Shown: positions 1 through 64,000 of the stretch, one piece after another
Position numbering within the stretch: the first letter of the stretch is position 1
Layout: every line of letters begins with the position of its first letter
Source of the DNA: Sphaerisporangium sp. TRM90804
Lineage (GTDB): Bacteria; Actinomycetota; Actinomycetes; Streptosporangiales; Streptosporangiaceae
Direction: 5' to 3'
Length of the DNA stretch: 64,000 nt
NCBI RefSeq assembly: GCF_029846175.1
Contig: NZ_JARWAC010000031.1
Span: 62,001-126,000 of the forward strand
The notes under the pieces: model-generated
The model's database searches: none
Told to the model about the DNA's origin: nothing
What the model saw: the letters and a program-made list of their open reading frames with translations, nothing else
Translations under genes and position numbers: made by a program

Positions 1-212
1 GGCCCCGGGACGGCCTGATGACGGGGCTGAACCGGCTCGGCCTGTCGATCCGCGTGGCCCGCACCCTCATCGAGGTGACCGTCCTGGTGGCCGGATGGCT
101 GCTCGGCGGCACCGTGGGCGTCGGCACGGTGGTCTTCGCCGTGGCCATCGGACCGCTCACGCAGATGTTCATGCCGCTGATGCGTCCTCGACCGGACGTG
201 ACGCGGCCGTAG
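1..212 (+). CDS. YczE/YitT-like integral membrane protein, C-terminal fragment
   Basis: The reading frame is open from the left edge, so the gene starts outside the window; about 70 C-terminal residues are visible. They begin with a PRDGLMTGL stretch typical of the YczE/YyaS/YitT membrane family, followed by two hydrophobic segments (around VLVAGWLLGG and TVVFAVAIGPL) and a short basic tail. Substrates of this family are poorly defined, so no transport role is claimed. An internal ATG at 18 could be mistaken for the start, but the family motif begins before it. The TAG stop overlaps the -10-like element of the next gene. Confidence 0.6.
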   Translation, partial: PRDGLMTGLNRLGLSIRVARTLIEVTVLVAGWLLGGTVGVGTVVFAVAIGPLTQMFMPLMRPRPDVTRP

Positions 213-215
213 CCT
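210..215 (+). promoter_or_regulatory. Candidate -10 element for leaderless GH15 transcript
   Basis: TAGCCT (pattern TANNNT) is followed by 6 nt and then the GTG at 222. This is the layout of leaderless genes in actinobacteria, and no Shine-Dalgarno sequence precedes the GTG. No clear -35 box is seen. Confidence 0.35.
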
Positions 216-221
216 ACTAGC

Positions 222-2033
222 GTGACCACCATGCGGATCGAGGACTACGCCATCATCGGCGACATGCAGTCGGCCGCCCTCGTCGGGCGAGACGGTTCGG
301 TCGACTGGCTCTGCCTGCCCCGTTTCGACTCCCCCGCCTGCTTCGCCTCCCTGCTCGGCGACGAACGCAACGGCCACTGGTGGATCGGCCCGGCCGGCCC
401 CGAGCGGCGGCTCAGCACCCGGCGTCGCTACCGGGAGAACACGCTGATCCTGGAGACCGAGTGGGACACCGAGAGCGGCACGGTGCGCGTCACCGACTTC
501 ATGCCGCCCCGGGAGGCCAACCCCGACCTGGTGCGCATCGTCGAGTGCGTGTCGGGCAGCGTCGACATGGCCACGCAGATCCGCATCCGGTTCGACTACG
601 GGCGCATCGTGCCCTGGGTGCGGCGCAGCGACGGCCTGCTGCAGGCGGTCGGCGGGCCCGACTCCGTCTGGCTGCACTCCCCCGTGCCGCTGCAGGGCGG
701 CGACTACGCCCACAAGGCGTCGTGGCGGATGTCGGCCGGCGACCGCCTGGCGTTCGTGTTCATCTGGCACCCCTCCCACTCACCCAGGCCCGAGCTGGTC
801 GACCCGGTCGAGGAGCTGGAGGAGACCGAGGCCATCTGGCACGAGTGGGTGGGCAGGTCCGACCCCAAGGTGGAGGACCAGTGGCGTGACGCGGTGGTCC
901 GCTCGCTGATCACCCTGAAGGGGCTCACCTACGCCCCCACCGGCGGCATCGTCGCGGCGGCGACCACCTCGCTGCCGGAGGACCTCGGCGGGGTGCGCAA
1001 CTGGGACTACCGCTACTGCTGGCTGCGCGACGCCACGATGACGCTGGACGCGCTGATCGACGCCGGGTACATCGACGAGGCGCGCGACTGGCGCGAGTGG
1101 CTGTTGCGCGCCATCGCCGGCCGCCCCCAGGACCTGCAGATCATGTACGGCGTGGCCGGGGAGCGCCGCCTGCCCGAGATGGAGCTCCCCTGGCTGGAGG
1201 GCTACGAGGACTCCCGGCCGGTGCGCATCGGCAACGCCGCCGTCGACCAGCTCCAGCTCGACGTCTACGGCGAGGTGATGAACTGCCTGTACGTGTCGAG
1301 GGCGTCGGGGCTGTCGGCGATCTCGCGCACCTGGGCGATCCAGCGCTCGCTGATGGACTTCCTGGAGTCGCACTGGGACGAGCCCGACGAGGGGCTGTGG
1401 GAGGTGCGCGGGCCGCGCCGCCACTTCGTGCACTCCAAGGTCATGGCCTGGGTGGCGGCCGACCGCTCGGTACGCCAGGTAGAGCGGTTCGGCCAGAACG
1501 GCCCGGTCAGGCGCTGGCGGGCGCTGCGCGCCCGCATCCACGCCGAGGTGCTGGAGAAGGGCTACGACCCCGTGAGGAACACCTTCACCCAGTCCTACGG
1601 CTCTCGCGAGCTCGACTCCGCCCTGCTGCTGATCCCGCACACCGGGTTCCTGCCGGTCGACGACCCCCGGGTCCTGGGCACCATCGAGGCCGTCGAGCGC
1701 GAGCTGATGTCCGACGACTTCCTGCTGCGCTACCCGATCGCCCACACCAACTCCGTCGACGGCCTGCCCGGCGGCGAGGGGGCGTTCCTGGCGTGCAGCT
1801 TCTGGCTGGCCGAGGCCAAAGCCATGGTGGGCAGGCGGCGCGAGGCGGTGGAGCTGTTCGAGCGGCTGCTTGCGCTGCGCAACGACGTCGGCCTGCTGGC
1901 GGAGGAGTACGACCCGCGCTACGGCCGGCTGGTCGGCAACTTCCCCCAGGCCTTCAGCCACGTCCCGCTCATCCACACCGCGCACACCCTGTCACGGCCC
2001 ACCGGCGCCCCCCGCTACGCCGAGCTGATCTAG
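222..2033 (+). CDS. Glycoside hydrolase family 15 protein (glucoamylase/trehalase-like)
   Basis: This 603-residue cytoplasmic protein has the bacterial GH15 layout: an N-terminal beta-sandwich (starting IEDYAIIGDMQSAALVG and DGSVDWLCLPRFDS) and a C-terminal (alpha/alpha)6 barrel with RNWDYRYCWLRDA near residue 260. The GLWEVRG motif near residue 393 and LAEEYD near 560 match the places where the family's two catalytic glutamates lie. Actinobacterial relatives hydrolyse trehalose or alpha-glucans, and sequence alone does not separate these. There is no signal peptide. The GTG at 222 was chosen because a TANNNT element sits 6 nt upstream; ATG at 231 is the alternative. Confidence 0.9.
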   Translation: MTTMRIEDYAIIGDMQSAALVGRDGSVDWLCLPRFDSPACFASLLGDERNGHWWIGPAGPERRLSTRRRYRENTLILETEWDTESGTVRVTDFMPPREANPDLVRIVECVSGSVDMATQIRIRFDYGRIVPWVRRSDGLLQAVGGPDSVWLHSPVPLQGGDYAHKASWRMSAGDRLAFVFIWHPSHSPRPELVDPVEELEETEAIWHEWVGRSDPKVEDQWRDAVVRSLITLKGLTYAPTGGIVAAATTSLPEDLGGVRNWDYRYCWLRDATMTLDALIDAGYIDEARDWREWLLRAIAGRPQDLQIMYGVAGERRLPEMELPWLEGYEDSRPVRIGNAAVDQLQLDVYGEVMNCLYVSRASGLSAISRTWAIQRSLMDFLESHWDEPDEGLWEVRGPRRHFVHSKVMAWVAADRSVRQVERFGQNGPVRRWRALRARIHAEVLEKGYDPVRNTFTQSYGSRELDSALLLIPHTGFLPVDDPRVLGTIEAVERELMSDDFLLRYPIAHTNSVDGLPGGEGAFLACSFWLAEAKAMVGRRREAVELFERLLALRNDVGLLAEEYDPRYGRLVGNFPQAFSHVPLIHTAHTLSRPTGAPRYAELI

Positions 2034-2093
2034 CGGGGCACGTCTTAGGAGCGGGGCGGACGACCACGCGCTCGCCGGCTCTGCGCCCCGGGG

Positions 2094-3002
2094 CTAGCGC
2101 CCCCGGGCCAGGTCGGCGAGCAGGCGGGCGAACTCGGGCGGCGGGGCGACCACCAGGCGGCGCTGGCCGTTCTGGACGACCAGGTCGGCCTGGATGCGGG
2201 TCAGCCGGCCGTGGTTCCACCAGTAGACGTGCGGGCTGAGGCCGTCGTCGCGGGAGCGGTACTCGTGCCGGGCGAACAGCCACAGCCGCTCGATCGCGCG
2301 CATCACCGAGATGCCGCCGATCGGGTGCACGACCATCTCGTCCGGGTGCGGCAGCGCCACCATGACCCCGTCGGGCGAGGCCAGCACGTAGTCGGCGATG
2401 CGGCGCAGGTGCGCCGCCGCGCCGCCGGCCGAGCCGGTCAGCCGCCAGGCCGCGGTGCCGTCCAGGTCGAGGCGCTCGGCCGTCAGCCGCTCGTCGGCCA
2501 GCACGTTGCCGGTGGCCAGGTCGAGGGCCTCGGCCGGCGTGATCGGCCAGCAGAACGCCTCCTCCGGCCGCACCGGGCGCCCCGACACCGTGAGGATCTC
2601 CACCAGGTCGGAGCCGACGTGCCGGCCGATCACGCGGGCGGGGTCGTCGCCGAGGCTGTCGGCGAGCACCACCCGGGTGCGCAGCAGTGAGCGGACCTGG
2701 GCGAGGTCGCACACGTCGGGCAGGTCGTCGCTGCGCGCGACCGCGCGGGCCAGGTGCTCCGACACCAGCACCGGCCAGTCCTCGCGCGAACGCCGCGCCG
2801 CCTCGCGGCGCAGCCCCGAGAGCCGCACCGTGACACGGCGCGGCCCCGACAGGACCAGCGAGGCCCCGCCGGGCTCGAACACACAGTCGTACCCGAGATT
2901 GCCGGCCACCAGGCCGAGCAGCGAATCGAGATCGACATCCTCGACCCGGCGCCCGGGGACGCCCCCCCGCCGGCCCCCAAGCCGCCTGAACAAGCCCAAC
3001 AC
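2094..3002 (-). CDS. Conserved hypothetical protein, possibly DUF1444 (YtpQ)-like
   Basis: This protein of about 302 residues has no signal peptide or membrane segment. Its middle and C-terminal parts (ITPAEALDLATGNVLAD, then an LASPDGVMVALPHPDEM stretch) resemble the pattern in YtpQ/DUF1444 proteins, a family of unknown function; the match is by eye and weak. The start is uncertain. An upstream GTG at 3086 would overlap the LD-carboxypeptidase gene by 46 bp, while GTG 3002 has a GGGAG just before it and avoids the overlap. It lies directly downstream of the carboxypeptidase on the same strand and is probably co-transcribed. Confidence 0.6.
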   Translation of the reverse strand: MLGLFRRLGGRRGGVPGRRVEDVDLDSLLGLVAGNLGYDCVFEPGGASLVLSGPRRVTVRLSGLRREAARRSREDWPVLVSEHLARAVARSDDLPDVCDLAQVRSLLRTRVVLADSLGDDPARVIGRHVGSDLVEILTVSGRPVRPEEAFCWPITPAEALDLATGNVLADERLTAERLDLDGTAAWRLTGSAGGAAAHLRRIADYVLASPDGVMVALPHPDEMVVHPIGGISVMRAIERLWLFARHEYRSRDDGLSPHVYWWNHGRLTRIQADLVVQNGQRRLVVAPPPEFARLLADLARGR

Positions 3003-3040
3003 AGGCTCCCAACGTGCGCTGTCTACCCCCGGACCAGGGA

Positions 3041-3964
3041 CTACAGTGCCGTGGCGGGGTCGCGGAACAGGCAAGTCAAAGAGCACGATTCGGTATCAAT
3101 GACCGCGTCGGCTCCCATCCACGCGGTGAACTGTGGGACCCCGTGGCCGATCGGCAGCCCGGCGATGATCGGCACGCCCAGCGGCGCGAGCCGGTCCATC
3201 AGCACGGGTATCGGGTCGCCGCACCTCTCCCAGGAGCCCAGCACGAAGCCGATGGCGCCGTCGAGGCAGCCCGCCTGCAACAGCTGGGTCAGCATGCGGT
3301 CGACGCGGTACGGCTCCTCGCCGACGTCCTCCAGCAGCACGATGTGCCCCTCGGAGCGCAGGCTGTACGGGGTGCCGCACAGCGAGGCGAGCAGGGACAG
3401 GTTGCCGCCGGTGAGCGGCCCTTCGGCGTACCCGGGCACGATCACGCGGTCGCCGGCCACCGCGCCGGGCTCCTCCCCCTCGAACAGCGAGGAGTACAGG
3501 TGCGACAGCGAGTCGGCGTCGGGCCCCTCGGGGTCGCCCAGCGTCTGGCACGCCGGCATGGGCCCGAAGCAGCTCGCCACGCCCAGTCGCACGGCGAACG
3601 CCTGGTGCAGGGCGGTGACGTCGCTTGAGCCGAGCAGGATCTTGGGCCGGGCGGCCGCCATGGCGGGCCAGTCGAACAGCTCCAGGATGCGGGTCGCCCC
3701 GTACCCGCCCCGGGCGCAGATCACGGCCCGGATCTCGGGGTCGCACCAGGCTTCCTGGATGTCGGCGGCGCGTCCGGCGTCGGAGCCGGCCAGGTAGCCG
3801 CGCCGGTTCAGCACCCGCGGCATGACCTCCACCCGCAGGCCGATCTGCGCGAGGACGTGGCGGCCGTGCGCCAGCCTGACCGGGTCGACCGGCCCGGACG
3901 GGGCGACGACGGCCACGCGGTCGCCCGGCCGCAGGCGTCCGGGGATCCAGAGCCGGGCGGTCAT
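3041..3964 (-). CDS. LD-carboxypeptidase (peptidase family S66)
   Basis: At 307 residues the protein has normal family length. It carries the S66 Ser-Glu-His triad: Ser114 in GSSDVTALH, Glu212 in LLEDVGEEPYR and His274 in PIGHG. S66 LD-carboxypeptidases remove the terminal D-Ala from tetrapeptides during murein recycling; relatives include microcin C self-immunity proteins (MccF), so peptide or nucleotide-peptide detoxification is an alternative. No signal peptide is present, in keeping with a cytoplasmic recycling enzyme. The ATG at 3964 has a GGAG about 7 nt upstream. Confidence 0.88.
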   Translation of the reverse strand: MTARLWIPGRLRPGDRVAVVAPSGPVDPVRLAHGRHVLAQIGLRVEVMPRVLNRRGYLAGSDAGRAADIQEAWCDPEIRAVICARGGYGATRILELFDWPAMAAARPKILLGSSDVTALHQAFAVRLGVASCFGPMPACQTLGDPEGPDADSLSHLYSSLFEGEEPGAVAGDRVIVPGYAEGPLTGGNLSLLASLCGTPYSLRSEGHIVLLEDVGEEPYRVDRMLTQLLQAGCLDGAIGFVLGSWERCGDPIPVLMDRLAPLGVPIIAGLPIGHGVPQFTAWMGADAVIDTESCSLTCLFRDPATAL

Positions 3965-4158
3965 CGCCGGGCTCCGGCCCGAGCGGCGCGGCCCACGGGA
4001 TGACCGGAATGCGATGATCTATCGTGGGTATAACACCGGTATTGTGGGGAAATGCCGCCTCTGGCGAGCATGCTTACGCAGGTGGCGCCCCTCGGCCCCG
4101 GCGGGCCGGGCATGGCCGGTTCGTTCACCTCGCAAAGGGTGTCAGACTGTCCTCAGTT

Positions 4159-5070
4159 ATGCGACCCCCGCCCCATATCCTCGTGGTCAACGGCATCAAA
4201 GTCCGGCGGCCCGTGTTCGTGCTCGGCGCCCCGCACTCCGGCGTGGCCCAGCTCGCGCGTGCTCTGAAACGCTCCCCCGGCTTCCACGTCACCATGGGCA
4301 GAGCGGCGGTCGCACACGTGGTCTACGCCTTCGCGCGCCGCCCCTCGATCATGCGGCGCAAGGGCGGCGGAGCCGTCCGCGTGCTGCGCGACGCGCTCGC
4401 GGAGGCCTGGCAGATCGTCCCGGGCGCCTGCGAGGAGTGCCCGGCCTCCTGCCGCGAGGCCGGAGCGGTCACCGGCGACGGCCCGTGCGCCGCCCCCGGC
4501 GGCGTGGTGCGCTTCGCCGACGCCAACCCCGACCTCCTGTACAGCGCGCCCGTGCTGCTCCAGGCGTTCCCCGACGCCCGCCTGGTCCAGCTCATCCGCG
4601 ACGGCAGGGACGTCACGGCCGACATGCTGGCCGACCGCGCCTCCATGAGCTGGTCCAGGCCCGGAATGATCAGCGAGGAGACCGAGTTCCCCAACCCCTT
4701 CCTCGGCGTGAACGCCGCCGAGCACCTGGACAAGTGGGCCGACATGGACGGGGCGGGCAAGTGCGCCCTGCGCTGGCGCAGCGCCGTGCGCCTGAGCGCC
4801 GCGCTGCGCCGCGAGATGCCGCGCGACCAGCTCCTGACCGTGCGCTACGAGGACCTGGCGTCCTCGCCGGAGGAGACGATGGGCACGATCTCCGGGTTCC
4901 TGGAGACCCGCGTCTCCACGGTGGCGCTGTACGGCGCGGCGGCCCCCAAGGTGGGCGCGTGGCGCACCCGGCTCAGGCCTGAGGAGGCGGCGCTGGTGGA
5001 GCGGATCGCCAAGGAGGAGCTCGCCCGCCTCGGCTACTCCCCTGCCCCCCGCGGCGGCGCGCGTCCCTGA
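4159..5070 (+). CDS. PAPS-dependent sulfotransferase family protein
   Basis: This protein has about 303 residues. An N-terminal 5'-phosphosulfate-binding loop (PVFVLGAPHSGVAQLARAL, residues 19-37) and a 3'-phosphate-binding motif (LIRDGRDVTADMLADR, near residue 145) mark the P-loop sulfotransferase fold, which transfers sulfate from PAPS to an acceptor that cannot be predicted here. Between them lies an unusual cluster of four cysteines (near residues 93-115, CEECPASC followed by a later Cys). The ATG at 4159 was chosen because the conserved fold starts right after it. A GCGGG-acat-CCCGC hairpin just past the stop (5073-5086) may help termination. Confidence 0.8.
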   Translation: MRPPPHILVVNGIKVRRPVFVLGAPHSGVAQLARALKRSPGFHVTMGRAAVAHVVYAFARRPSIMRRKGGGAVRVLRDALAEAWQIVPGACEECPASCREAGAVTGDGPCAAPGGVVRFADANPDLLYSAPVLLQAFPDARLVQLIRDGRDVTADMLADRASMSWSRPGMISEETEFPNPFLGVNAAEHLDKWADMDGAGKCALRWRSAVRLSAALRREMPRDQLLTVRYEDLASSPEETMGTISGFLETRVSTVALYGAAAPKVGAWRTRLRPEEAALVERIAKEELARLGYSPAPRGGARP

Positions 5071-5164
5071 CCGCGGGACATCCCGCCTCACCTCACGCCT
5101 CTCGCACGAGGGCGACCGCGACCCGGCCGTGCGACGCCCCGCGGGTGGCCGGCGGCGCGGCGTT

Positions 5165-7039
5165 CTACCGCTGGTGCTCGAACTGCGTGCGGTAGAGCTC
5201 GGCGTAGGCGCCGCCCGCGGCGAGCAGCTTCTCGTGGCCGCCGCGTTCGACCACGCGGCCGTCGTGGACGACCAGGATGGTGTCCGCCTCGCGGATCGTG
5301 GAGAGCCGGTGGGCGATCACCAGTGACGTCCTGCCCGCCAGCGCGGTCTTCAGCGCCTGCTGGACGGCGGCCTCGGACTCCGAGTCCAGGTGCGCGGTGG
5401 CCTCGTCCAGCACGACCACACTCGGCGCCTTCAGCAGCAGGCGGGCCAGGGCGATGCGCTGCTTCTCCCCGCCCGACAGCCGGTAGCCGCGGTCGCCCAC
5501 GACCGTGTCGAGCCCCTCGGGCAGCGACTCGATCAGCTCGCCGATCTGGGCCGCGCGCAGCGCCTCCCAGATGTCGTCGTCGCTCGCCCCCGGCCGGGCG
5601 TACCGCAGGTTGGCCCCGATCGTGTCGTGGTACAGGTGGGCGTCCTGCATGACGACCCCGACGGTGTCGCGCAGCGACGCCAGGGTGGCCTCGCGCACGT
5701 CGAGTCCGTTGATGCGCACCGCGCCCTCGGTGACGTCGTACAGCCGGGAGACCAGCGAGGTGATCGTGGTCTTGCCCGCGCCGGAGTGGCCCACCAGGGC
5801 GATCAGCTCCCCTGGCGCGGCGGTGAAGCTCACGCCCTTCAGCACCTCCTGCCCGGGGCCGGTGTCGGGTCTGGCCACCGACTCCAGCGAGGCCAGCGAC
5901 ACCTCCTCGGCGCCCGGGTAGCGGAAGCGGACGTCGTCGAACTCGATGGTGACCGGCCCGCCGGGCAGCGGCCTGGCGTCGGGGCTCTCGGAGACCATCG
6001 GCGGCAGGTCGAGCACCTCGAAGACCCGGTCGAAGCTGACCAGCGCGGTCATCACGTCCACGTGGACGTTGGACAGGCTCGTCAGCGGGCCGTACAGGCG
6101 CATCAGCATCGCCGCGAGCGCCACCAGGGTGCCGACCTCGAAGGTGCCCTCGACCACCAGCGCCCCGCCCACGCCGTACACCAGCGCGGTCGCCAGCGCG
6201 GCGACCAGGCCGAGCGCGACCCGGAACACGGTGGCGTACATGCCGACGGTGATGCCGAGGTCGCGCACCTTGCCCGCGCGCTGGGCGAAGTGGGACGCCT
6301 CGTCCTCCGGCCGGCCGTACAGCTTGGCGACCATCGCCCCGGCGACGTTGAAGCGCTCGGTCATGACCGAGCTCATCTCGGCGTCCAGCACCATCTGGTC
6401 GCGGGTCAGCCCGGACATGCGGCGCCCGACCCAGCGTGCGGGGAAGACGAAGATCGGCAGCAGGACCAGGGCGACCAGCGTGACCTGCCAGGACAGGATC
6501 AGCATGGCGCCGAGCACCATCACCAGGCTGACCACGTTGGACACCACGGTCGACAGCGTGCTGGTCAGCGCGCGCTGGGCGCCGATCACGTCGCTGTTGA
6601 GGCGGGAGACCAGCGCGCCGGTCTGGGCCCGCATGAAGAACGCCACCGGCATGCGCTGCACGTGGTCGAAGACCTCGGTGCGCAGGTCGTAGATCAGGCC
6701 TTCGCCGACGCGTGAGGAGAACCAGCGCTGGAGCAGGCTCAGGCCGGCGTCGGCGACCGCCAGGCCGGCGATCACCCCGGCCAGCATGACCACCACGTCG
6801 GTGCGGCGGGGCATGATGCCCTCGTCGATGATCGCCTTGAGCAGCAGCGGGTTGGCGATCACGATCATCGCGTCGAGCACCACCAGGGCCAGGAACGCCG
6901 CGATGTACTTGCGGTAGGGCCCGGCGTACCTGGCGATGCGCGGCACCGTGCCCGGCGTGAGCCGCTCCTTGGTGATCGAGCTGTCCCGCCTCAGGGACCG
7001 CATCACCTGGGGCCCGTATCCCCCGCCCAACATCGACAT
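5165..7039 (-). CDS. ABC exporter half-transporter (fused membrane and ATPase domains)
   Basis: This 624-residue protein has about six membrane helices in residues 45-330 followed by a nucleotide-binding domain. Walker A is GHSGAGKTT (about residue 415), the signature is LSGGEKQR (about 520), Walker B is VVVLDEAT (about 538) and the switch histidine lies in IAHRLST (about 575). This is the ABCB/MsbA-type arrangement of exporters that act as homo- or heterodimers. No partner half-transporter is adjacent, so a homodimer is likeliest. The substrate is unknown; drug or lipid export is only a family-level expectation. Confidence 0.9.
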   Translation of the reverse strand: MSMLGGGYGPQVMRSLRRDSSITKERLTPGTVPRIARYAGPYRKYIAAFLALVVLDAMIVIANPLLLKAIIDEGIMPRRTDVVVMLAGVIAGLAVADAGLSLLQRWFSSRVGEGLIYDLRTEVFDHVQRMPVAFFMRAQTGALVSRLNSDVIGAQRALTSTLSTVVSNVVSLVMVLGAMLILSWQVTLVALVLLPIFVFPARWVGRRMSGLTRDQMVLDAEMSSVMTERFNVAGAMVAKLYGRPEDEASHFAQRAGKVRDLGITVGMYATVFRVALGLVAALATALVYGVGGALVVEGTFEVGTLVALAAMLMRLYGPLTSLSNVHVDVMTALVSFDRVFEVLDLPPMVSESPDARPLPGGPVTIEFDDVRFRYPGAEEVSLASLESVARPDTGPGQEVLKGVSFTAAPGELIALVGHSGAGKTTITSLVSRLYDVTEGAVRINGLDVREATLASLRDTVGVVMQDAHLYHDTIGANLRYARPGASDDDIWEALRAAQIGELIESLPEGLDTVVGDRGYRLSGGEKQRIALARLLLKAPSVVVLDEATAHLDSESEAAVQQALKTALAGRTSLVIAHRLSTIREADTILVVHDGRVVERGGHEKLLAAGGAYAELYRTQFEHQR

Positions 7040-7256
7040 CGTCGCCCCTCGCCCATTCCTCCGCCGCGCCCGGACCAGAGTGATCGGCCTCCGGCTCTCC
7101 CTCCGCCGCAGCGCGAACGGCGGCCCGCGGATTCCCGGGTCAGCTCAGGGCGAACGATCACTGCGCGACGGCTGCGGATGATTCCCCCATCGCGGCCTTC
7201 CCCCGGGCGAACCCGGCGGGGTCCCCGGCCCTTCCCGCCCGCCGTACCCGTGCCGG

Positions 7257-8177
7257 TCAGGCCGTGCCCGGCCGCTCCCCTCGGCCGAACAGCGCGCGGA
7301 TGCGCTTCGCCTGCTCGACCCCCTCGGCCGCGGCCTGCTCCTCCAGCGTCCGATCGGCCGCGCCCATCAGGAGGCGCTTGGTCGCCGTGGCCGCGTCCCT
7401 GTCGGTGGACAGCAGGGCGGTGGCCAGCTCGCGCACGGCCGCGCCGAGCCCGTCGCGCGGCACCACGCGTTCGGCCAGCCCGAGGCGCAGCGCCTCCTCG
7501 GCCGCCACCACGCGGGCCGTCAGGCAGATCTCCACGGCCCTCGCCGTCCCGACCAGTTCGACCAGCGGCTTCGTGCCGGTGAGGTCGGGCACCAGCCCGA
7601 GTGCGGGCTCCTTCATGCACAGCTTGGCGTCGTCCGCGAGGATGCGCAGATCGCAGGACAGGGCTAGTTGGAATCCGGCCCCGATCGCATGTCCCTGAAC
7701 CGCCGCGATCGACACGATGTCAGGCCGGCGCAGCCACAGGAAGCCCTGCTGGGCCTCCTTGACGCGCGCCTCCAGCCCTCCGTCGCCGAACGCGGCCGCG
7801 GACGCGAACGAGCCCTGCCCCGGCACTCCCTGCGGGGTGAACATCCGCAGGTCGATCCCCGCTGAGAAGGACGGCCCCTCGCCTTGGACCACGACGACAC
7901 GCACCTCGGGCGGCAGGGTTCTGCCGATCCGTGCCAGAACCGACCAGGTGGCGAACGTCTGCGCGTTCCGCTTCTCCGGCCGGTCGAGTGTGATCGTCGC
8001 GATCTCGCCGTCCACCTCGAAGCGCAGACCGACCTCCGTGAGCTCATCACCGCCGGGCGGGGTCTCCGCCCCGCCGCGCGCTCCGGCCACGCCTTCCGGC
8101 GCACCGTCGTCGCCCGGCCCGGCACCATGTGCCACCGAGGTCGTCGCCGAACTCCCCCCCAGCGTCGCTTCCGGCAT
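7257..8177 (-). CDS. Enoyl-CoA hydratase/isomerase family protein (crotonase)
   Basis: This protein has about 306 residues. After a low-complexity N-terminus the crotonase fold begins near residue 55. The first oxyanion-hole segment is SFSAGIDLRMF and the second is HAIGAGFQLALSCDLRI. The region where hydratases carry their second catalytic Glu reads LGLVPDLTGTKPL, as in several actinobacterial EchA paralogs that may not be true hydratases. The start at 8177 was chosen because GGAG lies 5 nt upstream; an in-frame ATG at 8189 lacks a ribosome site. Downstream of the Gbn-like gene, an arrangement I recall from Streptomyces. Confidence 0.85.
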   Translation of the reverse strand: MPEATLGGSSATTSVAHGAGPGDDGAPEGVAGARGGAETPPGGDELTEVGLRFEVDGEIATITLDRPEKRNAQTFATWSVLARIGRTLPPEVRVVVVQGEGPSFSAGIDLRMFTPQGVPGQGSFASAAAFGDGGLEARVKEAQQGFLWLRRPDIVSIAAVQGHAIGAGFQLALSCDLRILADDAKLCMKEPALGLVPDLTGTKPLVELVGTARAVEICLTARVVAAEEALRLGLAERVVPRDGLGAAVRELATALLSTDRDAATATKRLLMGAADRTLEEQAAAEGVEQAKRIRALFGRGERPGTA

Positions 8178-8321
8178 CGCCCGCTCCATCCGTGTATGTC
8201 GCCACGTTCTCTCGCCCGCACCTGGACGAGGTACCCGAATCGGATTCTACCGAGGCCGGGTGGAACGGGGCCGGACACACGGGGGACGAGCGGCTGCGGT
8301 CGCGCGTTTCCGAGGCGGTTT

Positions 8322-8537
8322 CTAGCGCTTCGACTTACCTCGGGTGGCCCCGCCGCGCCCCCGCAGAGTCACGCCGGACTCGCTGAGAATGCGGTGGATG
8401 AACCCGTATGACCTGCCGGTGGAAGCCGCCAGGGCGCGGATGCTCTCGCCCGCGGCATAGCGCTTCTTAAGGTCGGCGGCCAGTTTTTCACGGTCGGCCC
8501 CGGTTACCCGGGTGCCCTTCTTCAGAGTCTCGGCCAC
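8322..8537 (-). CDS. gbn: Small HTH nucleoid-associated protein, Gbn (SCO1839)-like
   Basis: This 71-residue basic protein has a single helix-turn-helix (SIRALAASTGRSYGFIHRIL, about residues 33-52) and an RG/K-rich tail. Length, the MAETLKKG start and flanking genes (an ABC ATPase upstream, a crotonase downstream) match what I remember of Gbn, the GATC-binding nucleoid-associated protein of Streptomyces. Gbn binds very many chromosomal GATC-containing sites and affects development. GTG 8537 is preceded by a strong AGGAGGTA ribosome site. The assignment rests on memory of that family, so an unrelated HTH protein with the same layout is not excluded. Confidence 0.7.
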   Translation of the reverse strand: MAETLKKGTRVTGADREKLAADLKKRYAAGESIRALAASTGRSYGFIHRILSESGVTLRGRGGATRGKSKR

Positions 8538-8653
8538 GAGTACCTCCTGTAGTGCCAGACTTCCGCAGCGTTACTCACGCCATGATCAGTCATTTCGGCC
8601 GGATCGGCTACCTACTCCATGGGAAAAGATCCGTACCCGCTCAAATTACGATC
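8538..8653. promoter_or_regulatory. gbn upstream region with four GATC sites
   Basis: This gap is AT-richer than its surroundings and holds GATC at 8584-8587, 8602-8605, 8628-8631 and 8650-8653. Two more follow inside the end of the ABC-F gene (8669, 8718). It is the natural promoter region of the gbn-like gene, and GATC is the reported Gbn core site, so autoregulation is plausible. Confidence 0.45.
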
Positions 8654-10250
8654 AGGCAAGTGCCACAAGATCGGAAAATTCCTCACTCCACGCGTCTTCG
8701 ACTCCGTCCGGCAGCAAGATCACCCTATCCGGTCGTAGGGCATGCACAGCCCCCTCATCGTGCGTAACTAGGACAATTGCTCCAGAATACGACGACAATG
8801 CGGACAGGACCTGATCGCGGCTCACCGGGTCGAGGTTGTTCGTGGGCTCGTCCAGCAGCAGGACGTTGGCGCTCGACAACACCAGCGTGGCCAGGGCCAG
8901 GCGCGTCTTCTCGCCTCCCGACAGCACCGAGGCCGGCTTGTCGGCGTCGTCCCCGGAGAACAGGAACGACCCCAGGACCTTGCGCAGCACGACGTCGGCG
9001 ACGTCGGACCCGGCCGAGCGCATGTTCTCCAGCACGCTGCGTTCGGGATCGAGGGTCTCGTGCTCCTGGGCGTAGTAGCCGAGCTTGAGGCCGTGACCGG
9101 GGCGGACCTCGCCGGTGTCGGGCTTCTCCAGGCCACCCAGCATGCGCAGCAGCGTGGTCTTCCCGGCGCCGTTGAGCCCGAGGACGACCACGCGGCTCCC
9201 CCGGTCGACGGCGGCGTCGACGTCGGTGAAGACCTCCAGCGACCCGTAGGACTTCGACAGGCCGGTCGCCGACAGCGGCGTGCGCCCGCACGGCGCGGGG
9301 TCGGGGAAGCGCAGCTTGGCGACCTTGTCGCTGCGGCGCTCCTCCTCGACGCCCGCCAGCAGGCGCCGGGCCCGGCGCTCCATGTCCTGCGCGGCCTTGG
9401 CCTTGGTGGCCTTGGCGCGCATGCGGTCGGCCTGCGACATCAGCTGGGAGGCCTGGCGTTCGGCGTTGGCCCGCTCGCGCTTTCTGCGGCGCTCGTCGGT
9501 CTCCCGCTGGCCCAGATAGGTGGTCCAGCCGACGTTGTAGGTGTCGACGACGCAGCGGTTGGCGTCCAGGTGCAGCACCCTGTTGACCGTCGCTTCAAGT
9601 AGACCCACATCGTGGCTGATAATGATCAAGCCGCCCTGGTGAGATCGTAAAAAATCACGAAGCCACCCGATTGAGTCTGCATCGAGGTGGTTTGTCGGCT
9701 CGTCAAGCAGGAGAGTCTCCGCTCCGCTGAAAAGAATGCGGGCGAGTTCCACCCGGCGGCGCTGCCCTCCGGACAGTGTCTCCAGGGGCTGGCCGAGCAC
9801 CCGGTCGGGCAGCCCGAGGCTGGAGGCGATGGAGGCGGCCTCGGACTCGGCCGCGTACCCGCCGAGGACGTGCAGCCGGTCCTCCAGGCGACCGTACGCG
9901 CGCACGGCGCGGTCGCGGACGCGGTCGTCGGCGGAGGCCATGCCGCCCTCGGCCTCGCGCAGTTCGCGCAGCACCTCGTCGAGGCCGCGGGCCGACAGGA
10001 TGCGGTCGCGGGCGAGCACCTGGAGGTCGCCGGTGCGGGGATCCTGCGGCAGGTAGCCGACGCTGCCGGTGGTGCTCACCGTGCCGGCGGCGGGCAGCCC
10101 CTCACCGGCCAGCACCTTGCACAGCGTGGTCTTGCCCGCGCCGTTGCGGCCCACCAGGCCGATGCGGTCGCCCGGGTTCACCCGGAAAGACGCCCCCTCG
10201 ATGAGCAGGCGGGAACCGGCGCGCAGTTCGATGTCGGACGCGATGATCAT
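8652..10250 (-). CDS. ABC-F family ATPase (ribosome-associated type)
   Basis: This 532-residue soluble protein has two ABC domains and no membrane segments. Domain 1 has Walker A GRNGAGKTT (35-43), signature LSGGQRRRVE (about 159) and LLLDEPTNHLD; domain 2 has GLNGAGKTT and LSGGEKTRLAL with LLLDEPTNNLD. A charged Arg/Lys-rich linker (about 245-300) fits the ABC-F interdomain arm that enters the ribosome. ABC-F proteins act on stalled or drug-bound ribosomes; whether this one is a translation factor or confers resistance is unknown. Codon 201 is TTA (9648-9650) and two stretches (about 8652-8790 and 9590-9735) are clearly AT-richer than the rest. The ribosome site is weak. Confidence 0.9.
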   Translation of the reverse strand: MIIASDIELRAGSRLLIEGASFRVNPGDRIGLVGRNGAGKTTLCKVLAGEGLPAAGTVSTTGSVGYLPQDPRTGDLQVLARDRILSARGLDEVLRELREAEGGMASADDRVRDRAVRAYGRLEDRLHVLGGYAAESEAASIASSLGLPDRVLGQPLETLSGGQRRRVELARILFSGAETLLLDEPTNHLDADSIGWLRDFLRSHQGGLIIISHDVGLLEATVNRVLHLDANRCVVDTYNVGWTTYLGQRETDERRRKRERANAERQASQLMSQADRMRAKATKAKAAQDMERRARRLLAGVEEERRSDKVAKLRFPDPAPCGRTPLSATGLSKSYGSLEVFTDVDAAVDRGSRVVVLGLNGAGKTTLLRMLGGLEKPDTGEVRPGHGLKLGYYAQEHETLDPERSVLENMRSAGSDVADVVLRKVLGSFLFSGDDADKPASVLSGGEKTRLALATLVLSSANVLLLDEPTNNLDPVSRDQVLSALSSYSGAIVLVTHDEGAVHALRPDRVILLPDGVEDAWSEEFSDLVALA

Positions 10251-10511
10251 GATGAGGGAAACACTCCCAGAGCGGGGAACGAGGAAGAGGACGTGCGGGC
10301 GGGCAGAACCGCATCACCGGGCGGCCCGGCCCGCTTTCAGTGGTGCGCCGATCAATCGGGAGTGCGCATCCCCCTAGTGTACGGCCGCCCCCACCCGCCA
10401 ACTCATGAATAACCCCCCACCCCGCACCCCCGAAACCCGCCACCCCGCGGCGACTCACGAGGCGTCCACGCGGACCGGGCGAAAGCGCCTGTGGGAGCGC
10501 GGCGCGGGTGG

Positions 10512-11342
10512 TCAGGGGGTGGGGGTGTCCAGGAGGCGGACGCGGACGGCGCGGAACCGACTTGGGGTGTCCTGCAGGATCGACAGCCTGGGGTCGGGGA
10601 CGTCGAGGAAGGGGGCGCACTCCAGGGCGAAGACGGGGGCGAGCCGGCGGTCTTCGCGCAGCGCTTCCATGGCCCGGCGGTCGCCGCCCAGCACCACCGC
10701 GTCCAGGGCCTTCAGCTGGGGGACGAGCACCCGCACGGCGACGTCGGCCGCGGCGCGCACGGCCTCGTTCGCCTGCTTCTCCCTGCGCCGGGCGAAGCGA
10801 TGCTGGGACCAGCCGCCCGCCGCGCTGCGCCCGTGCACCAGCCGGGAGCCGACCTTGGACGCCACCAGCCGATCCCCCTCGAACACCCCCGCCGCGTGCC
10901 CGCCCAGGCGGACCAGCAGCACCCCGACCCGCCGCTCCGCGACCGCGTGCGCCACCAGCGCTGACAGGAGCTCCGCCTCACCGCCCGGATCCCCGCCGCC
11001 GGACGAGAGCTCGCCGCCGCGCGCGTTCTCGCGGACGGACGGAAGCTGGCCGCCGGACGAAGGCTCGCCGCCGGACTCGCTCTCGCGGACGGACGGAGGC
11101 TCGCCGCCGGGAGTGACGCCGCCGGGCGGGGTTCCGACGGCGGATGGGGGGACGCGCAGGGGCGGGAAGGGCACGTGACACTCGGCGACGGCCCCGTCCT
11201 CCGCTTCGAGCCGCACGAAGTCGTCGCGCAGGGCGGCCCGCGCGGGCCCGTGCCGCTCGGTGAAACCGCGCAGCCATCCTTCGAGGCGGCCGGGGGCGAC
11301 CGACACCCACCGTCCCCCGCCCGCCGCCGGTCGTGACGCCAT
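10512..11342 (-). CDS. acVLRF1-type peptidyl-tRNA hydrolase (actinobacterial Vms1-like release factor)
   Basis: This 276-residue protein carries the VLRF1 core. The key region is HGRSAAGGWSQHRFARRR, with the GGxSQ-type loop that in Vms1/ANKZF1 cleaves peptidyl-tRNA on stalled ribosomes, followed by a KQANEAVRAAA helix and an eRF1-like fold (LDAVVLGGDRRAMEAL). A role in ribosome rescue is inferred from the family. Residues about 70-115 are a Gly/Ser/Glu-rich insertion made of an imperfect 18-residue (54-bp) tandem repeat. It lies just upstream of the ABC-F gene on the same strand. A TACTGT element 8 nt before ATG 11342 suggests leaderless transcription. Confidence 0.8.
   Translation of the reverse strand: MASRPAAGGGRWVSVAPGRLEGWLRGFTERHGPARAALRDDFVRLEAEDGAVAECHVPFPPLRVPPSAVGTPPGGVTPGGEPPSVRESESGGEPSSGGQLPSVRENARGGELSSGGGDPGGEAELLSALVAHAVAERRVGVLLVRLGGHAAGVFEGDRLVASKVGSRLVHGRSAAGGWSQHRFARRREKQANEAVRAAADVAVRVLVPQLKALDAVVLGGDRRAMEALREDRRLAPVFALECAPFLDVPDPRLSILQDTPSRFRAVRVRLLDTPTP
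10987..11100 (-). repeat. 54-bp imperfect tandem repeat inside acVLRF1 gene
   Basis: TCTCGCGGACGGACGGA occurs at 11027 and again at 11081, and CCGCCGGACGA-type sequence also recurs 54 bp apart. The unit encodes 18 residues (PSVRE..xGGExSSGG), so the array stays in frame and forms a low-complexity surface insertion. Confidence 0.7.
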
Positions 11343-11526
11343 GCCCCGGCACAGTACCGGACCGCCCGCCCGCGCCCGGCGGAGCCCACCCGGGACGGAT
11401 CGCGGGCGGTGATCGCCCCTGGTTGATCAATCACTCACGGTGAGGCCGTGCCGGTCGGCCGGTGAAGACAGCGTCTCCCGCAACAGTCGGAGAAATGTCG
11501 GTGAATTCACCCTCTGTCGGTATCAA

Positions 11527-12810
11527 ATGGCCACAAAACCCCTGGACAATCCCGTATGTGACGGTCCCCGCACACCTCCCGGCCGCCTCGCCCGTGGTGC
11601 CCGCCACGATCTCCCACCGCCCTCTCCATTCCCGGGACCTTCCGTGCCCTCCTCCCCGTTCCCGCCGCCCCGGCACTCCTCCTTCCCGCCCGGCCCTCCC
11701 CAGGACGAGGACGTCCACGGGAGCTTCCTGCCGATCGTCGACCTCGACTCCGGCGGCGTGATCGCGGTAGAGGCGACCACCGGGACACCGGGCGGCGGCC
11801 CGCCGGGCGGGCTGGGCACCACCGTCGCCGCCGCCCACGCCGCCGCGCGCGAGCAGGCCAGGCTCCCGCTCGTGCTGACCGTGCCCACCGGCGCGGTGAT
11901 CGGCGGGTCCGGCGCCATGGCGCCGCTGCACGAGGCGATGCGCGCGACCGGCCGGCGTCCGCGCGAGGTCATCCTGGTGATCTCCGGTGACTTCGACGCG
12001 CGGGACCGGCGGGCCCTGCTGGTCGGGATGGACGGGCTGCGCACCATCGGCTACCTGGTGGCCGTCGGGGGAATAGGCACGGCGCACCTGCCGCTCGACC
12101 TGATCGCCGACGCCTCGCCGTACGCCGCCGTGCTCTCCGCCGAGCTGGTGGAGCGGATCGCGCGCGATGTCCGGCGCGGCGCCGTCGGGGAGGCCGTCGC
12201 GCACCTGGCCAAGGGCCTGGGGATCCACGTGCTGGCCCCCGGCGTGCGGGACGAGGCCCAGCTCGCGGCGCTGCGCCGCTGGGGCATCAGGCTCGCTCAG
12301 GGCCCGCTGCTGGCACCGCCTGACTGGCGTCCCTCGCACGGCCGGGTACACGTCCCCCTCCCGGTGCCCGCCGCGGAGCCGGCGAGCGGCGTGGTCGACC
12401 TGGGGCCGCGGGTGCTGGAGTTCCTGCTTCCGGCGGTGACCCTCGGCACGGACGCCACCGCGCAGGACGTGGTGGACGCGCTCGGCGGCGAGCCGTCGAT
12501 CACCAGCGTCATCCTGGTGGACGAGTACCAGCGCCCCGTCGGCAGCGTGGACCGCGGCCGCTTCCTGCTGTCCATCTCCGGCCCGTACGGCCACGCCCTG
12601 CACGCCAGGCGGCCGGCCCGCCGCCTGGCCGACCCGCCGCGCATCGTCCCGAAGACCACCCCCGCGATCGCCGCCATGCGGGTGGCCGGCAAGGACGGGA
12701 TCCGCGTGTACGACGACCTGGTGGTGGTCGACGAGGTGGGCCGCTGCATGGGAGTCCTCCACGTCAGCGACCTGATCCGCCACGTCGCCGCCACCCCGCC
12801 CCCTCGCTGA
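11527..12810 (+). CDS. Degenerate EAL domain protein with C-terminal CBS-like region
   Basis: About 427 residues. After a Pro-rich N-terminus, an EAL-like fold starts at LPIVDLDSGGVIAVEAT (about residue 62), where the EAL motif reads EAT. The usual DDFGTG loop is replaced by VGGIGTAHLP and the VAEGVE-type segment by HVLAPGVRDEAQ, so the metal-binding residues needed for c-di-GMP hydrolysis are largely missing. The C-terminal 130 residues (ATAQDVVDALGGEPSITSV and CMGVLHVSDLIRHVA) look like a CBS pair. A non-catalytic sensor of c-di-GMP or adenylates is likely. The start is unsure: ATG 11527 is used, GTG 11644 is as plausible, and no ribosome site is visible. Confidence 0.65.
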   Translation: MATKPLDNPVCDGPRTPPGRLARGARHDLPPPSPFPGPSVPSSPFPPPRHSSFPPGPPQDEDVHGSFLPIVDLDSGGVIAVEATTGTPGGGPPGGLGTTVAAAHAAAREQARLPLVLTVPTGAVIGGSGAMAPLHEAMRATGRRPREVILVISGDFDARDRRALLVGMDGLRTIGYLVAVGGIGTAHLPLDLIADASPYAAVLSAELVERIARDVRRGAVGEAVAHLAKGLGIHVLAPGVRDEAQLAALRRWGIRLAQGPLLAPPDWRPSHGRVHVPLPVPAAEPASGVVDLGPRVLEFLLPAVTLGTDATAQDVVDALGGEPSITSVILVDEYQRPVGSVDRGRFLLSISGPYGHALHARRPARRLADPPRIVPKTTPAIAAMRVAGKDGIRVYDDLVVVDEVGRCMGVLHVSDLIRHVAATPPPR

Positions 12811-12899
12811 CCCCTCCCCACGCCCCCTCCGCCGTTGCTCGCACGGCGGCGGGTGGGAGGGAGGCGGAGGGGCGCCTTGGGAAGGCCGCGCCGTAGGCA

Positions 12900-13002
12900 C
12901 CATTTGCCCGTGGGCGACATCAGCCCGTGGGCGCCATTTGGCCGTGGGCGACATCAGCCCGTGGGCGCCATTTGGCCGTGGGCGACATCAGCCCGTGGGC
13001 AC
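12900..13002. repeat. Three tandem 34-bp repeats (six 17-bp half units)
   Basis: Copies start at 12900, 12934 and 12968. Each holds CCATTTGGCCGTGGGCG followed by ACATCAGCCCGTGGGCG, so a CCGTGGGCG core recurs every 17 bp. The array is nearly perfect (copy 1 has one change, and the end of copy 3 diverges). It lies between the EAL-like gene and nhaA; reading frames through it are low-complexity and not credible genes. Confidence 0.9.
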
Positions 13003-13138
13003 CAGTCGGGGGGCGGGCGGGTCTGGTTCATGGGCGTGGTGTGGGGCGCGCGGGGGGGCTGAGGTGGGACTTGTACGATGAAAGCGGTGTGCCGGGAAGT
13101 CTGGTCGGCTCTGGTTCGTCGACCCCGAAAGGGCTTTC

Positions 13139-14596
13139 ATGAGTGAAGTTCGCCGGTACACCCCGAGGCTGTTCGAGCGAGGGGCGTGGGGCGAGGCCCG
13201 GCGGGTCGCCGGCGTCCTGCGCAGGGAGACCATCGGCGGGGGGCTGCTGCTGGGCGGCGCGTCGATCGCCGTGGTCTGGGCGAACTCGCCGTGGGCGGGG
13301 GCTTATGAGGCGCTGCGCGGCTTCCGCGTCGGGCCGGCCTCCCTGCACCTGGACCTCACGCTGGCCACCTGGGCGGCCGACGGGCTGCTGGCCGTGTTCT
13401 TCTTCGTCGCCGGGCTGGAGCTGAAGCGCGAGTTCGTGGCCGGCGACCTGCGCGACCCGTGGCGGGCCGCGGTGCCGGTCGCGGCGGCCTTCGGCGGCAT
13501 GCTCGTTCCCGCGGCCCTGTATCTGCTGATCGCGGCGGGCAGCGGGGACGGCGCCGCGGCGGGCTGGGCGATCCCGGCCGCCACCGACATCGCGTTCGCG
13601 CTGGCGGTGCTGGCGGTCATCGGCCGTCACCTGCCCTCGGCGCTGCGCACCTTCCTGCTCGCCCTGGCCGTGGTGGACGACCTGATCGCGATCGTGATCA
13701 TCGCCCTCTTCTACACCGAGCAGCTCTCCCCGCTCCCGCTGCTGGTGGCGCTGGCGCCGCTGGGGGCCTTCGCCGCGCTGGTGCGCCGGGGGGTGCGGTC
13801 GTGGTGGCTCCTGCTGCCCCTGGCCGCCGTCACCTGGGCGCTGGTCCACGCCTCCGGCGTGCACGCCACCGTGGCCGGGGTGCTGCTGGCCCTGACCGTC
13901 CCCGCCATCGGCGGCCTCGTCCGGGGCGACGGCGGCGCGTCCCGGGACGGCGGGCCGGCGCCGGTGCCGCCGAAGCCGAGGCGCGGCGTCTCGGACCTCC
14001 TGCCGGTCGGCGGATCGACGGCGTCCATGGCCGCCTCGGTCGCGGACCGCCCCGGCGAGGAGGAGGGCGGGCTCGCGGAGCACTTCGAGCACCGGTTCAG
14101 GCCCCTGTCGGCCGGTGTCGCCGTGCCGGTGTTCGCGCTCCTTTCGGCGGGGGTGGTGATCGGCGGGCTGGAGGGGCTGGCGGGCGTGTTCACCGAACCG
14201 GTGGCGCTGGGCGTCGTCGTGGGGCTCGTCGTCGGCAAGCCCGTGGGCGTCCTGGCCGCGACCTGGCTGGTGGCCCGGTTCACCCGGGCCGGACTGGACG
14301 AGGGGCTGCGCTGGCTGGACGTGGCCGGGCTGTCGGTGCTGGCCGGAATGGGCTTCACCGTGTCGCTGCTCATCGGGGAGCTCAGCTTCGGCGCCGGGGA
14401 CCCGCGCGCGGCCGGCGTCAAGATGGCGGTCGTCACCGGCTCGTTGATCGCGGCCCTGCTCGCCGCCGTGATCCTCGCCCTGCGGAACCGCGTCTACCGC
14501 CGCGTCGCCGAGGCCGAGGCCGCCGACTCGGACGGTGACGGCGTCCCCGACGTCTACCAGAGCCCGGACGGAGACCGGCCTCACGACCACCGGTGA
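13139..14596 (+). CDS. nhaA: Na+/H+ antiporter NhaA
   Basis: At 485 residues the protein is longer than E. coli NhaA. It has about eleven to twelve membrane helices and the hallmark segments: [19 protein letters not shown] (about 82-100), [15 protein letters not shown] (about 147-161) and the paired aspartates in [15 protein letters not shown] (about 180-181), which bind and exchange the ions in the family. It exchanges cytoplasmic Na+ (or Li+) for external protons. An insertion of about 60 residues (310-330 onward, Pro/Arg-rich, DRPGEEEGG) lies in a loop, and the tail [12 protein letters not shown] resembles a calcium-binding loop. ATG 13139 follows GAAAGGG. Confidence 0.93.
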
Positions 14597-14620
14597 CCGC
14601 CGCGCGTCCACCGGACCGTC

Positions 14621-14684
14621 GGCCGACCGGCGCGGCGGCCGACCGGCGCGGCGGCCGACCGGCGCGGCGGCCGACCGGCGCGGC
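14621..14684. repeat. Four tandem 16-bp repeats GGCCGACCGGCGCGGC
   Basis: Perfect copies begin at 14621, 14637, 14653 and 14669, between the convergent ends of nhaA and hisG. Each unit is partly self-complementary (GCCG/CGGC), so the array can fold in either transcript and may act as a bidirectional terminator. Confidence 0.85.
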
Positions 14685-14779
14685 GGGCCGGGGCCTTTAC
14701 AAAGTAGATCCGGTACAGCCGGAACTCCCCCGCGTCAGGCCACCCCGCCGCACCCGCCGGCGAATCGGTGGGCCGAAGG

Positions 14780-15625
14780 TCAGAGACGGCAGGCGAAGAT
14801 GGCGGTGGCCAGCACGGCCTTGGCGCCGATCTCGCCCAGCTGGTCCATGACCTGCTGGTGGCCCTTGCGGGCGACCATGGCCCGGACGGCGACCCAGCCC
14901 TCGCGGTGCAGCGGCGAGATCGTGGGGCCCTCCATGCCGGGGGTGATCGCGATGGCCTCGTCGATGCGCTCGGCGCGGATGTCGTACTCGATCATCACGT
15001 AGTCGCGGGCCACCAGGACGCCCTGCAGGCGGCGGACGAGCTGGCGGACCCCGCTGGTCTCCTCGGCGCCCGCGCGCTTGATCAGAGCCGCCTGGGAGTG
15101 GGCGATCGGATCGCCGAAGACCTCCAGGCCGACGTTGCGCAGGGTGGTGCCGGTCTCCACGACGTCGGCGACGGCGTCGGCGACGCCCAGGCGGATCGCG
15201 GTCTCCACCGCGCCGTCGAGCTTGATCACGCGGGCCTCGACGCCGGTCTCGGCCAGGTGCTTGCCGAGCAGGCCGGTGTAGGAGGTGGCGATGCGCATGC
15301 CCTGCAGGTCGGCGACCGAGGAGAACGCCCCGGGCCTGGCGGCGAAGCGGAACGTGGAGACGCCGAAGCCGAGCGGCATGAGCTCCTCGGCCGGGGCCCC
15401 GGAGTCGAAGAGCATGTCGAGGCCGGTGATGCCGACGTCGAGCGTGCCCTCGCCGACGTAGACGGCGATGTCGCGCGGGCGCAGGAAGAACAGCTCACAG
15501 GAGTTGTCGGGGTCGACGACCACGAGCTCCTTGGAGTCCTTGCGCGAGCGGTAGCCCGCCTCTTTCAGGATGGTCTGGGCCGCCTCGGTGAGGGCGCCCT
15601 TGTTGGGTACGGCGAGCTTGAGCAT
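14780..15625 (-). CDS. hisG: ATP phosphoribosyltransferase (long form, HisG)
   Basis: HisG catalyses the first committed step of histidine synthesis, condensing ATP with PRPP. The 281 residues match the long form with a C-terminal histidine-sensing (ACT-like) domain, so feedback inhibition by histidine is expected. Visible motifs are LKLAVPNKGALTEAAQ at the N-terminus and DAVADVVETGTTLRNVGL (about 153-170), the PRPP-binding loop. ATG 15625 follows GGAGGA at a rather long distance. It lies 69 bp downstream of hisE on the same strand, forming a hisE-hisG unit as in other actinobacteria. Confidence 0.95.
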   Translation of the reverse strand: MLKLAVPNKGALTEAAQTILKEAGYRSRKDSKELVVVDPDNSCELFFLRPRDIAVYVGEGTLDVGITGLDMLFDSGAPAEELMPLGFGVSTFRFAARPGAFSSVADLQGMRIATSYTGLLGKHLAETGVEARVIKLDGAVETAIRLGVADAVADVVETGTTLRNVGLEVFGDPIAHSQAALIKRAGAEETSGVRQLVRRLQGVLVARDYVMIEYDIRAERIDEAIAITPGMEGPTISPLHREGWVAVRAMVARKGHQQVMDQLGEIGAKAVLATAIFACRL

Positions 15626-15694
15626 GGCGTGGTGGATCCTCCGGATCGGAGAGGCTGCGGGCGAGGCGAGGTCGGCGAAGGCCGGATGACCGGC

Positions 15695-15958
15695 CTAAAG
15701 ATGCTTGTAGACCTCGTCGAGCCCGATGCCGCGGGCGATCATGAGAACCTGCACGTGGTAGAGAAGCTGCGAGATCTCCTCGGCCGCGCGGTCGGTGGAC
15801 TCGTGCTCGGCCGCCATCCAGCTCTCGGCGGCCTCCTCCACGACCTTCTTGCCGATGGCGTGGACCCCGGCGTCCAGGGCGGCGACCGTGCCGGAGCCGG
15901 CGGGGCGGGTGCGCGCCTTCTCGGACAGCTCGGAGAACAGCTCTTCGAAGGTCTTCAT
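15695..15958 (-). CDS. hisE: Phosphoribosyl-ATP pyrophosphatase HisE
   Basis: This 87-residue all-alpha MazG-like pyrophosphatase catalyses the second step of histidine synthesis, releasing pyrophosphate from phosphoribosyl-ATP. The metal-binding EExxE-type helix [13 protein letters not shown] and the later [14 protein letters not shown] helix are intact. ATG 15958 (MKTFEELF) was chosen because family members start there; an upstream in-frame start at 16015 would add an unconserved extension. It is a stand-alone protein, not fused to HisI, and is the first gene of the hisE-hisG pair. Confidence 0.92.
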
Positions 15959-16050
15959 GGTCTCTCTCACGTCGGTGTGCCTGCCCCCAAGACTAGTCGT
16001 CCCGGGACGGAGCACGTGCTAGGCGCACAGAGCGTGACCACACGGGCCAG

Positions 16051-16065
16051 GGGCGCGGTGCGCCC
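16051..16065. terminator. Small hairpin GGGCGC-ggt-GCGCCC
   Basis: A perfect 6-bp inverted repeat, nested within a wider CACGGG/CCCGTG pair (16041-16068). It is the third of three successive hairpins between the ThuA-like gene end and hisE. Confidence 0.4.
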
Positions 16066-16077
16066 GTGAGACGGGAC

Positions 16078-16121
16078 CGGCGTCCGCGCGGCCCGCCGAT
16101 CAGCGGGCCGCGCGGACGCCG
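16078..16121. terminator. Perfect 19-bp stem hairpin
   Basis: The left arm 16078-16096 and right arm 16103-16121 are perfectly complementary (CGGCGTCCGCGCGGCCCGC and its reverse complement), with a 6-nt loop CGATCA. It lies downstream of the ThuA-like gene and upstream of hisE on the same strand, fitting a strong transcription stop without a U-tract, as is common in GC-rich actinomycetes. Confidence 0.7.
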
Positions 16122-16145
16122 ATGATGCCCCGTCCGCCGGGTTCG

Positions 16146-16186
16146 CCGGTCCGCCCGTGGAGTCGGCGTCACCACGGGCGGGCCGG
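16146..16186. terminator. 15-bp stem hairpin
   Basis: Arms 16146-16160 and 16172-16186 pair over 15 bp with one G-T wobble, leaving an 11-nt loop. It is the first hairpin met about 100 nt after the ThuA-like gene stop, so probably part of its terminator. Confidence 0.6.
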
Positions 16187-16285
16187 ACGTGAGGGTGCCC
16201 TGGGCGGACGGGGCCCGGAGGCGGGGCCGGTCGGCGTCGCGACCCCGCCGTCCGTTCTCAGCCGCGGCTCACCGCGGGGCGGCGG

Positions 16286-18043
16286 CTACGGAAGCACCCA
16301 CTTCTGGTTGGCTCCGCCGTAGCACTCCCACAGGTGCACGGCGGTGCCGTCGGCGGAGCTGTTGGTGGACACGTCCAGGCACTTGCCGGACTGCGGGTTG
16401 ACCACCGACCCGTCGGCCTGGGCGACCCAGTTCTGGGCTCCGGTGCCGTTGCAGGTCCACAGCTGGATCCGGGTGCCGTTGGCCGTGCCGCCGTTGGAGA
16501 CGTCCAGGCACTTGCCGAGCGCCCGGAGCGTCTGGCCGGTCACCGTCCATCGCTGCGCCGGGTTGCCGGCGCACGTCCAGATCTGCACCCGCGTGCCGTC
16601 GGCCGTGCCGGCGTTGGAGACGTCCAGGCACTTGCCGGCCAGCCCGGTGATCGGCCCGGTGCCTCCGGTGGCCGGCGGGCCCCCGAGCTCCTTGATCCGG
16701 ATGTTGCGGAAGGCCACGTCGTCGCCGTCACCGTGGTTCTGGATGCCGATGTGACCCTGCCGCAGGCTGCGCGCCGGGTCGGTGTTCGTGAAGTCGTTGA
16801 TCTTCGTGCCGTTCAGCAGGAGCTGGACCCGCTCGCCCTCCACCAGCAGCTCGTAGGTGTTCCACTCCCCCGGCGGGTTCAGCGCGGCGTCACGGGCGGC
16901 CAGGTCGGCCGACCTGTAGCCGTAGATCGCGCCGGTGGTGCGGTCGGCGGCGTCGGTGGCGTCGATCTGGATCTCGTATCCCTGGTTCACCGCCGACCAC
17001 GGGTCGGCGCTCGGCGGGAAGCCGATGAAGACGCCGGAGTTGTCGTCGCCGGCCATCCTCCAGTCGAGCTTCAGCGAGTAGGAGCCGTACTCCTTGGCGT
17101 CGTACCAGTACAGGCCGAGACCGCCGAAGGAGGTCAGCGTGCCGTCGGCGTTGGTGAAGCCGCCGGGCCCCGCCTGCGACCAGCCGGTCGCCGAGCCGTT
17201 GTAGAGGGTGGTGTACCCGGTCTCGGCGCGGCAGTCGGCCTTGGTCTTGCCGGCCGCGTACCGGATGCCGCCCAGCAGGTGGGCGCGGAAGGGCGCCTCG
17301 GCGTAGGAGGAGGCCGTGTGGCCGCCGCCGGTGTAGAAGGAGCGCCCGGACCCCTGGGTCTTGCACCAGGCGATCGGGTGGTCGCCGCCCATCGAGCCGC
17401 CGGAGTAGGACGACTCGTCGAGCGTGGCCAGCACGCGGGCGCTGGAGCGCGGGTTGGTGCGGTAGTCGTACCACTCGTCGGTGCGCGGCCAGGCGGGGGC
17501 CAGGTGCGCGGACGCGGCGTGCGCCCGGTTCTCGACCCGCACGGTGGCCTGCTGGACGGCGGGGTGGGAGGCGAAGTACGCGCCGACGAGCCGGCCGTAG
17601 TAGGGCCAGTCGTACTCGGTGTCGGCGGCGGCGTGCACGCCCACGAAGCCCTTGCCCGAGTCGACGTAGGACTCGAACGCGGTCTGCTGCGCGGCGTTCA
17701 GCACGTCGCCGGTGGTGCTGAGGAACACCACCGCGCCGTACTGGGCGAGGTTGGCGGTGGTGAACGCCGCGGCGTCCTCGGTGGCGTCGACGGTGAAGCT
17801 GTTGGCCGCCCCCAGCTCACGGATGGCCTGCAGACCCGCGGGGATCGAGTCGTGCCGGAACCCGGCGGTCTTGGAGAAGACCAGCACCTTGTAGGGGGTG
17901 TCGGCGGCGGCCGCCTGGACCAGGCCGGCGCCGGCGGCCGGGCCCGTGCTCGTGCCGGAGACCGCGTGTGCCGTGCTCGTGCCGGCGACGATCGCGACGC
18001 CTGCCGCGGCCAGGGCCAGGGCCCGGCGCAGAAGGTTCTGCAC
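16286..18043 (-). CDS. Secreted ThuA-like / DUF1080 (3-keto-disaccharide hydrolase-like) / ricin B lectin protein
   Basis: This protein of about 585 residues is made as a precursor: GTG 18043 follows AAGGAAGGAAG, and a signal peptide ends near AHA at residue 27. Domains in order are a ThuA-like domain (about 50-265, glutamine-amidotransferase-like fold), a DUF1080 domain (about 279-450; GVFIGF, GYEIQI, GAIYGY, EWNTYELLVEG, HIGIQNHG) and a ricin-B/CBM13 trefoil (about 460-585) with three GKCLDVS repeats. ThuA acts in keto-trehalose/sucrose metabolism, and DUF1080 is now named for 3-keto-glycoside hydrolases, so an extracellular role on oxidised glycosides is inferred. It lies 83 bp downstream of the PQQ-type dehydrogenase gene. 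Confidence 0.85.
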   Translation of the reverse strand: MQNLLRRALALAAAGVAIVAGTSTAHAVSGTSTGPAAGAGLVQAAAADTPYKVLVFSKTAGFRHDSIPAGLQAIRELGAANSFTVDATEDAAAFTTANLAQYGAVVFLSTTGDVLNAAQQTAFESYVDSGKGFVGVHAAADTEYDWPYYGRLVGAYFASHPAVQQATVRVENRAHAASAHLAPAWPRTDEWYDYRTNPRSSARVLATLDESSYSGGSMGGDHPIAWCKTQGSGRSFYTGGGHTASSYAEAPFRAHLLGGIRYAAGKTKADCRAETGYTTLYNGSATGWSQAGPGGFTNADGTLTSFGGLGLYWYDAKEYGSYSLKLDWRMAGDDNSGVFIGFPPSADPWSAVNQGYEIQIDATDAADRTTGAIYGYRSADLAARDAALNPPGEWNTYELLVEGERVQLLLNGTKINDFTNTDPARSLRQGHIGIQNHGDGDDVAFRNIRIKELGGPPATGGTGPITGLAGKCLDVSNAGTADGTRVQIWTCAGNPAQRWTVTGQTLRALGKCLDVSNGGTANGTRIQLWTCNGTGAQNWVAQADGSVVNPQSGKCLDVSTNSSADGTAVHLWECYGGANQKWVLP

Positions 18044-18126
18044 CTCGCACTTCCTTCCTTGGGATGAAGCTCGGGGAGCGCCTTGCGGGTGCGGGCTCCC
18101 ACCGGGGCGCGGTGGGAGCCCGCCGG

Positions 18127-20949
18127 TCAGGAGAGGGTCCAGTTCTGGCTGGCGACGCCGACGCAGTCCCACAGGTGCGCGGCGGTGCCGTCGGCGGAGC
18201 TGCCGCCGACGACGTCCAGGCAGCGGCCGGAGGCGGGGTTGCGCAGCGTCCCGCCGGTCGCCGTCCAGTTCTGGGCACCGGTCCCGTTGCAGGTGTAGAG
18301 CTGCACCTTGGTGCCGTTGGCCGTGCCCGCGCCCGCGACGTCCAGGCACTTGCCGAGCGCCCTGAGCGTCTGGCCGGTCACCGACCACCGCTGCGAGGCG
18401 GTGCCGTTGCAGGTGTAGAGCTGCACCTTGGTGCCGTCGGCGGTGGCGCCGCCGGCCACGTCCAGGCACTTGCCCGCCAGGCCGGTGATCTGCCCGCCGG
18501 GAGTGGCCGCGCCGGACGCCAGCGTGAAGCTGTCCACGTCGAACAGCGCGCCCGCGGCGCCCTTGGCCACCAGGTACAGCGTGGTGGCGCCGGCCGGGCC
18601 GCCCGACAGCGGCGCGGTGACGTTCTGGAAGGTCTCCCAGCCGCCGGTCACCGGCACCGTCGCCGTGCCGAGCAGGGTTCCGGTGGCGGACCCGGCCCGG
18701 ACCTCCAGCCTGCCGCCGACGCCGCCCGAGGAGACGCGCGCGGTGATCGAGGTCACCGCGCCGAGCGCGTAGGGCTGGAAGGCGATCCAGTCGTTGTTCT
18801 CGATGTTGCCGACCGTCCTGCCGCCCTCGGCCGCGGTCTTGGTGATCGGGTCCACGCCCGAGGAGGTGCCGTAGTGCTCGGCCTGCCGGTGCCGGGGCTG
18901 CAGCGTGGCCTGGATCCTGCCGGTGATGCCTCCGGCGTCGGTGTACTCGGCGTCCAGGACGCCGAAGGTGTTCGCCTCGGTGGAGTGCTCACCGTCGACG
19001 GAGGTGGGGATCGTGCCGGTGCAGCCGTTGCGCGAGGTGATCGCGTGCCCGTGGCTGTCGTGGCCGAGCAGGTAGGTCACCTTGACCCGGGAGCAGTCGA
19101 TCGTCCCGTCCTCGGGGTCGGCGACGGTGACCGTGTACGCGACGGTGTCGCCGAAGGTGAACAACTGCCCGTTGACGGGCGTGGTGATCGTCACCCGGGG
19201 GGCGGTGTTGCCGACCGTCACGGTGACGTTCGCCGTCCCGGTCGCGCCCGCGGGGTCGGTCACGGTGAGCGTGGCGGAGTAGGTGCCGTTGGCGGTGTAG
19301 GTGTGGGAGGGGTTGGCCGCCGTGGAGGTGCCGCCGTCGCCGAACGCCCACGAGTAGCGCAGCGCGCCGCCCTCGGGGTCGGAGGAGCCCGCCGAGGAGA
19401 ACGCCACGGTGAGCGGCGCCTGGCCGGAGGTGGGGTCGGCCGCGGCCCTGGCCGTCGGCGCCCGGTTGCCGCCCCCGATGTGCTCGATGCGGTACAGCGC
19501 GGAGTTGGCGTCGCCGCCGAAGTACCCGGTGCCGTAGTCGAGGACGTACAGCGCGCCGTCCGGGCCGAACGCGGAGTCCATGACCTGCTTGCCGGTGAAG
19601 GGGAAGCCGTCGATGGCGCCGCGCGAGCCGTCGGCGTTCACCGTGACCGTCTTGATCCAGCCGCGGCCGAACTCGGCGGCGAAGAAGTCGCCGTTCAGGC
19701 TCTGGGGGAACTTGACGGCCGAGTTCAGCGCGGCGTCGTAGCGGTAGACGGGGCCGGCCATCGGGGACTCCGAGCCCCCGCCGAACTCCGCCGGGGAGCC
19801 CTGGTCGCCGCCGTACCTGATCCAGGCGGGCTTGGCGGCCGGGAGGCGCGCCGCGCCGGTGTTGCGGAAGGAGTTGTTGGCCGGCCCGCCCGCGCAGTCG
19901 TACTTGGGGCCGGAGGCGCCGGTGGCGAAGTCGTACTCGGTGTAGGTCTCGGCGGCGGTGTTGCTCCCGGTGCAGTACGGCCAGCCGTAGAAGCCGGGGC
20001 CGGTGATCCGGTTGAACTCCACCTGGCCCGAGGGCCCCCGGGCGGCGGTGGAGGTGCCGGAGTCGGGGCCGTAGTCGCCGACGTACACGACGCCGGTGGC
20101 CTTGTCGACGCTCATCCGGAAGGGGTTGCGGAAGCCCATGGCGTAGATCTCGGGCCGGGTGTTCGCCGTGCCGGCCGGGAACATGTTGCCCGCCGGGATC
20201 GTGTAGCCGCCGGCGGCGGTCACCTTGATCCGCAGCACCTTGCCGCGCAGGTCGTTGGTGTTGGCGGAGCTGCGCTGGGCGTCGAAGACGGGGTTGCGGT
20301 CGGCGCGCTCGTCGATCGGGCTGTAGCCGTCGGAGGCGAACGGGTTGGTGTCGTCGCCCGTGCTCAGGTACAGGTTCCCGGCGGCGTCGAAGTCGATGTC
20401 CCCGCCGACGTGGCAGCACATGCCGCGGTCGGCCGGGACGTCCAGCACCTTGACCTCGCTGCCGGCCTGGATCTGCCAGCCGCTGGTGAGGGTGAACCGG
20501 GAGAGCCGGTTGACCCCCTGCCACGCCGACCAGTTCGTCCCGCTCGCCGGGGCGTCGCCGGCCGGGGTGGTCAGCGGGGGCGCGTAGTAGAGGTAGATGT
20601 ACCGGTTGGCGGCGAACCCGGGGTCGGCCGCGACGCCCTGGAGCCCCTCCTCGTCGTGGCTGTACACCGGGATCGTCCCCACCACCGAGGTGGTGCCGGC
20701 CGCGTCGGTGCGCCGCAGGGTGCCGTTGCGCGAGGTGTGGAGCACCGAGCGGTCGGGGAGCACGGTGAGCGACATGGGCTCGCCCATCTCGCCCACGCCC
20801 TTCGCCAGGGTGACCTGCTGGTAGTCCGCCGGGTTCACGGGCGCGGCCTGTGCCGCGACCGGGCCCTGCGCCGCGGCGAACACCGCGCCGAAGGCCATGA
20901 GGACGATGGCCAGTGCCGCCCTCGGCGTTCGTCTTGTCCTGTACTGCAC
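18127..20949 (-). CDS. Secreted PQQ-dependent sugar dehydrogenase-like protein with PKD, CBM6-like and ricin B domains
   Basis: This protein has about 940 residues. A signal peptide (RTRRTPRAALAIVLMAFG, about residues 4-21) precedes a glucose/sorbosone dehydrogenase beta-propeller (about 46-490; MCCHVGGDIDFDAAGNLYL, EIYAMGFRNPFRMSVD, AFGPDGALYVLDYG). A PKD domain (about 497-575; DPEGGALRYSWAFGDGG), a linker, a CBM6-like domain (about 683-813) and a ricin-B trefoil (about 823-940) follow. The propeller family oxidises sugars using PQQ, but the substrate and cofactor use of this large secreted type are unproven. GTG 20949 was chosen for the signal peptide; ATG 21012 is possible. It is the first gene of a two-gene operon with the ThuA/DUF1080 gene. 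Confidence 0.85.
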   Translation of the reverse strand: MQYRTRRTPRAALAIVLMAFGAVFAAAQGPVAAQAAPVNPADYQQVTLAKGVGEMGEPMSLTVLPDRSVLHTSRNGTLRRTDAAGTTSVVGTIPVYSHDEEGLQGVAADPGFAANRYIYLYYAPPLTTPAGDAPASGTNWSAWQGVNRLSRFTLTSGWQIQAGSEVKVLDVPADRGMCCHVGGDIDFDAAGNLYLSTGDDTNPFASDGYSPIDERADRNPVFDAQRSSANTNDLRGKVLRIKVTAAGGYTIPAGNMFPAGTANTRPEIYAMGFRNPFRMSVDKATGVVYVGDYGPDSGTSTAARGPSGQVEFNRITGPGFYGWPYCTGSNTAAETYTEYDFATGASGPKYDCAGGPANNSFRNTGAARLPAAKPAWIRYGGDQGSPAEFGGGSESPMAGPVYRYDAALNSAVKFPQSLNGDFFAAEFGRGWIKTVTVNADGSRGAIDGFPFTGKQVMDSAFGPDGALYVLDYGTGYFGGDANSALYRIEHIGGGNRAPTARAAADPTSGQAPLTVAFSSAGSSDPEGGALRYSWAFGDGGTSTAANPSHTYTANGTYSATLTVTDPAGATGTANVTVTVGNTAPRVTITTPVNGQLFTFGDTVAYTVTVADPEDGTIDCSRVKVTYLLGHDSHGHAITSRNGCTGTIPTSVDGEHSTEANTFGVLDAEYTDAGGITGRIQATLQPRHRQAEHYGTSSGVDPITKTAAEGGRTVGNIENNDWIAFQPYALGAVTSITARVSSGGVGGRLEVRAGSATGTLLGTATVPVTGGWETFQNVTAPLSGGPAGATTLYLVAKGAAGALFDVDSFTLASGAATPGGQITGLAGKCLDVAGGATADGTKVQLYTCNGTASQRWSVTGQTLRALGKCLDVAGAGTANGTKVQLYTCNGTGAQNWTATGGTLRNPASGRCLDVVGGSSADGTAAHLWDCVGVASQNWTLS

Positions 20950-21794
20950 GCGGGGAAGCCGCCTCTCCGTCTTGGGGGGTGATGCCGCCGGCACCGCTGG
21001 TGCCCGTGGCATGGCTGCCGGCCCGGGAAGGGCCGGAGGGGGGGACGCGTGATCGCCTCGGCGCGGCCGGCGCCGCCCGAGGTCGGGGAAGGTCGGCATG
21101 GTGGAGGACGGGCGGGCACCCGGGGACGGCACGGCGGCGCCCGACGCGCGGGCACCGGGGCGGGGCCGCCCGCGGCATGTCACCGCGCGGGGACGGCCGC
21201 CGACGCGGCCGCTCGGGGCGGTGGACCGGTGGAAGAAGCGAGGGGACCGCTCAGGACGGCCGTCCGCTCGGGGCGTGGGCCGCTCGGCGCGGTGATCGGC
21301 TCAGAGCCGTGAGGTGCTCACGGGGGTGCGTGAGCGGGAGTCGCCGAACCTGCGTGATGGTGCCGTATCGGGGATGACATGATCGTTCTCCTTCCCTGGC
21401 CGTCCGGCCAGGCAAGGCGCGCGCCGCCGCGCCATCGGGCCCCGGTGCCGTCGCGACACCGGTGCCCGCACCGTCTGCTCGTCCTCCCCTGTCGTCCTGG
21501 GGAGGTGCTCGCCCGGGGCGGGACCGCACGGTCCACCGGGCGCGACGGCCGGTGCCGCACCGGCCGGTGATCGTCGCCCGACGGAGCCATCAGGCCCGCC
21601 TTTCGTACAATTTGTTTCGCAAGGGTTACGGTGTGCGCACGCAGGGACCGCTATTGCCGTGACTGTAAGGGCTTTCGCCCGCTTCGTCCACCCTTTGCCC
21701 GGCTATTTCATGACTTTTGTTAAAACGAGCAGAAGTCGGCTAGTCGGCTCGGCATGCGCCCCCGCCCAGCCGCCGGAAAAGGAGGATCCGGCCG
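20950..21794. other. Intergenic region, no convincing gene
   Basis: This 845-bp gap lies upstream of the dehydrogenase gene and downstream of the beta-mannosidase gene, both leftward. The part near 21600-21750 is clearly AT-richer, with TTTCG twice 14 bp apart (TTTCGTACAA at 21601, TTTCGCAAGG at 21615), perhaps a regulator site. A small GGGC-tttc-GCCC hairpin near 21669-21680 may end the beta-mannosidase transcript. Open frames here are GC-skew artefacts with no recognisable protein. Confidence 0.5.
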
Positions 21795-24281
21795 TCATCG
21801 CCGCGGCTCGTTGACGCAGCGCAGCACCGGGTACGCGACCAGCGCGGCGAGGTCGAGCCCTTCGGGCGCCCGCACCCGGAAGGTGACCGCCTCCCCCGGC
21901 AGCAGCGTGACGAGCATGTCGTCCACCTCCGCCGCCGGGTCCAGCCGGTCGGGGAACAGCGCCAGCTCCCGCACGACCGTACGCGCGGTCACGGTGACCT
22001 CGGCCCCGCCGGGCACCGGCACCGCGGAGGCCTCGAACCGGGCCTCGGGGAAGGCCACCTCGGTGTCCTCGGCGTAGAACCGCAGGGCGCTCTCGCCGCC
22101 CAGCCGGACGGTCAGCAGCTCCCGGGTGCGCTCGCCCGCCACCGCGAGCGCCTCGGGCAGCGGCACGGCCACGGTGCCCCGGGCCGGCACCGCGACCGGG
22201 AACACGCCCTCGGCCAGCGGCTCGCCGTCCAGCGAACGGCGGGTGACCGACAGCTCCCCGGACCACTCCGCCGCCCCGTCGTTGACCACGACGACCGTCT
22301 TGTCGTGAACGACCAGCAACCGGTCGGCGTAGACCCGGCGCAGCGCGTACCACAGGGGCTTGCGGCGCGCGTCGCCGTCGACGGCCGCCCAGGAGACGAC
22401 CGGCCAGCAGTCGTTGAGCTGCCAGACCACCGTGCCCATGCAGTGCGGCGCCTGCGAGCGGAAGTGCTCGATGCCGAAGGCGACGGCGCGCGCCTGGTTG
22501 AGCTGGGTGAGGTAGTGCCAGTCGTCGAAGGCGGCCGGAGCCGGGGCCGGAAGGTGGTCGCCGAGGCCGCGCAGCAGCTTGGCCGAGCCGTCGGCCGCTT
22601 TCTGGTGGTGCGCCATCCCGGGCGAGCCGGGCGTCAGCGGGTCGTCGGTGAGCGCGCGGCGCAGGGTGGCGTAGGCGGGCGGGCCCTGGAAACCGAACTC
22701 CGCCACGTAGCGCGGCCGGTAGGCCCCATAGGCCAGGTAGTCCTCGCGGTTCCAGACGTCCCAGATGTGGACGGTTCCGGCGGAGGGGTCGTTGGGCGGC
22801 AGCTCGGGCGCGCCGGAGTACGGGCTGCCCGGCCAGTAGGGGCGGGTCGGGTCGAGCTCGGCGACCACGCGGGGCAGCAGGCCGAAGTAGAAGCCCTCGC
22901 CCCAGGTGCGTCCCTCCAGCTTCTCGCGCCAGCCCCAGTCGGCGAAGCCTTCGAGGTTCTCGTTGTTGCCGTTCCACAGCACCAGGCTGGGGTGCGGAGC
23001 CAGGCGGGCGACGTTCTCCCTTGCCTCGGCCTCGACCTCGGAGGCGAACGGCTCCTCCTCGGGGTAGGCGGCGCAGGCGAAGGGGAAGTCCTGCCACACC
23101 AGCAGCCCGCGCTCGTCGCAAAGGTCGTAGAAGTCCTCGCTCTCGTACAGGCCGCCGCCCCAGACGCGCAGCAGGTTGAGGTTGGCCCCGCACGCCTGCT
23201 CGACGCGCCGCTCCAGGCGCTCGCGGGTGACGCGGGAGGGGAAGCAGTCGTCGGGGATCCAGTTGGCGCCCCGGGTGAACACCGGCACGCCGTTGACGAC
23301 GAACGCGAACGCGCCGCCCTCCCGGTCCAGCCGCAGCGACCGGAAACCGATCCGCCGGGTCCACACGTCCAGCGCCCCGGCGTCCGCCTCCGGGGCCAGG
23401 GTGGCGGGCTGCCGTCCGTCGTGCCGGGCGCCCTCCTCCGGAGTGGCCGCCCGCGCCCCCAGGCGCACGGTGAGCGGGTACAGCGGCTGGTCGCCGTACC
23501 CGCGCGGCCACCACAGGCCGGGCTCGGGGACGGTGAGCGTGAGGACGGCGTCGCGCTCCCCCGGGGCGAGCCGCACCTCGGCGGAGGCGCCCGCCATCGA
23601 GGCGGTGACGGTCAGCGGCAGATCCCGCTCCCCCGCGCGTTCCACGCTGACGTGCACCTCCACGCGTCCCGCGCCGCCGTCCACGGTGACCAGCGGGCGC
23701 ACCTCGGCCAGGCGCGCGCCGCTCCAGGTGTGCAGGCCGACGGGCCGCCAGATGCCCGAGGTGACGAGGGTGGGCCCCCAGTCCCAGCCGAAGTTGGCGG
23801 CCATCTTGCGGATGAACTGGTACGGCTCGTCGTAGGAGGCGGGCAGGTCGCCGAGCTCGGCCCGCCGCTCCTCGGCGTAGGCGTAGGGCGAGCCGAACAC
23901 GACCTCCAGCGTGTTGCGGCCCTCGCGCAGCAGGTGGCGCACGGGGAAGCGGTAGGAGCGGTGCATGTTGGCCGTGGCGGCGACCTCGGCGCCGTTGAGC
24001 AGCACGGTGGCCACGGTGTCCAGGCCGTCGCAGACCAGGTCGGCCCGGTCGCCGGCGCCGTCGGCCCGCCAGGTGAACTCGGTGGTGTAGGACCAGGCGG
24101 TCCGGCCGATCCAGGTGAGCCGCTTCTCGTTGTCGTCCAGGTAGGGGTCGTCGATGAGGCCCGCGGCCAGCAGGTCGGTGTGCACGCACCCGGGGACCGT
24201 GGCCGGGACGCCGGCGACGTCCACCTCGTCCGAAACGGCGGTGAGGGTCCAGCCGTCGCGCAGCGGACGGTACATGCTCAC
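21795..24281 (-). CDS. Beta-mannosidase, glycoside hydrolase family 2
   Basis: At 828 residues it has the family's usual length. The GH2 order is visible: a sugar-binding domain (PLRDGWTLTA, VPGCVHTDLLAAGLIDDPYL), beta-sandwiches and a TIM barrel. The acid/base Glu441 sits in LVLWNGNNENLEGF and the nucleophile Glu528 in YVAEFGFQGPPA, as in beta-mannosidases that trim mannosyl residues from the non-reducing ends of beta-mannosides. There is no signal peptide, so it acts on imported oligosaccharides. GTG 24281 and ATG 24275 share the AAGGAGA ribosome site. It is transcribed divergently from a LacI regulator, which probably controls it. Confidence 0.93.
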   Translation of the reverse strand: MSMYRPLRDGWTLTAVSDEVDVAGVPATVPGCVHTDLLAAGLIDDPYLDDNEKRLTWIGRTAWSYTTEFTWRADGAGDRADLVCDGLDTVATVLLNGAEVAATANMHRSYRFPVRHLLREGRNTLEVVFGSPYAYAEERRAELGDLPASYDEPYQFIRKMAANFGWDWGPTLVTSGIWRPVGLHTWSGARLAEVRPLVTVDGGAGRVEVHVSVERAGERDLPLTVTASMAGASAEVRLAPGERDAVLTLTVPEPGLWWPRGYGDQPLYPLTVRLGARAATPEEGARHDGRQPATLAPEADAGALDVWTRRIGFRSLRLDREGGAFAFVVNGVPVFTRGANWIPDDCFPSRVTRERLERRVEQACGANLNLLRVWGGGLYESEDFYDLCDERGLLVWQDFPFACAAYPEEEPFASEVEAEARENVARLAPHPSLVLWNGNNENLEGFADWGWREKLEGRTWGEGFYFGLLPRVVAELDPTRPYWPGSPYSGAPELPPNDPSAGTVHIWDVWNREDYLAYGAYRPRYVAEFGFQGPPAYATLRRALTDDPLTPGSPGMAHHQKAADGSAKLLRGLGDHLPAPAPAAFDDWHYLTQLNQARAVAFGIEHFRSQAPHCMGTVVWQLNDCWPVVSWAAVDGDARRKPLWYALRRVYADRLLVVHDKTVVVVNDGAAEWSGELSVTRRSLDGEPLAEGVFPVAVPARGTVAVPLPEALAVAGERTRELLTVRLGGESALRFYAEDTEVAFPEARFEASAVPVPGGAEVTVTARTVVRELALFPDRLDPAAEVDDMLVTLLPGEAVTFRVRAPEGLDLAALVAYPVLRCVNEPRR

Positions 24282-24333
24282 GGAATCTCCTTCTGGGCGG
24301 CCCCCGGCCGGCCACGAGTCCGCGCGCGAGAGC

Positions 24334-24353
24334 CTACTGAACCGGTCAAGTAG
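24334..24353. promoter_or_regulatory. Candidate LacI-family operator CTACTGAACCGGTCAAGTAG
   Basis: This 20-bp imperfect palindrome (16 of 20 positions symmetric, centre ACCGGT) lies 53 bp before the beta-mannosidase start, in the gap shared with the divergent lacI-type gene. The central-CG palindrome is the usual LacI-family form. Confidence 0.55.
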
Positions 24354-24567
24354 TGCGAAAGTACGGCGCGCCCATCCGGCGTGTCAACGACAGGCCGGCG
24401 GGCGGGCCGATCTTTACCGCTCCCGGTTCAGCCCGGACGGACGTCCAGCCGCCCACCGTGGCGCGGCGGCGTGCCGCCCGCCCGTGCGAAGGGCGCGACG
24501 GCCCGGTGCCGTACGGCGTAGTAGGGTACCGCTCCTGCGTGGTCTGGACCTGTCAAGCGAGGGGCCT

Positions 24568-25593
24568 GTGAAGCGACCGACGATCGCCGACATCGCGCGG
24601 CAGGCGGGCGTCTCCAAGGGCGCGGTGTCGTACGCCCTGAACGGCCAGCCGGGGGTGTCGGCCGCCACACGGGCGCGCATCCTGGCCATCGCCGGCGAGA
24701 TCGGCTGGCGGCCGAACAGCGCGGCGCGCGCCCTGAACGGCGCCAAGGCCGACACCGTGGGCCTCGCGCTGTGCCGTCCCGCACGCGTCCTGGCGGTCGA
24801 GCCGTTCTTCATGGAGCTGGTCAGCGGCATCGAAGGCGAGCTGTCGGCCCGCTCCTGCGCCCTGATGCTCCAAGTGGTCGCCGACCACGACGCGGAGATG
24901 GCGGTGTACCGCCGCTGGTGGGGCGAGGCCCGCGTCGACGGCGCGATCCTGGTCGACCTGCACTTCGCGGACGCCCGCGTGCGCGAGATGGAGTCGCTGG
25001 GGATGCCCGCCGTGGTGCTGGGGCACCCGTCGGAGGCCGGCGCGCTCGTGCCCGTCTGGTCCGACGACGGCGCGGCCGTCCGCGAGACCGTCGCGCATCT
25101 GGCCGCGCTGGGCCACCGCCGCGTCGCGCGTGTGGCGGGCCTGCCGGAGCTGGTGCACACCGCGCTGCGCGACCGGGCCTTCGACCACGCCTGCGCCGAG
25201 CTCGGCCTGGCGTGTGCGGACACCGTGACCGTGCACACCGACTACACCGGCGAGGAGGGGGCCCGGGCGACCAGGCGGCTGCTCAGCGCGCCCCGGCGGC
25301 CCACCGCCGTCCTGTACGACAACGACATCATGGCCGTGGCCGGCCTGTCGGCGGCCCGGGAGATGCGCCTGGACGTTCCGGACGACCTGTCCATCGTCGC
25401 CTGGGACGACTCGGCGCTGTCGCGGGTGGTGCGTCCGCCGCTGACCGCCCTGAGCCGCGACATCGCGGCCTACGGCGCCCACGCCGCCCGGCGCCTGCTG
25501 GCCCTGATCGCCGGCGAGCACGTAACCGGCTACGAGGACCGTGCCCCCCACCTGACCCCCCGCGCCAGCACCGCTCCCCCACCCCGCCCCTGA
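24568..25593 (+). CDS. LacI-family transcriptional regulator
   Basis: This regulator has 341 residues. The N-terminal HTH (PTIADIARQAGVSKGAVSYALNG, residues 4-26) with hinge helix (NSAARALNG) is followed by a periplasmic-binding-like sensor domain (about 60-335) with the typical dimer-core segments ALGHRRVARVAG and TAVLYDNDIMAVAGL. Such proteins repress sugar genes until a mono- or oligosaccharide binds. Divergence from the beta-mannosidase gene and the palindrome between them point to mannoside-responsive control. GTG 24568 follows GCGAGGGG; an upstream frame extension lacks the HTH start. Confidence 0.92.
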   Translation: MKRPTIADIARQAGVSKGAVSYALNGQPGVSAATRARILAIAGEIGWRPNSAARALNGAKADTVGLALCRPARVLAVEPFFMELVSGIEGELSARSCALMLQVVADHDAEMAVYRRWWGEARVDGAILVDLHFADARVREMESLGMPAVVLGHPSEAGALVPVWSDDGAAVRETVAHLAALGHRRVARVAGLPELVHTALRDRAFDHACAELGLACADTVTVHTDYTGEEGARATRRLLSAPRRPTAVLYDNDIMAVAGLSAAREMRLDVPDDLSIVAWDDSALSRVVRPPLTALSRDIAAYGAHAARRLLALIAGEHVTGYEDRAPHLTPRASTAPPPRP

Positions 25594-26144
25594 CCCCCAC
25601 CCCCCAGACACCGCACACAGCCGACACAACACCCGACCGGACACCGCACCCGACCGGCACCGCACACGACGACCGGCACCGCGGACGGCACCGCACCCGA
25701 CCGGCACCGCGCCAACCTCCGTTCCGTGCCTGTACCCCCGCACAGGCCTCGCCCCAAACCGGCGCCGCGTCGGCGACAAGCCGTGCGAAGAAGACGGCGC
25801 CGCCGTACGGCGGGTCACCCTGCGAACCTCCAGGACCGCACCGGCCGCCACCCCGCCCCACGAAGCGCCTGCGACCGGCGCGTCGGTGAGGTGGGAACCG
25901 CAGCCGATCGCCTCGCCACGCCGCACGCGGTCGTCGGCGGCTGGGAGGACCGCCTGCGCCACCGTGGCGCGGACCGAGGCCGAGGGTCGCCCTTCACGGA
26001 GCGCGCCGGAGGCACCCTCTCCGAGGAGCGCGGATTGACGGCGGGCGGTTGATCGCGACGAGGGGAACGGCGTGCGGGGCCGGGTGGGGCGTGAACGGCG
26101 AACGCCGCGCCGAGGGGTCGGCGCGGCGTTCGGGGGGAGATCGG
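25594..26144. other. Intergenic region with repeats, no convincing gene
   Basis: This 551-bp gap lies between the convergent lacI-type and helicase genes. It contains low-complexity ACCG/GACC-rich sequence, including a 22-bp direct repeat. Several long open frames on both strands have no recognisable protein and look like GC-driven artefacts. Confidence 0.5.
25642..25710. repeat. 22-bp direct repeat, spacing 47 bp
   Basis: CACCGCACCCGACCGGCACC followed by GC occurs identically at 25642-25663 and 25689-25710, with related GACCGGCACCGC between them. It is just downstream of the lacI-type gene. Confidence 0.8.
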
Positions 26145-27698
26145 TCAGCGGGCGTAGCCGCGGCCGCCGGTGCGCTCGGCGGAGCCGGCGCCCGGACGGC
26201 CGCCGCGGCGGCCGGAGCCGCCGCGCCTGGCGCCGCCCTCGGGGCGGGCGCCGGGCGAGCCGGCGTCGGACCGGCGGCCCGGGAGGTCGCCGTCCCTGCG
26301 CGTGTCACGGCGCTCGCCGTCCTGCGACCTGTCGTGGAAGCGGCGCGGGCGGCGGTCGCCGCCGTGGCCGTCTCCGGCGCGGCCGGGACGCTTGGCGACC
26401 CGGGCGACGGGCTCCCACACGGGGATCTCGACGCCGCTCGGCCGCTGGGCGCCGGCGACCTCGGCGAGGCGGGGGTGCCCCGGCGTGGCGTTGAGGCGGG
26501 TCGGCCGGACTCCGGCGCGGCGCGTCATCGTCTCGGTGGAGCGGCGCTCGTTGGGCAGCACCAGGGTCAGAACGGTGCCGCGCTCCCCCGCGCGGGCCGT
26601 GCGGCCGCCGCGGTGCAGGTAGCTCTTGTGGTCCATCGGCGGGTCGACGTGCAGCACGAGGCTGACGTCGTCGACGTGGATGCCGCGGGCGGCGACGTCG
26701 GTGCACACGAGCACGCCGATGCCGCCCTCCTTGAACTCCGCGAGGATGCGCGTGCGCTGGTTCTGCCGCTTGCCGCCGTGCAGGCCCGCGGCGCGGACGC
26801 CGACCCGGGCGAGCTGCTTGACCAGGCGGTCGACGCCGTGCTGGGTGCGCGCGAAGATGATCGTGCGGCCCTCGCGGTTGGCGATCTCGGCGGTGACGGC
26901 GAACTTGTCGTCGCGGGTGACCTGGAGCACGTGGTGCTCCATCGTGTCGACCGACGAGGTGGCCGGCGCCAGCGAGTGCGTCACCGGGTCGGCGAGGAAC
27001 CGGCGGACGAGCTTGTCGACGTCGCCGTCGAGCGTGGCGGAGAACAGCAGCCGCTGGCTGTCGGCCGGCGTGCGGGCGAGCAGCGCGCTCACCACGGGGA
27101 AGAAGCCGAGGTCGCACATGTGGTCGGCCTCGTCGATGACGGTGACCTCGATGTCGTCCAGCGAGCACTCGCCCTGCTGGACGAGGTCGGTGAGCCGCCC
27201 GGGGGTGGCGACGACGATCTCGACGCCGCGCCGCAGCGCGTCGATCTGGCGTCCCATCGACATGCCACCGACGACGGTCTTCATGCGGAGGTTCAGGCCT
27301 CGGCCGAGCGGCTCCAGGGCGTCGGTCACCTGCATCGCCAGCTCACGCGTGGGGACGAGGACCAGGGCGCGGGGACGGCCGGGGGCGGCCTTGACGCCGG
27401 CGACCCTGACCATGGTGGGCAGGCCGAAGGCGAGGGTCTTGCCGGAGCCGGTCTGCCCGCGGCCGAGCACGTGCCGGCCGGCGAGGATGTCGGGGATGGT
27501 GGCCCGCTGGATGGGGAACGGGCTGGTGATGCCCTGCCGGGCGAGCCCGGTGATCAGCGGCTTGGGGAGTCCGAGCAGGAGGAACTCCTGCATCGGCTGG
27601 TCGGACACCGCCTCGCCGTGCGGCGCGGTCGGCGCCGCCTGGTCGTACCCGGGCCCGGTCGGGGCGTCAGCGGGCATGGCGACGTTAATGCTGGTCAC
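26145..27698 (-). CDS. DEAD-box ATP-dependent RNA helicase
   Basis: This protein of about 517 residues has all core motifs: Q motif GITSPFPIQ, motif I GQTGSGKT, Ia PTRELAMQ, II DEAD, III SAT (in LLFSATLDGD), V TDVAARGIHVDD and VI HRGGRTARAGERG. A C-terminal tail of about 130 residues is rich in Arg and Gly, typical of RNA-annealing extensions. Such helicases unwind structured RNA in ribosome assembly, decay or cold adaptation. GTG 27698 is preceded by GAAAGG; GTG 27734 in the same frame is the alternative. The long leader upstream carries a strong hairpin. Confidence 0.92.
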   Translation of the reverse strand: MTSINVAMPADAPTGPGYDQAAPTAPHGEAVSDQPMQEFLLLGLPKPLITGLARQGITSPFPIQRATIPDILAGRHVLGRGQTGSGKTLAFGLPTMVRVAGVKAAPGRPRALVLVPTRELAMQVTDALEPLGRGLNLRMKTVVGGMSMGRQIDALRRGVEIVVATPGRLTDLVQQGECSLDDIEVTVIDEADHMCDLGFFPVVSALLARTPADSQRLLFSATLDGDVDKLVRRFLADPVTHSLAPATSSVDTMEHHVLQVTRDDKFAVTAEIANREGRTIIFARTQHGVDRLVKQLARVGVRAAGLHGGKRQNQRTRILAEFKEGGIGVLVCTDVAARGIHVDDVSLVLHVDPPMDHKSYLHRGGRTARAGERGTVLTLVLPNERRSTETMTRRAGVRPTRLNATPGHPRLAEVAGAQRPSGVEIPVWEPVARVAKRPGRAGDGHGGDRRPRRFHDRSQDGERRDTRRDGDLPGRRSDAGSPGARPEGGARRGGSGRRGGRPGAGSAERTGGRGYAR

Positions 27699-27765
27699 GT
27701 TTGGTCGTGCCTTTCGATCGAAGAGACTCGGCACGTCACTTCTGCGAAAGGACGAGCCAGACGGT

Positions 27766-27783
27766 GTACGGCGGGCGCCGTAC
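27766..27783 (-). promoter_or_regulatory. Leader hairpin upstream of the DEAD-box helicase
   Basis: GTACGGCGGGCGCCGTAC is an 18-nt perfect palindrome (7-bp stem with a 4-nt loop as RNA), 68-85 nt before the helicase GTG. It could be an operator or a leader structure. Confidence 0.35.
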
Positions 27784-28138
27784 GGGGGAAAGCGGGTGCC
27801 TACGCGGGCACTCCGAGCGGTGCGTCAGGTCGCTCTACGCGAACACCACTCATCAATGGTCACCCACAGTCTACCGGAAGCCGGCCCTCCCGCGATCACG
27901 CGGGGCGGGTACAGCCCGGGAACAGGGCCGCGGCCTGGGGTACGACGGCGGGTGTCGCCCGCCCGGCGACCTCGCCGGCCAGGCCGGCCGGCCCGCCGCC
28001 GCGAGGTGCCCGGCGCACCGCGTGCGCGGGCCCTGGTGCGGGCGCCACGGGCCTGGGCCCGCCCTCGGTGGAACGGGGGCGGCCAGGAGCCCCGGCCGCG
28101 CGCACGGCACCTCACAGGGCCCGCGGGACGGGCGCTGA
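27784..28138. other. Intergenic region upstream of the helicase, no gene seen
   Basis: This stretch of about 350 bp belongs to the 500-bp gap between the start of the helicase gene and the end of the suf operon. It is very GC-rich with runs of GGCC/CCGG. No recognisable protein is encoded; the part next to the helicase (27784-27870) is AT-richer and probably holds its promoter. Confidence 0.45.
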
Positions 28139-28155
28139 CCGTGCCCCGGGCACGG
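28139..28155 (-). terminator. Candidate suf operon terminator
   Basis: CCGTGCC-CCG-GGCACGG is a 7-bp perfect stem about 45 nt after the stop of the last suf gene. It has no U-tract. Confidence 0.4.
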
Positions 28156-28199
28156 CACGCGCCGCGGGCGGCGGGCGCCGTCCCGCGCGGGGTCGGGCG

Positions 28200-28562
28200 T
28201 CAGACGTTGAAGCCGAGCATGCGCAGCTGCTCGCGACCGTCATCGCTGATCTTGTCGGGGCCCCACGGGGGAAGCCACACCCAGTTGATCTTGACGTCGG
28301 AGACCATGCCCTCCAGCGCCGAGTGGGCCTGCTCCTCGATCACGTCGGTCAGCGGGCACGCCGCGCTGGTCAGCGTCATGTCGAGCGTCGCGACCGGCGC
28401 CGCGCCGGGCTCGCCGGCGTCGAGGTTGACTCCGTACACCAGGCCGAGGTCGACCACGTTGACGCCCAGCTCGGGGTCGACGACGTCCTTGAGCGCCTCC
28501 ATGACCTCCTCATGGCTGGTGTCTCCGTCGAATCCGACAGGGGTCTCCACCGGCTTGCTCAC
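28200..28562 (-). CDS. sufT: SufT-like metal-sulfur cluster assembly factor (MIP18/DUF59)
   Basis: This 120-residue protein has the DUF59 core: EVMEALKDVVDPELGVNVVDLGLVYGV (about 19-46) and the conserved Cys in MTLTSAACPLTDVI (about 69). SufT-type proteins help mature Fe-S proteins, mainly under high demand. It is the last gene of the suf operon, 73 bp after sufU. The tail VWLPPWGPDKISDDGREQLRMLGF is typical of PaaD-like family members. Confidence 0.9.
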   Translation of the reverse strand: MSKPVETPVGFDGDTSHEEVMEALKDVVDPELGVNVVDLGLVYGVNLDAGEPGAAPVATLDMTLTSAACPLTDVIEEQAHSALEGMVSDVKINWVWLPPWGPDKISDDGREQLRMLGFNV

Positions 28563-28635
28563 GCCGTCTCCTCACCTTCGGGCACACCCGCCGCGTCCGC
28601 GGCGGGATCAGCGTCCCAACGCCCAACGTACCGGC

Positions 28636-29076
28636 TCACGCGGAACTCCGCGCCACCGCGTCCTTGTAGGCCATCCAGGCCAGCAGTGCGCACTTGACCC
28701 GGGCGGGGAACTTGGCCACACCCGAGAAGGCCACGGCGTCGCCCAGGACGTCCTCGTCGGCCTCGACCTTCCCCCGGCCCTGCATCAGGCGGGTGAACTC
28801 GTCGACGATCACGAGGGTGTCCTTGACGGCCGAGCCCGTGGCCAGCTCGTGCAGCACGGAGGCCGCGGCCTGGCTGATCGAACAGCCCTGGCCGTCGTAG
28901 GAGACGTCCTCCACCTTGCCGCCGTCGCCCAGCTTCACCCGCATCGTGACCTCGTCACCGCAGGTCGGGTTCACGTGGTGGACTTCGGCATCATAGGGAG
29001 CCCTCAGGCCGCGGCCCTGTGGGTGCTTGTAGTGCTCCAGGATCAGCTCCTGGTACATGGACTCGGCGATCATCAT
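28636..29076 (-). CDS. sufU: Fe-S assembly sulfurtransferase/scaffold SufU
   Basis: This 146-residue NifU/IscU-like protein has three conserved Cys, in NPTCGD, GQGCSISQA and ARVKCALL, plus the SufU-specific insertion (about residues 85-105). In Gram-positive SUF systems SufU binds zinc and accepts persulfide from SufS for delivery to SufBCD. Its ATG follows the sufS stop with no gap, so translation is coupled. Adjacent ATG codons at 29076 and 29073 are both possible starts. Confidence 0.94.
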   Translation of the reverse strand: MMIAESMYQELILEHYKHPQGRGLRAPYDAEVHHVNPTCGDEVTMRVKLGDGGKVEDVSYDGQGCSISQAAASVLHELATGSAVKDTLVIVDEFTRLMQGRGKVEADEDVLGDAVAFSGVAKFPARVKCALLAWMAYKDAVARSSA

Positions 29077-30339
29077 CTACCCGAAAATCTTGGCGACGTG
29101 GTGGAGGCCGCGGACCAAGGCGTCGATCTCGTCCGTGGTGTTGTACAGGTAAATAGACGCTCGCGTGGTCGCCGGTATTCCGAAGCGCAGATGCAGCGGA
29201 CGCGCGCAGTGGTGCCCCACCCGGACGGCGATCCCGAAGTGGTCGTCGAGGACCTGGCCGACGTCGTGCGGGTGGACCCCGGGGATGGTGAACGACAGCG
29301 TGCCGCCCCGGTCCTCGGCGGTCTGCGGCCCGATGACGCGCAGGCCCGGGAACTCGCCCAGCGCCCGCAGGCCGTACTCCGTGAGGTCGTGCTCGTGGCG
29401 GCGGATGTCCTCCATGCCGACCGACGTCAGGTAGTCGACGGCCGCGCCCAGCCCGATCGCCTCGACGATCGGCGGGGTGCCGGCCTCGAACTTGTGCGGC
29501 ACCGGGGCGAAGGTCGAGTGGTCCATCCAGACCGCCTCGATCATCTCGCCGCCGCCCAGGAACGGAGGCATGGCCTCCAGCAGCTCCCGGCGGCCCCACA
29601 GCACGCCGATGCCGGACGGGCCGACCATCTTGTGCCCGGTGAACGCCACGAAGTCGACGCCCAGCGCGGCCACGTCCACCTGCCGGTGCGGCACCGACTG
29701 GGAGGCGTCGAGCATCATCAGCGCGCCGACCTGGCGCGCCCGCGCGAGCACGGGGGCGACCGGGTTGATCGTCCCGAGGACGTTCGACTGGTGGACGATC
29801 GACACGATCTTGGTGCGCTCGTTGACCAGCTCGTCGAGCGACGAGAGGTCGAGACGGCCCTCGTCGGTCACCGAGAACCACCGCAGCTTCGCGCCGGTGC
29901 GCTGCGCCAGGAGCTGCCACGGCACGATGTTGGAGTGGTGCTCCATCTCGGAGATGACGATCTCGTCGCCGGGCCCCATGCGGAACCGCTCGTCGGCGCA
30001 GGTGGGATTGCCGAAGGCGTACGCCACCAGGTTGAGCGCCTCGGAGGCGTTCTTGGTGAAGACGACCTCGTCGCGCTCGGGCGCCCCGACGAAAGCGGCG
30101 ATCTTGTCGCGCGCCGACTCGTACGCCTCGGTCGACTCGCTGCCCAGCGCGTGCATGGCGCGGCCGACGTTGCTGTAGTGCTGCTCCAGGTGATCACGCA
30201 TGGTATTGATCACATGAGTGGGCTTCTGGGAGGAGTTGCCCGAGTCAAGATAGACCAGCGGCCTGCCGCCGGGCAGCTCGCGGGAGAGGATCGGGAAGTC
30301 CTTCCTGATCCTCTCCACGTCGAACATGCTTCCAGTCAT
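29077..30339 (-). CDS. sufS: Cysteine desulfurase SufS
   Basis: This 420-residue group II aminotransferase-fold enzyme takes sulfur from L-cysteine using PLP. The PLP lysine is in FTGHKMVGPSG and the persulfide-forming Cys is in RVGHHCARPLH near residue 369; SEMEHHSNIVPWQ and HVSN-type (VHQSNVLG) motifs are present. The start overlaps the end of sufC by 4 bp (ATGA), and its stop abuts sufU, its expected partner. Confidence 0.96.
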   Translation of the reverse strand: MTGSMFDVERIRKDFPILSRELPGGRPLVYLDSGNSSQKPTHVINTMRDHLEQHYSNVGRAMHALGSESTEAYESARDKIAAFVGAPERDEVVFTKNASEALNLVAYAFGNPTCADERFRMGPGDEIVISEMEHHSNIVPWQLLAQRTGAKLRWFSVTDEGRLDLSSLDELVNERTKIVSIVHQSNVLGTINPVAPVLARARQVGALMMLDASQSVPHRQVDVAALGVDFVAFTGHKMVGPSGIGVLWGRRELLEAMPPFLGGGEMIEAVWMDHSTFAPVPHKFEAGTPPIVEAIGLGAAVDYLTSVGMEDIRRHEHDLTEYGLRALGEFPGLRVIGPQTAEDRGGTLSFTIPGVHPHDVGQVLDDHFGIAVRVGHHCARPLHLRFGIPATTRASIYLYNTTDEIDALVRGLHHVAKIFG

Positions 30340-31082
30340 GCACTCGCCTTCGTGTAACGCTCGTAGCCCTCGGCTTCGAGCTTGTCGGCCAGCTCCGGGC
30401 CGCCCTCTTCGACGATCCTGCCGCCCGCGAAGACGTGCACGTGGTCGGGCTTCACGTAGCGCAGGATCCGGGTGTAGTGGGTGATCAGCAGCACGCCGGT
30501 GTCGCCGGCGGCGCCGAAGCGGTTCACCCCTTCGGAGACGACGCGCAGGGCGTCGACGTCGAGGCCGGAGTCGGTCTCGTCGAGGATCGCGATCTTCGGC
30601 TTGAGCAGTTCGAGCTGCAGGATCTCGTGGCGCTTCTTCTCGCCGCCGGAGAACCCCTCGTTCAGGTTGCGCTGCGCGAAGGAGGCGTCGATGGCCAGCG
30701 CGTCCATGCCCTGCTTGAGCTCCTTGGTGAACAGGCGCAGCTTGGGCGCCTCACCTCGGACGGCGGTCACGGCGGTGCGCAGGAAGTTGGCCACCGACAC
30801 GCCTGGGACCTCGACGGGGTACTGCATGGCCAGGAACAGCCCGGCGCGCGCGCGCTCGTCCACCGTCATCGCCAGCACGTCCTCGCCGTCGAGCGTGACC
30901 GCGCCCGAGGTGATGGTGTACTTCGGGTGGCCGGCGATGGCGTAGGCGAGCGTCGACTTGCCCGAGCCGTTGGGCCCCATGATGGCGTGGATCTCTCCCG
31001 ACCGCACCGTCAGGTTGACGCCGCGCAGGATCTCCTTCGTGTCTACGGAGACGTGAAGGTCGCGAATTTCCAAGGTGGACAC
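30336..31082 (-). CDS. sufC: Fe-S assembly ATPase SufC
   Basis: This 248-residue ABC-type ATPase drives the SufBCD scaffold. Walker A is GPNGSGKST (about 37-45), the signature FSGGEKKRHEILQ is the SufC-specific form, and Walker B with the Glu is AILDETDSGLD. The ATG lies directly behind the stop of the Rieske gene (31083) and the 3' end overlaps sufS by 4 bp. Confidence 0.96.
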   Translation of the reverse strand: MSTLEIRDLHVSVDTKEILRGVNLTVRSGEIHAIMGPNGSGKSTLAYAIAGHPKYTITSGAVTLDGEDVLAMTVDERARAGLFLAMQYPVEVPGVSVANFLRTAVTAVRGEAPKLRLFTKELKQGMDALAIDASFAQRNLNEGFSGGEKKRHEILQLELLKPKIAILDETDSGLDVDALRVVSEGVNRFGAAGDTGVLLITHYTRILRYVKPDHVHVFAGGRIVEEGGPELADKLEAEGYERYTKASA

Positions 31083-31421
31083 TTAGGACTCCCCATTTTC
31101 AGCGTTCTCAGTGCCGTCCAGCGAGACGAGCACGTCGTCGCCGTCGAGCATCACTCGGTAGACGGCGACGGGTCTCGTCGCCGGAGGCCCGGTCGGCTTG
31201 CCGGTGCGGATGTCGAAGCACGAGCCGTGCAGCCAGCACTCCAGCGTGTCGTCGTACACCTCGCCCTCGCTCAGCCTCACCTCGGCGTGCGAGCAGACGT
31301 CGTGCAGGGCGAACACCTCGCCGTCCCTGCGGACGATCGCCACCGGACGTCCCTGGACCTCCACGCCGGCGACGCCGCCGTCGGGGATGTCTGACAGGGA
31401 GCAGACTTTCACGAACGTCAT
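31083..31421 (-). CDS. Rieske-type ferredoxin within the SUF operon
   Basis: This 112-residue protein has the Rieske [2Fe-2S] ligands: CSH (Cys43, His45) and CWLHG (Cys62, His65). It resembles NirD/BphA3-type non-heme oxygenase ferredoxins. Its conserved place between sufD and sufC in actinobacteria suggests electron supply or quality control in cluster assembly, but its exact job is unproven. ATG 31421 overlaps the sufD stop by 4 bp, so the gene is translationally coupled. Confidence 0.92.
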   Translation of the reverse strand: MTFVKVCSLSDIPDGGVAGVEVQGRPVAIVRRDGEVFALHDVCSHAEVRLSEGEVYDDTLECWLHGSCFDIRTGKPTGPPATRPVAVYRVMLDGDDVLVSLDGTENAENGES

Positions 31422-32539
31422 CGCGCGAGCTCCGCCTCCACCGCCGCCATCACGCGGTCGCGGATCTCCTGGACCTCGATCTTCTCGATCAGCTGGGCGA
31501 AGAACCCCCGGATGACCAGGCGGCGCGCCTCGTCGTACGGGATGCCCCGGGCCTGCAGGTAGAACGTGTGCTCGTCGTCCAGGCGGCCGGACGCCGAGGC
31601 GTGGCCCGCGCCGGTGACCTCGCCGGTGAGGATCTCCAGGTTGGGCACCGAGTCGGCGCGGGCGCCGTCGGTGAGCAGGAGGTTGCGGTTGAGCTCGTAG
31701 GTGTCGGTGCCGGTGGCCTCGACGCGGATGACCACGTCGCCGATCCACACGGCGTGCGCCTCGTCGCCCTGCAGCGCGCCGCGGTAGTCGACGTTGCTGC
31801 GGCAGTCGGGCACGGAGTGGTCGACCAGCAGGCGGTGCTCGATGTGCTGGCCGGCGTCGACGAAGTACAGGCCGCTCAGGTCGGCGTCGCCGCCGCGCCC
31901 GGCGTAGGACACCGAGGGCGACAGGCGCACGAGGTCGCCGCCGAGGGTGACGACGAAGCTCTTGAACGTGGCGTCCTTGCCCAGGCGGGCGTGGTGCTGC
32001 GAGACGTGCACGGCGTCGGCGGCCCACTCCTGCAGGCTGACGACCTTGAGCGTCGCGCCGTCGCCGACGGAGAACTCGACGTTGTCGGCGTACACCGCGC
32101 TGCCCTGGTGGTCGAGCACGACCACGGCCTCGGCCAGGGGCTCGACCACGACCACGATGTGGCCGTAGGCGACTCCGGGCCGGTCGCCGCGGAGGCTGAC
32201 CACGGTGGCGCCGGAGGCGACGGCCTCCTTGGGCACCGTGATCACGGTGGCCTTCTCGAAGGAGGAGTACGCCTGGGCGCTCACGCGGTCGGTCGGGGTG
32301 TAGGCCCGGCCCACGCGCGGGTCGTCGCGGCCGACGGTCTCGACCGTCACCTCGGGCGCGGGGCGCACCTCGACGACGACGTTGCCCGACACGGCGGCGC
32401 TGCCGTCGTGCAGGCCGCGCAGCCGGGACAGCGGGGTGAACCGCCACATCTCCTCACGCCCGCTGGGGACGGGGAAGTCGTCCAGGTTGTAGGACGACAC
32501 CGCGTGCACCGCGGACTGGGGCTTGGAGTCGAGGCCCAT
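31418..32539 (-). CDS. sufD: Fe-S assembly protein SufD
   Basis: This protein of 373 residues has the SufBD beta-helix core (DLSGLYFVDAGQHIEHRLLVDHSVP, YRGALQGDEAHAVWIGDVVIR, SGRLDDEHTFYLQARGIPYDEAR). It forms the SufBC2D scaffold with SufB and SufC. ATG 32539 follows the sufB stop by 2 bp (TGATCATG). A longer frame upstream overlaps sufB and is not used. Confidence 0.95.
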   Translation of the reverse strand: MGLDSKPQSAVHAVSSYNLDDFPVPSGREEMWRFTPLSRLRGLHDGSAAVSGNVVVEVRPAPEVTVETVGRDDPRVGRAYTPTDRVSAQAYSSFEKATVITVPKEAVASGATVVSLRGDRPGVAYGHIVVVVEPLAEAVVVLDHQGSAVYADNVEFSVGDGATLKVVSLQEWAADAVHVSQHHARLGKDATFKSFVVTLGGDLVRLSPSVSYAGRGGDADLSGLYFVDAGQHIEHRLLVDHSVPDCRSNVDYRGALQGDEAHAVWIGDVVIRVEATGTDTYELNRNLLLTDGARADSVPNLEILTGEVTGAGHASASGRLDDEHTFYLQARGIPYDEARRLVIRGFFAQLIEKIEVQEIRDRVMAAVEAELAR

Positions 32540-32541
32540 GA

Positions 32542-33954
32542 TCAGCCCACCGCTCCTTCCATCTGCAGCTCGATGAGCCGGTTGAGCTCGAGCGCGTACT
32601 CCATGGGCAGCTCGCGCGCGATGGGCTCCACGAAGCCGCGCACGATCATCGCCATGGCCTCGTCCTCGCTCATGCCACGGCTCATGAGGTAGAAGAGCTG
32701 GTCGTCGGAGACCTTGGAGACCGTGGCCTCGTGCCCCATGGAGACGTCGTCCTCGCGGACGTCGACGTAGGGGTAGGTGTCGGACCGGCTGATCTGGTCG
32801 ATGAGCAGGGCGTCGCACTTGACGGTGGACGCCGAGCCGGCCGCGCCCTCCTCGATCTGCACGAGACCGCGGTAGGACGTGCGCCCGCCGCCCCGGGCGA
32901 CCGACTTGGAGATGATCGTCGAGGAGGTCTTCGGCGCGAGGTGGACCATCTTGGCGCCGGCGTCCTGGTGCTGGCCCTCGCCGGCGAACGCGACGCTCAG
33001 CGTCTCGCCCTTGGCGTGCTCGCCCATGAGGTAGACGGCGGGGTACTTCATCGTGACCTTGGACCCGATGTTGCCGTCGACCCACTCCATGGTCGCGCCC
33101 TCGTAGGCGACGGCGCGCTTGGTGACCAGGTTGTAGACGTTGTTCGACCAGTTCTGGATGGTCGTGTAACGGCAGCGGGCGTTCTTCTTCACGATGATCT
33201 CCACGACCGCGCTGTGCAGCGAGTCGGAGGAGTAGACCGGCGCCGTGCAGCCCTCGACGTAGTGGACGTAGGAGCCCTCGTCGACGATGATCAGCGTGCG
33301 CTCGAACTGGCCCATGTTCTCGGTGTTGATCCGGAAGTAGGCCTGGAGCGGGATGTCCACCTGGACGTTCGGCGGCACGTAGATGAACGAGCCCCCCGAC
33401 CACACCGAGCTGTTCAGCGAGGCGAACTTGTTGTCGCCGACCGGGATGACCGAGCCGAAGTACTCCTTGAACAGCTCTGGGTGCTCCCGCAGACCGGTGT
33501 CGGTGTCGAGGAAGATGACGCCCTTCTCCTCAAGGTCCTCACGGATCTTGTGGTAGACGACCTCGGACTCGTACTGAGCCGCGACGCCGGCGACCAGGCG
33601 CTGCTTCTCGGCCTCGGGGATGCCGAGCTTGTCGTAGGTGTTCTTGATGTCCTCCGGCAGTTCCTCCCAGGAAGCGGCCTGCTTCTCTGTGGAGCGCACG
33701 AAGTACTTGATGTTGTCGAAGTCGATGCCGCTGAGGTCGGAGCCCCAGTTGGGCATGGGCTTCTTGTTGAAGAGCCGAAGCCCCTTCAGGCGGAGGTCCA
33801 GCATCCACTCGGGCTCGTTCTTCAGCGCCGAGATGTTGCGGACGACCTCCTCCGACAGCCCTCGTCGCGCCGTAGCGCCGGCCACGTCGGTGTCGGCCCA
33901 GCCGAACCTGTAATTCCCGAGGCCTTCAAGCTCCGGGCGGTCGGTGACAGTCAC
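32542..33954 (-). CDS. sufB: Fe-S assembly scaffold SufB
   Basis: This 470-residue protein is the main SUF scaffold on which clusters are built. Typical segments include [19 protein letters not shown] (N-terminus), GTDLSG-like WGSDLSGID and [15 protein letters not shown], and [20 protein letters not shown]-like [17 protein letters not shown] near residue 405. No intein interrupts it, unlike in mycobacteria. Its ATG overlaps the end of sufR by 4 bp. Confidence 0.96.
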
Positions 33955-34748
33955 CTTCCGGTCTCCTTGCTCGTGTCAGTCGCGTTGTGCGAAGTGCTCG
34001 TGGTCACGCCGGGGTCGTCCGGCGGTTCGTCCGTCGCGCTCCGCCGGGGGTTCACCGGCGCGTTCCGCTGTGATGCCAGCGCGGGGGAGCTCACATGGGT
34101 CGTGCAGACCCCGTCGCCGTGGGCGATGGTCGCGAGCCGTTGAACGGGCGTGCCGAGCAACCGCCCGAACGCCTCGGTCTCCGCCTCGCAGAGCTGCGGG
34201 AACTCCGCGGCCACGTGGGCCACGGGGCAGTGGTGCTGGCACAGCTGCTCGCCGCCGGACTTGGCCTCGGAGGCCGAGGCCGCGTAGCCGTCGGCCGTGA
34301 GCGCCTCGGCCAGCACGCGCACCCGCTGGTCGGCCGAGGCCTCGCGCATCGCCGGGCCGAGCCGCCTGATCAGGCCGCCGACCTGTGCTCTGGCGAACTC
34401 GCCGACGGCGTCCTCGCCCACCCGCTCGGCCAGGAAACGCAGCGCGCCCCCGGCCAGCCCATCGTAGGCGTGGACGAAGGCACCGCGGCCCGCGTCGGTG
34501 ATCACGAACAGCTTGGCGGGACGACCCCGGCCACGCTGCACGCGCGGGCGCGCCGCACGAGGCTCTATCATTCCCTCGGCGAGCAACGCGTCCAGGTGGC
34601 GGCGCACGGCCGCCGGTGTCAGCCCGAGCCGCTCGCCGAGCGCGGCGGCGTTGATCGGGCCGTGTTCCAGGATCAGCCGAGCGACGCGCGCGCGAGTGCC
34701 ACGCTCCGCGCCCTTCTCGGCGTTCGGTATCCCAGTCACGTTTTTCAC
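33951..34748 (-). CDS. sufR: Fe-S cluster-sensing repressor SufR
   Basis: This 265-residue DeoR/ArsR-like winged-helix regulator has an N-terminal HTH ([24 protein letters not shown], about 32-55) and a C-terminal cluster-binding region with Cys in LCQHHC, PQLCEAE and GDGVCTTH. SufR carrying a cluster represses the suf operon; loss of the cluster relieves it. It is the first gene of the operon and overlaps sufB by 4 bp, so it controls its own synthesis. GTG 34748 lies inside the candidate operator; GTG 34739 is an alternative. The C-terminal 50 residues are a low-complexity Ser/Thr/Pro tail. Confidence 0.93.
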
Positions 34749-34759
34749 AACATCAGTGT
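34745..34759 (-). promoter_or_regulatory. SufR operator ACACT-N5-TGTGA
   Basis: Read on the minus strand, ACACTGATGTTGTGA matches the inverted repeat ACACT-N5-TGTGA that I recall being reported upstream of the M. tuberculosis sufR gene (Rv1460). It overlaps the GTG start at 34748. Confidence 0.65.
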
Positions 34760-34819
34760 GCCGTAATTCCTTCCCGCGTTACAAGCCCGAGTCAGTCATG
34801 GAGCAATGGGGTTCATCAC

Positions 34820-34838
34820 GAAGGGAAGGCTTACCTAA
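34820..34838. promoter_or_regulatory. Candidate IdeR/DmdR1 iron box
   Basis: GAAGGGAAGGCTTACCTAA matches 14 of 19 positions of the consensus TTAGGTTAGGCTAACCTAA and lies 72-90 bp upstream of the sufR start. Iron-dependent repression of suf would complement SufR control. Confidence 0.45.
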
Positions 34839-34862
34839 CCTGCGGAAACGCCCGGTCAGGCC

Positions 34863-35621
34863 CTAGCGGGCGGGTAGCGGCGCGAGCACTCCGAAGGCGG
34901 CGCCCTGGGGATCGGCGAGCACCGCCCGGCGTCCCGCCGGGGAATCCTCCGGCGCGGCGAGCACGGCGCCGCCGCGACCGGACGCGAGATCGGCGGCCGC
35001 GTCGCAGTCGCGCACGGCGAAGAAGGACAGCCACCCGGCCGGCGCGCGCGCGTCCCCCGCGGGACGCATCCCCGCGACGGCGCGGCCGTCCACCAGCCAC
35101 TCCACGCCCTCGGCGCCCCGCGCGCCCCGCGAGGCCCAGCCGAAGACGTGCGGGTAGAACGCCCTGGCCTCCTGGGGGTCGGGCGAGCGCAGCTCGGCCC
35201 AGCACAGCGCCCACGGCTCGCCGACCAGCCGGGCGCCGTGGTGCCGTCCGGCCTGCCAGACCATGAAGGCCGCCCCCGCCGGGTCGTGGAAGAGGGCGGT
35301 GACGCCCTCCTCGAAGACCTGGACCGGCCCGATCACGACGGCGCCCCCGGCCTCCTTGACCCTGGACTCGACGGACTCGGCGTCGCCGGTCGCGACGTAG
35401 AGGCTCCATTCGGCCGCGCCCCGCGCGAACCGCGGCCCGATGCCGGCCACCAGCATGCCCCGTGAGGTGAACCGGCCGTACCCGCCGGCGTCGGGGTGCG
35501 GGTCGAACTGCGCGCGCCACCCGAACAACTCGCCGTAGAAGTCCACGGACGCGCCGACGTCGGGGCTCGACAGATCCACCCAGCAGGGAACGCCGTGCGG
35601 GTAACCGGTGCGCGTCGGCAT
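34863..35621 (-). CDS. VOC family protein (two glyoxalase-like domains)
   Basis: This 252-residue protein is made of two tandem vicinal-oxygen-chelate domains: residues 8-120 (GVPCWVDLSSPDVGASVDFYGELFGW and ALFHDPAGAAFMVWQ) and 130-250 (CWAELRSPDPQEARAFYPHVFGW and VLADPQGAAFGVLAP). Such proteins include dioxygenases, glyoxalases and drug-binding resistance proteins; the reaction is not predictable here. ATG 35621 follows a perfect AAGGAGG ribosome site. It is transcribed away from the suf operon promoter region and ends just upstream of the iron box. Confidence 0.88.
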   Translation of the reverse strand: MPTRTGYPHGVPCWVDLSSPDVGASVDFYGELFGWRAQFDPHPDAGGYGRFTSRGMLVAGIGPRFARGAAEWSLYVATGDAESVESRVKEAGGAVVIGPVQVFEEGVTALFHDPAGAAFMVWQAGRHHGARLVGEPWALCWAELRSPDPQEARAFYPHVFGWASRGARGAEGVEWLVDGRAVAGMRPAGDARAPAGWLSFFAVRDCDAAADLASGRGGAVLAAPEDSPAGRRAVLADPQGAAFGVLAPLPAR

Positions 35622-35767
35622 GCCGACCTCCTTGACGCTCCAAGGGTCACACGGCGCGCCCGGCCCGGGCCGGGACGGCCCTGCGCCCTTGGCGGGAGGC
35701 GCCCTCAAGCTTTACCGGCGGGCGACGCGGGGCCACGGCCGACGCATGAACCGCCCGGCGTGGTCCC

Positions 35768-35773
35768 TAGACT
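35768..35773 (+). promoter_or_regulatory. Candidate -10 element for leaderless ABC ATPase
   Basis: TAGACT is followed by 7 nt and then ATG 35781, the actinobacterial leaderless layout. No ribosome site is present. Confidence 0.4.
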
Positions 35774-35780
35774 CGTCATC

Positions 35781-36695
35781 ATGGACTCCCCAGCCGTCGC
35801 GCTCGCCGGCTTGGTCAAGCGATACGGCCGCGCCGTCGCTCTCGACGGCCTCACGCTGCGGGCCGAACGGGGCGCCGTGACCGCCATCCTCGGCCCCAAC
35901 GGCGCTGGCAAGACCTCAACGGTCGAGATCTGCGAGGGGTTCAGGAGGGCCGACGCCGGCACGGTGCGCGTCCTCGGCCTCGACCCGGTGCGCGACGCGG
36001 CGCGGCTGCGGCCCCGCGTGGGCATCATGCTGCAGTCCGGCGGCGTGCCCCCCGCGGCGCGGGCCGGCGAGTGGCTGCGCACGGTGTCGCGGTTCCACGC
36101 CCATCCCCTCGACTGGCGGGCCCTGCTCGCGCTGCTCGGGCTGGCCGAGCACGCCCGCACACCGTACCGGCGCCTGTCCGGAGGGCAGCAGCAGCGCCTG
36201 TCGCTGGCCGCCGCCGTCATCGGCCGGCCCGACCTGATCTTCCTCGACGAGCCCACCGCCGGCCTCGACCCGCAGGCCAGGCACGCCTGCTGGGAGGTCG
36301 TCCGCGAGCTGCGCGCCCGGGGCGTGTCCACCGTCCTCACGACCCACCACATGGACGAGGCCGAGAAGCTGGCCGACAAGGTGGTGATCATCGACAGGGG
36401 CGGGGTCGTCGCCGAGGGCAGCCCCCGGTCGCTCACCGGCGCCGAACGCCAGCTCCGCTTCCGGGCCCGGCCCGGCCTCGACCTGGAGGAGCTGCTCACC
36501 GCGCTTCCCATGGGCAGCACGGCCAAGGAGTCGCCGGTCGGCCACTACGTTATCGAGGGGCACGTCGGCCCCGAGCTGCTCGGAACGGTGACGGCCTGGT
36601 GCGCCTCCGAGGGCGTCACCGCCGACGACCTCAGCGTCGAGCGGCGCACCCTGGAGGACGTGTTCCTGGAACTGACAGGAAGAGAGCTACGGTGA
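35781..36695 (+). CDS. ABC-2 type transporter ATPase subunit
   Basis: This 304-residue protein has Walker A GPNGAGKTS (about 37-45), signature LSGGQQQRLSLAAA (about 133), Walker B DLIFLDEPTAGLDP and the switch His in LTTHHMDEAEKLADK. The C-terminal domain (about 215-304) is typical of drug and heme-export ATPases. With the permease that starts 37 bp downstream it forms an exporter. In many actinobacteria this pair neighbours suf and ctaA genes, as here at larger distance. Leaderless translation is likely. Confidence 0.93.
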   Translation: MDSPAVALAGLVKRYGRAVALDGLTLRAERGAVTAILGPNGAGKTSTVEICEGFRRADAGTVRVLGLDPVRDAARLRPRVGIMLQSGGVPPAARAGEWLRTVSRFHAHPLDWRALLALLGLAEHARTPYRRLSGGQQQRLSLAAAVIGRPDLIFLDEPTAGLDPQARHACWEVVRELRARGVSTVLTTHHMDEAEKLADKVVIIDRGGVVAEGSPRSLTGAERQLRFRARPGLDLEELLTALPMGSTAKESPVGHYVIEGHVGPELLGTVTAWCASEGVTADDLSVERRTLEDVFLELTGRELR

Positions 36696-36732
36696 CCGCC
36701 CTGTACCGGCGCACTGCCCCCGAGCCGCCCCG

Positions 36733-37500
36733 ATGACCGCCGCGCTCGACTTCACCCCGGCCCCCGGGGCCGCGCCGCTGCACCGCATGGTGCTCGCCCA
36801 GGCGGGGGCCGAGGTCCGTGCCGTGCTGCGCAACGGCGAGCAGCTCCTGCTCACGCTGATCATCCCGGTGCTGGTGCTCGTGGGCTTCTCCGCGGCCCCG
36901 CTGCTGGAGCTGCCGGGCCGGCGCGTCGACTTCGTCGCCCCCGGCGTGCTCGCCCTCGCCGTCATGTCCACGGCCTTCACCGGCCAGGCGATCGGCACCG
37001 GCTTCGAGCGGCGGTACGGCGTGCTGAAGCGTCTCGGCGCCACTCCCCTGTCGCGGGCGGGGCTGCTGCTGGCCAAGACGCTCGCGGTGATCGTCGTCGA
37101 GGCGCTGCAGGTGGTGGTGCTCGGCGCCGTCGCCCTGGCCATGGGCTGGCGCCCTCACGGGGGCCTGCTGTGGGCGGGCGCGCTGATCCTCGCCGGCACG
37201 GCCGCCTTCAGCGGCCTGGCCCTGCTCATGGCGGGCACGCTGCGCGCCGAGGCCACCCTGGCCGCGGCCAACCTGGTCTACCTGGTGCTGCTCGGCATCG
37301 GCGGGGTGGTGATCCCGGTGACGGCCTTCCCCGACGGCCTGCGCGCCGTCACCGACCTGCTGCCGATCACCGCGCTGACCGGCGGCCTGCGGTCGGTGCT
37401 CGGGGGCGAGAGCGGCCCGCCCGCGGCCGCGCTGCTGATCCTGCTGGCCTGGGCCGCCCTCAGCCTCGGTCTCGCCTCCCGGACCTTCCGCTGGGAGTGA
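36733..37500 (+). CDS. ABC-2 type transporter permease
   Basis: This 255-residue membrane protein has about six helices (LLLTLIIPVLVLVGF, FVAPGVLALAVMS, LLLAKTLAVIVVEALQVVVL, LLWAGALILAGTAAFS and others) and the ABC-2 signature region GFERRYGVLKRLGATPLSR. It is the membrane partner of the preceding ATPase. Its substrate is unknown. Confidence 0.92.
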   Translation: MTAALDFTPAPGAAPLHRMVLAQAGAEVRAVLRNGEQLLLTLIIPVLVLVGFSAAPLLELPGRRVDFVAPGVLALAVMSTAFTGQAIGTGFERRYGVLKRLGATPLSRAGLLLAKTLAVIVVEALQVVVLGAVALAMGWRPHGGLLWAGALILAGTAAFSGLALLMAGTLRAEATLAAANLVYLVLLGIGGVVIPVTAFPDGLRAVTDLLPITALTGGLRSVLGGESGPPAAALLILLAWAALSLGLASRTFRWE

Positions 37501-37516
37501 CGGCGGACCGGTCGAC

Positions 37517-38398
37517 GTGACCCCCATCCCCTTTCGCCACCGTCCGGTCGCCCTGGCGCGTGCGGCCGCCGGCGCCGTGCCGCCGTCCGGGCTGGTGCTG
37601 CTGGCGGTGCTGTCGGTGCAGGTCGGCGCCGGACTCGCCAAGAACCTGTTCGCGACGCTGCCGCCGAGCGCCGTGGTGTTCCTGCGGATCGCCGCGGGCG
37701 CGATCATCATCGGCCTGGTGGCCCGGCCCCGGCTGCGCGGCCTCACCCGGCACGACCTGCTCGTGAGCGCCGGCTTCGGCCTGACGCTGGGGCTGATGAA
37801 CCTCTTCTTCTACGAGAGCCTGGCCCGCATGCCGATCGGCATCTGCGTGACCATCGAGTTCATCGGCCCGCTCGGGGTCGCGGTCGCGGCCTCGCGCCGC
37901 CGCGTCGACCTGCTGTGGGCGGTGCTGGCCGCCGCGGGCATCCTGTTGCTCGCGCCCTGGGGCGGCTCCGACCGGCTGAGCTGGGTGGGCATGGGCTTCG
38001 CCGCGCTCGCGGGCCTGTGCTGGGCGGGCTACATCGTCATGTCGGCCGCCGCCGGCAGCCGGTTCCCGGGGGCCGCCGGGCTGTCGCTGGCCATGATCGT
38101 CGCGATGGCGCTGGTGGCCCCGCTCGGCGTCGCCTCCGGCGGCGCCGGCCTGCTCGACCCGCAGACCCTCCTGATCGGCGTGGGCGTCGGCCTGCTGTCC
38201 TCGGTGATCCCCTACAGCCTGGAGCTGGAGGCGCTGCGCCGGATGCCCAAGCGGGTGTTCGGCATCCTGATGAGCCTGGAGCCCGCCGCGGCCGCGCTCG
38301 TGGGGCTGATCATCCTCGGCGAGCTGCTGAACGCGCGCGAGTGGGCCGCGATCTGCTGCGTCGTCGTCGCCTCGGTCGGCGCCACCCGCTCCTCCTAA
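37517..38398 (+). CDS. EamA/DMT family exporter (RhtA-like)
   Basis: This 293-residue protein has ten predicted membrane helices in two EamA repeats (about 20-145 and 155-285). Segments such as LGLMNLFFYESLARMPIGICVTIEFIGPLGVAV and SVIPYSLELEALRRMPKRVFGILMSLEPA match RhtA-like threonine/homoserine exporters, so amino-acid export is the best guess. GTG 37517 is 16 bp after the ABC permease and probably in the same transcript. Its end nearly touches the end of the convergent histidine kinase gene. Confidence 0.88.
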   Translation: MTPIPFRHRPVALARAAAGAVPPSGLVLLAVLSVQVGAGLAKNLFATLPPSAVVFLRIAAGAIIIGLVARPRLRGLTRHDLLVSAGFGLTLGLMNLFFYESLARMPIGICVTIEFIGPLGVAVAASRRRVDLLWAVLAAAGILLLAPWGGSDRLSWVGMGFAALAGLCWAGYIVMSAAAGSRFPGAAGLSLAMIVAMALVAPLGVASGGAGLLDPQTLLIGVGVGLLSSVIPYSLELEALRRMPKRVFGILMSLEPAAAALVGLIILGELLNAREWAAICCVVVASVGATRSS

Positions 38399-38402
38399 CC
38401 GC

Positions 38403-40406
38403 CTAGCCGCGCCCCTCCCGGACCGGCGGAGCGCGGCCGGCCTCCGGCGCGCCGGTCACGCCCGGCTCCGGCGACCGCGACGCCCGCCCCGGACCGGCGG
38501 GCCGCTCCTCGTCCAAGGGGATGGCGACCGTCAGGGACGTGCCGCCTCCGGGCGGGCTTTCCAGGTCCAGCGTTCCGCCCAGCACCTCGACCCGGTCGCA
38601 GAGGCCGGCCAGGCCGGAGCCGCCCGCCGGGTCGGCGCCCCCCGCGCCGTCGTCGCGGATCGACAGCCGCAGGGTGGCGGGCCCGACCTCCAGGCCGACG
38701 TGCGCGTGGGACGCGCCGGAGTGCTTGGCCATGTTCGTGAGCGCCTCGGACACGATGAAGTAGACGGCGACCTCGACCCGCTCGGCCAGGCGCCGGTCGG
38801 CGTCCAGCGTCAGCTCGACCGGCACCGGGGAGCGGCGGGCGAGCATCTTGAGCGCGGGCCCGAGGCCGCCCCTGGACAGGATCGCCGGGTGCAGGCCGCG
38901 CGACAGCTCCTGCAGGTCGGCGATGACCCCCGAGAGCTGCCCCGTGGCGTCGGCGAGCCGCGACCGCAGCTCCGCCTGCTCGGGCGGCACGCCCGCCTCC
39001 ACCGCCCGCAGCTCGATGCCGAGCGTCACCAGGCGCTGCTGTGTCCCGTCATGCAGGTCGCGCTCGATACGGCGGCGGGTGTCGTCGGCCGCCGCCACGG
39101 CCCGGGCGCGGGACGCGGCGAGCTGCCCGCGCACCTGCGCGTTCGACACGGCCGTCCCGAGCAGTTCGGTGAACTCGCGCATTCGCGTCTCCATCCCGGG
39201 CGCGGGCTCCGGGTCCTGGGACAGGGCGACCATCACCCCCCACAGCCGTCCCTCGACGGTGATGGGGATGCCGATGGCGGACCTGATCCCCCGCCTCCTG
39301 GCCCAGGCCGCGGCCTCGCCCTCGGCGGTGGCGTAGTCGGTCATCGAGGCGGCGCGGCCGGTGCGGCACACCAGCCCGGCGACGCCCGGCAGGTCGACCC
39401 GCCAGCGCCGGTCGCGGGCCCCCAGGAAGTCCGGCCCGTACACGCTCCATGAGCTGAGCGCCCGCAGCATGCCGTCGTGCTCGCACCGCGCGATCATCGT
39501 GTGCTGCACCCGCAGGACGCGCCCCACCTCGCCCACGACCGCGTCGAACAGCTCCTGGGGCGACACCCCGCGCGCGACCAGGGTGGCGACGCGGCGCAGG
39601 GCCGCCTGCTCCTCGGCGACGCGGTGCAGGTCGTCGCGGCTGGCCTGCAGGGCCCGCCCGACCTCGGCGCGGTCGCGGGCGGCGCTCAGCACCGCGGCCA
39701 GCCCGGGGACGATCCGTTCCGTCAGCCGGCGCAGCTGGGCCTCGGGCAGATCGGCCGGCAGCAGCAGCGTACCGACGGGCTTGCAGCCGTCGCGGATCGG
39801 CAGCGCCATGCGCCCGGGGCCGGGATCGGCCTCGCCGATCACGATGGCCGGCTCCTCCACTCCCAGCCGCTGCCCCAGACGGCGCCCCACCGTGCGCAGC
39901 GCCGACGGCAGGTGGTCGGTGCACAGAAGCACCCGGGACAGCTCGGAGGTGAGGTCGGCCTCGCCGCGGCGCTCCTCGGCGTCCAGCCGGTGCCGCTCGG
40001 CCGCGCGGCGGCGCTCGTCGGCGGCGCGGCGCCCGTCCTGGGCCTCGGCCGCCAGGGAACGGGCCACCGCCGCGACCGAACCGACCACCAGCGCGACGAC
40101 GAGGAAGAGCAGGAGGGTCAGCCCGTCCTGGGCGTCACCCAGCCCGTCGTCGGCCGACGGGAGGTGGAAGTACCCGTAGAACAGCGCGCTGGTCACGGCG
40201 GTGACCACCCCGGCCCACAGGCCCCACACCACCGAGACGAGCAGCACGCCCAGCAGGTAGACGACGCCCAGGGAGTCGGCGGGGGCGTAGGGCTTCAGGA
40301 GGTGGACCGCGGCGGTCTCGGCCAGCAGGCACCCGGCCGCGACCAGCACCGCCGCCACCAGGGGTGGCCGCGCCGGGCTCAGCAGCAGGTGCGGGCACCG
40401 GAACAC
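38403..40406 (-). CDS. Membrane sensor histidine kinase (DUF4118-like, GAF, HisKA_3, HATPase)
   Basis: This 667-residue protein has about three to four N-terminal helices (residues 15-115, KdpD/DUF4118-like), a charged coiled coil (about 115-155), a divergent GAF-like region (about 150-255), a GAF domain (about 270-425) and a NarL-type kinase core. The phospho-accepting His is in RRIERDLHDGTQQR (about 451) and the ATP-binding domain has LTNMAKHSGASHAHV and GSGLAGLCDRV. It transfers phosphate to a LuxR-type regulator, most likely the divergent gene at 40585. The signal is unknown. Confidence 0.9.
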   Translation of the reverse strand: MFRCPHLLLSPARPPLVAAVLVAAGCLLAETAAVHLLKPYAPADSLGVVYLLGVLLVSVVWGLWAGVVTAVTSALFYGYFHLPSADDGLGDAQDGLTLLLFLVVALVVGSVAAVARSLAAEAQDGRRAADERRRAAERHRLDAEERRGEADLTSELSRVLLCTDHLPSALRTVGRRLGQRLGVEEPAIVIGEADPGPGRMALPIRDGCKPVGTLLLPADLPEAQLRRLTERIVPGLAAVLSAARDRAEVGRALQASRDDLHRVAEEQAALRRVATLVARGVSPQELFDAVVGEVGRVLRVQHTMIARCEHDGMLRALSSWSVYGPDFLGARDRRWRVDLPGVAGLVCRTGRAASMTDYATAEGEAAAWARRRGIRSAIGIPITVEGRLWGVMVALSQDPEPAPGMETRMREFTELLGTAVSNAQVRGQLAASRARAVAAADDTRRRIERDLHDGTQQRLVTLGIELRAVEAGVPPEQAELRSRLADATGQLSGVIADLQELSRGLHPAILSRGGLGPALKMLARRSPVPVELTLDADRRLAERVEVAVYFIVSEALTNMAKHSGASHAHVGLEVGPATLRLSIRDDGAGGADPAGGSGLAGLCDRVEVLGGTLDLESPPGGGTSLTVAIPLDEERPAGPGRASRSPEPGVTGAPEAGRAPPVREGRG

Positions 40407-40584
40407 ATCCTCAACTTACGCCCGCGCCACCGGGGACGGCCGGTCAGGGCGGGGTATGGGCCCCAGGTGAGGGCGATGCTCCGGCCGCTCCGCCGCCCGA
40501 GGGGGCGGTGGGCCTCGGGCCCGGCGATGACGGCATTCCGGGCGCGTCCGGGTGACGCCCACGGCGGGGGCAGGTGATGCGCAG

Positions 40585-41271
40585 ATGCCGACGACGACGG
40601 GCGGCGGGAACGCCGGCTCGGGACGAACGCGGGTCGCGGTGGCCGACGACGACGTCCTGCTGCGCGAAGGCCTGGCGAGCCTGCTCGAACGGTCGGGCTT
40701 CGAGGTCGCGGGCCTGGCGGGCGACGCCTCGGAGCTTCTCGCGCTCGCCCGCGAGCGGCGTCCCGACGTGATCGTCGTCGACATCCGGATGCCTCCGGAG
40801 CACACGACCGAGGGCCTTGAGGCGGCGCGGGTGATCCGCGGGGAGTGCCCGGACACGGGCATCCTCCTGCTGTCGGCGCACGTCGAGGTCGAGCAGGCGA
40901 TGGAGCTGCTGGCCACCGGCCACGCGGTCGGCTACCTGCTGAAGAGCCGGGTGATGGACGTCGGCGACTTCATGGAGAGCGTCCGGCGGGTCGCGCAGGG
41001 GGGCGCGGTCGTCGACCCCAGCCTGGTGCGCGAACTGGTCGCGGCGCGACACCGGGACGACCCTCTGGACCAGCTCTCCGAGAGGGAACGCGAGGTGCTC
41101 GCCCTGATGGCCGAGGGCCGGTCGAACGCGGGCATCGCCCGCCGCCTGTGGATCACCGAGGGCACCGTGGAGAAGCACGTCCGCAGCATCATGTCCCGGT
41201 TGCGGCTGACCGAGGCGCCGGACGACCACCGGCGCGTCCTGGCCGTCATCACGTTCCTGGAGGCCCGCTGA
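40585..41271 (+). CDS. NarL/LuxR-type response regulator
   Basis: This regulator has about 228 residues. The receiver domain has VAVADDDVLLREGL with the acidic pocket, phospho-acceptor Asp in VIVVDIRMPP and Lys in GYLLKSRV. The C-terminal LuxR HTH is LSEREREVLALMAEGRSNAGIARRLWITEGTVEKHVRSI. It is transcribed divergently from the histidine kinase, its probable partner. ATG 40585 was chosen; GTG 40552 would add 11 residues. The 3' end overlaps the convergent receiver-only gene by 23 bp. Confidence 0.9.
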   Translation: MPTTTGGGNAGSGRTRVAVADDDVLLREGLASLLERSGFEVAGLAGDASELLALARERRPDVIVVDIRMPPEHTTEGLEAARVIRGECPDTGILLLSAHVEVEQAMELLATGHAVGYLLKSRVMDVGDFMESVRRVAQGGAVVDPSLVRELVAARHRDDPLDQLSEREREVLALMAEGRSNAGIARRLWITEGTVEKHVRSIMSRLRLTEAPDDHRRVLAVITFLEAR

Positions 41272-41656
41272 GCGCGGCCTCGCCGTCGCCGCAGTGCCTG
41301 CGCAGGATGGCCGCGATGACGGAGGCCGACAGGTCGGTCTTCGGCAGGAAGGCCAGCGCGGAGCTGTCCTCGACCATGTCCGCGAAGTCGCACTCGGCGC
41401 GGGCGGAGATCATGATGACGGGGGACGGGCCGCACCGGGCGCCGCCGGTGAGCCGGGCGGCCAGGTCGAAGCCGTCCTCGTCGCCGAGGTCGACGTCCAC
41501 CAGCGCCACGTCGGGCCTGAGCTCCCGCTGGCGGGCGAGGGCGTCGGCCCCGGTGGAGGAGACGGCCACGACCTCGACCCCCTCATGCTCCAGCACGCGG
41601 CGGGCGATCCTCAGGAACTGGTGGTCGTCGTCGACGATGAGGCAGCGCAACGTCAC
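41249..41656 (-). CDS. Single-domain response regulator (receiver only)
   Basis: This 135-residue protein is a bare receiver: LRCLIVDDDHQFLRIARRVL at the N-terminus, phospho-acceptor Asp in DVALVDVDLGDEDGFDLA, the Ser/Thr switch in VIMISARAE and Lys in AFLPKTDLS. With no output domain it may work as a phosphate sink or signal by protein contact. GTG 41656 is preceded by a G-run; upstream in-frame extension is unlikely. It overlaps the end of the LuxR regulator gene tail-to-tail. Confidence 0.85.
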   Translation of the reverse strand: MTLRCLIVDDDHQFLRIARRVLEHEGVEVVAVSSTGADALARQRELRPDVALVDVDLGDEDGFDLAARLTGGARCGPSPVIMISARAECDFADMVEDSSALAFLPKTDLSASVIAAILRRHCGDGEAALSGPPGT

Positions 41657-41873
41657 CCCCCCAGCGTCCCAGCCCGGCGGGCCGGGGCGCATTGCAGCTA
41701 GCGGGAAGGTGCCGGCCCAGCTGGCCTCCCGCGCGGATGGGCGCTGCCGTCGAAGACGGGAGGCGTTCCGCGGAGCATCGTGGTGGCATGACCCCCACCG
41801 GCCGCGACCGGCCGGGCGGGGGACGGCACACGATCCGCACACGATCCGCGCGAGCGAGGAACGGGGGAACGGC

Positions 41874-42593
41874 ATGACCAGGAGGACGGGCGCGGCGGCC
41901 AGAGCCTTCGCGACGGTCGCCGGGCTGAGCCTGGTGACCGCCCCTTCGAGGGCTCTCGACCGCGCCGGCGCCCAGATCCGCATGGACTCCGCCGACCGGC
42001 CGGCCGTTCCGCCCGGCGCGCGGGAGGCCGTGCTCCCGGCCACGCGGGCCTCGGGCCGCCGCCGCGGGCGGTCGTGGCCGCGACCGCGCGGGCCGGCCCG
42101 GCTCGCCTCACCGGACGGCCCGCGGCCGCGGGCGCTCGGGCTGGTGGGATGGCTCGCCGAGCTGGTCGCCGTCGCCTCGCCCGGCTGCCGTCGCGCGCGG
42201 GCGTCGTGGGTCCTGCCGCAGGACGTGGCGTCGGTCCCCCGGGCGCGGCGGCTGGTGCGAGCGCGGCTCGACGGGTGGGGCCTGCGGGTGGAGCTCGAGG
42301 TCACCGAGCTGCTGGTGACCGAGCTGGTCGCCAACGCCCTGCGCCACGCCGACGGGGAGCCCGTCCTGACGCTGACGTACACCTGCGGCAGGCTCCGGTG
42401 CGAGGTACGGGACACCGGCTCCGGCCGTCCCCTGGCCGCCGCCGACGCCGACCCCTACGACGAGACGGGCCGCGGGCTGCACCTGGTGGAGGTCCTGTCG
42501 CGCCGCTGGGGCGTGGAGCCCGCGAACCCGGGCAAGTCCGTCTGGTTCGAGGTCCCCGTCCACGCGGGTCAGGACGGCCTCGGCTGTCCCTGA
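41874..42593 (+). CDS. Anti-sigma/RsbW-like ATP-binding protein
   Basis: This protein of about 239 residues has a C-terminal HATPase_c_2 domain (about 110-235): the N box ELLVTELVANALRHADG, G1 box EVRDTGSGRPL and G2 box ETGRGLHLVEVLSRRWG. Such kinases bind sigma factors or phosphorylate anti-sigma antagonists. The first 110 residues are unusual, basic and Ala/Pro-rich, starting with a signal-peptide-like AFATVAGLSLVTAPSRA. ATG 41874 follows a GGGGGA ribosome site, but a later start nearer the domain is possible. It is divergent from the receiver-only gene. Confidence 0.75.
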   Translation: MTRRTGAAARAFATVAGLSLVTAPSRALDRAGAQIRMDSADRPAVPPGAREAVLPATRASGRRRGRSWPRPRGPARLASPDGPRPRALGLVGWLAELVAVASPGCRRARASWVLPQDVASVPRARRLVRARLDGWGLRVELEVTELLVTELVANALRHADGEPVLTLTYTCGRLRCEVRDTGSGRPLAAADADPYDETGRGLHLVEVLSRRWGVEPANPGKSVWFEVPVHAGQDGLGCP

Positions 42594-42644
42594 CCGGCGG
42601 CGCCGACCAGCCGCCGGTCAGGGATCCGCGATCCGCGGAGAGCG

Positions 42645-43139
42645 TCAGGCCTTGACCTCGCGGAGGCGGCCGGTCTCGACCTCGTAGACGAAGCCCCGGA
42701 CCGCGTCCTTGTACGGGATGAACGGGTCGGCCCTGATGCGGTTGACCGACTGGACGACGTCCTCGTCGAGGTCGGGGAACGCCTCGGCGGACCAGTCGGG
42801 CCTGATGCCCGTCTCGGCCTCGATGGAGCGCTTGAAGTCGTCGTCGGTGAAGGTGAGCATGCCGCAGTCGGTGTGGTGGATCAGGATGATCTCCCGGGTG
42901 CCGAGCAGGCGCTGGCTGATCGCCAGGCTGCGGCGTTCGCCGGCCGTCACCACGCCTCCGGCGTTGCGGATGACGTGGGCGTCGCCCTCGGTGAGGCCGA
43001 GCAGGCCGTACACGTTCAGCCGCGCGTCCATGCAGGCCAGCACGGCGACGCCCTTGCCGGGCGGAAGCGGCAGGTGACCCTTGTCGAACGTCGCCGCGTA
43101 GCGCTCGGCGTTGGCGAGAAGGTCGTCGGTGACGCTCAC
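42645..43139 (-). CDS. Beta-class carbonic anhydrase
   Basis: This 164-residue enzyme interconverts CO2 and bicarbonate. Zinc ligands are Cys36, His89 and Cys92 (LACMDARL and IHHTDCGM) and the Asp38-Arg40 pair is intact. It resembles the small mycobacterial type (Rv1284). GTG 43139 was chosen because TGGAGG lies 5 nt before it; GTG 43151 lacks a ribosome site. Its promoter region is AT-rich with an inverted repeat. Confidence 0.93.
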   Translation of the reverse strand: MSVTDDLLANAERYAATFDKGHLPLPPGKGVAVLACMDARLNVYGLLGLTEGDAHVIRNAGGVVTAGERRSLAISQRLLGTREIILIHHTDCGMLTFTDDDFKRSIEAETGIRPDWSAEAFPDLDEDVVQSVNRIRADPFIPYKDAVRGFVYEVETGRLREVKA

Positions 43140-43192
43140 ACGGGCCTCCACGATGCTCTGCGGTGCGTACGAGAACAGCCTTGACCCGTAAT

Positions 43193-43211
43193 ACCTACCA
43201 AGTCAATAGGT
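43193..43211. promoter_or_regulatory. Inverted repeat ACCTA-N9-TAGGT in carbonic anhydrase promoter
   Basis: The arms lie 54-72 bp upstream of the gene, in a locally AT-rich stretch that also has a GGTTAACC palindrome (43209-43216) and a TTGACT hexamer on the minus strand. It may be a repressor or activator site. Confidence 0.35.
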
Positions 43212-43357
43212 TAACCGTGCGCGATCGGGCGACGTCGGAACGCGGCCGTCCGTCCCGCCGCCGACACCCCGGCCGCGAACCGGCGCAACCGCCCACGAGT
43301 GCCGGGACCGCGCCTGGACGCCGAGGGCGTACGCGCGTCCGCGGCGCTCCGCACGGC

Positions 43358-44410
43358 TCATCGGGCCGCCCAGGCGGCGTGGGCGGCGGCCGCCACGATC
43401 AGGTCCTCCCAGGCCATGCCGACGCTCTTGAACACCCGGGGGCCGTCCCCCGGCTTCAGCGCGCCGGTGACGAGCTCCGCGAGGTCGCCCGCCAGGTGGC
43501 CGGGCCCGATCAGCCCCTCGCGGATGGGGATGATCAGGTCCCCCGCCTCCGCGAGCGCGGCCGACCGGGACTCGACCACCACCGTGGCACGGGCGACCAG
43601 CTCGCCGTCGATCTCCCGCGCCCCGGGCTCGTGCGAGCCGACCGCGACGACGGTGGCGCCGCCGGCCACCAGCGCACCGGCGAACAGCGGCTCCCGGGCG
43701 GACGTGCAGCACACGATCAGGCCGGCCGCCCGCACGACCTCCGCCACCTCGTCGCTGGCGTCCCGGGCCCCGGCGGAACCCCCGCCGGGACCGGCGCCCT
43801 CCGCCCGAGCCGGTCGCGCGCCGGGGCGTCCGGTGCCCTTCGGGGCGCCCCGCGGGCGGGGTTTCGCCGTGACGGCGGCGGCGGGCAGGCCGGTGGCGGC
43901 GCAGCGCGCGGCGAAGGCCTCCGCCCGGGCGGGGTCCCTGCCCACGACGGCGACCCGTTCCAGCGGGCGCACGGCGCGCAGCGCCGCCACGTGGCCCCAC
44001 GCCTGGGGTCCGGTGCCGAAGACGGCGAGCGTACGCGTGTCCGGCCGCGCCAGGTGCCGGACGGCCAGGGCCGAGACCGCCGGGGTGCGCAGCGCGGTGA
44101 GGGCCGCGCCGTCCATGGCCGCCAGCGGGGTGAGCGTGGCGCCGTCCAGCAGCAGGTAGGTGCCCTGGATGCGCGGCAGCCCCCGGGCGGGGTTGGCCGG
44201 GGCGACGCTCGCCACCTTCACCCCGGCGTAGCCTGCGTGCGCCGCCGGCATCAGCAGCAACTGCCCGGCCGGCACGTCGGCCGCCGACCGGAGCGGCCCG
44301 GTCTCGGGGTCGAGCCCGCCTTCGAGCGCCTCGGCCAGCGCCCGGACGGCGTGCTCCATCGGGACCAGCGCCCGCAGCGTGTCCCCGTCGAGGTAGGGCA
44401 GCGCGCTCAC
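43358..44410 (-). CDS. Ornithine cyclodeaminase / mu-crystallin family protein
   Basis: This 350-residue protein has an NAD(P)-binding fold with TLAVFGTGPQAWGHVAALRAV (about 128-148), and substrate-side residues AGVKVASVAPANPARGLPRIQG and ALRTPAVSALAVRHL. The family includes ornithine cyclodeaminase, ketimine reductases and amino-acid dehydrogenases, so the substrate is open. Residues about 184-220 form a Pro/Arg/Gly-rich insertion not usual in the family. GTG 44410 starts MSALPYLDG. The 190 bp upstream repeat fragments of this start region. It follows the aldehyde dehydrogenase gene on the same strand. Confidence 0.87.
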   Translation of the reverse strand: MSALPYLDGDTLRALVPMEHAVRALAEALEGGLDPETGPLRSAADVPAGQLLLMPAAHAGYAGVKVASVAPANPARGLPRIQGTYLLLDGATLTPLAAMDGAALTALRTPAVSALAVRHLARPDTRTLAVFGTGPQAWGHVAALRAVRPLERVAVVGRDPARAEAFAARCAATGLPAAAVTAKPRPRGAPKGTGRPGARPARAEGAGPGGGSAGARDASDEVAEVVRAAGLIVCCTSAREPLFAGALVAGGATVVAVGSHEPGAREIDGELVARATVVVESRSAALAEAGDLIIPIREGLIGPGHLAGDLAELVTGALKPGDGPRVFKSVGMAWEDLIVAAAAHAAWAAR

Positions 44411-44470
44411 CGGGGCTCCCGCGCGCGGACGGGCGCCCCTGTCACCGGGGCCCTCTGCGCTGCCGGGGGA

Positions 44471-44584
44471 CCCCCGCTCATCGGGCCTTCCCGCCCAGGC
44501 GGGACTGCGCGCTCATCAGGGGCCCACGGTCTGGGCGGCGCGCTCATCGGGGGGCCTGCGGTCCAGGTGGGGCGGCGCGCTCAT
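44471..44584 (-). repeat. Four degenerate copies of the cyclodeaminase start region
   Basis: On the minus strand ATGAGCGC-type starts occur at 44584, 44547, 44516 and 44481, most reading GATGAGCGCGC. The true start at 44410 reads GTGAGCGCGC. The copy at 44584 continues CGCCCCACCTGGAC, close to CTGCCCTACCTCGAC of the real gene. All four are followed by stops or are out of frame with the gene. Confidence 0.6.
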
Positions 44585-44601
44585 CGCGGTGTCCGGCCGG
44601 C

Positions 44602-45957
44602 TCAGGAGCCGGCGGGGGCGAGGGTGACGGTGCGGACGGAGGTGTAGAACTCCTGGGCGGCCTTGCCCTGTTCGCGCGGACCGTAGCTGGAGTCCTTCTC
44701 ACCGCCGAAGGGCAGGTAGAAGTCCACGCCGCTGGTGGGGCTGTTGACCTTCACCAGGCCGGTGTCCAGCCGCCCGGAGACCTCCAGCGCCCGGTCCAGG
44801 TCGCGCGTGTAGACGGCGGAGACCAGCCCGTACCGGACGCCGTTCGCCAGGGCGAGGGCCTCCTCCACCGACCCGGCGTCCTGCACCAGGCAGATCGGGC
44901 CGAACACCTCGTCGCAGGCCAGCACGTGGTCGCCGGGGACGCCGTCGACCAGGGTGGGGGCGGCGAACCAGCCGTCCCGGTCGAGCGCCTCGCCGCCCGC
45001 GAGCACCCGGCCCCCGGCTGCGGCGCTTAGCACGCGGTCGCGCGCGGCCTGTCCGATCAGCGGGCCCACGGCCGTCCCCGGGTCGGACGGGTCGCCCACG
45101 GCCAGCTTGGAGACGGCGGCGGCCAGCGCGTCGCGGACCTCGGCCGCGTTGCCGACGGTGATGACACGCTTGGTGGCGGTGCACTTCTGGCCGGCGTAGC
45201 CGAAGGCGGCGGCGGCGATCTGCGCGGCCGCCGCTTCGAGGTTGGCGTCGTCCAGCACGATGGCGGCGTTCTGCCCGCCCATCTCGGCCTGGGCCTGGAC
45301 GCCCCTGGACGCCGCCGCCACGGCGACCTTCCGGCCGACGGCGGCCGAGCCGGTGAAGGAGACGACGTCGGCGGCGTCCACCAGCGCCGTGCCCTCCTCG
45401 GCGCCGCCCGGCACGACCTGGAACAGGTCGTCCGGCAGGGCCAGCAGCTCGGCGAGGTGCAGCGCGCAGGCGACCGCCTGCGGGGCCGGCTTGAGCACCA
45501 CGGCGTTGCCGAACGCCAGCGCCGGCGCCGCCTTCCACAGCGGGATGGCCAGCGGGAAGTTCCACGGCGTGATCAGCCCCGCCACGCCTCGCGGGCGCCT
45601 GCGGGTGTAGGACAGTCCGGAGACGGACGGCTCGTGCACCGCGCCCACCGGGTCGAAGACCTGCTGGGCGTGGTAACGCAGGATGGCCACCGCCCGGGCG
45701 ACCTCGCCCTTGGCCTCGGTGACCGGCTTGCCGACCTCCCGCACGACCAGCGCGGCCAGCTCGCCGGCCGCGCCGGCCACCGCGTCGGCGGCCCTGCCGA
45801 GGGCGGCGCCGCGCTCGGCGGCGTTCGCCCCGGCCCACGCGCCCTGGGCGGCCCGGGCGCGCCGCACCGCGCCCGCGACGCCCTCCGCGCCGGCCGCCGG
45901 CACGCTCGCCACCACGTCGGCGGGGCTCTGCGGGGAACGGCTCTCGACAACGCTCAT
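44602..45957 (-). CDS. Aldehyde dehydrogenase family protein
   Basis: This 451-residue NAD(P)-dependent dehydrogenase has the usual order: ITPWNFPLAIPLWKAAPALAFGN, cofactor loop FTGSAAVGRKVA, catalytic Glu in QAEMGGQNA and catalytic Cys in GYAGQKCTATKR, plus CDEVFGPICLVQ near the C-terminus. It oxidises an aldehyde to the acid; the substrate could be a semialdehyde given the adjacent ornithine cyclodeaminase-like gene. ATG 45957 follows AAAGGG. The two genes probably form an operon. Confidence 0.92.
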   Translation of the reverse strand: MSVVESRSPQSPADVVASVPAAGAEGVAGAVRRARAAQGAWAGANAAERGAALGRAADAVAGAAGELAALVVREVGKPVTEAKGEVARAVAILRYHAQQVFDPVGAVHEPSVSGLSYTRRRPRGVAGLITPWNFPLAIPLWKAAPALAFGNAVVLKPAPQAVACALHLAELLALPDDLFQVVPGGAEEGTALVDAADVVSFTGSAAVGRKVAVAAASRGVQAQAEMGGQNAAIVLDDANLEAAAAQIAAAAFGYAGQKCTATKRVITVGNAAEVRDALAAAVSKLAVGDPSDPGTAVGPLIGQAARDRVLSAAAGGRVLAGGEALDRDGWFAAPTLVDGVPGDHVLACDEVFGPICLVQDAGSVEEALALANGVRYGLVSAVYTRDLDRALEVSGRLDTGLVKVNSPTSGVDFYLPFGGEKDSSYGPREQGKAAQEFYTSVRTVTLAPAGS

Positions 45958-46264
45958 CGTGCACGCCCTTTCCGGCCTTGGACGGGAACCGTCCTGTCAT
46001 TCCGGTACACGGGACCCTACTCCACTACATGAACCACGATAAAGGTGGCGGCGACGCCTCCGGCTCCGCTTCGCGGCTGTCACCGTACCCGCGAAGCCCC
46101 GGCGCAGACCTCCCGCGCGTGTACGGCCCGGAGGCGGGCCGCGTACCAGGGCGGCCGAGCCGCCGCACGGCCGTACCGCGCCGGGCGCGGGACTGACGGA
46201 AGAGAGGGCCGAGCCGATGTCCACGGGAGGACGGGTTCACGGAGGGACCGGCTCCACGGCCGCC

Positions 46265-46270
46265 TAACAT
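46265..46270 (+). promoter_or_regulatory. Candidate -10 element for leaderless ctaA
   Basis: TAACAT is followed by 7 nt and GTG 46278. The ATG at 46269 overlaps this element, so it is unlikely to be the true start. Confidence 0.45.
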
Positions 46271-46277
46271 GTTTGCC

Positions 46278-47306
46278 GTGACCACAACAGACCAGCCGGA
46301 AAGCCCCGTCGGCGGCCCCCGCGGGCGCCTCTCACGCCTCCGGGCGTACACGCTGGTGTTCCTGCACAGCGCGTGGTCGCCGACCCCGCTCACGTTCCGG
46401 CGGTGGGCGCTGGCGGGAGTGGTCGTCAACGCGCTGATCGCGGTCACCGGCGCGGCGGTGCGCGTCACCGGCTCGGGGCTCGGCTGCCCCACCTGGCCCC
46501 GCTGCACGCCCGAGAGCTTCGTGCCCGTCCCGCACGACGACCACTCCCCGATCAACATGGCGATCGAGTTCGGCAACCGGCTCCTGACCTTCCTGGTGCT
46601 GGCCGTCGCGGTCGCCTGCGTGATCGCGGCGATGCGCCTGCTGCCCCGGCGGGCCGCGCTGGTCCGCCTGGCGTGGATCCAGCCCGTCGGCGTCGCCTTC
46701 CAGGCGCTGTGGGGCGGCCTCGTGGTGCGCACGATGCTCAACCCGGTCACGGTGAGCGTCCACTTCCTGGTGACGATCGGCATGATCGCGGTGGCGTTCG
46801 CGCTGTACGCCCGTTCAGGCGAGGGCGACGCCCCGCCCCGGCGGCTCGTCCACCGCGACATCCGCACGCTCGGCTTCGTCCTCGTCACGGCCGTCGCGGT
46901 GCTGCTGGTGGCGGGGGTGGTGGTCACCGGCACCGGCCCGCACTCCGGCGACGAGGCCGCCTCGCGCTTCGACTTCGACATCGAGACCATGGCCCGGCTG
47001 CACGCCGACACGGTGTGGATCGTGCTCGGCCTCACGTTCGCGCTGCTGTTCGCCCTGCACGTCACCGACTCCCCGGGGCGGGCGCGGCGCGGCGCGCTGA
47101 TCCTGCTGGGCGTCGAGCTGGCCCAGGGGGTCGTCGGTTACGTCCAGTACTTCCTCGCCGTCCCGGCGTTCCTGGTGGGCGTGCACGTGCTCGGCGCCAC
47201 CCTGGTCTGGATCGCCACGCTGCGGGTGGTGTTCCTGATGCGCTCGCGGGGCCCGGCCGGCGCGACGGCCCCCGGCCCCGACCGCCTGGACGCCGTCGTC
47301 GTCTGA
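46278..47306 (+). CDS. ctaA: Heme A synthase (COX15/CtaA)
   Basis: This protein of about 342 residues has eight predicted membrane helices in two four-helix bundles. It oxidises heme O to heme A for aa3-type cytochrome oxidase. Seen are the Cys pair in SGLGCPTWPRC, the loop Glu in MAIEFGNRLLTF and candidate heme-ligand His in VSVHFLV, LHADTVWIV and VGVHVLGATL. GTG 46278 is preferred because a TANNNT element lies 7 nt before it; ATG 46269 would add three residues. No cta partner gene is next to it in this window. Confidence 0.93.
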   Translation: MTTTDQPESPVGGPRGRLSRLRAYTLVFLHSAWSPTPLTFRRWALAGVVVNALIAVTGAAVRVTGSGLGCPTWPRCTPESFVPVPHDDHSPINMAIEFGNRLLTFLVLAVAVACVIAAMRLLPRRAALVRLAWIQPVGVAFQALWGGLVVRTMLNPVTVSVHFLVTIGMIAVAFALYARSGEGDAPPRRLVHRDIRTLGFVLVTAVAVLLVAGVVVTGTGPHSGDEAASRFDFDIETMARLHADTVWIVLGLTFALLFALHVTDSPGRARRGALILLGVELAQGVVGYVQYFLAVPAFLVGVHVLGATLVWIATLRVVFLMRSRGPAGATAPGPDRLDAVVV

Positions 47307-47634
47307 CGGGCGGCCCCGCACGGCGCCGGCCCGGGGCGCCACCGGCCGCCGTGGCGCGTGCCGGCGGCGACCGGCCCGCCGTGACGGCGGACGATCTCTC
47401 CCGGCGATCCGCCGGCGGCGTCCCGGCCGCCGGCCGGCGGCACGGGGTGAGTGGAACTTTCACGTGCGGCCGGCGGGCCGGGTGCGGGCCTTCCAGAGCC
47501 TGACTCGCGGCGTCGCCCTCGGCCGTCGTGAGCGCGGCCCGTGGACGGCTCGCCGGTGTTTGACATGGTCGCCGGCGGATTCCTAGCTTCGGGGCCCCTG
47601 GTGCTCAATCCCCCACGCCCAGATGGGACCCCCC
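47307..47634. promoter_or_regulatory. Upstream region of the rhamnogalacturonan lyase with promoter-like boxes
   Basis: TTGACA (47560-47565), an 18-bp spacer and TAGCTT (47584-47589) form a plausible sigma-70 promoter 45 bp before the gene. An imperfect palindrome GTGGAACTTTCAC (47451-47463) about 100 bp further up resembles LacI-type operators of glycosidase genes. The part just after ctaA is GC-rich with GCCGGC runs and no gene. Confidence 0.45.
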
Positions 47635-49899
47635 ATGAGACGTTCGACCCTGCCGGTGAGCCGCGTGACCGCGCTCATCGGGACGCTCGCGCTGGCGGTC
47701 ACCGGAGTGATCGCCTTACGGTCGCCGGCCGACGCCGCGGTGGCCTGTGACGTCGACTACACCGTCAGCAGCCAGTGGGGCGGCGGCTTCAACGCCGACG
47801 TCACGGTCCGCAACCTCGGCGACGCCGTCAACGGCTGGCGCCTCACATGGTCGTTCGACGCGGGCCAGCAGGTCACCCAGGTGTGGAACGGCACCCACTC
47901 CCAGACCGGGAGCTCGGTGACCGTGAGCGACGCCGGGTACAACGCGGCGATCCCGTCCGGAGGCAGCGCCGCGTTCGGCTTCAACGCCTCCTTCACCGGC
48001 TCCAACCCGGCTCCCGCCTCCTTCGCCCTCAACGGCGTCGCGTGCACCGGCGCGGCGGAGCCGACCCCCACCGCCACGCCCACGGCGACCCCCACCGCCA
48101 CCCCGACCGTCACCCCGACCGTGACGCCCACTCCCACGCCGACGGTCACCCCGACGGCGCCCCCGCCCGGCGCCAAGCAGGTGGAGGACCTGGATCGGGG
48201 TCTGGTGAGCGTGCGGTCCGGAAGCGGGAACCTGGTGTCGTGGCGGTTGCTGGGCACCGAGTCCCGGGACACGACGTTCAACGTCTACCGGGGTGGCGCC
48301 CGGGTCGCGACGGTGGCCGACTCCACCAACTGGCTGGACGCCGGCGCCGCCGCCGACGCCTCGTACACGGTGCGCGCGGTGGTGGGCGGGGTGGAGCAGC
48401 CCGCCTCCCCGGCGTCGTCGCGGCTGGCCAACGGGTACCTGGACGTGCCGATCACTCCGCCCGGTTCCACGTACGCGGCCAACGACGCCAGTGTGGGGGA
48501 CCTTGACGGCGACGGGCGGCTGGAGGTGGTGCTGAAGTGGGACCCGGCCGACGCCAAGGACAACTCCCAGTCCGGGGTGACCTCTCCGGTGTACGTGGAC
48601 GCGGTGCGGCTGGACGGGACCCGGCTGTGGCGGATCAACCTGGGGCGCAACATCCGCGCCGGGGCGCACTACACCCAGTTCCAGGTGTACGACTACGACG
48701 GTGACGGGCGGGCCGAGGTGGCGATGAAGACCGCCGACGGCACCGTCGACGGCACCGGCCGCGTGATCGGCAACGCGAGCGCCAACTACGTCAACTCCAG
48801 CGGGTACATCCTGACCGGCCCGGAGTTCCTGACCATGTTCAGCGGGCAGACCGGCGCCGCGCTGTCGACCGTCAACTACGAGCCGCCGCGCGGCACGGTG
48901 TCCTCCTGGGGGGACAACTACGGCAACCGGGTCGACCGGTTCCTGGCCGGCACCGCCTACCTGGACGGCCAGCGCCCCAGCCTGATCATGGCGCGCGGGT
49001 ACTACACCCGGGCCGTCATCGCCGCCTGGGACTTCCGCAACGGCGCGTTGACCCGGCGCTGGACCTTCGACTCCAACGCCTCGGGCAACAGCGCCTACGC
49101 CGGCCAGGGCAACCACAACCTGTCGATCGCCGACGTGGACGGCGACGGGCGCGATGAGATCGTCTACGGCGCGGCGACCGTCAACGACAACGGGACCGGC
49201 CTGTACAGCACCCGGTTCGGGCACGGTGACGCCCTGCACGCCGGCGACCTGATCCCCAGCCGTCCCGGGCTGGAGGTGTTCACCATCCACGAGTCCGGCG
49301 ACCAGCCCGCCGCCGACGTGCATGACGCGCGCACCGGCCAGGTCATCTTCCAGCGGCCCGGCAACGGCGGCGCCGAGGGCCCCGGCCGCGGCGTGGCCGC
49401 CGACATCCACCCGGGCAGCCCGGGCGCCGAGTTCTGGGGGTCGGGCACCAACATGTCGGGGATCTACAACGCCTCCGGCGCCCAGGTCGGCCGCCAGCCG
49501 TCCTCGGCGAACTTCCTGGCCTGGTGGGACGGCGACCCGGTGCGTGAGCTGGTGGACGCCACCCGGATCGACAAGTACGGCACCAGCGCCGACACCCGGC
49601 TGCTGACCGCCTCGGGGGTGCACTCCAACAACGGCACCAAGGCCACCCCGTCGCTGTCGGGCGACATCCTGGGCGACTGGCGCGAGGAGGTCATCTGGCC
49701 CACCAGCGACAACCGGGCGCTGCGGATCTACTCCACCCCGCACGTCACCACCACCAAGATCCACACCCTGCTGCACGACCCGCAGTACCGCGTCGCGCTG
49801 GCCTGGCAGAACACCGCCTACAACCAGCCGCCCCACCCCGGGTTCTTCATCGGCAACGGCATGTCCACCCCGGCCCAGCCCAACGTCTACGTGAGATAG
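47635..49899 (+). CDS. Secreted rhamnogalacturonan lyase, CBM2 plus PL11
   Basis: This protein of about 754 residues has a signal peptide (residues 1-35), a CBM2 (about 36-137; SSQWGGGFNADVTVRNLG, WNGTHSQTGSSVTVSDAGYNA), a Thr/Pro linker (about 142-183) and a PL11 beta-propeller (about 185-750; LDGDGRLEVVLKWDPADAKDN, YDYDGDGRAEVAMKTADGT, DGDGRDEIVYGAATV). PL11 enzymes cleave the pectin rhamnogalacturonan I backbone by beta-elimination with calcium, as YesW/YesX do. CBM2 usually binds cellulose, anchoring it to plant walls. Codon 28 is TTA (47716-47718), so translation may depend on a bldA-type tRNA. ATG 47623 is an alternative start. Confidence 0.93.
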   Translation: MRRSTLPVSRVTALIGTLALAVTGVIALRSPADAAVACDVDYTVSSQWGGGFNADVTVRNLGDAVNGWRLTWSFDAGQQVTQVWNGTHSQTGSSVTVSDAGYNAAIPSGGSAAFGFNASFTGSNPAPASFALNGVACTGAAEPTPTATPTATPTATPTVTPTVTPTPTPTVTPTAPPPGAKQVEDLDRGLVSVRSGSGNLVSWRLLGTESRDTTFNVYRGGARVATVADSTNWLDAGAAADASYTVRAVVGGVEQPASPASSRLANGYLDVPITPPGSTYAANDASVGDLDGDGRLEVVLKWDPADAKDNSQSGVTSPVYVDAVRLDGTRLWRINLGRNIRAGAHYTQFQVYDYDGDGRAEVAMKTADGTVDGTGRVIGNASANYVNSSGYILTGPEFLTMFSGQTGAALSTVNYEPPRGTVSSWGDNYGNRVDRFLAGTAYLDGQRPSLIMARGYYTRAVIAAWDFRNGALTRRWTFDSNASGNSAYAGQGNHNLSIADVDGDGRDEIVYGAATVNDNGTGLYSTRFGHGDALHAGDLIPSRPGLEVFTIHESGDQPAADVHDARTGQVIFQRPGNGGAEGPGRGVAADIHPGSPGAEFWGSGTNMSGIYNASGAQVGRQPSSANFLAWWDGDPVRELVDATRIDKYGTSADTRLLTASGVHSNNGTKATPSLSGDILGDWREEVIWPTSDNRALRIYSTPHVTTTKIHTLLHDPQYRVALAWQNTAYNQPPHPGFFIGNGMSTPAQPNVYVR

Positions 49900-49948
49900 C
49901 CGCCCGGTACGGCACGACCTCGACCCGGCGCGACGCCGTCGCGCCGGG

Positions 49949-49959
49949 CGAAAGTTTCA
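49949..49959. promoter_or_regulatory. CGAAAGTTTCA, XlnR/BxlR-like operator candidate
   Basis: It matches 10 of 11 bases of the CGAAAGTTTCG element I recall for actinomycete xylanolytic LacI regulators. It lies between two convergent genes, so its target is unclear. Confidence 0.3.
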
Positions 49960-50073
49960 TCGGGCGGTACCGGGAACGGGCGGCCGGAACTGCGGTTACG
50001 CGGCGGTCGCCCGCCGTCCCGCCGCACGGGCTGCGGATCATGTCAGGACGGGATAAGGTCCCGTCCACGTGTA

Positions 50074-50087
50074 TGGGAGCGCTCCCA
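50074..50087. promoter_or_regulatory. Perfect CelR/CebR operator TGGGAGCGCTCCCA
   Basis: This is an exact copy of the 14-bp inverted repeat bound by Thermobifida CelR and Streptomyces CebR upstream of cellulase and cellobiose-uptake genes. Here it lies 175 bp after the rhamnogalacturonan lyase stop and 134 bp from the AA10 gene stop, upstream of neither. Confidence 0.85.
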
Positions 50088-50220
50088 ACAACCAGGGTCC
50101 GACGCCGGAGGGAGGTGGCGCCTCTCGCCTGTGCCACCACAACCGCGTAGCTCGTCCAGTCGGGACGCCGCGAGGCCGTGAGGCGGCCGCCTACTCCGCC
50201 TCACGGCTCCCGCGCGCCGG

Positions 50221-51270
50221 CTACCCGCAGCTCACCTCCGAGATGGCCGGCGGCGTCGCCCCGGGCATCTTGCCCAGGAAGCCGGCGCTCATCGAGGCCC
50301 CCGGCTCCAGCCTGCGGTTCCACTTCTCCGCGTGGATCATGGCGATCGGGCCGCTCTGCATGTGCGTCCCGTCCCATGCCTGGGTGAGCTTGGCGTCCAT
50401 CGGCATCATCGTCCACTGGACGAACCACTCGTTGATGGGCGCGCTTCCGGTGTTCGTGATGGTGACCGAGCCCTGGAACCCGCCGGGCCAGGACTTCTCC
50501 AGCTTCACATCGCCGGAGCAGGAGATCGGCGACGCCGTGCCCGGGGACGGGGACGGGGACGGGGAGCCGGACGACGGCGCGCTCGGCGCGGCGCTGCCCT
50601 GCGGCGGGGCGGAGGCGGTGAAGATGACGTCCGAGCAGCCGTAGAAGGTCTCCCGGCCGTCGGACCCCTGCCAGACCGAGTAGATGAGATGACGGCCCGA
50701 CTTGCCCGGCAGCGAGCCGGAGAACCGGTAGGCGCCGTCGCCGGCCGCGGGCCGGGGGTCGGCCGTCAGGAAGGGCTGCTCCTCCAGGTCGGCCCAGGTG
50801 AGCGGCATGGTGGGGTTGTAGCCGTCCTTGGTCACGTACAGCTTGACCGCCCCGGGGTGGGGCGCCCCGGCCCCGTAGACGAAGTCGTACTCGGCGCCCG
50901 GCCGCACCAGGGTCGCGGGCCAGTCGGCGCTCGGCGCGTCGTAGGCGGCGTACTTGGCGAACCCGCCGCTGCACAGCTTGCCGTCGGGGATGAACCCCCG
51001 GGTGCGGCCGCCGCCGTCCGAGCGCAGCACGCCGTACCAGTCGCGCAGCGGCTGAGTGCCGCCCGCGGCGACGGCCCGCGCGCAGGCGGCGTTCTTGGGC
51101 TTGATCTCGTCGCCGGAGGTACGCCCGTCGGTGTAGCAGGCGTACGTCCTGCTGGCGGGGGCCTGCAGGGCTCCCTGCGCGACGGCCGAGCGCTGCAGGG
51201 CCAGCGTCGTCAGCCCGGCGGCCGCGACCGCGACCCCGGTGACGATCGCCACCTTTGCCTTGGTTCTCAC
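50221..51270 (-). CDS. AA10 lytic polysaccharide monooxygenase-like protein with CBM2; N-terminal His replaced by Gln
   Basis: This 349-residue secreted protein has a signal peptide (1-31, ending AVA), an AA10 domain (32-220), a Ser/Pro linker (about 221-249) and a CBM2 (250-349). The AA10 part has ALQAPASRTYACYTDG, LPGKSGRHLIYSVWQGSD, the aromatic FYGCSDVIF and the second brace His138 (GAPHPGAVKLYVTKDGYNP). The mature N-terminus, which must be His to bind copper, is Gln32 (CAG at 51175-51177). The fold is otherwise that of cellulose-active C1 oxidisers, but as read it should lack normal copper chemistry. GTG 51270 follows GAAGGAAG. Confidence 0.88.
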   Translation of the reverse strand: MRTKAKVAIVTGVAVAAAGLTTLALQRSAVAQGALQAPASRTYACYTDGRTSGDEIKPKNAACARAVAAGGTQPLRDWYGVLRSDGGGRTRGFIPDGKLCSGGFAKYAAYDAPSADWPATLVRPGAEYDFVYGAGAPHPGAVKLYVTKDGYNPTMPLTWADLEEQPFLTADPRPAAGDGAYRFSGSLPGKSGRHLIYSVWQGSDGRETFYGCSDVIFTASAPPQGSAAPSAPSSGSPSPSPSPGTASPISCSGDVKLEKSWPGGFQGSVTITNTGSAPINEWFVQWTMMPMDAKLTQAWDGTHMQSGPIAMIHAEKWNRRLEPGASMSAGFLGKMPGATPPAISEVSCG

Positions 51271-51651
51271 AGTGCTTCCTTCTCACGTTGCGGATGCCGC
51301 CGGAGGGCGGGCGCGCCTGGACGTGCGCGTTGTCCGAGTGACGGGCATCGCGAGGCCACGGCGGCGGCATCGGCCGGTCGGCGCCGTGCCGGTCACCCCG
51401 CGGCGCGCCGCACGGCGACGACGTGCCCGTGCGGGAACGGCGTGCCCGCGCGTTGCGCGGCCTTGTACACGGGGCGCGGGCCGGACGCCCGCGGAGCCCG
51501 GGCGCGCGGCGGCACGACCTGCCTGCCCGGCCACCCGGAAAGTCGTCGGAAGTGGCCACCTACATCCGCGTACCGCGATTGAAACACGCCGTCAGATCAC
51601 CGGCAAGGCCCCGCGGCGCGCACGGCGGCGTAGGGCCCGGGCGGGCCCGTC
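51271..51651. other. Intergenic region upstream of the AA10-like gene, no gene seen
   Basis: This 381-bp gap separates the PrsW gene end from the AA10-like gene start, both leftward. A patch at 51545-51600 is AT-richer (GCGATTGAAACACGCCG) and may hold the promoter. Open frames elsewhere are Arg/Ala/Pro-rich artefacts. Confidence 0.45.
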
Positions 51652-53031
51652 CTAGGCGCCGCCGTCGCCGGCGGGGCCGGGCGGAGGCGCCGGCGGGCCT
51701 CCGGCGTGGGAGCCGCCGCCGTGACGCTCGCGCGGCTCGCCGGACGCCCACCGGCCCGGCGGGCCCTGCCATCCCTGTGCCCGGGCCGTGTAGTGGTCGC
51801 GCGGGATGCCGTCGGGCGGCGGGTAGGGCGAGAGCGGGTGCCGCGTGTCGTGGCCGGGCGCGTACCCGGGGGGCGCCATGCCCCTGGCGATCCGGGTCTC
51901 GTGCAACTCGGGGACGGGGAAGGCCGCCTTGGCCGCGCTCATGCAGGCCAGCAGCGCCTCCCTGTGCTTCTCGAAGGTGTCCCTGTCGATCACCCCGCGC
52001 ACGGCGCGCTCGTGGAGCAGGCCAAGCTCGGTGGCGGCGAGCTGGTAGTCGCGCATCGCGTGCAGGCCCACCATGCCGCCGTACCCCTTGGCCCACTGCC
52101 GGGCCTGCCTGCGTCCCTGCAGGGACGACAGCATGTACAGGTCGACGTCGGAGACCAGCCCCAGGCCGCCGTAGGGCGGCAGGTAGCGCTGGATGAGGCC
52201 GACGATGCGCTTGCGGTCCTGGACGACCACCCCGAGCTCGACGAAGAACAGGATCATCAGCAGCAGGTAGGCCAGCGCCAGGCCCTGGAAGCCGCCGTAG
52301 GAGGTGAAGCCGTTCCAGATGCCGTGCAGGGTGATCGCGCCGAGCCAGCCGAGGAACACCACCCCGCCGCGCACCGGGCCACGGCTCTGCGCGGCGTACG
52401 CCACCGCGATGCCGATCATGGAGGTGAACAGGGGGTGGGCGAACGGCGACAGCACGCCGCGCAGCACCACCGTGACGGCCAGGCCCTGCACGCCGTTGGT
52501 GTCCAGCGCCATGATGTAGTAGCTGACGTTCTCGCTCATGGCGAAGCCCAGGCCCACCATGCCCGCGTAGATGATGCCGTCGGTCGGTCCGTCGAGCTCG
52601 TGACGGCGCCAGCGCAGCAGGCCCAGCAGCACCAGGCCCTTCATCGTCTCCTCGACGACGGGCGCCCCGAAGGTGGCGACCAGGTTGCGGGCGCTGGTGG
52701 CGTCGAGCTGGGTCGCGAGCGTGAGGTACTTGAGGTTGAGGCTGTTGAGCACGCCGGCGACCAGCACCGCGATGCCGGCGCCCCACATGAACGCGAAGAT
52801 CAGGTCTTTGCGGGGCTCGGGCTCCAGCCGGTCGAGCGCGAGCAGGCCGGCGAGCAGCACCGGCACCGGGGCGAGCGCGAGGGTGAGCGCGATGAAGAAG
52901 TGCACCGGTTCGCCGTTGAAGATGTCGAACGAGAACGACACCAGAGCGCAGATGCCGGCCACGACGAGGCCGATGATCAGCCCGCCCGAGGGGCGTTCCT
53001 TCAGCACCCAGCGGGGATCAGCGCTCGTCAT
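51652..53031 (-). CDS. PrsW family intramembrane metalloprotease
   Basis: This protein of about 459 residues has around nine membrane helices and the PrsW motifs: the paired Glu in APVVEETMKGL (about 125), FAMSENVSYY, SPFAHPLFTSMIGIAVA and ITLHGIWNGF. The family cleaves membrane proteins such as anti-sigma factors, and no obvious substrate is adjacent. The last 60 residues are a Pro/Gly-rich cytoplasmic tail. ATG 53031 was chosen because conserved sequence starts there (TSADPRWVLKERP). Confidence 0.88.
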   Translation of the reverse strand: MTSADPRWVLKERPSGGLIIGLVVAGICALVSFSFDIFNGEPVHFFIALTLALAPVPVLLAGLLALDRLEPEPRKDLIFAFMWGAGIAVLVAGVLNSLNLKYLTLATQLDATSARNLVATFGAPVVEETMKGLVLLGLLRWRRHELDGPTDGIIYAGMVGLGFAMSENVSYYIMALDTNGVQGLAVTVVLRGVLSPFAHPLFTSMIGIAVAYAAQSRGPVRGGVVFLGWLGAITLHGIWNGFTSYGGFQGLALAYLLLMILFFVELGVVVQDRKRIVGLIQRYLPPYGGLGLVSDVDLYMLSSLQGRRQARQWAKGYGGMVGLHAMRDYQLAATELGLLHERAVRGVIDRDTFEKHREALLACMSAAKAAFPVPELHETRIARGMAPPGYAPGHDTRHPLSPYPPPDGIPRDHYTARAQGWQGPPGRWASGEPRERHGGGSHAGGPPAPPPGPAGDGGA

Positions 53032-53254
53032 GTCCGCGAGCGTAATCGACCGGGCACGACCTGTCCGCCCCGCCCCCCACCGCCATACGGCTCCCCCATC
53101 ATCGTCACCGCGGCTCCGCCTTCCCGAGGCAAAGACCCTTCCCCGGGATGAACGGCCCCACACCCCAACAAGACCGAGATTCCCGGCGCACCGCCGGCGG
53201 ACCGACGGATCGGCGTCCCACCCGTCACACCGGACCGGAGGGGCGCGCCCGTGG

Positions 53255-54394
53255 TCAGCCGCGCAGGGCGGCGTCCACGGCGGCGGGCGACAGGACGTGC
53301 TCCATCACCATCACCGAGGTGCCCACGACGCCCGCCCGGTCGCCCAGCGTGCTGGTGACGATGCGCAGATTCCTGGTGGTGTAGGGGAGGCTCCGCCGGT
53401 AGACGCTCTCCCTGATGCCGGTCAGGTAGTGCTCCCTGGTCTCGGCCATGTCGCCGCCCAGCACGAGCACCCCCGGGTTGAGCAGGCTGACCGCGGTGGC
53501 GAGCACCGCGCCCAGCGTGCGCCCGGCCTCCTGCGTGCGGGCGACCGCGGTGGGGTCGCCCGCCTGGACCAGGCGGACGACGTCGCGGCTGGTCTCCAGG
53601 CCGAGATCCTCGGCGAGCGCGAACCCGCTGGCCAGCGACGCGACGCAGCCGCGCGAGCCGCACGTGCAGACGCGGTCGTCGGTGTCGCGCAGGCGCACGT
53701 GCCCGAGGCTTCCCGCCGCCTCCTCGATGCCCCGGTAGATGCGGCCGTCGATGACGATGCCCGCGCCGATGCCGGTGGAGACCTTGACGAGCAGCAGCGA
53801 CGGGCACTGCCGCCAGGACGACCACCACTCGCCCAGCGCCATCGCCTTGGCGTCGTTCTCCACCACGATGGGCACGTCGAACGTCTCGCGGATGGACTCC
53901 CTGATCGGGTGGTCGTCCCAGCCGGGCATCAGGAAGGACCTGATCATTCGCCCCGAGGTGTGGTCGACCGACCCGGGCAGGTTCAGCCCGATGCCGCGCA
54001 CCCGCTCCGCGCCGTGCCCGGTCTTCTCCAGCAGCCGGTGGAAGGTCTGGCGCACCCACGAGAGCACGGCGTCGGGCCCGCGCTCGATGCGCATCTCGGT
54101 GTGCTCCTCGGCGATCGTCCTGGCCGCCAGGTCGGTGAGCGCCACGGTGGCGTGGTTGGCGCCCAGCTCGGCCACCAGCAGCAGGTGGTTGGCCGGGTCG
54201 ACGTCGAGCACCGAGGGCGGCCGCCCGCCCCCGGACGCCCCGACGCCCGACTCGTGGATGTAGCCGGCCTCGATGAGCCGGTCGACACGATCGGTGATGG
54301 TCGACCTGGAGAGCCCGGTGAACTCGATGAGTTCCTTCCGGGTACGGCAAGAGCCCTGCCGGATCAACTGGAGGACCTGCCCTGCCGTCAGCAT
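53255..54394 (-). CDS. ROK-family transcriptional regulator
   Basis: This 379-residue protein has an N-terminal winged HTH (TRKELIEFTGLSRSTITDRVDRL, about 18-40) and a ROK sugar-sensing domain (about 75-375) with KVSTGIGAGIVIDGRIYRG and the zinc motif GHVRLRDTDDRVCTCGSRGC. The residue after the motif is Val rather than the Leu-Glu common in ROK kinases, supporting a regulatory role. It is the last gene of the sugar-transport operon, 7 bp after the permease gene, and probably controls this cluster in response to the imported sugar. Confidence 0.92.
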   Translation of the reverse strand: MLTAGQVLQLIRQGSCRTRKELIEFTGLSRSTITDRVDRLIEAGYIHESGVGASGGGRPPSVLDVDPANHLLLVAELGANHATVALTDLAARTIAEEHTEMRIERGPDAVLSWVRQTFHRLLEKTGHGAERVRGIGLNLPGSVDHTSGRMIRSFLMPGWDDHPIRESIRETFDVPIVVENDAKAMALGEWWSSWRQCPSLLLVKVSTGIGAGIVIDGRIYRGIEEAAGSLGHVRLRDTDDRVCTCGSRGCVASLASGFALAEDLGLETSRDVVRLVQAGDPTAVARTQEAGRTLGAVLATAVSLLNPGVLVLGGDMAETREHYLTGIRESVYRRSLPYTTRNLRIVTSTLGDRAGVVGTSVMVMEHVLSPAAVDAALRG

Positions 54395-54401
54395 CGTGCC
54401 C

Positions 54402-55310
54402 CTACCCCTTCTCCGCGCCCACCGTGAGACCTTCCGTCAGAAGCCGTTCGCTGGCGAAGAACACCACCACGATGGGCAGCGTCAGAACAACCGATCCTGC
54501 CATGAGAACGGTCGTCGGTATCTCGATACTGCCCGCCAACTGTGAAAGGCCGAGCGAGACCGTCCAGCTGTCCCGCCTCTCCACGAGGAAGAGGAGGGCG
54601 AAGAGGAACTCGTTCCAGGCGATCATGAAGGAGTACAGACCCGTCGCCATCAGCGCGGGCTTGGACAGCGGGAGCACCACCCGCCAGATCGTCTCCATCC
54701 TGCCGCATCCGTCGATGGAGGCGGCCTCCTCGACGCTCTGCGGCACGGATTCGAAGTAGTTGCGCAACATGTACACCGCCACCGGGACCGTCTGGGCGAT
54801 GTACACGAGGATCAGCCCGACCAGCGAACCGCGCAACCCGAGCATGGTGAACAGCACGAACAGCGGGATCGCCAGCACGATCGCCGGGAACAGGTACACC
54901 GCGAGGAACAGGAAGTGCACCTGGCGGCGGCCGAAGAAGCGCAGCCTGGCCACCGCGTACGCGCCGGGGACCGCGATCAGCAGCGTCACCGCCACCGACG
55001 CGACCGCGACGATGGCGCTGTTGCCGATGAAGGTGAGGAACCCCTGCCTGCCCAGCACGTCGGCGTAGGTCGACAGGGTGAACCGGTCGGGCCACAGCGA
55101 GCCCGGGTCCAGGATCAGCTCCTGGATGTCGCGCAGCGAGAGCATGACCATGTAGAAGAACGGGAACGCGGTGACGAGGGTCAGCACCGTGATGACCAGC
55201 GGTTTGAGCACCCGCAGCACCGCGCGCTCGACGCGGTCCCTGGACATGGGGGCCGGGGGCGGCGAGGCCGGCGTCGGGATCGGGGTCGGGGTCGTGACGG
55301 CCTGGCTCAT
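54402..55310 (-). CDS. Carbohydrate ABC transporter permease (MalG-like)
   Basis: This 302-residue inner-membrane protein has six helices and the EAA loop EEAASIDGCGRMETIWRVVLPLSKPAL that contacts the ATPase. It is the second permease of a CUT1 sugar importer. Its ATG overlaps the first permease gene by 4 bp (ATGA). No ATPase is encoded nearby, so a shared MsiK-type ATPase is expected. Confidence 0.93.
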   Translation of the reverse strand: MSQAVTTPTPIPTPASPPPAPMSRDRVERAVLRVLKPLVITVLTLVTAFPFFYMVMLSLRDIQELILDPGSLWPDRFTLSTYADVLGRQGFLTFIGNSAIVAVASVAVTLLIAVPGAYAVARLRFFGRRQVHFLFLAVYLFPAIVLAIPLFVLFTMLGLRGSLVGLILVYIAQTVPVAVYMLRNYFESVPQSVEEAASIDGCGRMETIWRVVLPLSKPALMATGLYSFMIAWNEFLFALLFLVERRDSWTVSLGLSQLAGSIEIPTTVLMAGSVVLTLPIVVVFFASERLLTEGLTVGAEKG

Positions 55311-56281
55311 GAGCGTTCCGCACCTCCCCCGAAGAACCGCAGGTAGATCACCAGGAAGACCACCAGCACGACGGCCATGATGATCGCCTGGGCGGCGGAG
55401 GCGCCGATGTCGTCGCGGGAGGTCAGGAAGTCGTAGACACGCACGCTGACGACCTCGGTGCCCGCCCCTCCCCCGGTGAGCAGGTAGACGTCGTCGAACT
55501 TGGTGAAGGTGAACACGAACCGCAGCACCGACAGCAGCGCGACGACCCGCCAGAGCTGCGGCATGATCACGTACCGGAACCGTTGGCTGGGCGTCGCGCC
55601 GTCCACCACGGCCGCCTCGTCGAGCTCGGGGGGCAGCGCCTGGAGCCTGGCCAGGATGAACAGGAAGGCGAAGGGGAAGTACCGCCACGCCTCGAAGGCG
55701 ATCACCGTGAGCAGCGCCACCGGCACCTGCACGCCGAACAGCGTGCCCTCGGCCTGGGTGAGGAAGGCGACCGGCTCCCCCAGCCAGGTGTTGACGATGC
55801 CGTACTGCGGGTTCAGCATCACGTCCCACAGGAAGGCCACGGCCACCACCGGGGCCACGTAGGGGACGAGGATCGAGGCCCTGACCAGCGTCCTGCCGCG
55901 GAACCTGTCGCGCAGGGCGAGGGCGGCGACCAGGCCGATCGCGATCGACAGGGCCGTGCCGGCCACGGTGTAGACCAGGGTGGTGACCAGCGAGGACCAG
56001 AAGCCCGGCTCGGCCAGCACGTAGGTGAAGTTCTCCAGCGTGTAGTGGCCGAAGATGCCGACCTGCCTGATGTTGATCAGGCGGGCGTCCTGGAAGGCCA
56101 GCATGATGGCCCACAGCAGGGGGACGACCACCACCACCAGGGTGATGACGAGGGTCGGGGAGATCAGGTAGAGCCCGGCCCGGCCTTCCTGCTGGCGCAG
56201 CGTGCGGCCGGGGCCGGGCGGCGGCGCCGCGGGCGCCGGGCGCTCCATGGTCGCCGCCGAGCCCGGGGGTGGACCGCTCAT
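55307..56281 (-). CDS. Carbohydrate ABC transporter permease (MalF-like)
   Basis: This 324-residue protein has a Pro-rich N-terminal tail, six helices (GLYLISPTLVITLVVVVVPLLWAIM onward) and the EAA loop DEAAVVDGATPSQRFRYVIMPQLWRVV. It pairs with the MalG-like permease. The start overlaps the stop of the binding-protein gene by one base (TGATG), so it is translationally coupled. Confidence 0.93.
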   Translation of the reverse strand: MSGPPPGSAATMERPAPAAPPPGPGRTLRQQEGRAGLYLISPTLVITLVVVVVPLLWAIMLAFQDARLINIRQVGIFGHYTLENFTYVLAEPGFWSSLVTTLVYTVAGTALSIAIGLVAALALRDRFRGRTLVRASILVPYVAPVVAVAFLWDVMLNPQYGIVNTWLGEPVAFLTQAEGTLFGVQVPVALLTVIAFEAWRYFPFAFLFILARLQALPPELDEAAVVDGATPSQRFRYVIMPQLWRVVALLSVLRFVFTFTKFDDVYLLTGGGAGTEVVSVRVYDFLTSRDDIGASAAQAIIMAVVLVVFLVIYLRFFGGGAERS

Positions 56282-57645
56282 CAGCGGATCCCGCGCTTGA
56301 TCGTCTCGACGTCGGCCTTGGCCTGGGCGGCGGCGGCCTGCGCGGTCAGCGATCCGCCGGCGAGGTCGCCGAGCGCCTTGGGCACCGGCAGCTCGCCCAT
56401 GGTGGCGCCGACCAGCTTGCCCTGGCCCTGCGGGATGCCCCAGCGGGCGAAGGTGTCGGGGCTGCCGCGCAGGGAGTCCAGCACCTCGGCCGGGTAGACC
56501 TCCGACAGCGGCTTCTTGGTGTCGACGCCGGCGGGCATCTTGTCCCACGCGTCGGCGAAGCCCTTGCGGGTGGGGAACTTGCCCTCCGGGGCCATGCCGA
56601 TCCAGCGCTCGTAGCCCTCCTTCATCATGAACGAGACGAACTTCTGGGCGGAGTCCTTGGCCGAGTCGCGCATGACGGTCCACGAGACGATCTCACCGAA
56701 CTGCGCGGGCTCGCTCCCGTCGGGCCCCTTCAGCGCGGTCACCACCCCGGTGTTCTCGGCCAGCCACGCCTTGTCGTCGCGGCACTCGGCGCAGCTCGGC
56801 AGCGCGTCGGCGCGCAGTCCGGCCATCTCGTCGAGGATGAACGACGACCAGATCGTCATCGCCGCCTTGCCGGCGAAGTAGGTCGCCCTGGTGGAGTCGA
56901 CGTCCTGCTTGCCCTTGACCGAGTAGTTCCTGGCCAGGTTGGAGTAGAACTCGAAGGCGCGCACGCACTGCGGCGAGTCCAGGGTCACGTTGCCGGAGTC
57001 GTCCACGAGCTGGCAGCCGTTGGCCAGCGCGACGTGCTCGAAGCTCTGCGCCGTGAAGGAGTCCTTCGGCGCGACGGCCAGGGTGATCCCCGCGACACCC
57101 CCGGTGTTGAGCGCCTTGGCCGCGGCCTCCAGCCGTTCGTAGGTGTCGGGCGGCTCGAGCCCGGCCTTCTCGAACAGGTCCTTGCGGTAGAGGATGAGCT
57201 GTGCCCATCCGTCGCTGGGCACGGCGAGCAGCTTGCCGTCGGCGGTGTCGAGCTCTAGCGCCCGGGACGAGAAGCTGTCGCGCCCGAGCGCGTCGACGAT
57301 CTTGCCGGGCGTCTCGGTGTCGAGCAGGTCGTTGGCCTCCAGCTCGCGCACCGCGGGCAGCGGCAGGGCGCCTATGACGTCGGGGAGCTCCCCGGCCGCG
57401 GCGGCCGAGGTGATCACCTGGCTGAACTGGTTCTCCGCGACGCCCACCAGGTTGACCTTGATTCCGGTCGCTTTGGTGAACTCGGCGGCGATCGTCTGCT
57501 GAACGGCCATCCGGTCGGGGAGGTTCTCCTCGGTCCAGACGGTGATCGTGTTGTCTGCCTGTTGTTGCTCCGTGCCGCCACCGCAGGCCGCCAGGGCGGC
57601 GGTCAGCAGTGCGACGGAGAGGACGGCGGTTACCTTCGTTGGCAT
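56281..57645 (-). CDS. Sugar ABC transporter substrate-binding lipoprotein
   Basis: This 454-residue extracellular lipoprotein has a signal peptide with lipobox LAAC (Cys21) followed by a CUT1-type binding-protein fold (TITVWTEENLPDRMAVQQ, YRKDLFEKAGLEPPDTYERLEAAAKAL, WSSFILDEMAG). A Cys pair CAECRD (about 287) is unusual. The ligand is probably an oligosaccharide or glycoside. ATG 57645 follows a perfect GGAGGAG. It comes after the TIM-barrel isomerase gene by 31 bp in the same operon. Confidence 0.93.
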   Translation of the reverse strand: MPTKVTAVLSVALLTAALAACGGGTEQQQADNTITVWTEENLPDRMAVQQTIAAEFTKATGIKVNLVGVAENQFSQVITSAAAAGELPDVIGALPLPAVRELEANDLLDTETPGKIVDALGRDSFSSRALELDTADGKLLAVPSDGWAQLILYRKDLFEKAGLEPPDTYERLEAAAKALNTGGVAGITLAVAPKDSFTAQSFEHVALANGCQLVDDSGNVTLDSPQCVRAFEFYSNLARNYSVKGKQDVDSTRATYFAGKAAMTIWSSFILDEMAGLRADALPSCAECRDDKAWLAENTGVVTALKGPDGSEPAQFGEIVSWTVMRDSAKDSAQKFVSFMMKEGYERWIGMAPEGKFPTRKGFADAWDKMPAGVDTKKPLSEVYPAEVLDSLRGSPDTFARWGIPQGQGKLVGATMGELPVPKALGDLAGGSLTAQAAAAQAKADVETIKRGIR

Positions 57646-57676
57646 AGCACGCTCCTCCGGTGGGGTTGTGCCTGCT

Positions 57677-58564
57677 CTACCCCAGGATGAGCGGCCGCAA
57701 CGCCCGGTAGGCGATACCGAGACCGGCCTGTGTCCTGGCGGTGTCGCCGCTCCACACGGGGTCTTCGTGCTCGACCGACACCACCCCGTCGTAACCGCCC
57801 TCGTACAGAGCGTCGACCAGACGGGTCCAGTCGACCTGCCCCAGGCCGGGCACCCGGAAGCGGTACCAGCCCTTCTCACCGTCGACGGGACCGTAGAACC
57901 CGTACCTGTCGATCTTGCCGGGCAGGATCTCGGTGTCCTTCGCCTGCACGTGGGCGATGTGCGGGATGTACGGCGCGACCGCCGCCACCGGGTCGATGCC
58001 GAGCGCCACCAGGTGGGAGGGGTCGTAGTTGAGCTTGAGCCCGAGGGTGAACATCCACTCCCACAGCTCGGGCGAGTAGGCCAGGTTGCCCGGGTAGCCG
58101 TCGGGATGCCAGCTCTTCATCACGCAGTTCTCGATGACGATCGTGACGTCCCTGCGCCGCGCGTGCTCCACCAGGGGGGCGAAGACCTCCTCGGCGCGCC
58201 GGAGGTTGTCGGCGACCGGCAGGCCGGGGTCGCGGCCGATGAACGTGCCCACGGTCGGGCAGCCGAGCTCGGCGGCGGCGTCGATGCAGTCGCGCAGGTG
58301 CGCGTTGACCGCGGGGCCGTGTCCGGGGTGAAGGTTGTTCTCGTAGTAGGCGAGGGAGGAGAGCGTCAACCCGGTGTCTTGGAAGATCTTCCGGACACGG
58401 ATACGTTCCGCTTCGTCGAATCGGTCCGCTCTGATGTGATTTCGAGCATCTGTCCCCGGCCATGCGGCGACTTCCAGGGCGTCGAAGCCTTCATCCGCAG
58501 CCCAGTGGGCGATATCGGACAGATCGCTTTCCGGTAGGCACGCGGTCAGGAACCCCAGTTTCAT
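57677..58564 (-). CDS. Sugar phosphate isomerase/epimerase-like TIM-barrel protein (xylose isomerase-like fold)
   Basis: This 295-residue protein is of the AP endonuclease 2 / IolE superfamily. Metal-ligand candidates are Glu in IVIENCVMKSW, Asp/His in KLNYDPSHLVAL and HIAHVQAKD, and Glu in GVVSVEHEDPVW. Members isomerise, epimerise or dehydrate sugars and keto-sugars, some acting on 3-keto-glycosides. It is the first gene of the leftward transport operon. ATG 58564 follows GGAGG by 6 nt. A second member of the superfamily is encoded divergently at 59714. Confidence 0.9.
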   Translation of the reverse strand: MKLGFLTACLPESDLSDIAHWAADEGFDALEVAAWPGTDARNHIRADRFDEAERIRVRKIFQDTGLTLSSLAYYENNLHPGHGPAVNAHLRDCIDAAAELGCPTVGTFIGRDPGLPVADNLRRAEEVFAPLVEHARRRDVTIVIENCVMKSWHPDGYPGNLAYSPELWEWMFTLGLKLNYDPSHLVALGIDPVAAVAPYIPHIAHVQAKDTEILPGKIDRYGFYGPVDGEKGWYRFRVPGLGQVDWTRLVDALYEGGYDGVVSVEHEDPVWSGDTARTQAGLGIAYRALRPLILG

Positions 58565-58676
58565 TAGCCGCCTCCACACAAGTCGTAGACTTAGGCCTGT
58601 TCTCAGTGCGACTATCGTATGCGAACCAGTTCTAATCCCCGGACTTTTGTTTGATCACAAAGTATAAGTGGGGAAG
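58565..58676. promoter_or_regulatory. Divergent promoter region of the glycoside cluster
   Basis: This short AT-rich gap separates the leftward transport operon from the rightward dehydrogenase operon. It holds CTTTTGTTTGATCACAAAG (58644-58662, imperfect inverted repeat), AGTCG/CGACT arms (58581-58613) and a TATAAG (58663-58668) 8 nt before ATG 58677, suggesting a leaderless start. The ROK regulator most likely binds here. Confidence 0.45.
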
Positions 58677-59717
58677 ATGCACGTCATCACGATCGAAGAA
58701 CCCGGCGTTGTGAGCATCAGCGTGGAGCCTCCAGACCCCCTGGGGCCAGGCTCCGTACGGGTGCGCACTCTGTACTCAGGGGTCTCGGCAGGCACGGAGC
58801 TCACCGCTTACCGGGGCACCAACCCCTACCTCAACCGGCGGTGGGACACCGAGCGGCGGCTGTTCGTGGAGGGACAGACGCACGCCTACCCGCTGTCGGG
58901 CTGGGGCTACCAGGAGGTCGGCGTCGTCGTCGAGACCTCGCCCGACGTGACCGACCCGCCGCTCGGCAGCCGGGTGTGGGGCATCTGGGGGCACCGCGCC
59001 GAGGCCGTGCTGCCCGCCGAGAGGCTGGCCGGCCATGTGCTGCCGCCGGGCGTCGACCCCCTGGCCGGCGTGTTCGCCCGGGTGGGCGCCATCGCGCTGA
59101 ACGCCGTCCACGCCGCGGACGTGCATCTCGGCGACCAGGTCACCGTCTTCGGCCAGGGGGTCATCGGGCTGCTGGCCACCCGGCTGGCCGTGCTCAGCGG
59201 CGCCCGGGTCGTCGCGGCCGACGCCATCCCCGCCCGCCTCGAACTGGCCCGCCGCTTCGGCGCCGCCGAGGCGTTCGACGTGCTGTCCGGCTCGTGCGCG
59301 GAGTTCGTGCGCAAGCGCATCGAGGGCGCCGACACCGCCATCGAGCTGAGCGGCAGCCAGCACGCCCTGCACGAGGCCATCAGGGCCGTCCGCCGCGGCG
59401 GCAGGGTGGTGGCCGCCGGGTTCTACCAGGGTGAGGGCGTCGGGCTGCGGCTCGGCGAGGAGTTCCACCACAACCAGGTGCAGATCGTCTCCTCCCAGAT
59501 CGGCGGCGTGGCCTCCTGGCTCTCGCACCGCTGGGACGTCGAGCGGCTGCAGCGCACGTTCATGGAGCTGGTCCTGCGCGACGAGGTCGACACCGCCGCC
59601 CTGGTGAGCCACGTCGTGCCCGTCACCGACGCCTCGGAGGCATACACCCTGCTCGACCGGCACCCGGCCGACGTGCTCCAGGTGGTCTTCGAGTTTCCGG
59701 AAGGAGAACCGCGGTGA
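58677..59717 (+). CDS. Medium-chain dehydrogenase/reductase, zinc-binding dehydrogenase-like (MDR paralog 1)
   Basis: This protein of about 346 residues has an N-terminal GroES-like domain (VRTLYSGVSAGTELTAYRG) and a Rossmann domain (QVTVFGQGVIGLLATRLAVL). The usual catalytic zinc Cys at the N-terminus is absent (YSGVSAGTE in its place), as in a group of MDR proteins acting on sugars or cyclic polyols. A conserved GEEFHHN motif recurs in the paralog at 61834. ATG 58677 is preferred over GTG 58668. Its end overlaps the next gene by 4 bp (GTGA). Confidence 0.85.
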   Translation: MHVITIEEPGVVSISVEPPDPLGPGSVRVRTLYSGVSAGTELTAYRGTNPYLNRRWDTERRLFVEGQTHAYPLSGWGYQEVGVVVETSPDVTDPPLGSRVWGIWGHRAEAVLPAERLAGHVLPPGVDPLAGVFARVGAIALNAVHAADVHLGDQVTVFGQGVIGLLATRLAVLSGARVVAADAIPARLELARRFGAAEAFDVLSGSCAEFVRKRIEGADTAIELSGSQHALHEAIRAVRRGGRVVAAGFYQGEGVGLRLGEEFHHNQVQIVSSQIGGVASWLSHRWDVERLQRTFMELVLRDEVDTAALVSHVVPVTDASEAYTLLDRHPADVLQVVFEFPEGEPR

Positions 59718-60499
59718 AGCTCGCCGTACAGGAACAGCTGCTGCCGGGGGACACGCTCCAGGAGAAGTTCGACTTCGCCCTGGAAGCCGGGTGGGACGCC
59801 ATCGAACTTCGCGGCAAGGGCGACCTGCACTTCGCCGGGCGCCGCGAGGAGCTCAAGCGGGCGCTCGCCGACGGCGTGGTCATGCCGACCGTCTGCGTGG
59901 ACATGGCCCACTTCATCGGCGACTTCGACGCCGCCAAGCGCGAGGACGCGGTCCGCCAGCTCCGCTCGCAGCTCAGCGTGATCGGCGAGCTGGGCGGTCT
60001 CGGCGTGATGACCCCCGCCTCGTGGGGCCAGTTCTCCCGCAGGCTGCCGCCGTTCGAGCCGCCCCGCTCGCCCGAGGAGGACCACGAGGTGCTCGCCGAG
60101 GCCCTCGGCGAGCTCGGGGAGCACGCCGCCCGCGAGGGCGTGCTGATCATGCTGGAGCCGCTCAACCGCTACGAGAACCACATGGTCAACTCCCTGGCCC
60201 AGGCGGCCGAGCTGTGCTCCATGGATTCCATCAGGATCGCCGGAGACACCTACCACATGAACATCGAGGAGGACGACCCCTGCCGCTCGCTGGTGGAGGT
60301 CGCGCCCTACCTGGCCCACATGCAGATCAGCGAGTCCAACCGCAACCAGCCGGGCACCGGCCACCTCGACTGGTCGGCGCAGCTCATCACCCTGGACGCC
60401 ATCGGCTTCGACGGCTACCTGGCGCTGGAGTGCCGACTGCGCGGCGAGGCGGAGTCCGTCCTGCCGCAGACGGCCGCGTTCGTCAGGAAGTTCCTGTGA
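59714..60499 (+). CDS. Sugar phosphate isomerase/epimerase-like TIM-barrel protein (second copy)
   Basis: This 261-residue xylose-isomerase-like barrel has metal-ligand candidates in IMLEPLNRYENHMVN, RIAGDTYHMNIEED, HMQISESNRNQPG and LALECRLRG, typical of tagatose/psicose-3-epimerase or IolE-like enzymes. The Glu-Asp-His-Glu set appears complete. It is coupled to both neighbours by 4-bp GTGA overlaps. It probably epimerises or dehydrates the keto-sugar made by one of the dehydrogenases. Confidence 0.9.
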   Translation: MKLAVQEQLLPGDTLQEKFDFALEAGWDAIELRGKGDLHFAGRREELKRALADGVVMPTVCVDMAHFIGDFDAAKREDAVRQLRSQLSVIGELGGLGVMTPASWGQFSRRLPPFEPPRSPEEDHEVLAEALGELGEHAAREGVLIMLEPLNRYENHMVNSLAQAAELCSMDSIRIAGDTYHMNIEEDDPCRSLVEVAPYLAHMQISESNRNQPGTGHLDWSAQLITLDAIGFDGYLALECRLRGEAESVLPQTAAFVRKFL

Positions 60500-61965
60500 C
60501 CGCCCCGGACGGCGCGGGCGCGCGCCGGGCCGCCGGCACCCAGGGCCGGCCGGCCGAGGAGGCCGCCGCCAACGGCCCGCGGCACGACGCCGCGGCCGGG
60601 GGACGGCGGGGCTCCGTGCCGGCGGCCGGCAGCCGCGGGGCCGAGGCCATCGTGCGCGAGGCCGTGCGCGTCCTGGTCGCCAACTGGGAGGGCGACCACA
60701 CCGTGCCGTCGCGGCGGCTGTACCCGCACCAGTGGAGCTGGGACTCGGCGTTCATCGCGATCGGCAACGCCCGCTGGTCGCCGCGCCGGGCGCGGTGCGA
60801 GCTGCTGGCCCTGTTCGGCGCGCAGTGGCGCGACGGCCGGGTGCCGCACATCGTGTTCAACCCCGGCGTGCCCGAGGGCGCCTACTTCCCCGGCCCGGCG
60901 TTCTGGGGCGTGCGCGCCCCCTCCGGCTCGGCCACCTCCGGCATCGTGCAGCCGCCGGTCCACGCCCTGGCCGCCTGGCGGGTGTACCTGGCAGAGCCCG
61001 ACACCGCCTTCCTGCGCCGCATCTACCCCCGGCTGGTCGCCCAGCAGGAGTTCCTGCGCGCCGCCCGCAGCTCCCCCGAGGGGCTGCTGTCGATCGTGCA
61101 CCCGTGGGAGTCGGGCATGGACAACAGCCCGGCGTGGGACGCGCCGCTCGCCGCGGTGGACCCCGAGCCCGCCGGGGTGCGGCGCCGCGACCTCGCGCAC
61201 GTCAGCGCCGACGAGCGGCCCACCGACCGCGACTACCAGCTCTACACGTCGCTGGCCCGCGCCTACCGCGACACCGGCTACCGGCGCGCCGGGGCGTTCG
61301 CCGTCCAGGACCCGCTGTTCAACGCCGCCTACGGCGCGGCCGAGTCGGCGCTGGCCCGCATCGCGGCGGTCTGCGGGCGAGACCCCGAGCCGCACCGCCT
61401 TGAGGCCGCGCGCATGACCACGGCCATGGTGCGGCACCTGTACGAGGGCGGCCTGTTCCACTCCCGCGACGCGCTCACCGGCCGGCTGCTGCGCTCGGCC
61501 AGCGCGGCCGGGCTGACCCCGCTGATCCTGCCCGGCCTGCCCGCCGACATCGCCGGGTCGCTGGTCGCCACCGCGGTCGACCGCTTCGGCCTCGGCCGGG
61601 GCATCCTGCCCAGCTTCGCGCCCGGCACGCCGGAGTTCGACCGCGCCCGGTACTGGCGCGGGCCGAGCTGGATCAACCTCACCTGGCTGGTCTGGCAGGG
61701 CCTGCGGCGCCACCGGCCCTCCCTGGCCGAGCCGCTGGCCCAGGCCATGGTGGACGCGGTGGCGCAGTCGGGCTTCCGCGAGTACTTCGACCCCTTCACG
61801 CTGCGGGGGCACGGGTGCCACGACTTCGCGTGGTCAGCCTCGCTGGTGGTCGACGTCCTGGCGCAGCACGGCCTGGACGGCGTGGCGCCGCCGAGCGGCC
61901 AGGTCCCGGAGCAGGCCGGGAGCCTCGCCGAAGTCCACGACATCGGTGATCACGTGCTCGCGTAG
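60496..61965 (+). CDS. GH63-like glycoside hydrolase (MGH1/mannosylglycerate hydrolase type)
   Basis: This protein of about 489 residues has an (alpha/alpha)6 barrel (about 48-470) with PHQWSWDSAFIAIGNA, WESGMDNSPAWD, AVQDPLFNAAY, YWRGPSWINLTWLVWQGL and GFREYFDPFTL, matching bacterial GH63 enzymes such as mannosylglycerate and glucosylglycerate hydrolases. The Asp in SGMDNSPAWD and a C-terminal acidic residue are the probable catalytic pair. The first 45 residues are a low-complexity tail. It has no signal peptide. Its last 132 bp overlap the convergent MDR gene, so its C-terminal 40 residues are shared coding space. Confidence 0.85.
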   Translation: MTAPDGAGARRAAGTQGRPAEEAAANGPRHDAAAGGRRGSVPAAGSRGAEAIVREAVRVLVANWEGDHTVPSRRLYPHQWSWDSAFIAIGNARWSPRRARCELLALFGAQWRDGRVPHIVFNPGVPEGAYFPGPAFWGVRAPSGSATSGIVQPPVHALAAWRVYLAEPDTAFLRRIYPRLVAQQEFLRAARSSPEGLLSIVHPWESGMDNSPAWDAPLAAVDPEPAGVRRRDLAHVSADERPTDRDYQLYTSLARAYRDTGYRRAGAFAVQDPLFNAAYGAAESALARIAAVCGRDPEPHRLEAARMTTAMVRHLYEGGLFHSRDALTGRLLRSASAAGLTPLILPGLPADIAGSLVATAVDRFGLGRGILPSFAPGTPEFDRARYWRGPSWINLTWLVWQGLRRHRPSLAEPLAQAMVDAVAQSGFREYFDPFTLRGHGCHDFAWSASLVVDVLAQHGLDGVAPPSGQVPEQAGSLAEVHDIGDHVLA

Positions 61966-62943
61966 CAGCGGGCCATACCTGCGCAGCAGTGCGACGGTCT
62001 CGTGCGAGAGCCGCTCTCTGTCCCAGGAGTGCGCCAGGCCGCGCGGCACCCTGCCGATCTGGGCGCAGCGCAGGCTCAGGCCGTTGTGGTGGAACTCCTC
62101 GCCCAGGCGCACCTCCTCGGCGCCGGCGGTGTAGAACGCCAGGTCGATCACGCTGCCCTGCGGCCGCAGGAGCCGCAGGGCCAGGGCGAGCGCCCGTCCC
62201 TGGCCGCGGCACTGGAACACCACGTCGGCGCCCCGGTCGTTGACGCCGTGGCGCCAGCGCCGCTTGAGCACGACGGCGGGGTCGTCATCGGCGTGCAGCA
62301 CCCGGGCGCCGAGCGCCTCGGCGACCCGCAGCCGCTCGGGGGTCTCGTCGACCACCACGACCTCGGCGGCGCCGTGCTCGATGGCGAACGCGGCCACCAG
62401 CAGCCCGACCACGCCCGCCCCGGTGACCGCGACCCGCCGCCCCCGGACGCCGTCCCCCAGGCCGCGCACCGCCGGGCCGTACAGGTCGGCCGCCGCGTGC
62501 AGCAGCCCGTTGGCGCAGATCGGGCCCATGTGGGCGACGTAGATGCCGAGCAGCGGGTCGAGCTCCTCGGGCAGCTCGACGAAGCGGTCGATCATCGGGT
62601 CGGCGACGTATCCGGTGCGGTGCCCGTAGGTCATCGCCACGACCGCGCCCTTGTCGACCGCCCGGGTGCGGGTGTCCACCACCCTGCCGACCTGCATGTA
62701 GCCGAGGCCGCGCACCGGGTACTCCACCGAGGGCGTGCCCGGCGTGAACAGGCCTAGCTCGGGGTTCCACGAGGAGGTCAGGTAGGGGTTGCCGCCCTTG
62801 ACGTAGGTCAGCTCGGTGCCGGCCGAGACGCCGCTGTAGAGCGTCTCGACCTGGAACCCGCCCTCGGGGATCTCCCCGACCTTCTCCTCGACGAGGGTCA
62901 CGGTGCCCGGGGCGTCGACGCTGAGCGTCCTGATCTCAGCCAT
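61834..62943 (-). CDS. Medium-chain dehydrogenase/reductase (MDR paralog 2)
   Basis: This 369-residue paralog of the protein at 58677 shares VETLYSGVSAGTELTYVKG, NPYL, a Rossmann motif VAVTGAGVVGLLVAAFAIEHG and the GEEFHHN motif. It lacks a zinc-binding N-terminal Cys. An oxidation or reduction of a sugar or cyclitol hydroxyl is likely. ATG 62943 overlaps the end of the Gfo/Idh gene by 8 bp. Its 3' end overlaps the GH63-like gene by 132 bp tail-to-tail. Confidence 0.85.
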   Translation of the reverse strand: MAEIRTLSVDAPGTVTLVEEKVGEIPEGGFQVETLYSGVSAGTELTYVKGGNPYLTSSWNPELGLFTPGTPSVEYPVRGLGYMQVGRVVDTRTRAVDKGAVVAMTYGHRTGYVADPMIDRFVELPEELDPLLGIYVAHMGPICANGLLHAAADLYGPAVRGLGDGVRGRRVAVTGAGVVGLLVAAFAIEHGAAEVVVVDETPERLRVAEALGARVLHADDDPAVVLKRRWRHGVNDRGADVVFQCRGQGRALALALRLLRPQGSVIDLAFYTAGAEEVRLGEEFHHNGLSLRCAQIGRVPRGLAHSWDRERLSHETVALLRRYGPLLREHVITDVVDFGEAPGLLRDLAARRRHAVQAVLRQDVDHQRG

Positions 62944-63877
62944 CGAGCCTCACCGGGCCCCCCTCGGCGGCCGACCGCGCGACCGCGTACGCCAGCCGGT
63001 GGGTGCGCAGCGCCTCGCCGTAGGGGACGCGCACGTCGGCCGGCCTGCCCTGCACGGCGTTGACGAACTCCCTGTCCACCCTGATCTTGGCCTCGCCGGG
63101 GTCCTCGAACTCGACCTCCCCGTTGACGACCAGCCGGGTCTCCCCCACGTCCAGCGCCAGCCCCTCGGCGTGCACCTCCAGGCCCACGCGGTGCTTGTGC
63201 TCCAGCAGGCTGGTCACGGCGAGCAGCCCCGCGGCGCCGTCCTCGAAGCGCAGCACCGCGGCGGTCGCCCTGTCGATCTCGCCCTCGGCGTCGCTCGCGG
63301 CGGGGACGGCGTGCACCATCGCGACCTCCCCGACCAGCACGCGGGCCAGGTCGAGCACGTGGATCGCCTGCTCCAGGATCTGACCGCCCGACATGTCCTG
63401 CCTGGTCCACCAGGGCACCGGGGGGACCTTGTCGAGCCAGTGGCCGAGCGCGAGCCGCACCGGCCGCCCGGCGAGCAGTTCGCGTGCCCTCTGCACCGTG
63501 TCCAGGTAGCGCCAGTGGTGCCCGACGGCGGAGACCAGCTTGCGGTCGGCGATCTCTTGGGCGATCTTCTCTGCGGTCACGAGGTCCAGGGAGAGCGGTT
63601 TTTCTACAAATATGGGTAGATTTGCTGCAAGAACTGCGAGTTCTGCCGTACCGTGCGCGAAAGGAGGCACACATACGTAGACCGCGTCCAGCCCACCGGC
63701 GTCGAGCATGGCGGCATGGCTGCCGAACGCTCGCGCGCCGTACTGCGAAGCCAGGGCCTCGGCCTTGCGGGAGTCCGTGTCGGCGATAGCGACCACCGTC
63801 GCGTCCGAGAAGCCGGAGAGAACGTCTGCGTGGCGAGCGGCGATGTTTCCGGCGCCGATGATGCCAATACGCGTCAT
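62936..63877 (-). CDS. Gfo/Idh/MocA family NAD(P)-dependent oxidoreductase
   Basis: This 313-residue protein has an N-terminal Rossmann motif (IGIIGAGNIAARHADVL, about 4-20), the EKP motif (FVEKPLSLD, about 92) and a C-terminal beta-sheet domain with QDMSGGQILEQAIHVLDLARVL. The His in EQAIHVLD is the usual proton relay. The family oxidises sugars and glycosides, often at C3, or inositols. It heads the leftward unit with the MDR gene. ATG 63877 was chosen; GTG 63886 is possible. A short stretch (63595-63650) has rare AT-rich codons. Confidence 0.93.
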   Translation of the reverse strand: MTRIGIIGAGNIAARHADVLSGFSDATVVAIADTDSRKAEALASQYGARAFGSHAAMLDAGGLDAVYVCVPPFAHGTAELAVLAANLPIFVEKPLSLDLVTAEKIAQEIADRKLVSAVGHHWRYLDTVQRARELLAGRPVRLALGHWLDKVPPVPWWTRQDMSGGQILEQAIHVLDLARVLVGEVAMVHAVPAASDAEGEIDRATAAVLRFEDGAAGLLAVTSLLEHKHRVGLEVHAEGLALDVGETRLVVNGEVEFEDPGEAKIRVDREFVNAVQGRPADVRVPYGEALRTHRLAYAVARSAAEGGPVRLDG

Positions 63878-64000
63878 TGATGTCACGAAGCGGCATATGC
63901 CTCGTCTGCGGCTCGGCAAACAAGGATGTTCGATTCGCACTTTCCGGGGCAGTCTGCCGTCCGACATGTCACGAGATCGGGGCAAGCTGCATGGAAGCAC
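63878..64000. promoter_or_regulatory. Upstream region of the Gfo/Idh gene
   Basis: It contains a perfect 10-bp palindrome GGCATATGCC (63892-63901) and the direct repeat ATGTCACGA (63880-63888 and 63965-63973), possible regulator sites. The sequence ends at the window edge. Confidence 0.3.

Follow-up and report, generated by a model that had tools for sequence, protein, structure and literature searches.

The AA10-CBM2 gene and its neighbours

The window, by which we mean the whole stretch of 64,000 nucleotides that was analysed, comes from a soil actinomycete and carries an intact, full-length gene whose product comprises, in this order, a signal peptide, an AA10 domain and a CBM2 (Table 1). 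When derived again, the open reading frame, its coordinates and its translation were identical to those of the first-pass annotation. Residues are numbered in the mature protein, in which Gln32 of the precursor is position 1.

Table 1. Features of the AA10-CBM2 locus, in window coordinates
Feature	Position	Strand	Remarks
AA10-CBM2 protein gene	50221..51270	(-)	349 aa, GTG start
Shine-Dalgarno-like GAGAAGGAAG	immediately 5' of the GTG start		spotted by eye
Signal peptide, residues 1-31, C-terminal end ...RSAVA	51178..51270	(-)	AxA boundary aligned with orthologs
Codon CAG, Gln32, mature position 1 (copper-ligand His in His1 orthologs)	51175..51177	(-)	
AA10 (LPMO_10) domain without His1	50620..51177	(-)	Pfam, AlphaFold2, Foldseek
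Y45R, equivalent of ScLPMO10C Tyr79	51043..51045	(-)	4oy7 alignment; Tyr invariant in 12 His1 orthologs
W104G, equivalent of ScLPMO10C Trp141	50866..50868	(-)	4oy7 alignment
His107 (precursor His138), second brace His, retained in the window	50857..50859	(-)	Arg in G007
R171G, equivalent of ScLPMO10C Arg212, copper second sphere	50665..50667	(-)	4oy7 alignment
CBM2, Trp at three compared sites	50242..50508	(-)	Pfam CBM_2, E 6.9e-23
Hairpin past the stop codon, possible terminator	50175..50207	(-)	weak, whole-stretch z -1.74
PrsW-family protease, conserved neighbour	51652..53163	(-)	
COX15/CtaA-family protein, conserved neighbour on the opposite side	46269..47306	(+)	

The protein matches the Pfam profile LPMO_10 with 172.9 bits against a cut-off of 23 (E 1.5e-50). 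The match covers profile positions 2-183 of 183; since position 2 is the first one matched, it begins past the histidine column. AlphaFold2 models of the AA10 domains of the window protein and of its ortholog in genome G007 have a mean pLDDT of 94 each. The three best solved AA10s found by Foldseek for the window model, Tma12 (6if7), ScLPMO10D (7zjb) and ScLPMO10C (4oy7), align with it at TM-scores of 0.90-0.94. The predicted model supports the retention of the AA10 fold, and it carries no information on metal. A lost brace ligand in a conserved fold, as the first-pass annotation had it, is thus what we find. Its statement that the CBM2 is kept also holds as far as the profile match and the three surface Trp residues can indicate.

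The PrsW protease gene and the CtaA-family gene flank the LPMO gene here and in each of the five genomes compared. In the window, the interval between the LPMO and CtaA genes also holds a gene (47623-49899) for a rhamnogalacturonan lyase family 11 protein with an N-terminal CBM2. In the five compared stretches, the lyase finds CBM2-sized matches alone (L175-L178) or none (L174).

Residue 1 in the window protein and in its relatives

The cleavage site was placed by ortholog alignment, and the AxA boundary agrees with the annotated cut after AVA that leaves Gln32. The codon there is CAG, and the predicted mature protein begins with Gln in place of His1. The precursor contains His at residues 138, 194, 303 and 313. 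Because the first of these is residue 138, cleavage elsewhere near the N-terminus could not expose a His, and an alternative cleavage site is rejected as an explanation. The second brace histidine, His107, is present. Without His1, the T-shaped copper brace of LPMOs cannot form.

The annotation regarded His at this position as invariant in AA10 enzymes. His1 is present in 80 of 80 named-genome relatives (the best 80 of 185 found); the scan took one genome per species over 84,980 species and could find relatives only through one of six exact peptide patterns. A family-wide search of 341 genomes, in which the 30 best loci were read, gave 28 loci with His1, the window with Gln and G007 with Ser. 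Within the genus, 2 of 55 AA10 matches begin at profile position 2, and these are the window and G007.

In the wider surveys the start of the profile match served as a proxy for His1. Sampling across the order gave, among the matches listed, 147 of 150 that begin at position 1. The other three are the window, a match beside a contig edge and, in G341, a match close to a contig start that lacks its 5' part. The genus of G367 (41 genomes) has 146 AA10 matches, 140 of them beginning at position 1. On reading, two of the six exceptions have His1, one is degraded and one has undetermined bases at that place; the remaining two, judged by the match listing, are a match split in two and one at a contig edge. 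The degraded copy, L182 in G510, spans profile positions 28-165 and has an inner stop. AA10 matches occur in just 6 of the 149 genomes of a phylum sample and in 0 of 35 genomes of the family around G407. The window genome itself has five other AA10s; L001, L002, L004 and L005 were read and have His1, and the fifth, L006, matches from profile position 1, the start of the match being its sole criterion.

The second brace-less copy (L174 9088-10101) comes from G007, which belongs to the same genus and consists of a single contig. This copy has the same architecture and a full-length ORF, and six Cys are present in both copies. Its N-terminal region reads ...PAEA|SGALQAPASRTYACY, which gives Ser1 under the aligned cleavage, and GAGQPRP, which replaces the GAWVPHP of His1 orthologs, puts Arg at 107. 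Both brace histidines are therefore absent. In its CBM2, the third Trp site is gone too (HAPDSKPR). The orthologs of S. perillae (L007) and S. corydalis (L009) occupy the same locus with AA10 identities of 83% and 79%; unlike the window protein, they have a complete brace and the GAWVPHPG and RSDSQ segments. A pseudogene with stops was considered and is ruled out by the intact ORFs of the window and G007.

The pyroglutamate or other-metal chemistry suggested in the first-pass annotation may apply to the window copy; judged by its residues, the G007 copy with Ser1 and Arg107 cannot share it. No brace-less AA10 was found in the literature within reach of the search terms used. At least one AA10 survey crops every sequence to begin at the copper-binding His (PMC11137697), and brace-less AA10s could thereby escape notice.

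Changes on the former copper face, selection and descent

Across 12 His1 orthologs, 125 AA10 positions are invariant. The window protein changes nine of them: H1Q, Y45R, W104G, V105A, G110A, V145A, R171G, S174G and Q175R. G007 changes 24, covering 8 of the window's 9. The replacements Y45R, W104G and S174G are identical in the two copies, and the residues at positions 1, 105, 107, 110 and 175 differ between them. An overlap of at least 8 of 9 has a hypergeometric probability of 5e-6, although shared descent would produce overlap too.

The changes are clustered along the sequence. Face windows, which are the stretches around residues 1, 45, 107 and 178 and were chosen after the changes had been seen, contain 37 of the 125 invariant positions. 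They hold 8 of the 9 window changes (Fisher p 2e-4) and 13 of the 24 in G007 (p 0.005), both values being subject to this post hoc choice. As a control, each His1 ortholog was compared with the other 11; 11 of the 12 change 0-3 positions with zero in the face, the exception being L021 with 8 changes, 3 of them in the face. The first-pass explanation by one base, from CAC to CAG, is therefore insufficient: eight other invariant positions are changed, seven of them in the face windows.

Alignment to 4OY7 equates Y45, W104 and R171 with Tyr79, Trp141 and Arg212 of ScLPMO10C. As far as the excerpts of these papers go, Tyr79 is named as important in cellulose binding (PMC7708162), a gain of chitin activity needed mutation of Trp141 together with Phe82 (PMC10067821), and Arg212 belongs to a key second-sphere quartet, which in C1 cellulose-active AA10s consists of Arg212, Asp214, Glu217 and Phe219 of ScAA10C (PMC11137697). 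At these four positions the window protein has Gly, Asp, Glu and Phe, and G007 has Arg, Gly, Glu and Phe. Thus Glu176 and Phe178, which correspond to Glu217 and Phe219, are retained in both copies, and Asp173, which corresponds to Asp214, is Gly in G007. The annotation held that all other hallmarks were kept; the three motifs it quoted are present, but Y45R, W104G and R171G fall on functional positions. Since the face aromatics are lost as well, a binding-only role through the AA10 face is doubtful. Of the proposed binding-only pseudo-LPMO, the loss of the brace ligand stands and binding by the AA10 face is weakened by the changed Tyr79 equivalent. From the sequence, cellulose binding is more likely to occur through the CBM2 than through the AA10 face.

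Selection on the gene was examined with omega estimates. Identity at fourfold third bases between the window and G007 is 0.58, where 0.47-0.49 is expected by chance, so synonymous sites are near saturation; with dS saturated and the fits halted at 50 iterations, the omega values are rough. Omega = 1 was rejected in 36 of 36 pairwise fits (2dlnL at least 26), including the window-G007 pair (2dlnL 115). A 7-taxon branch model fitted on the gene tree gives the brace-less clade an omega of 0.074 against a background of 0.029 (2dlnL 8.6), and omega = 1 is rejected for it (2dlnL 111). When the two brace-less tips alone are set apart, the relaxation is not significant (0.065 versus 0.033, 2dlnL 3.2), and with separate classes omega = 1 is not rejected for the window tip (-2586.52 versus -2586.62). 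The species-type tree yields, for the window branch, an omega of 0.12 versus 0.030 (2dlnL 11) with omega = 1 rejected (2dlnL 12); on the G007 branch, relaxation is not significant (2dlnL 2.0). The PrsW control displays no significant relaxation (2dlnL 1.6 for the window, about 0 for G007). Constraint on the gene persists but is relaxed, with neutrality rejected in most tests, all by rough omega values.

Whether His1 was lost once or twice bears on this constraint. The full-protein LPMO tree, where the G007 branch is flagged as long, places the window and G007 together (99/97), and so does the tree of AA10 alone (93/93). Without the face columns, AA10 alone groups them weakly (71/64) and AA10 plus CBM2 still places them together (94/94); the CBM2-alone tree gives no resolution of their placement. 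The PrsW tree (94/94) and the CtaA tree (87/87) join the window with G002 and G006 and leave G007 outside. Rows with short matches were left out of the full-protein LPMO tree (L059), the PrsW tree (L015) and the CtaA tree (L010 and L012). AU tests did not reject an LPMO tree forced to group the window with G006 and G002 (p 0.19, 0.36 and 0.13; CBM2 0.48).

Simple descent from a single loss is not accepted, as the PrsW and CtaA trees disagree with the LPMO tree and the AU tests decide neither way. From these sequences, one loss followed by transfer or hidden paralogy, and two losses with long-branch attraction, are both possible. If the losses were independent, much of the constraint may predate them, and decay of the gene could have just begun.

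Role of the protein and operator-like sequences

ScLPMO10C (CelS2, 4OY7), a C1-oxidising, cellulose-active enzyme, shares with the window protein the fold (TM 0.94/0.90, 39% identity) and the AA10-CBM2 architecture, and its His1, Tyr79, Trp141 and Arg212 stand against Gln, Arg, Gly and Gly in the window. In MaLPMO10A, an AA10 of subclade A3, a conserved surface aromatic has also become Arg and the equivalents of Arg198 and Glu203 are changed; unlike the case of the window protein, absence of the brace is not mentioned in the excerpt, which presents it as an LPMO whose production failed (PMC10067821). The closest precedent for an LPMO fold with a replaced His1 comes from fungi.

An unusual fungal AA9 with an N-terminal Arg was reportedly described by Frandsen et al. 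in 2019 (J Biol Chem). According to the excerpt of PMC6950343, no activity was identified when an AA9 containing Arg was characterised, and there are also members with Lys. The window and G007 proteins differ from these AA9s in being bacterial AA10s with Gln or Ser at position 1 and a CBM2, the second His being lost in G007. Pfam places the window protein in LPMO_10 and Foldseek ranks AA10s as its best matches; it thus resembles the brace-less Arg1/Lys1 AA9s in the loss of the brace and is not a member of their family.

The window gene has lost His1 within an intact frame, its predicted fold and its synteny are kept, its changes are clustered, and a second brace-less ortholog exists. As the profile and the fold are those of AA10 and His1 is missing, we file the protein as an AA10-fold pseudo-LPMO and not as an LPMO. 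LPMO chemistry is not expected of it, because without His1 the copper brace is impossible. We put at about 0.6 the probability that it belongs to a secreted brace-less AA10-CBM2 lineage of a Sphaerisporangium-type genus, devoid of histidine-brace monooxygenase action and retained as a CBM2-anchored protein. Under this proposal, the protein would leave the cell with its signal peptide cleaved, and the CBM2 would anchor it on cellulose. With the brace lost, it would neither hold copper in the LPMO manner nor carry out the usual monooxygenase reaction. Selection would keep the AA10 fold, the six cysteines and a CBM2, and the former copper and cellulose face would be released from it. The AA10 body may then act as a non-oxidative module, for instance as a spacer or as a surface-disrupting or partner-binding element, with oxidative activity presumably supplied by the other His1 AA10 genes of the window genome.

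Early decay is the reading we would turn to next, though we consider it rather unlikely. The gene, redundant beside other AA10s, would be drifting, the face having gone first, with either fold stability as the only target of selection or too little time elapsed. The relaxed omega on the gene and not on PrsW, a window-tip omega inseparable from 1 in one model, the different residues at position 1, the third CBM2 Trp missing in G007 and the five other AA10s of the window genome all agree with it. Against it, neither ORF is truncated and each encodes six Cys, both fold models are confident, the window changes are clustered rather than scattered, and the tests reject neutrality of the clade, of G007 and, on the species-type tree, of the window branch.

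It is doubtful that the LPMO fold has been turned into a non-copper binding module. This would fit the loss of the copper ligand, of the face aromatics and, in the window, of the second-sphere Arg, together with Arg45, Gly104 and Gly174 in two species; as the gene tree disagrees with the neighbour trees, the brace-less allele may have passed from one to the other. We regard as slightly more doubtful still a neofunctionalisation in which the former copper face serves as a new site for another glycan, a protein or an ion. The identical Y45R, W104G and S174G and the grouping by AA10 plus CBM2 without face columns (94/94) argue for such a site, but face positions 1, 105, 107, 110 and 175 differ between the copies, AA10 alone without those columns groups them weakly (71/64), and a ligand is not known. 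That an error of sequencing or assembly at 51175 struck an ordinary LPMO is highly improbable. The difference is a single base in a draft genome of 86 contigs; the eight further changes at invariant positions oppose such an error, and since the single-contig G007 has Ser1 and lacks the second brace His, a miscalled base is very unlikely to account for everything.

If the protein is the brace-less, CBM2-anchored one that we favour, the occurrence of brace-less AA10s and His1 orthologs at the same locus would offer a probe of the non-copper roles of the fold. A natural brace-less AA10 would also be a source of natural dead controls.

Downstream of the LPMO stop, an exact CebR/CelR operator palindrome, TGGGAGCGCTCCCA, occurs at 50074-50087 (consensus as given in the excerpts of PMC5332605 and PMC4898821). 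Of the 21 orthologous loci from named genomes, 14 have an operator with at most 1 mismatch on the downstream side of the gene, as does G007. In 14 aligned operator regions, all selected for having an operator, the strand opposite the LPMO has a -10-like TAAGGT/TAGGGT before the operator in 13 (it is absent from the G006 region, L175) and mostly GGAGGTG after it. These sequence features suggest a cellulose-controlled small or antisense transcript that would head to the 3' end of the LPMO gene; the aligned regions have no consistently conserved reading frame for it. Directly upstream of the brace-less gene, no copy of a CebR-type palindrome was found within three mismatches. In the window genome, such palindromes lie upstream of the AA10 domain in L004 (1334-1347, exact) and L005 (1346-1359, one mismatch). 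About 115 bases from the window operator is an element, GAAAGTTTCA (49950-49959), that could be a second operator; of the 14 aligned regions, 13 have it as GAAASTTTC and L175 (the G006 region) lacks it.
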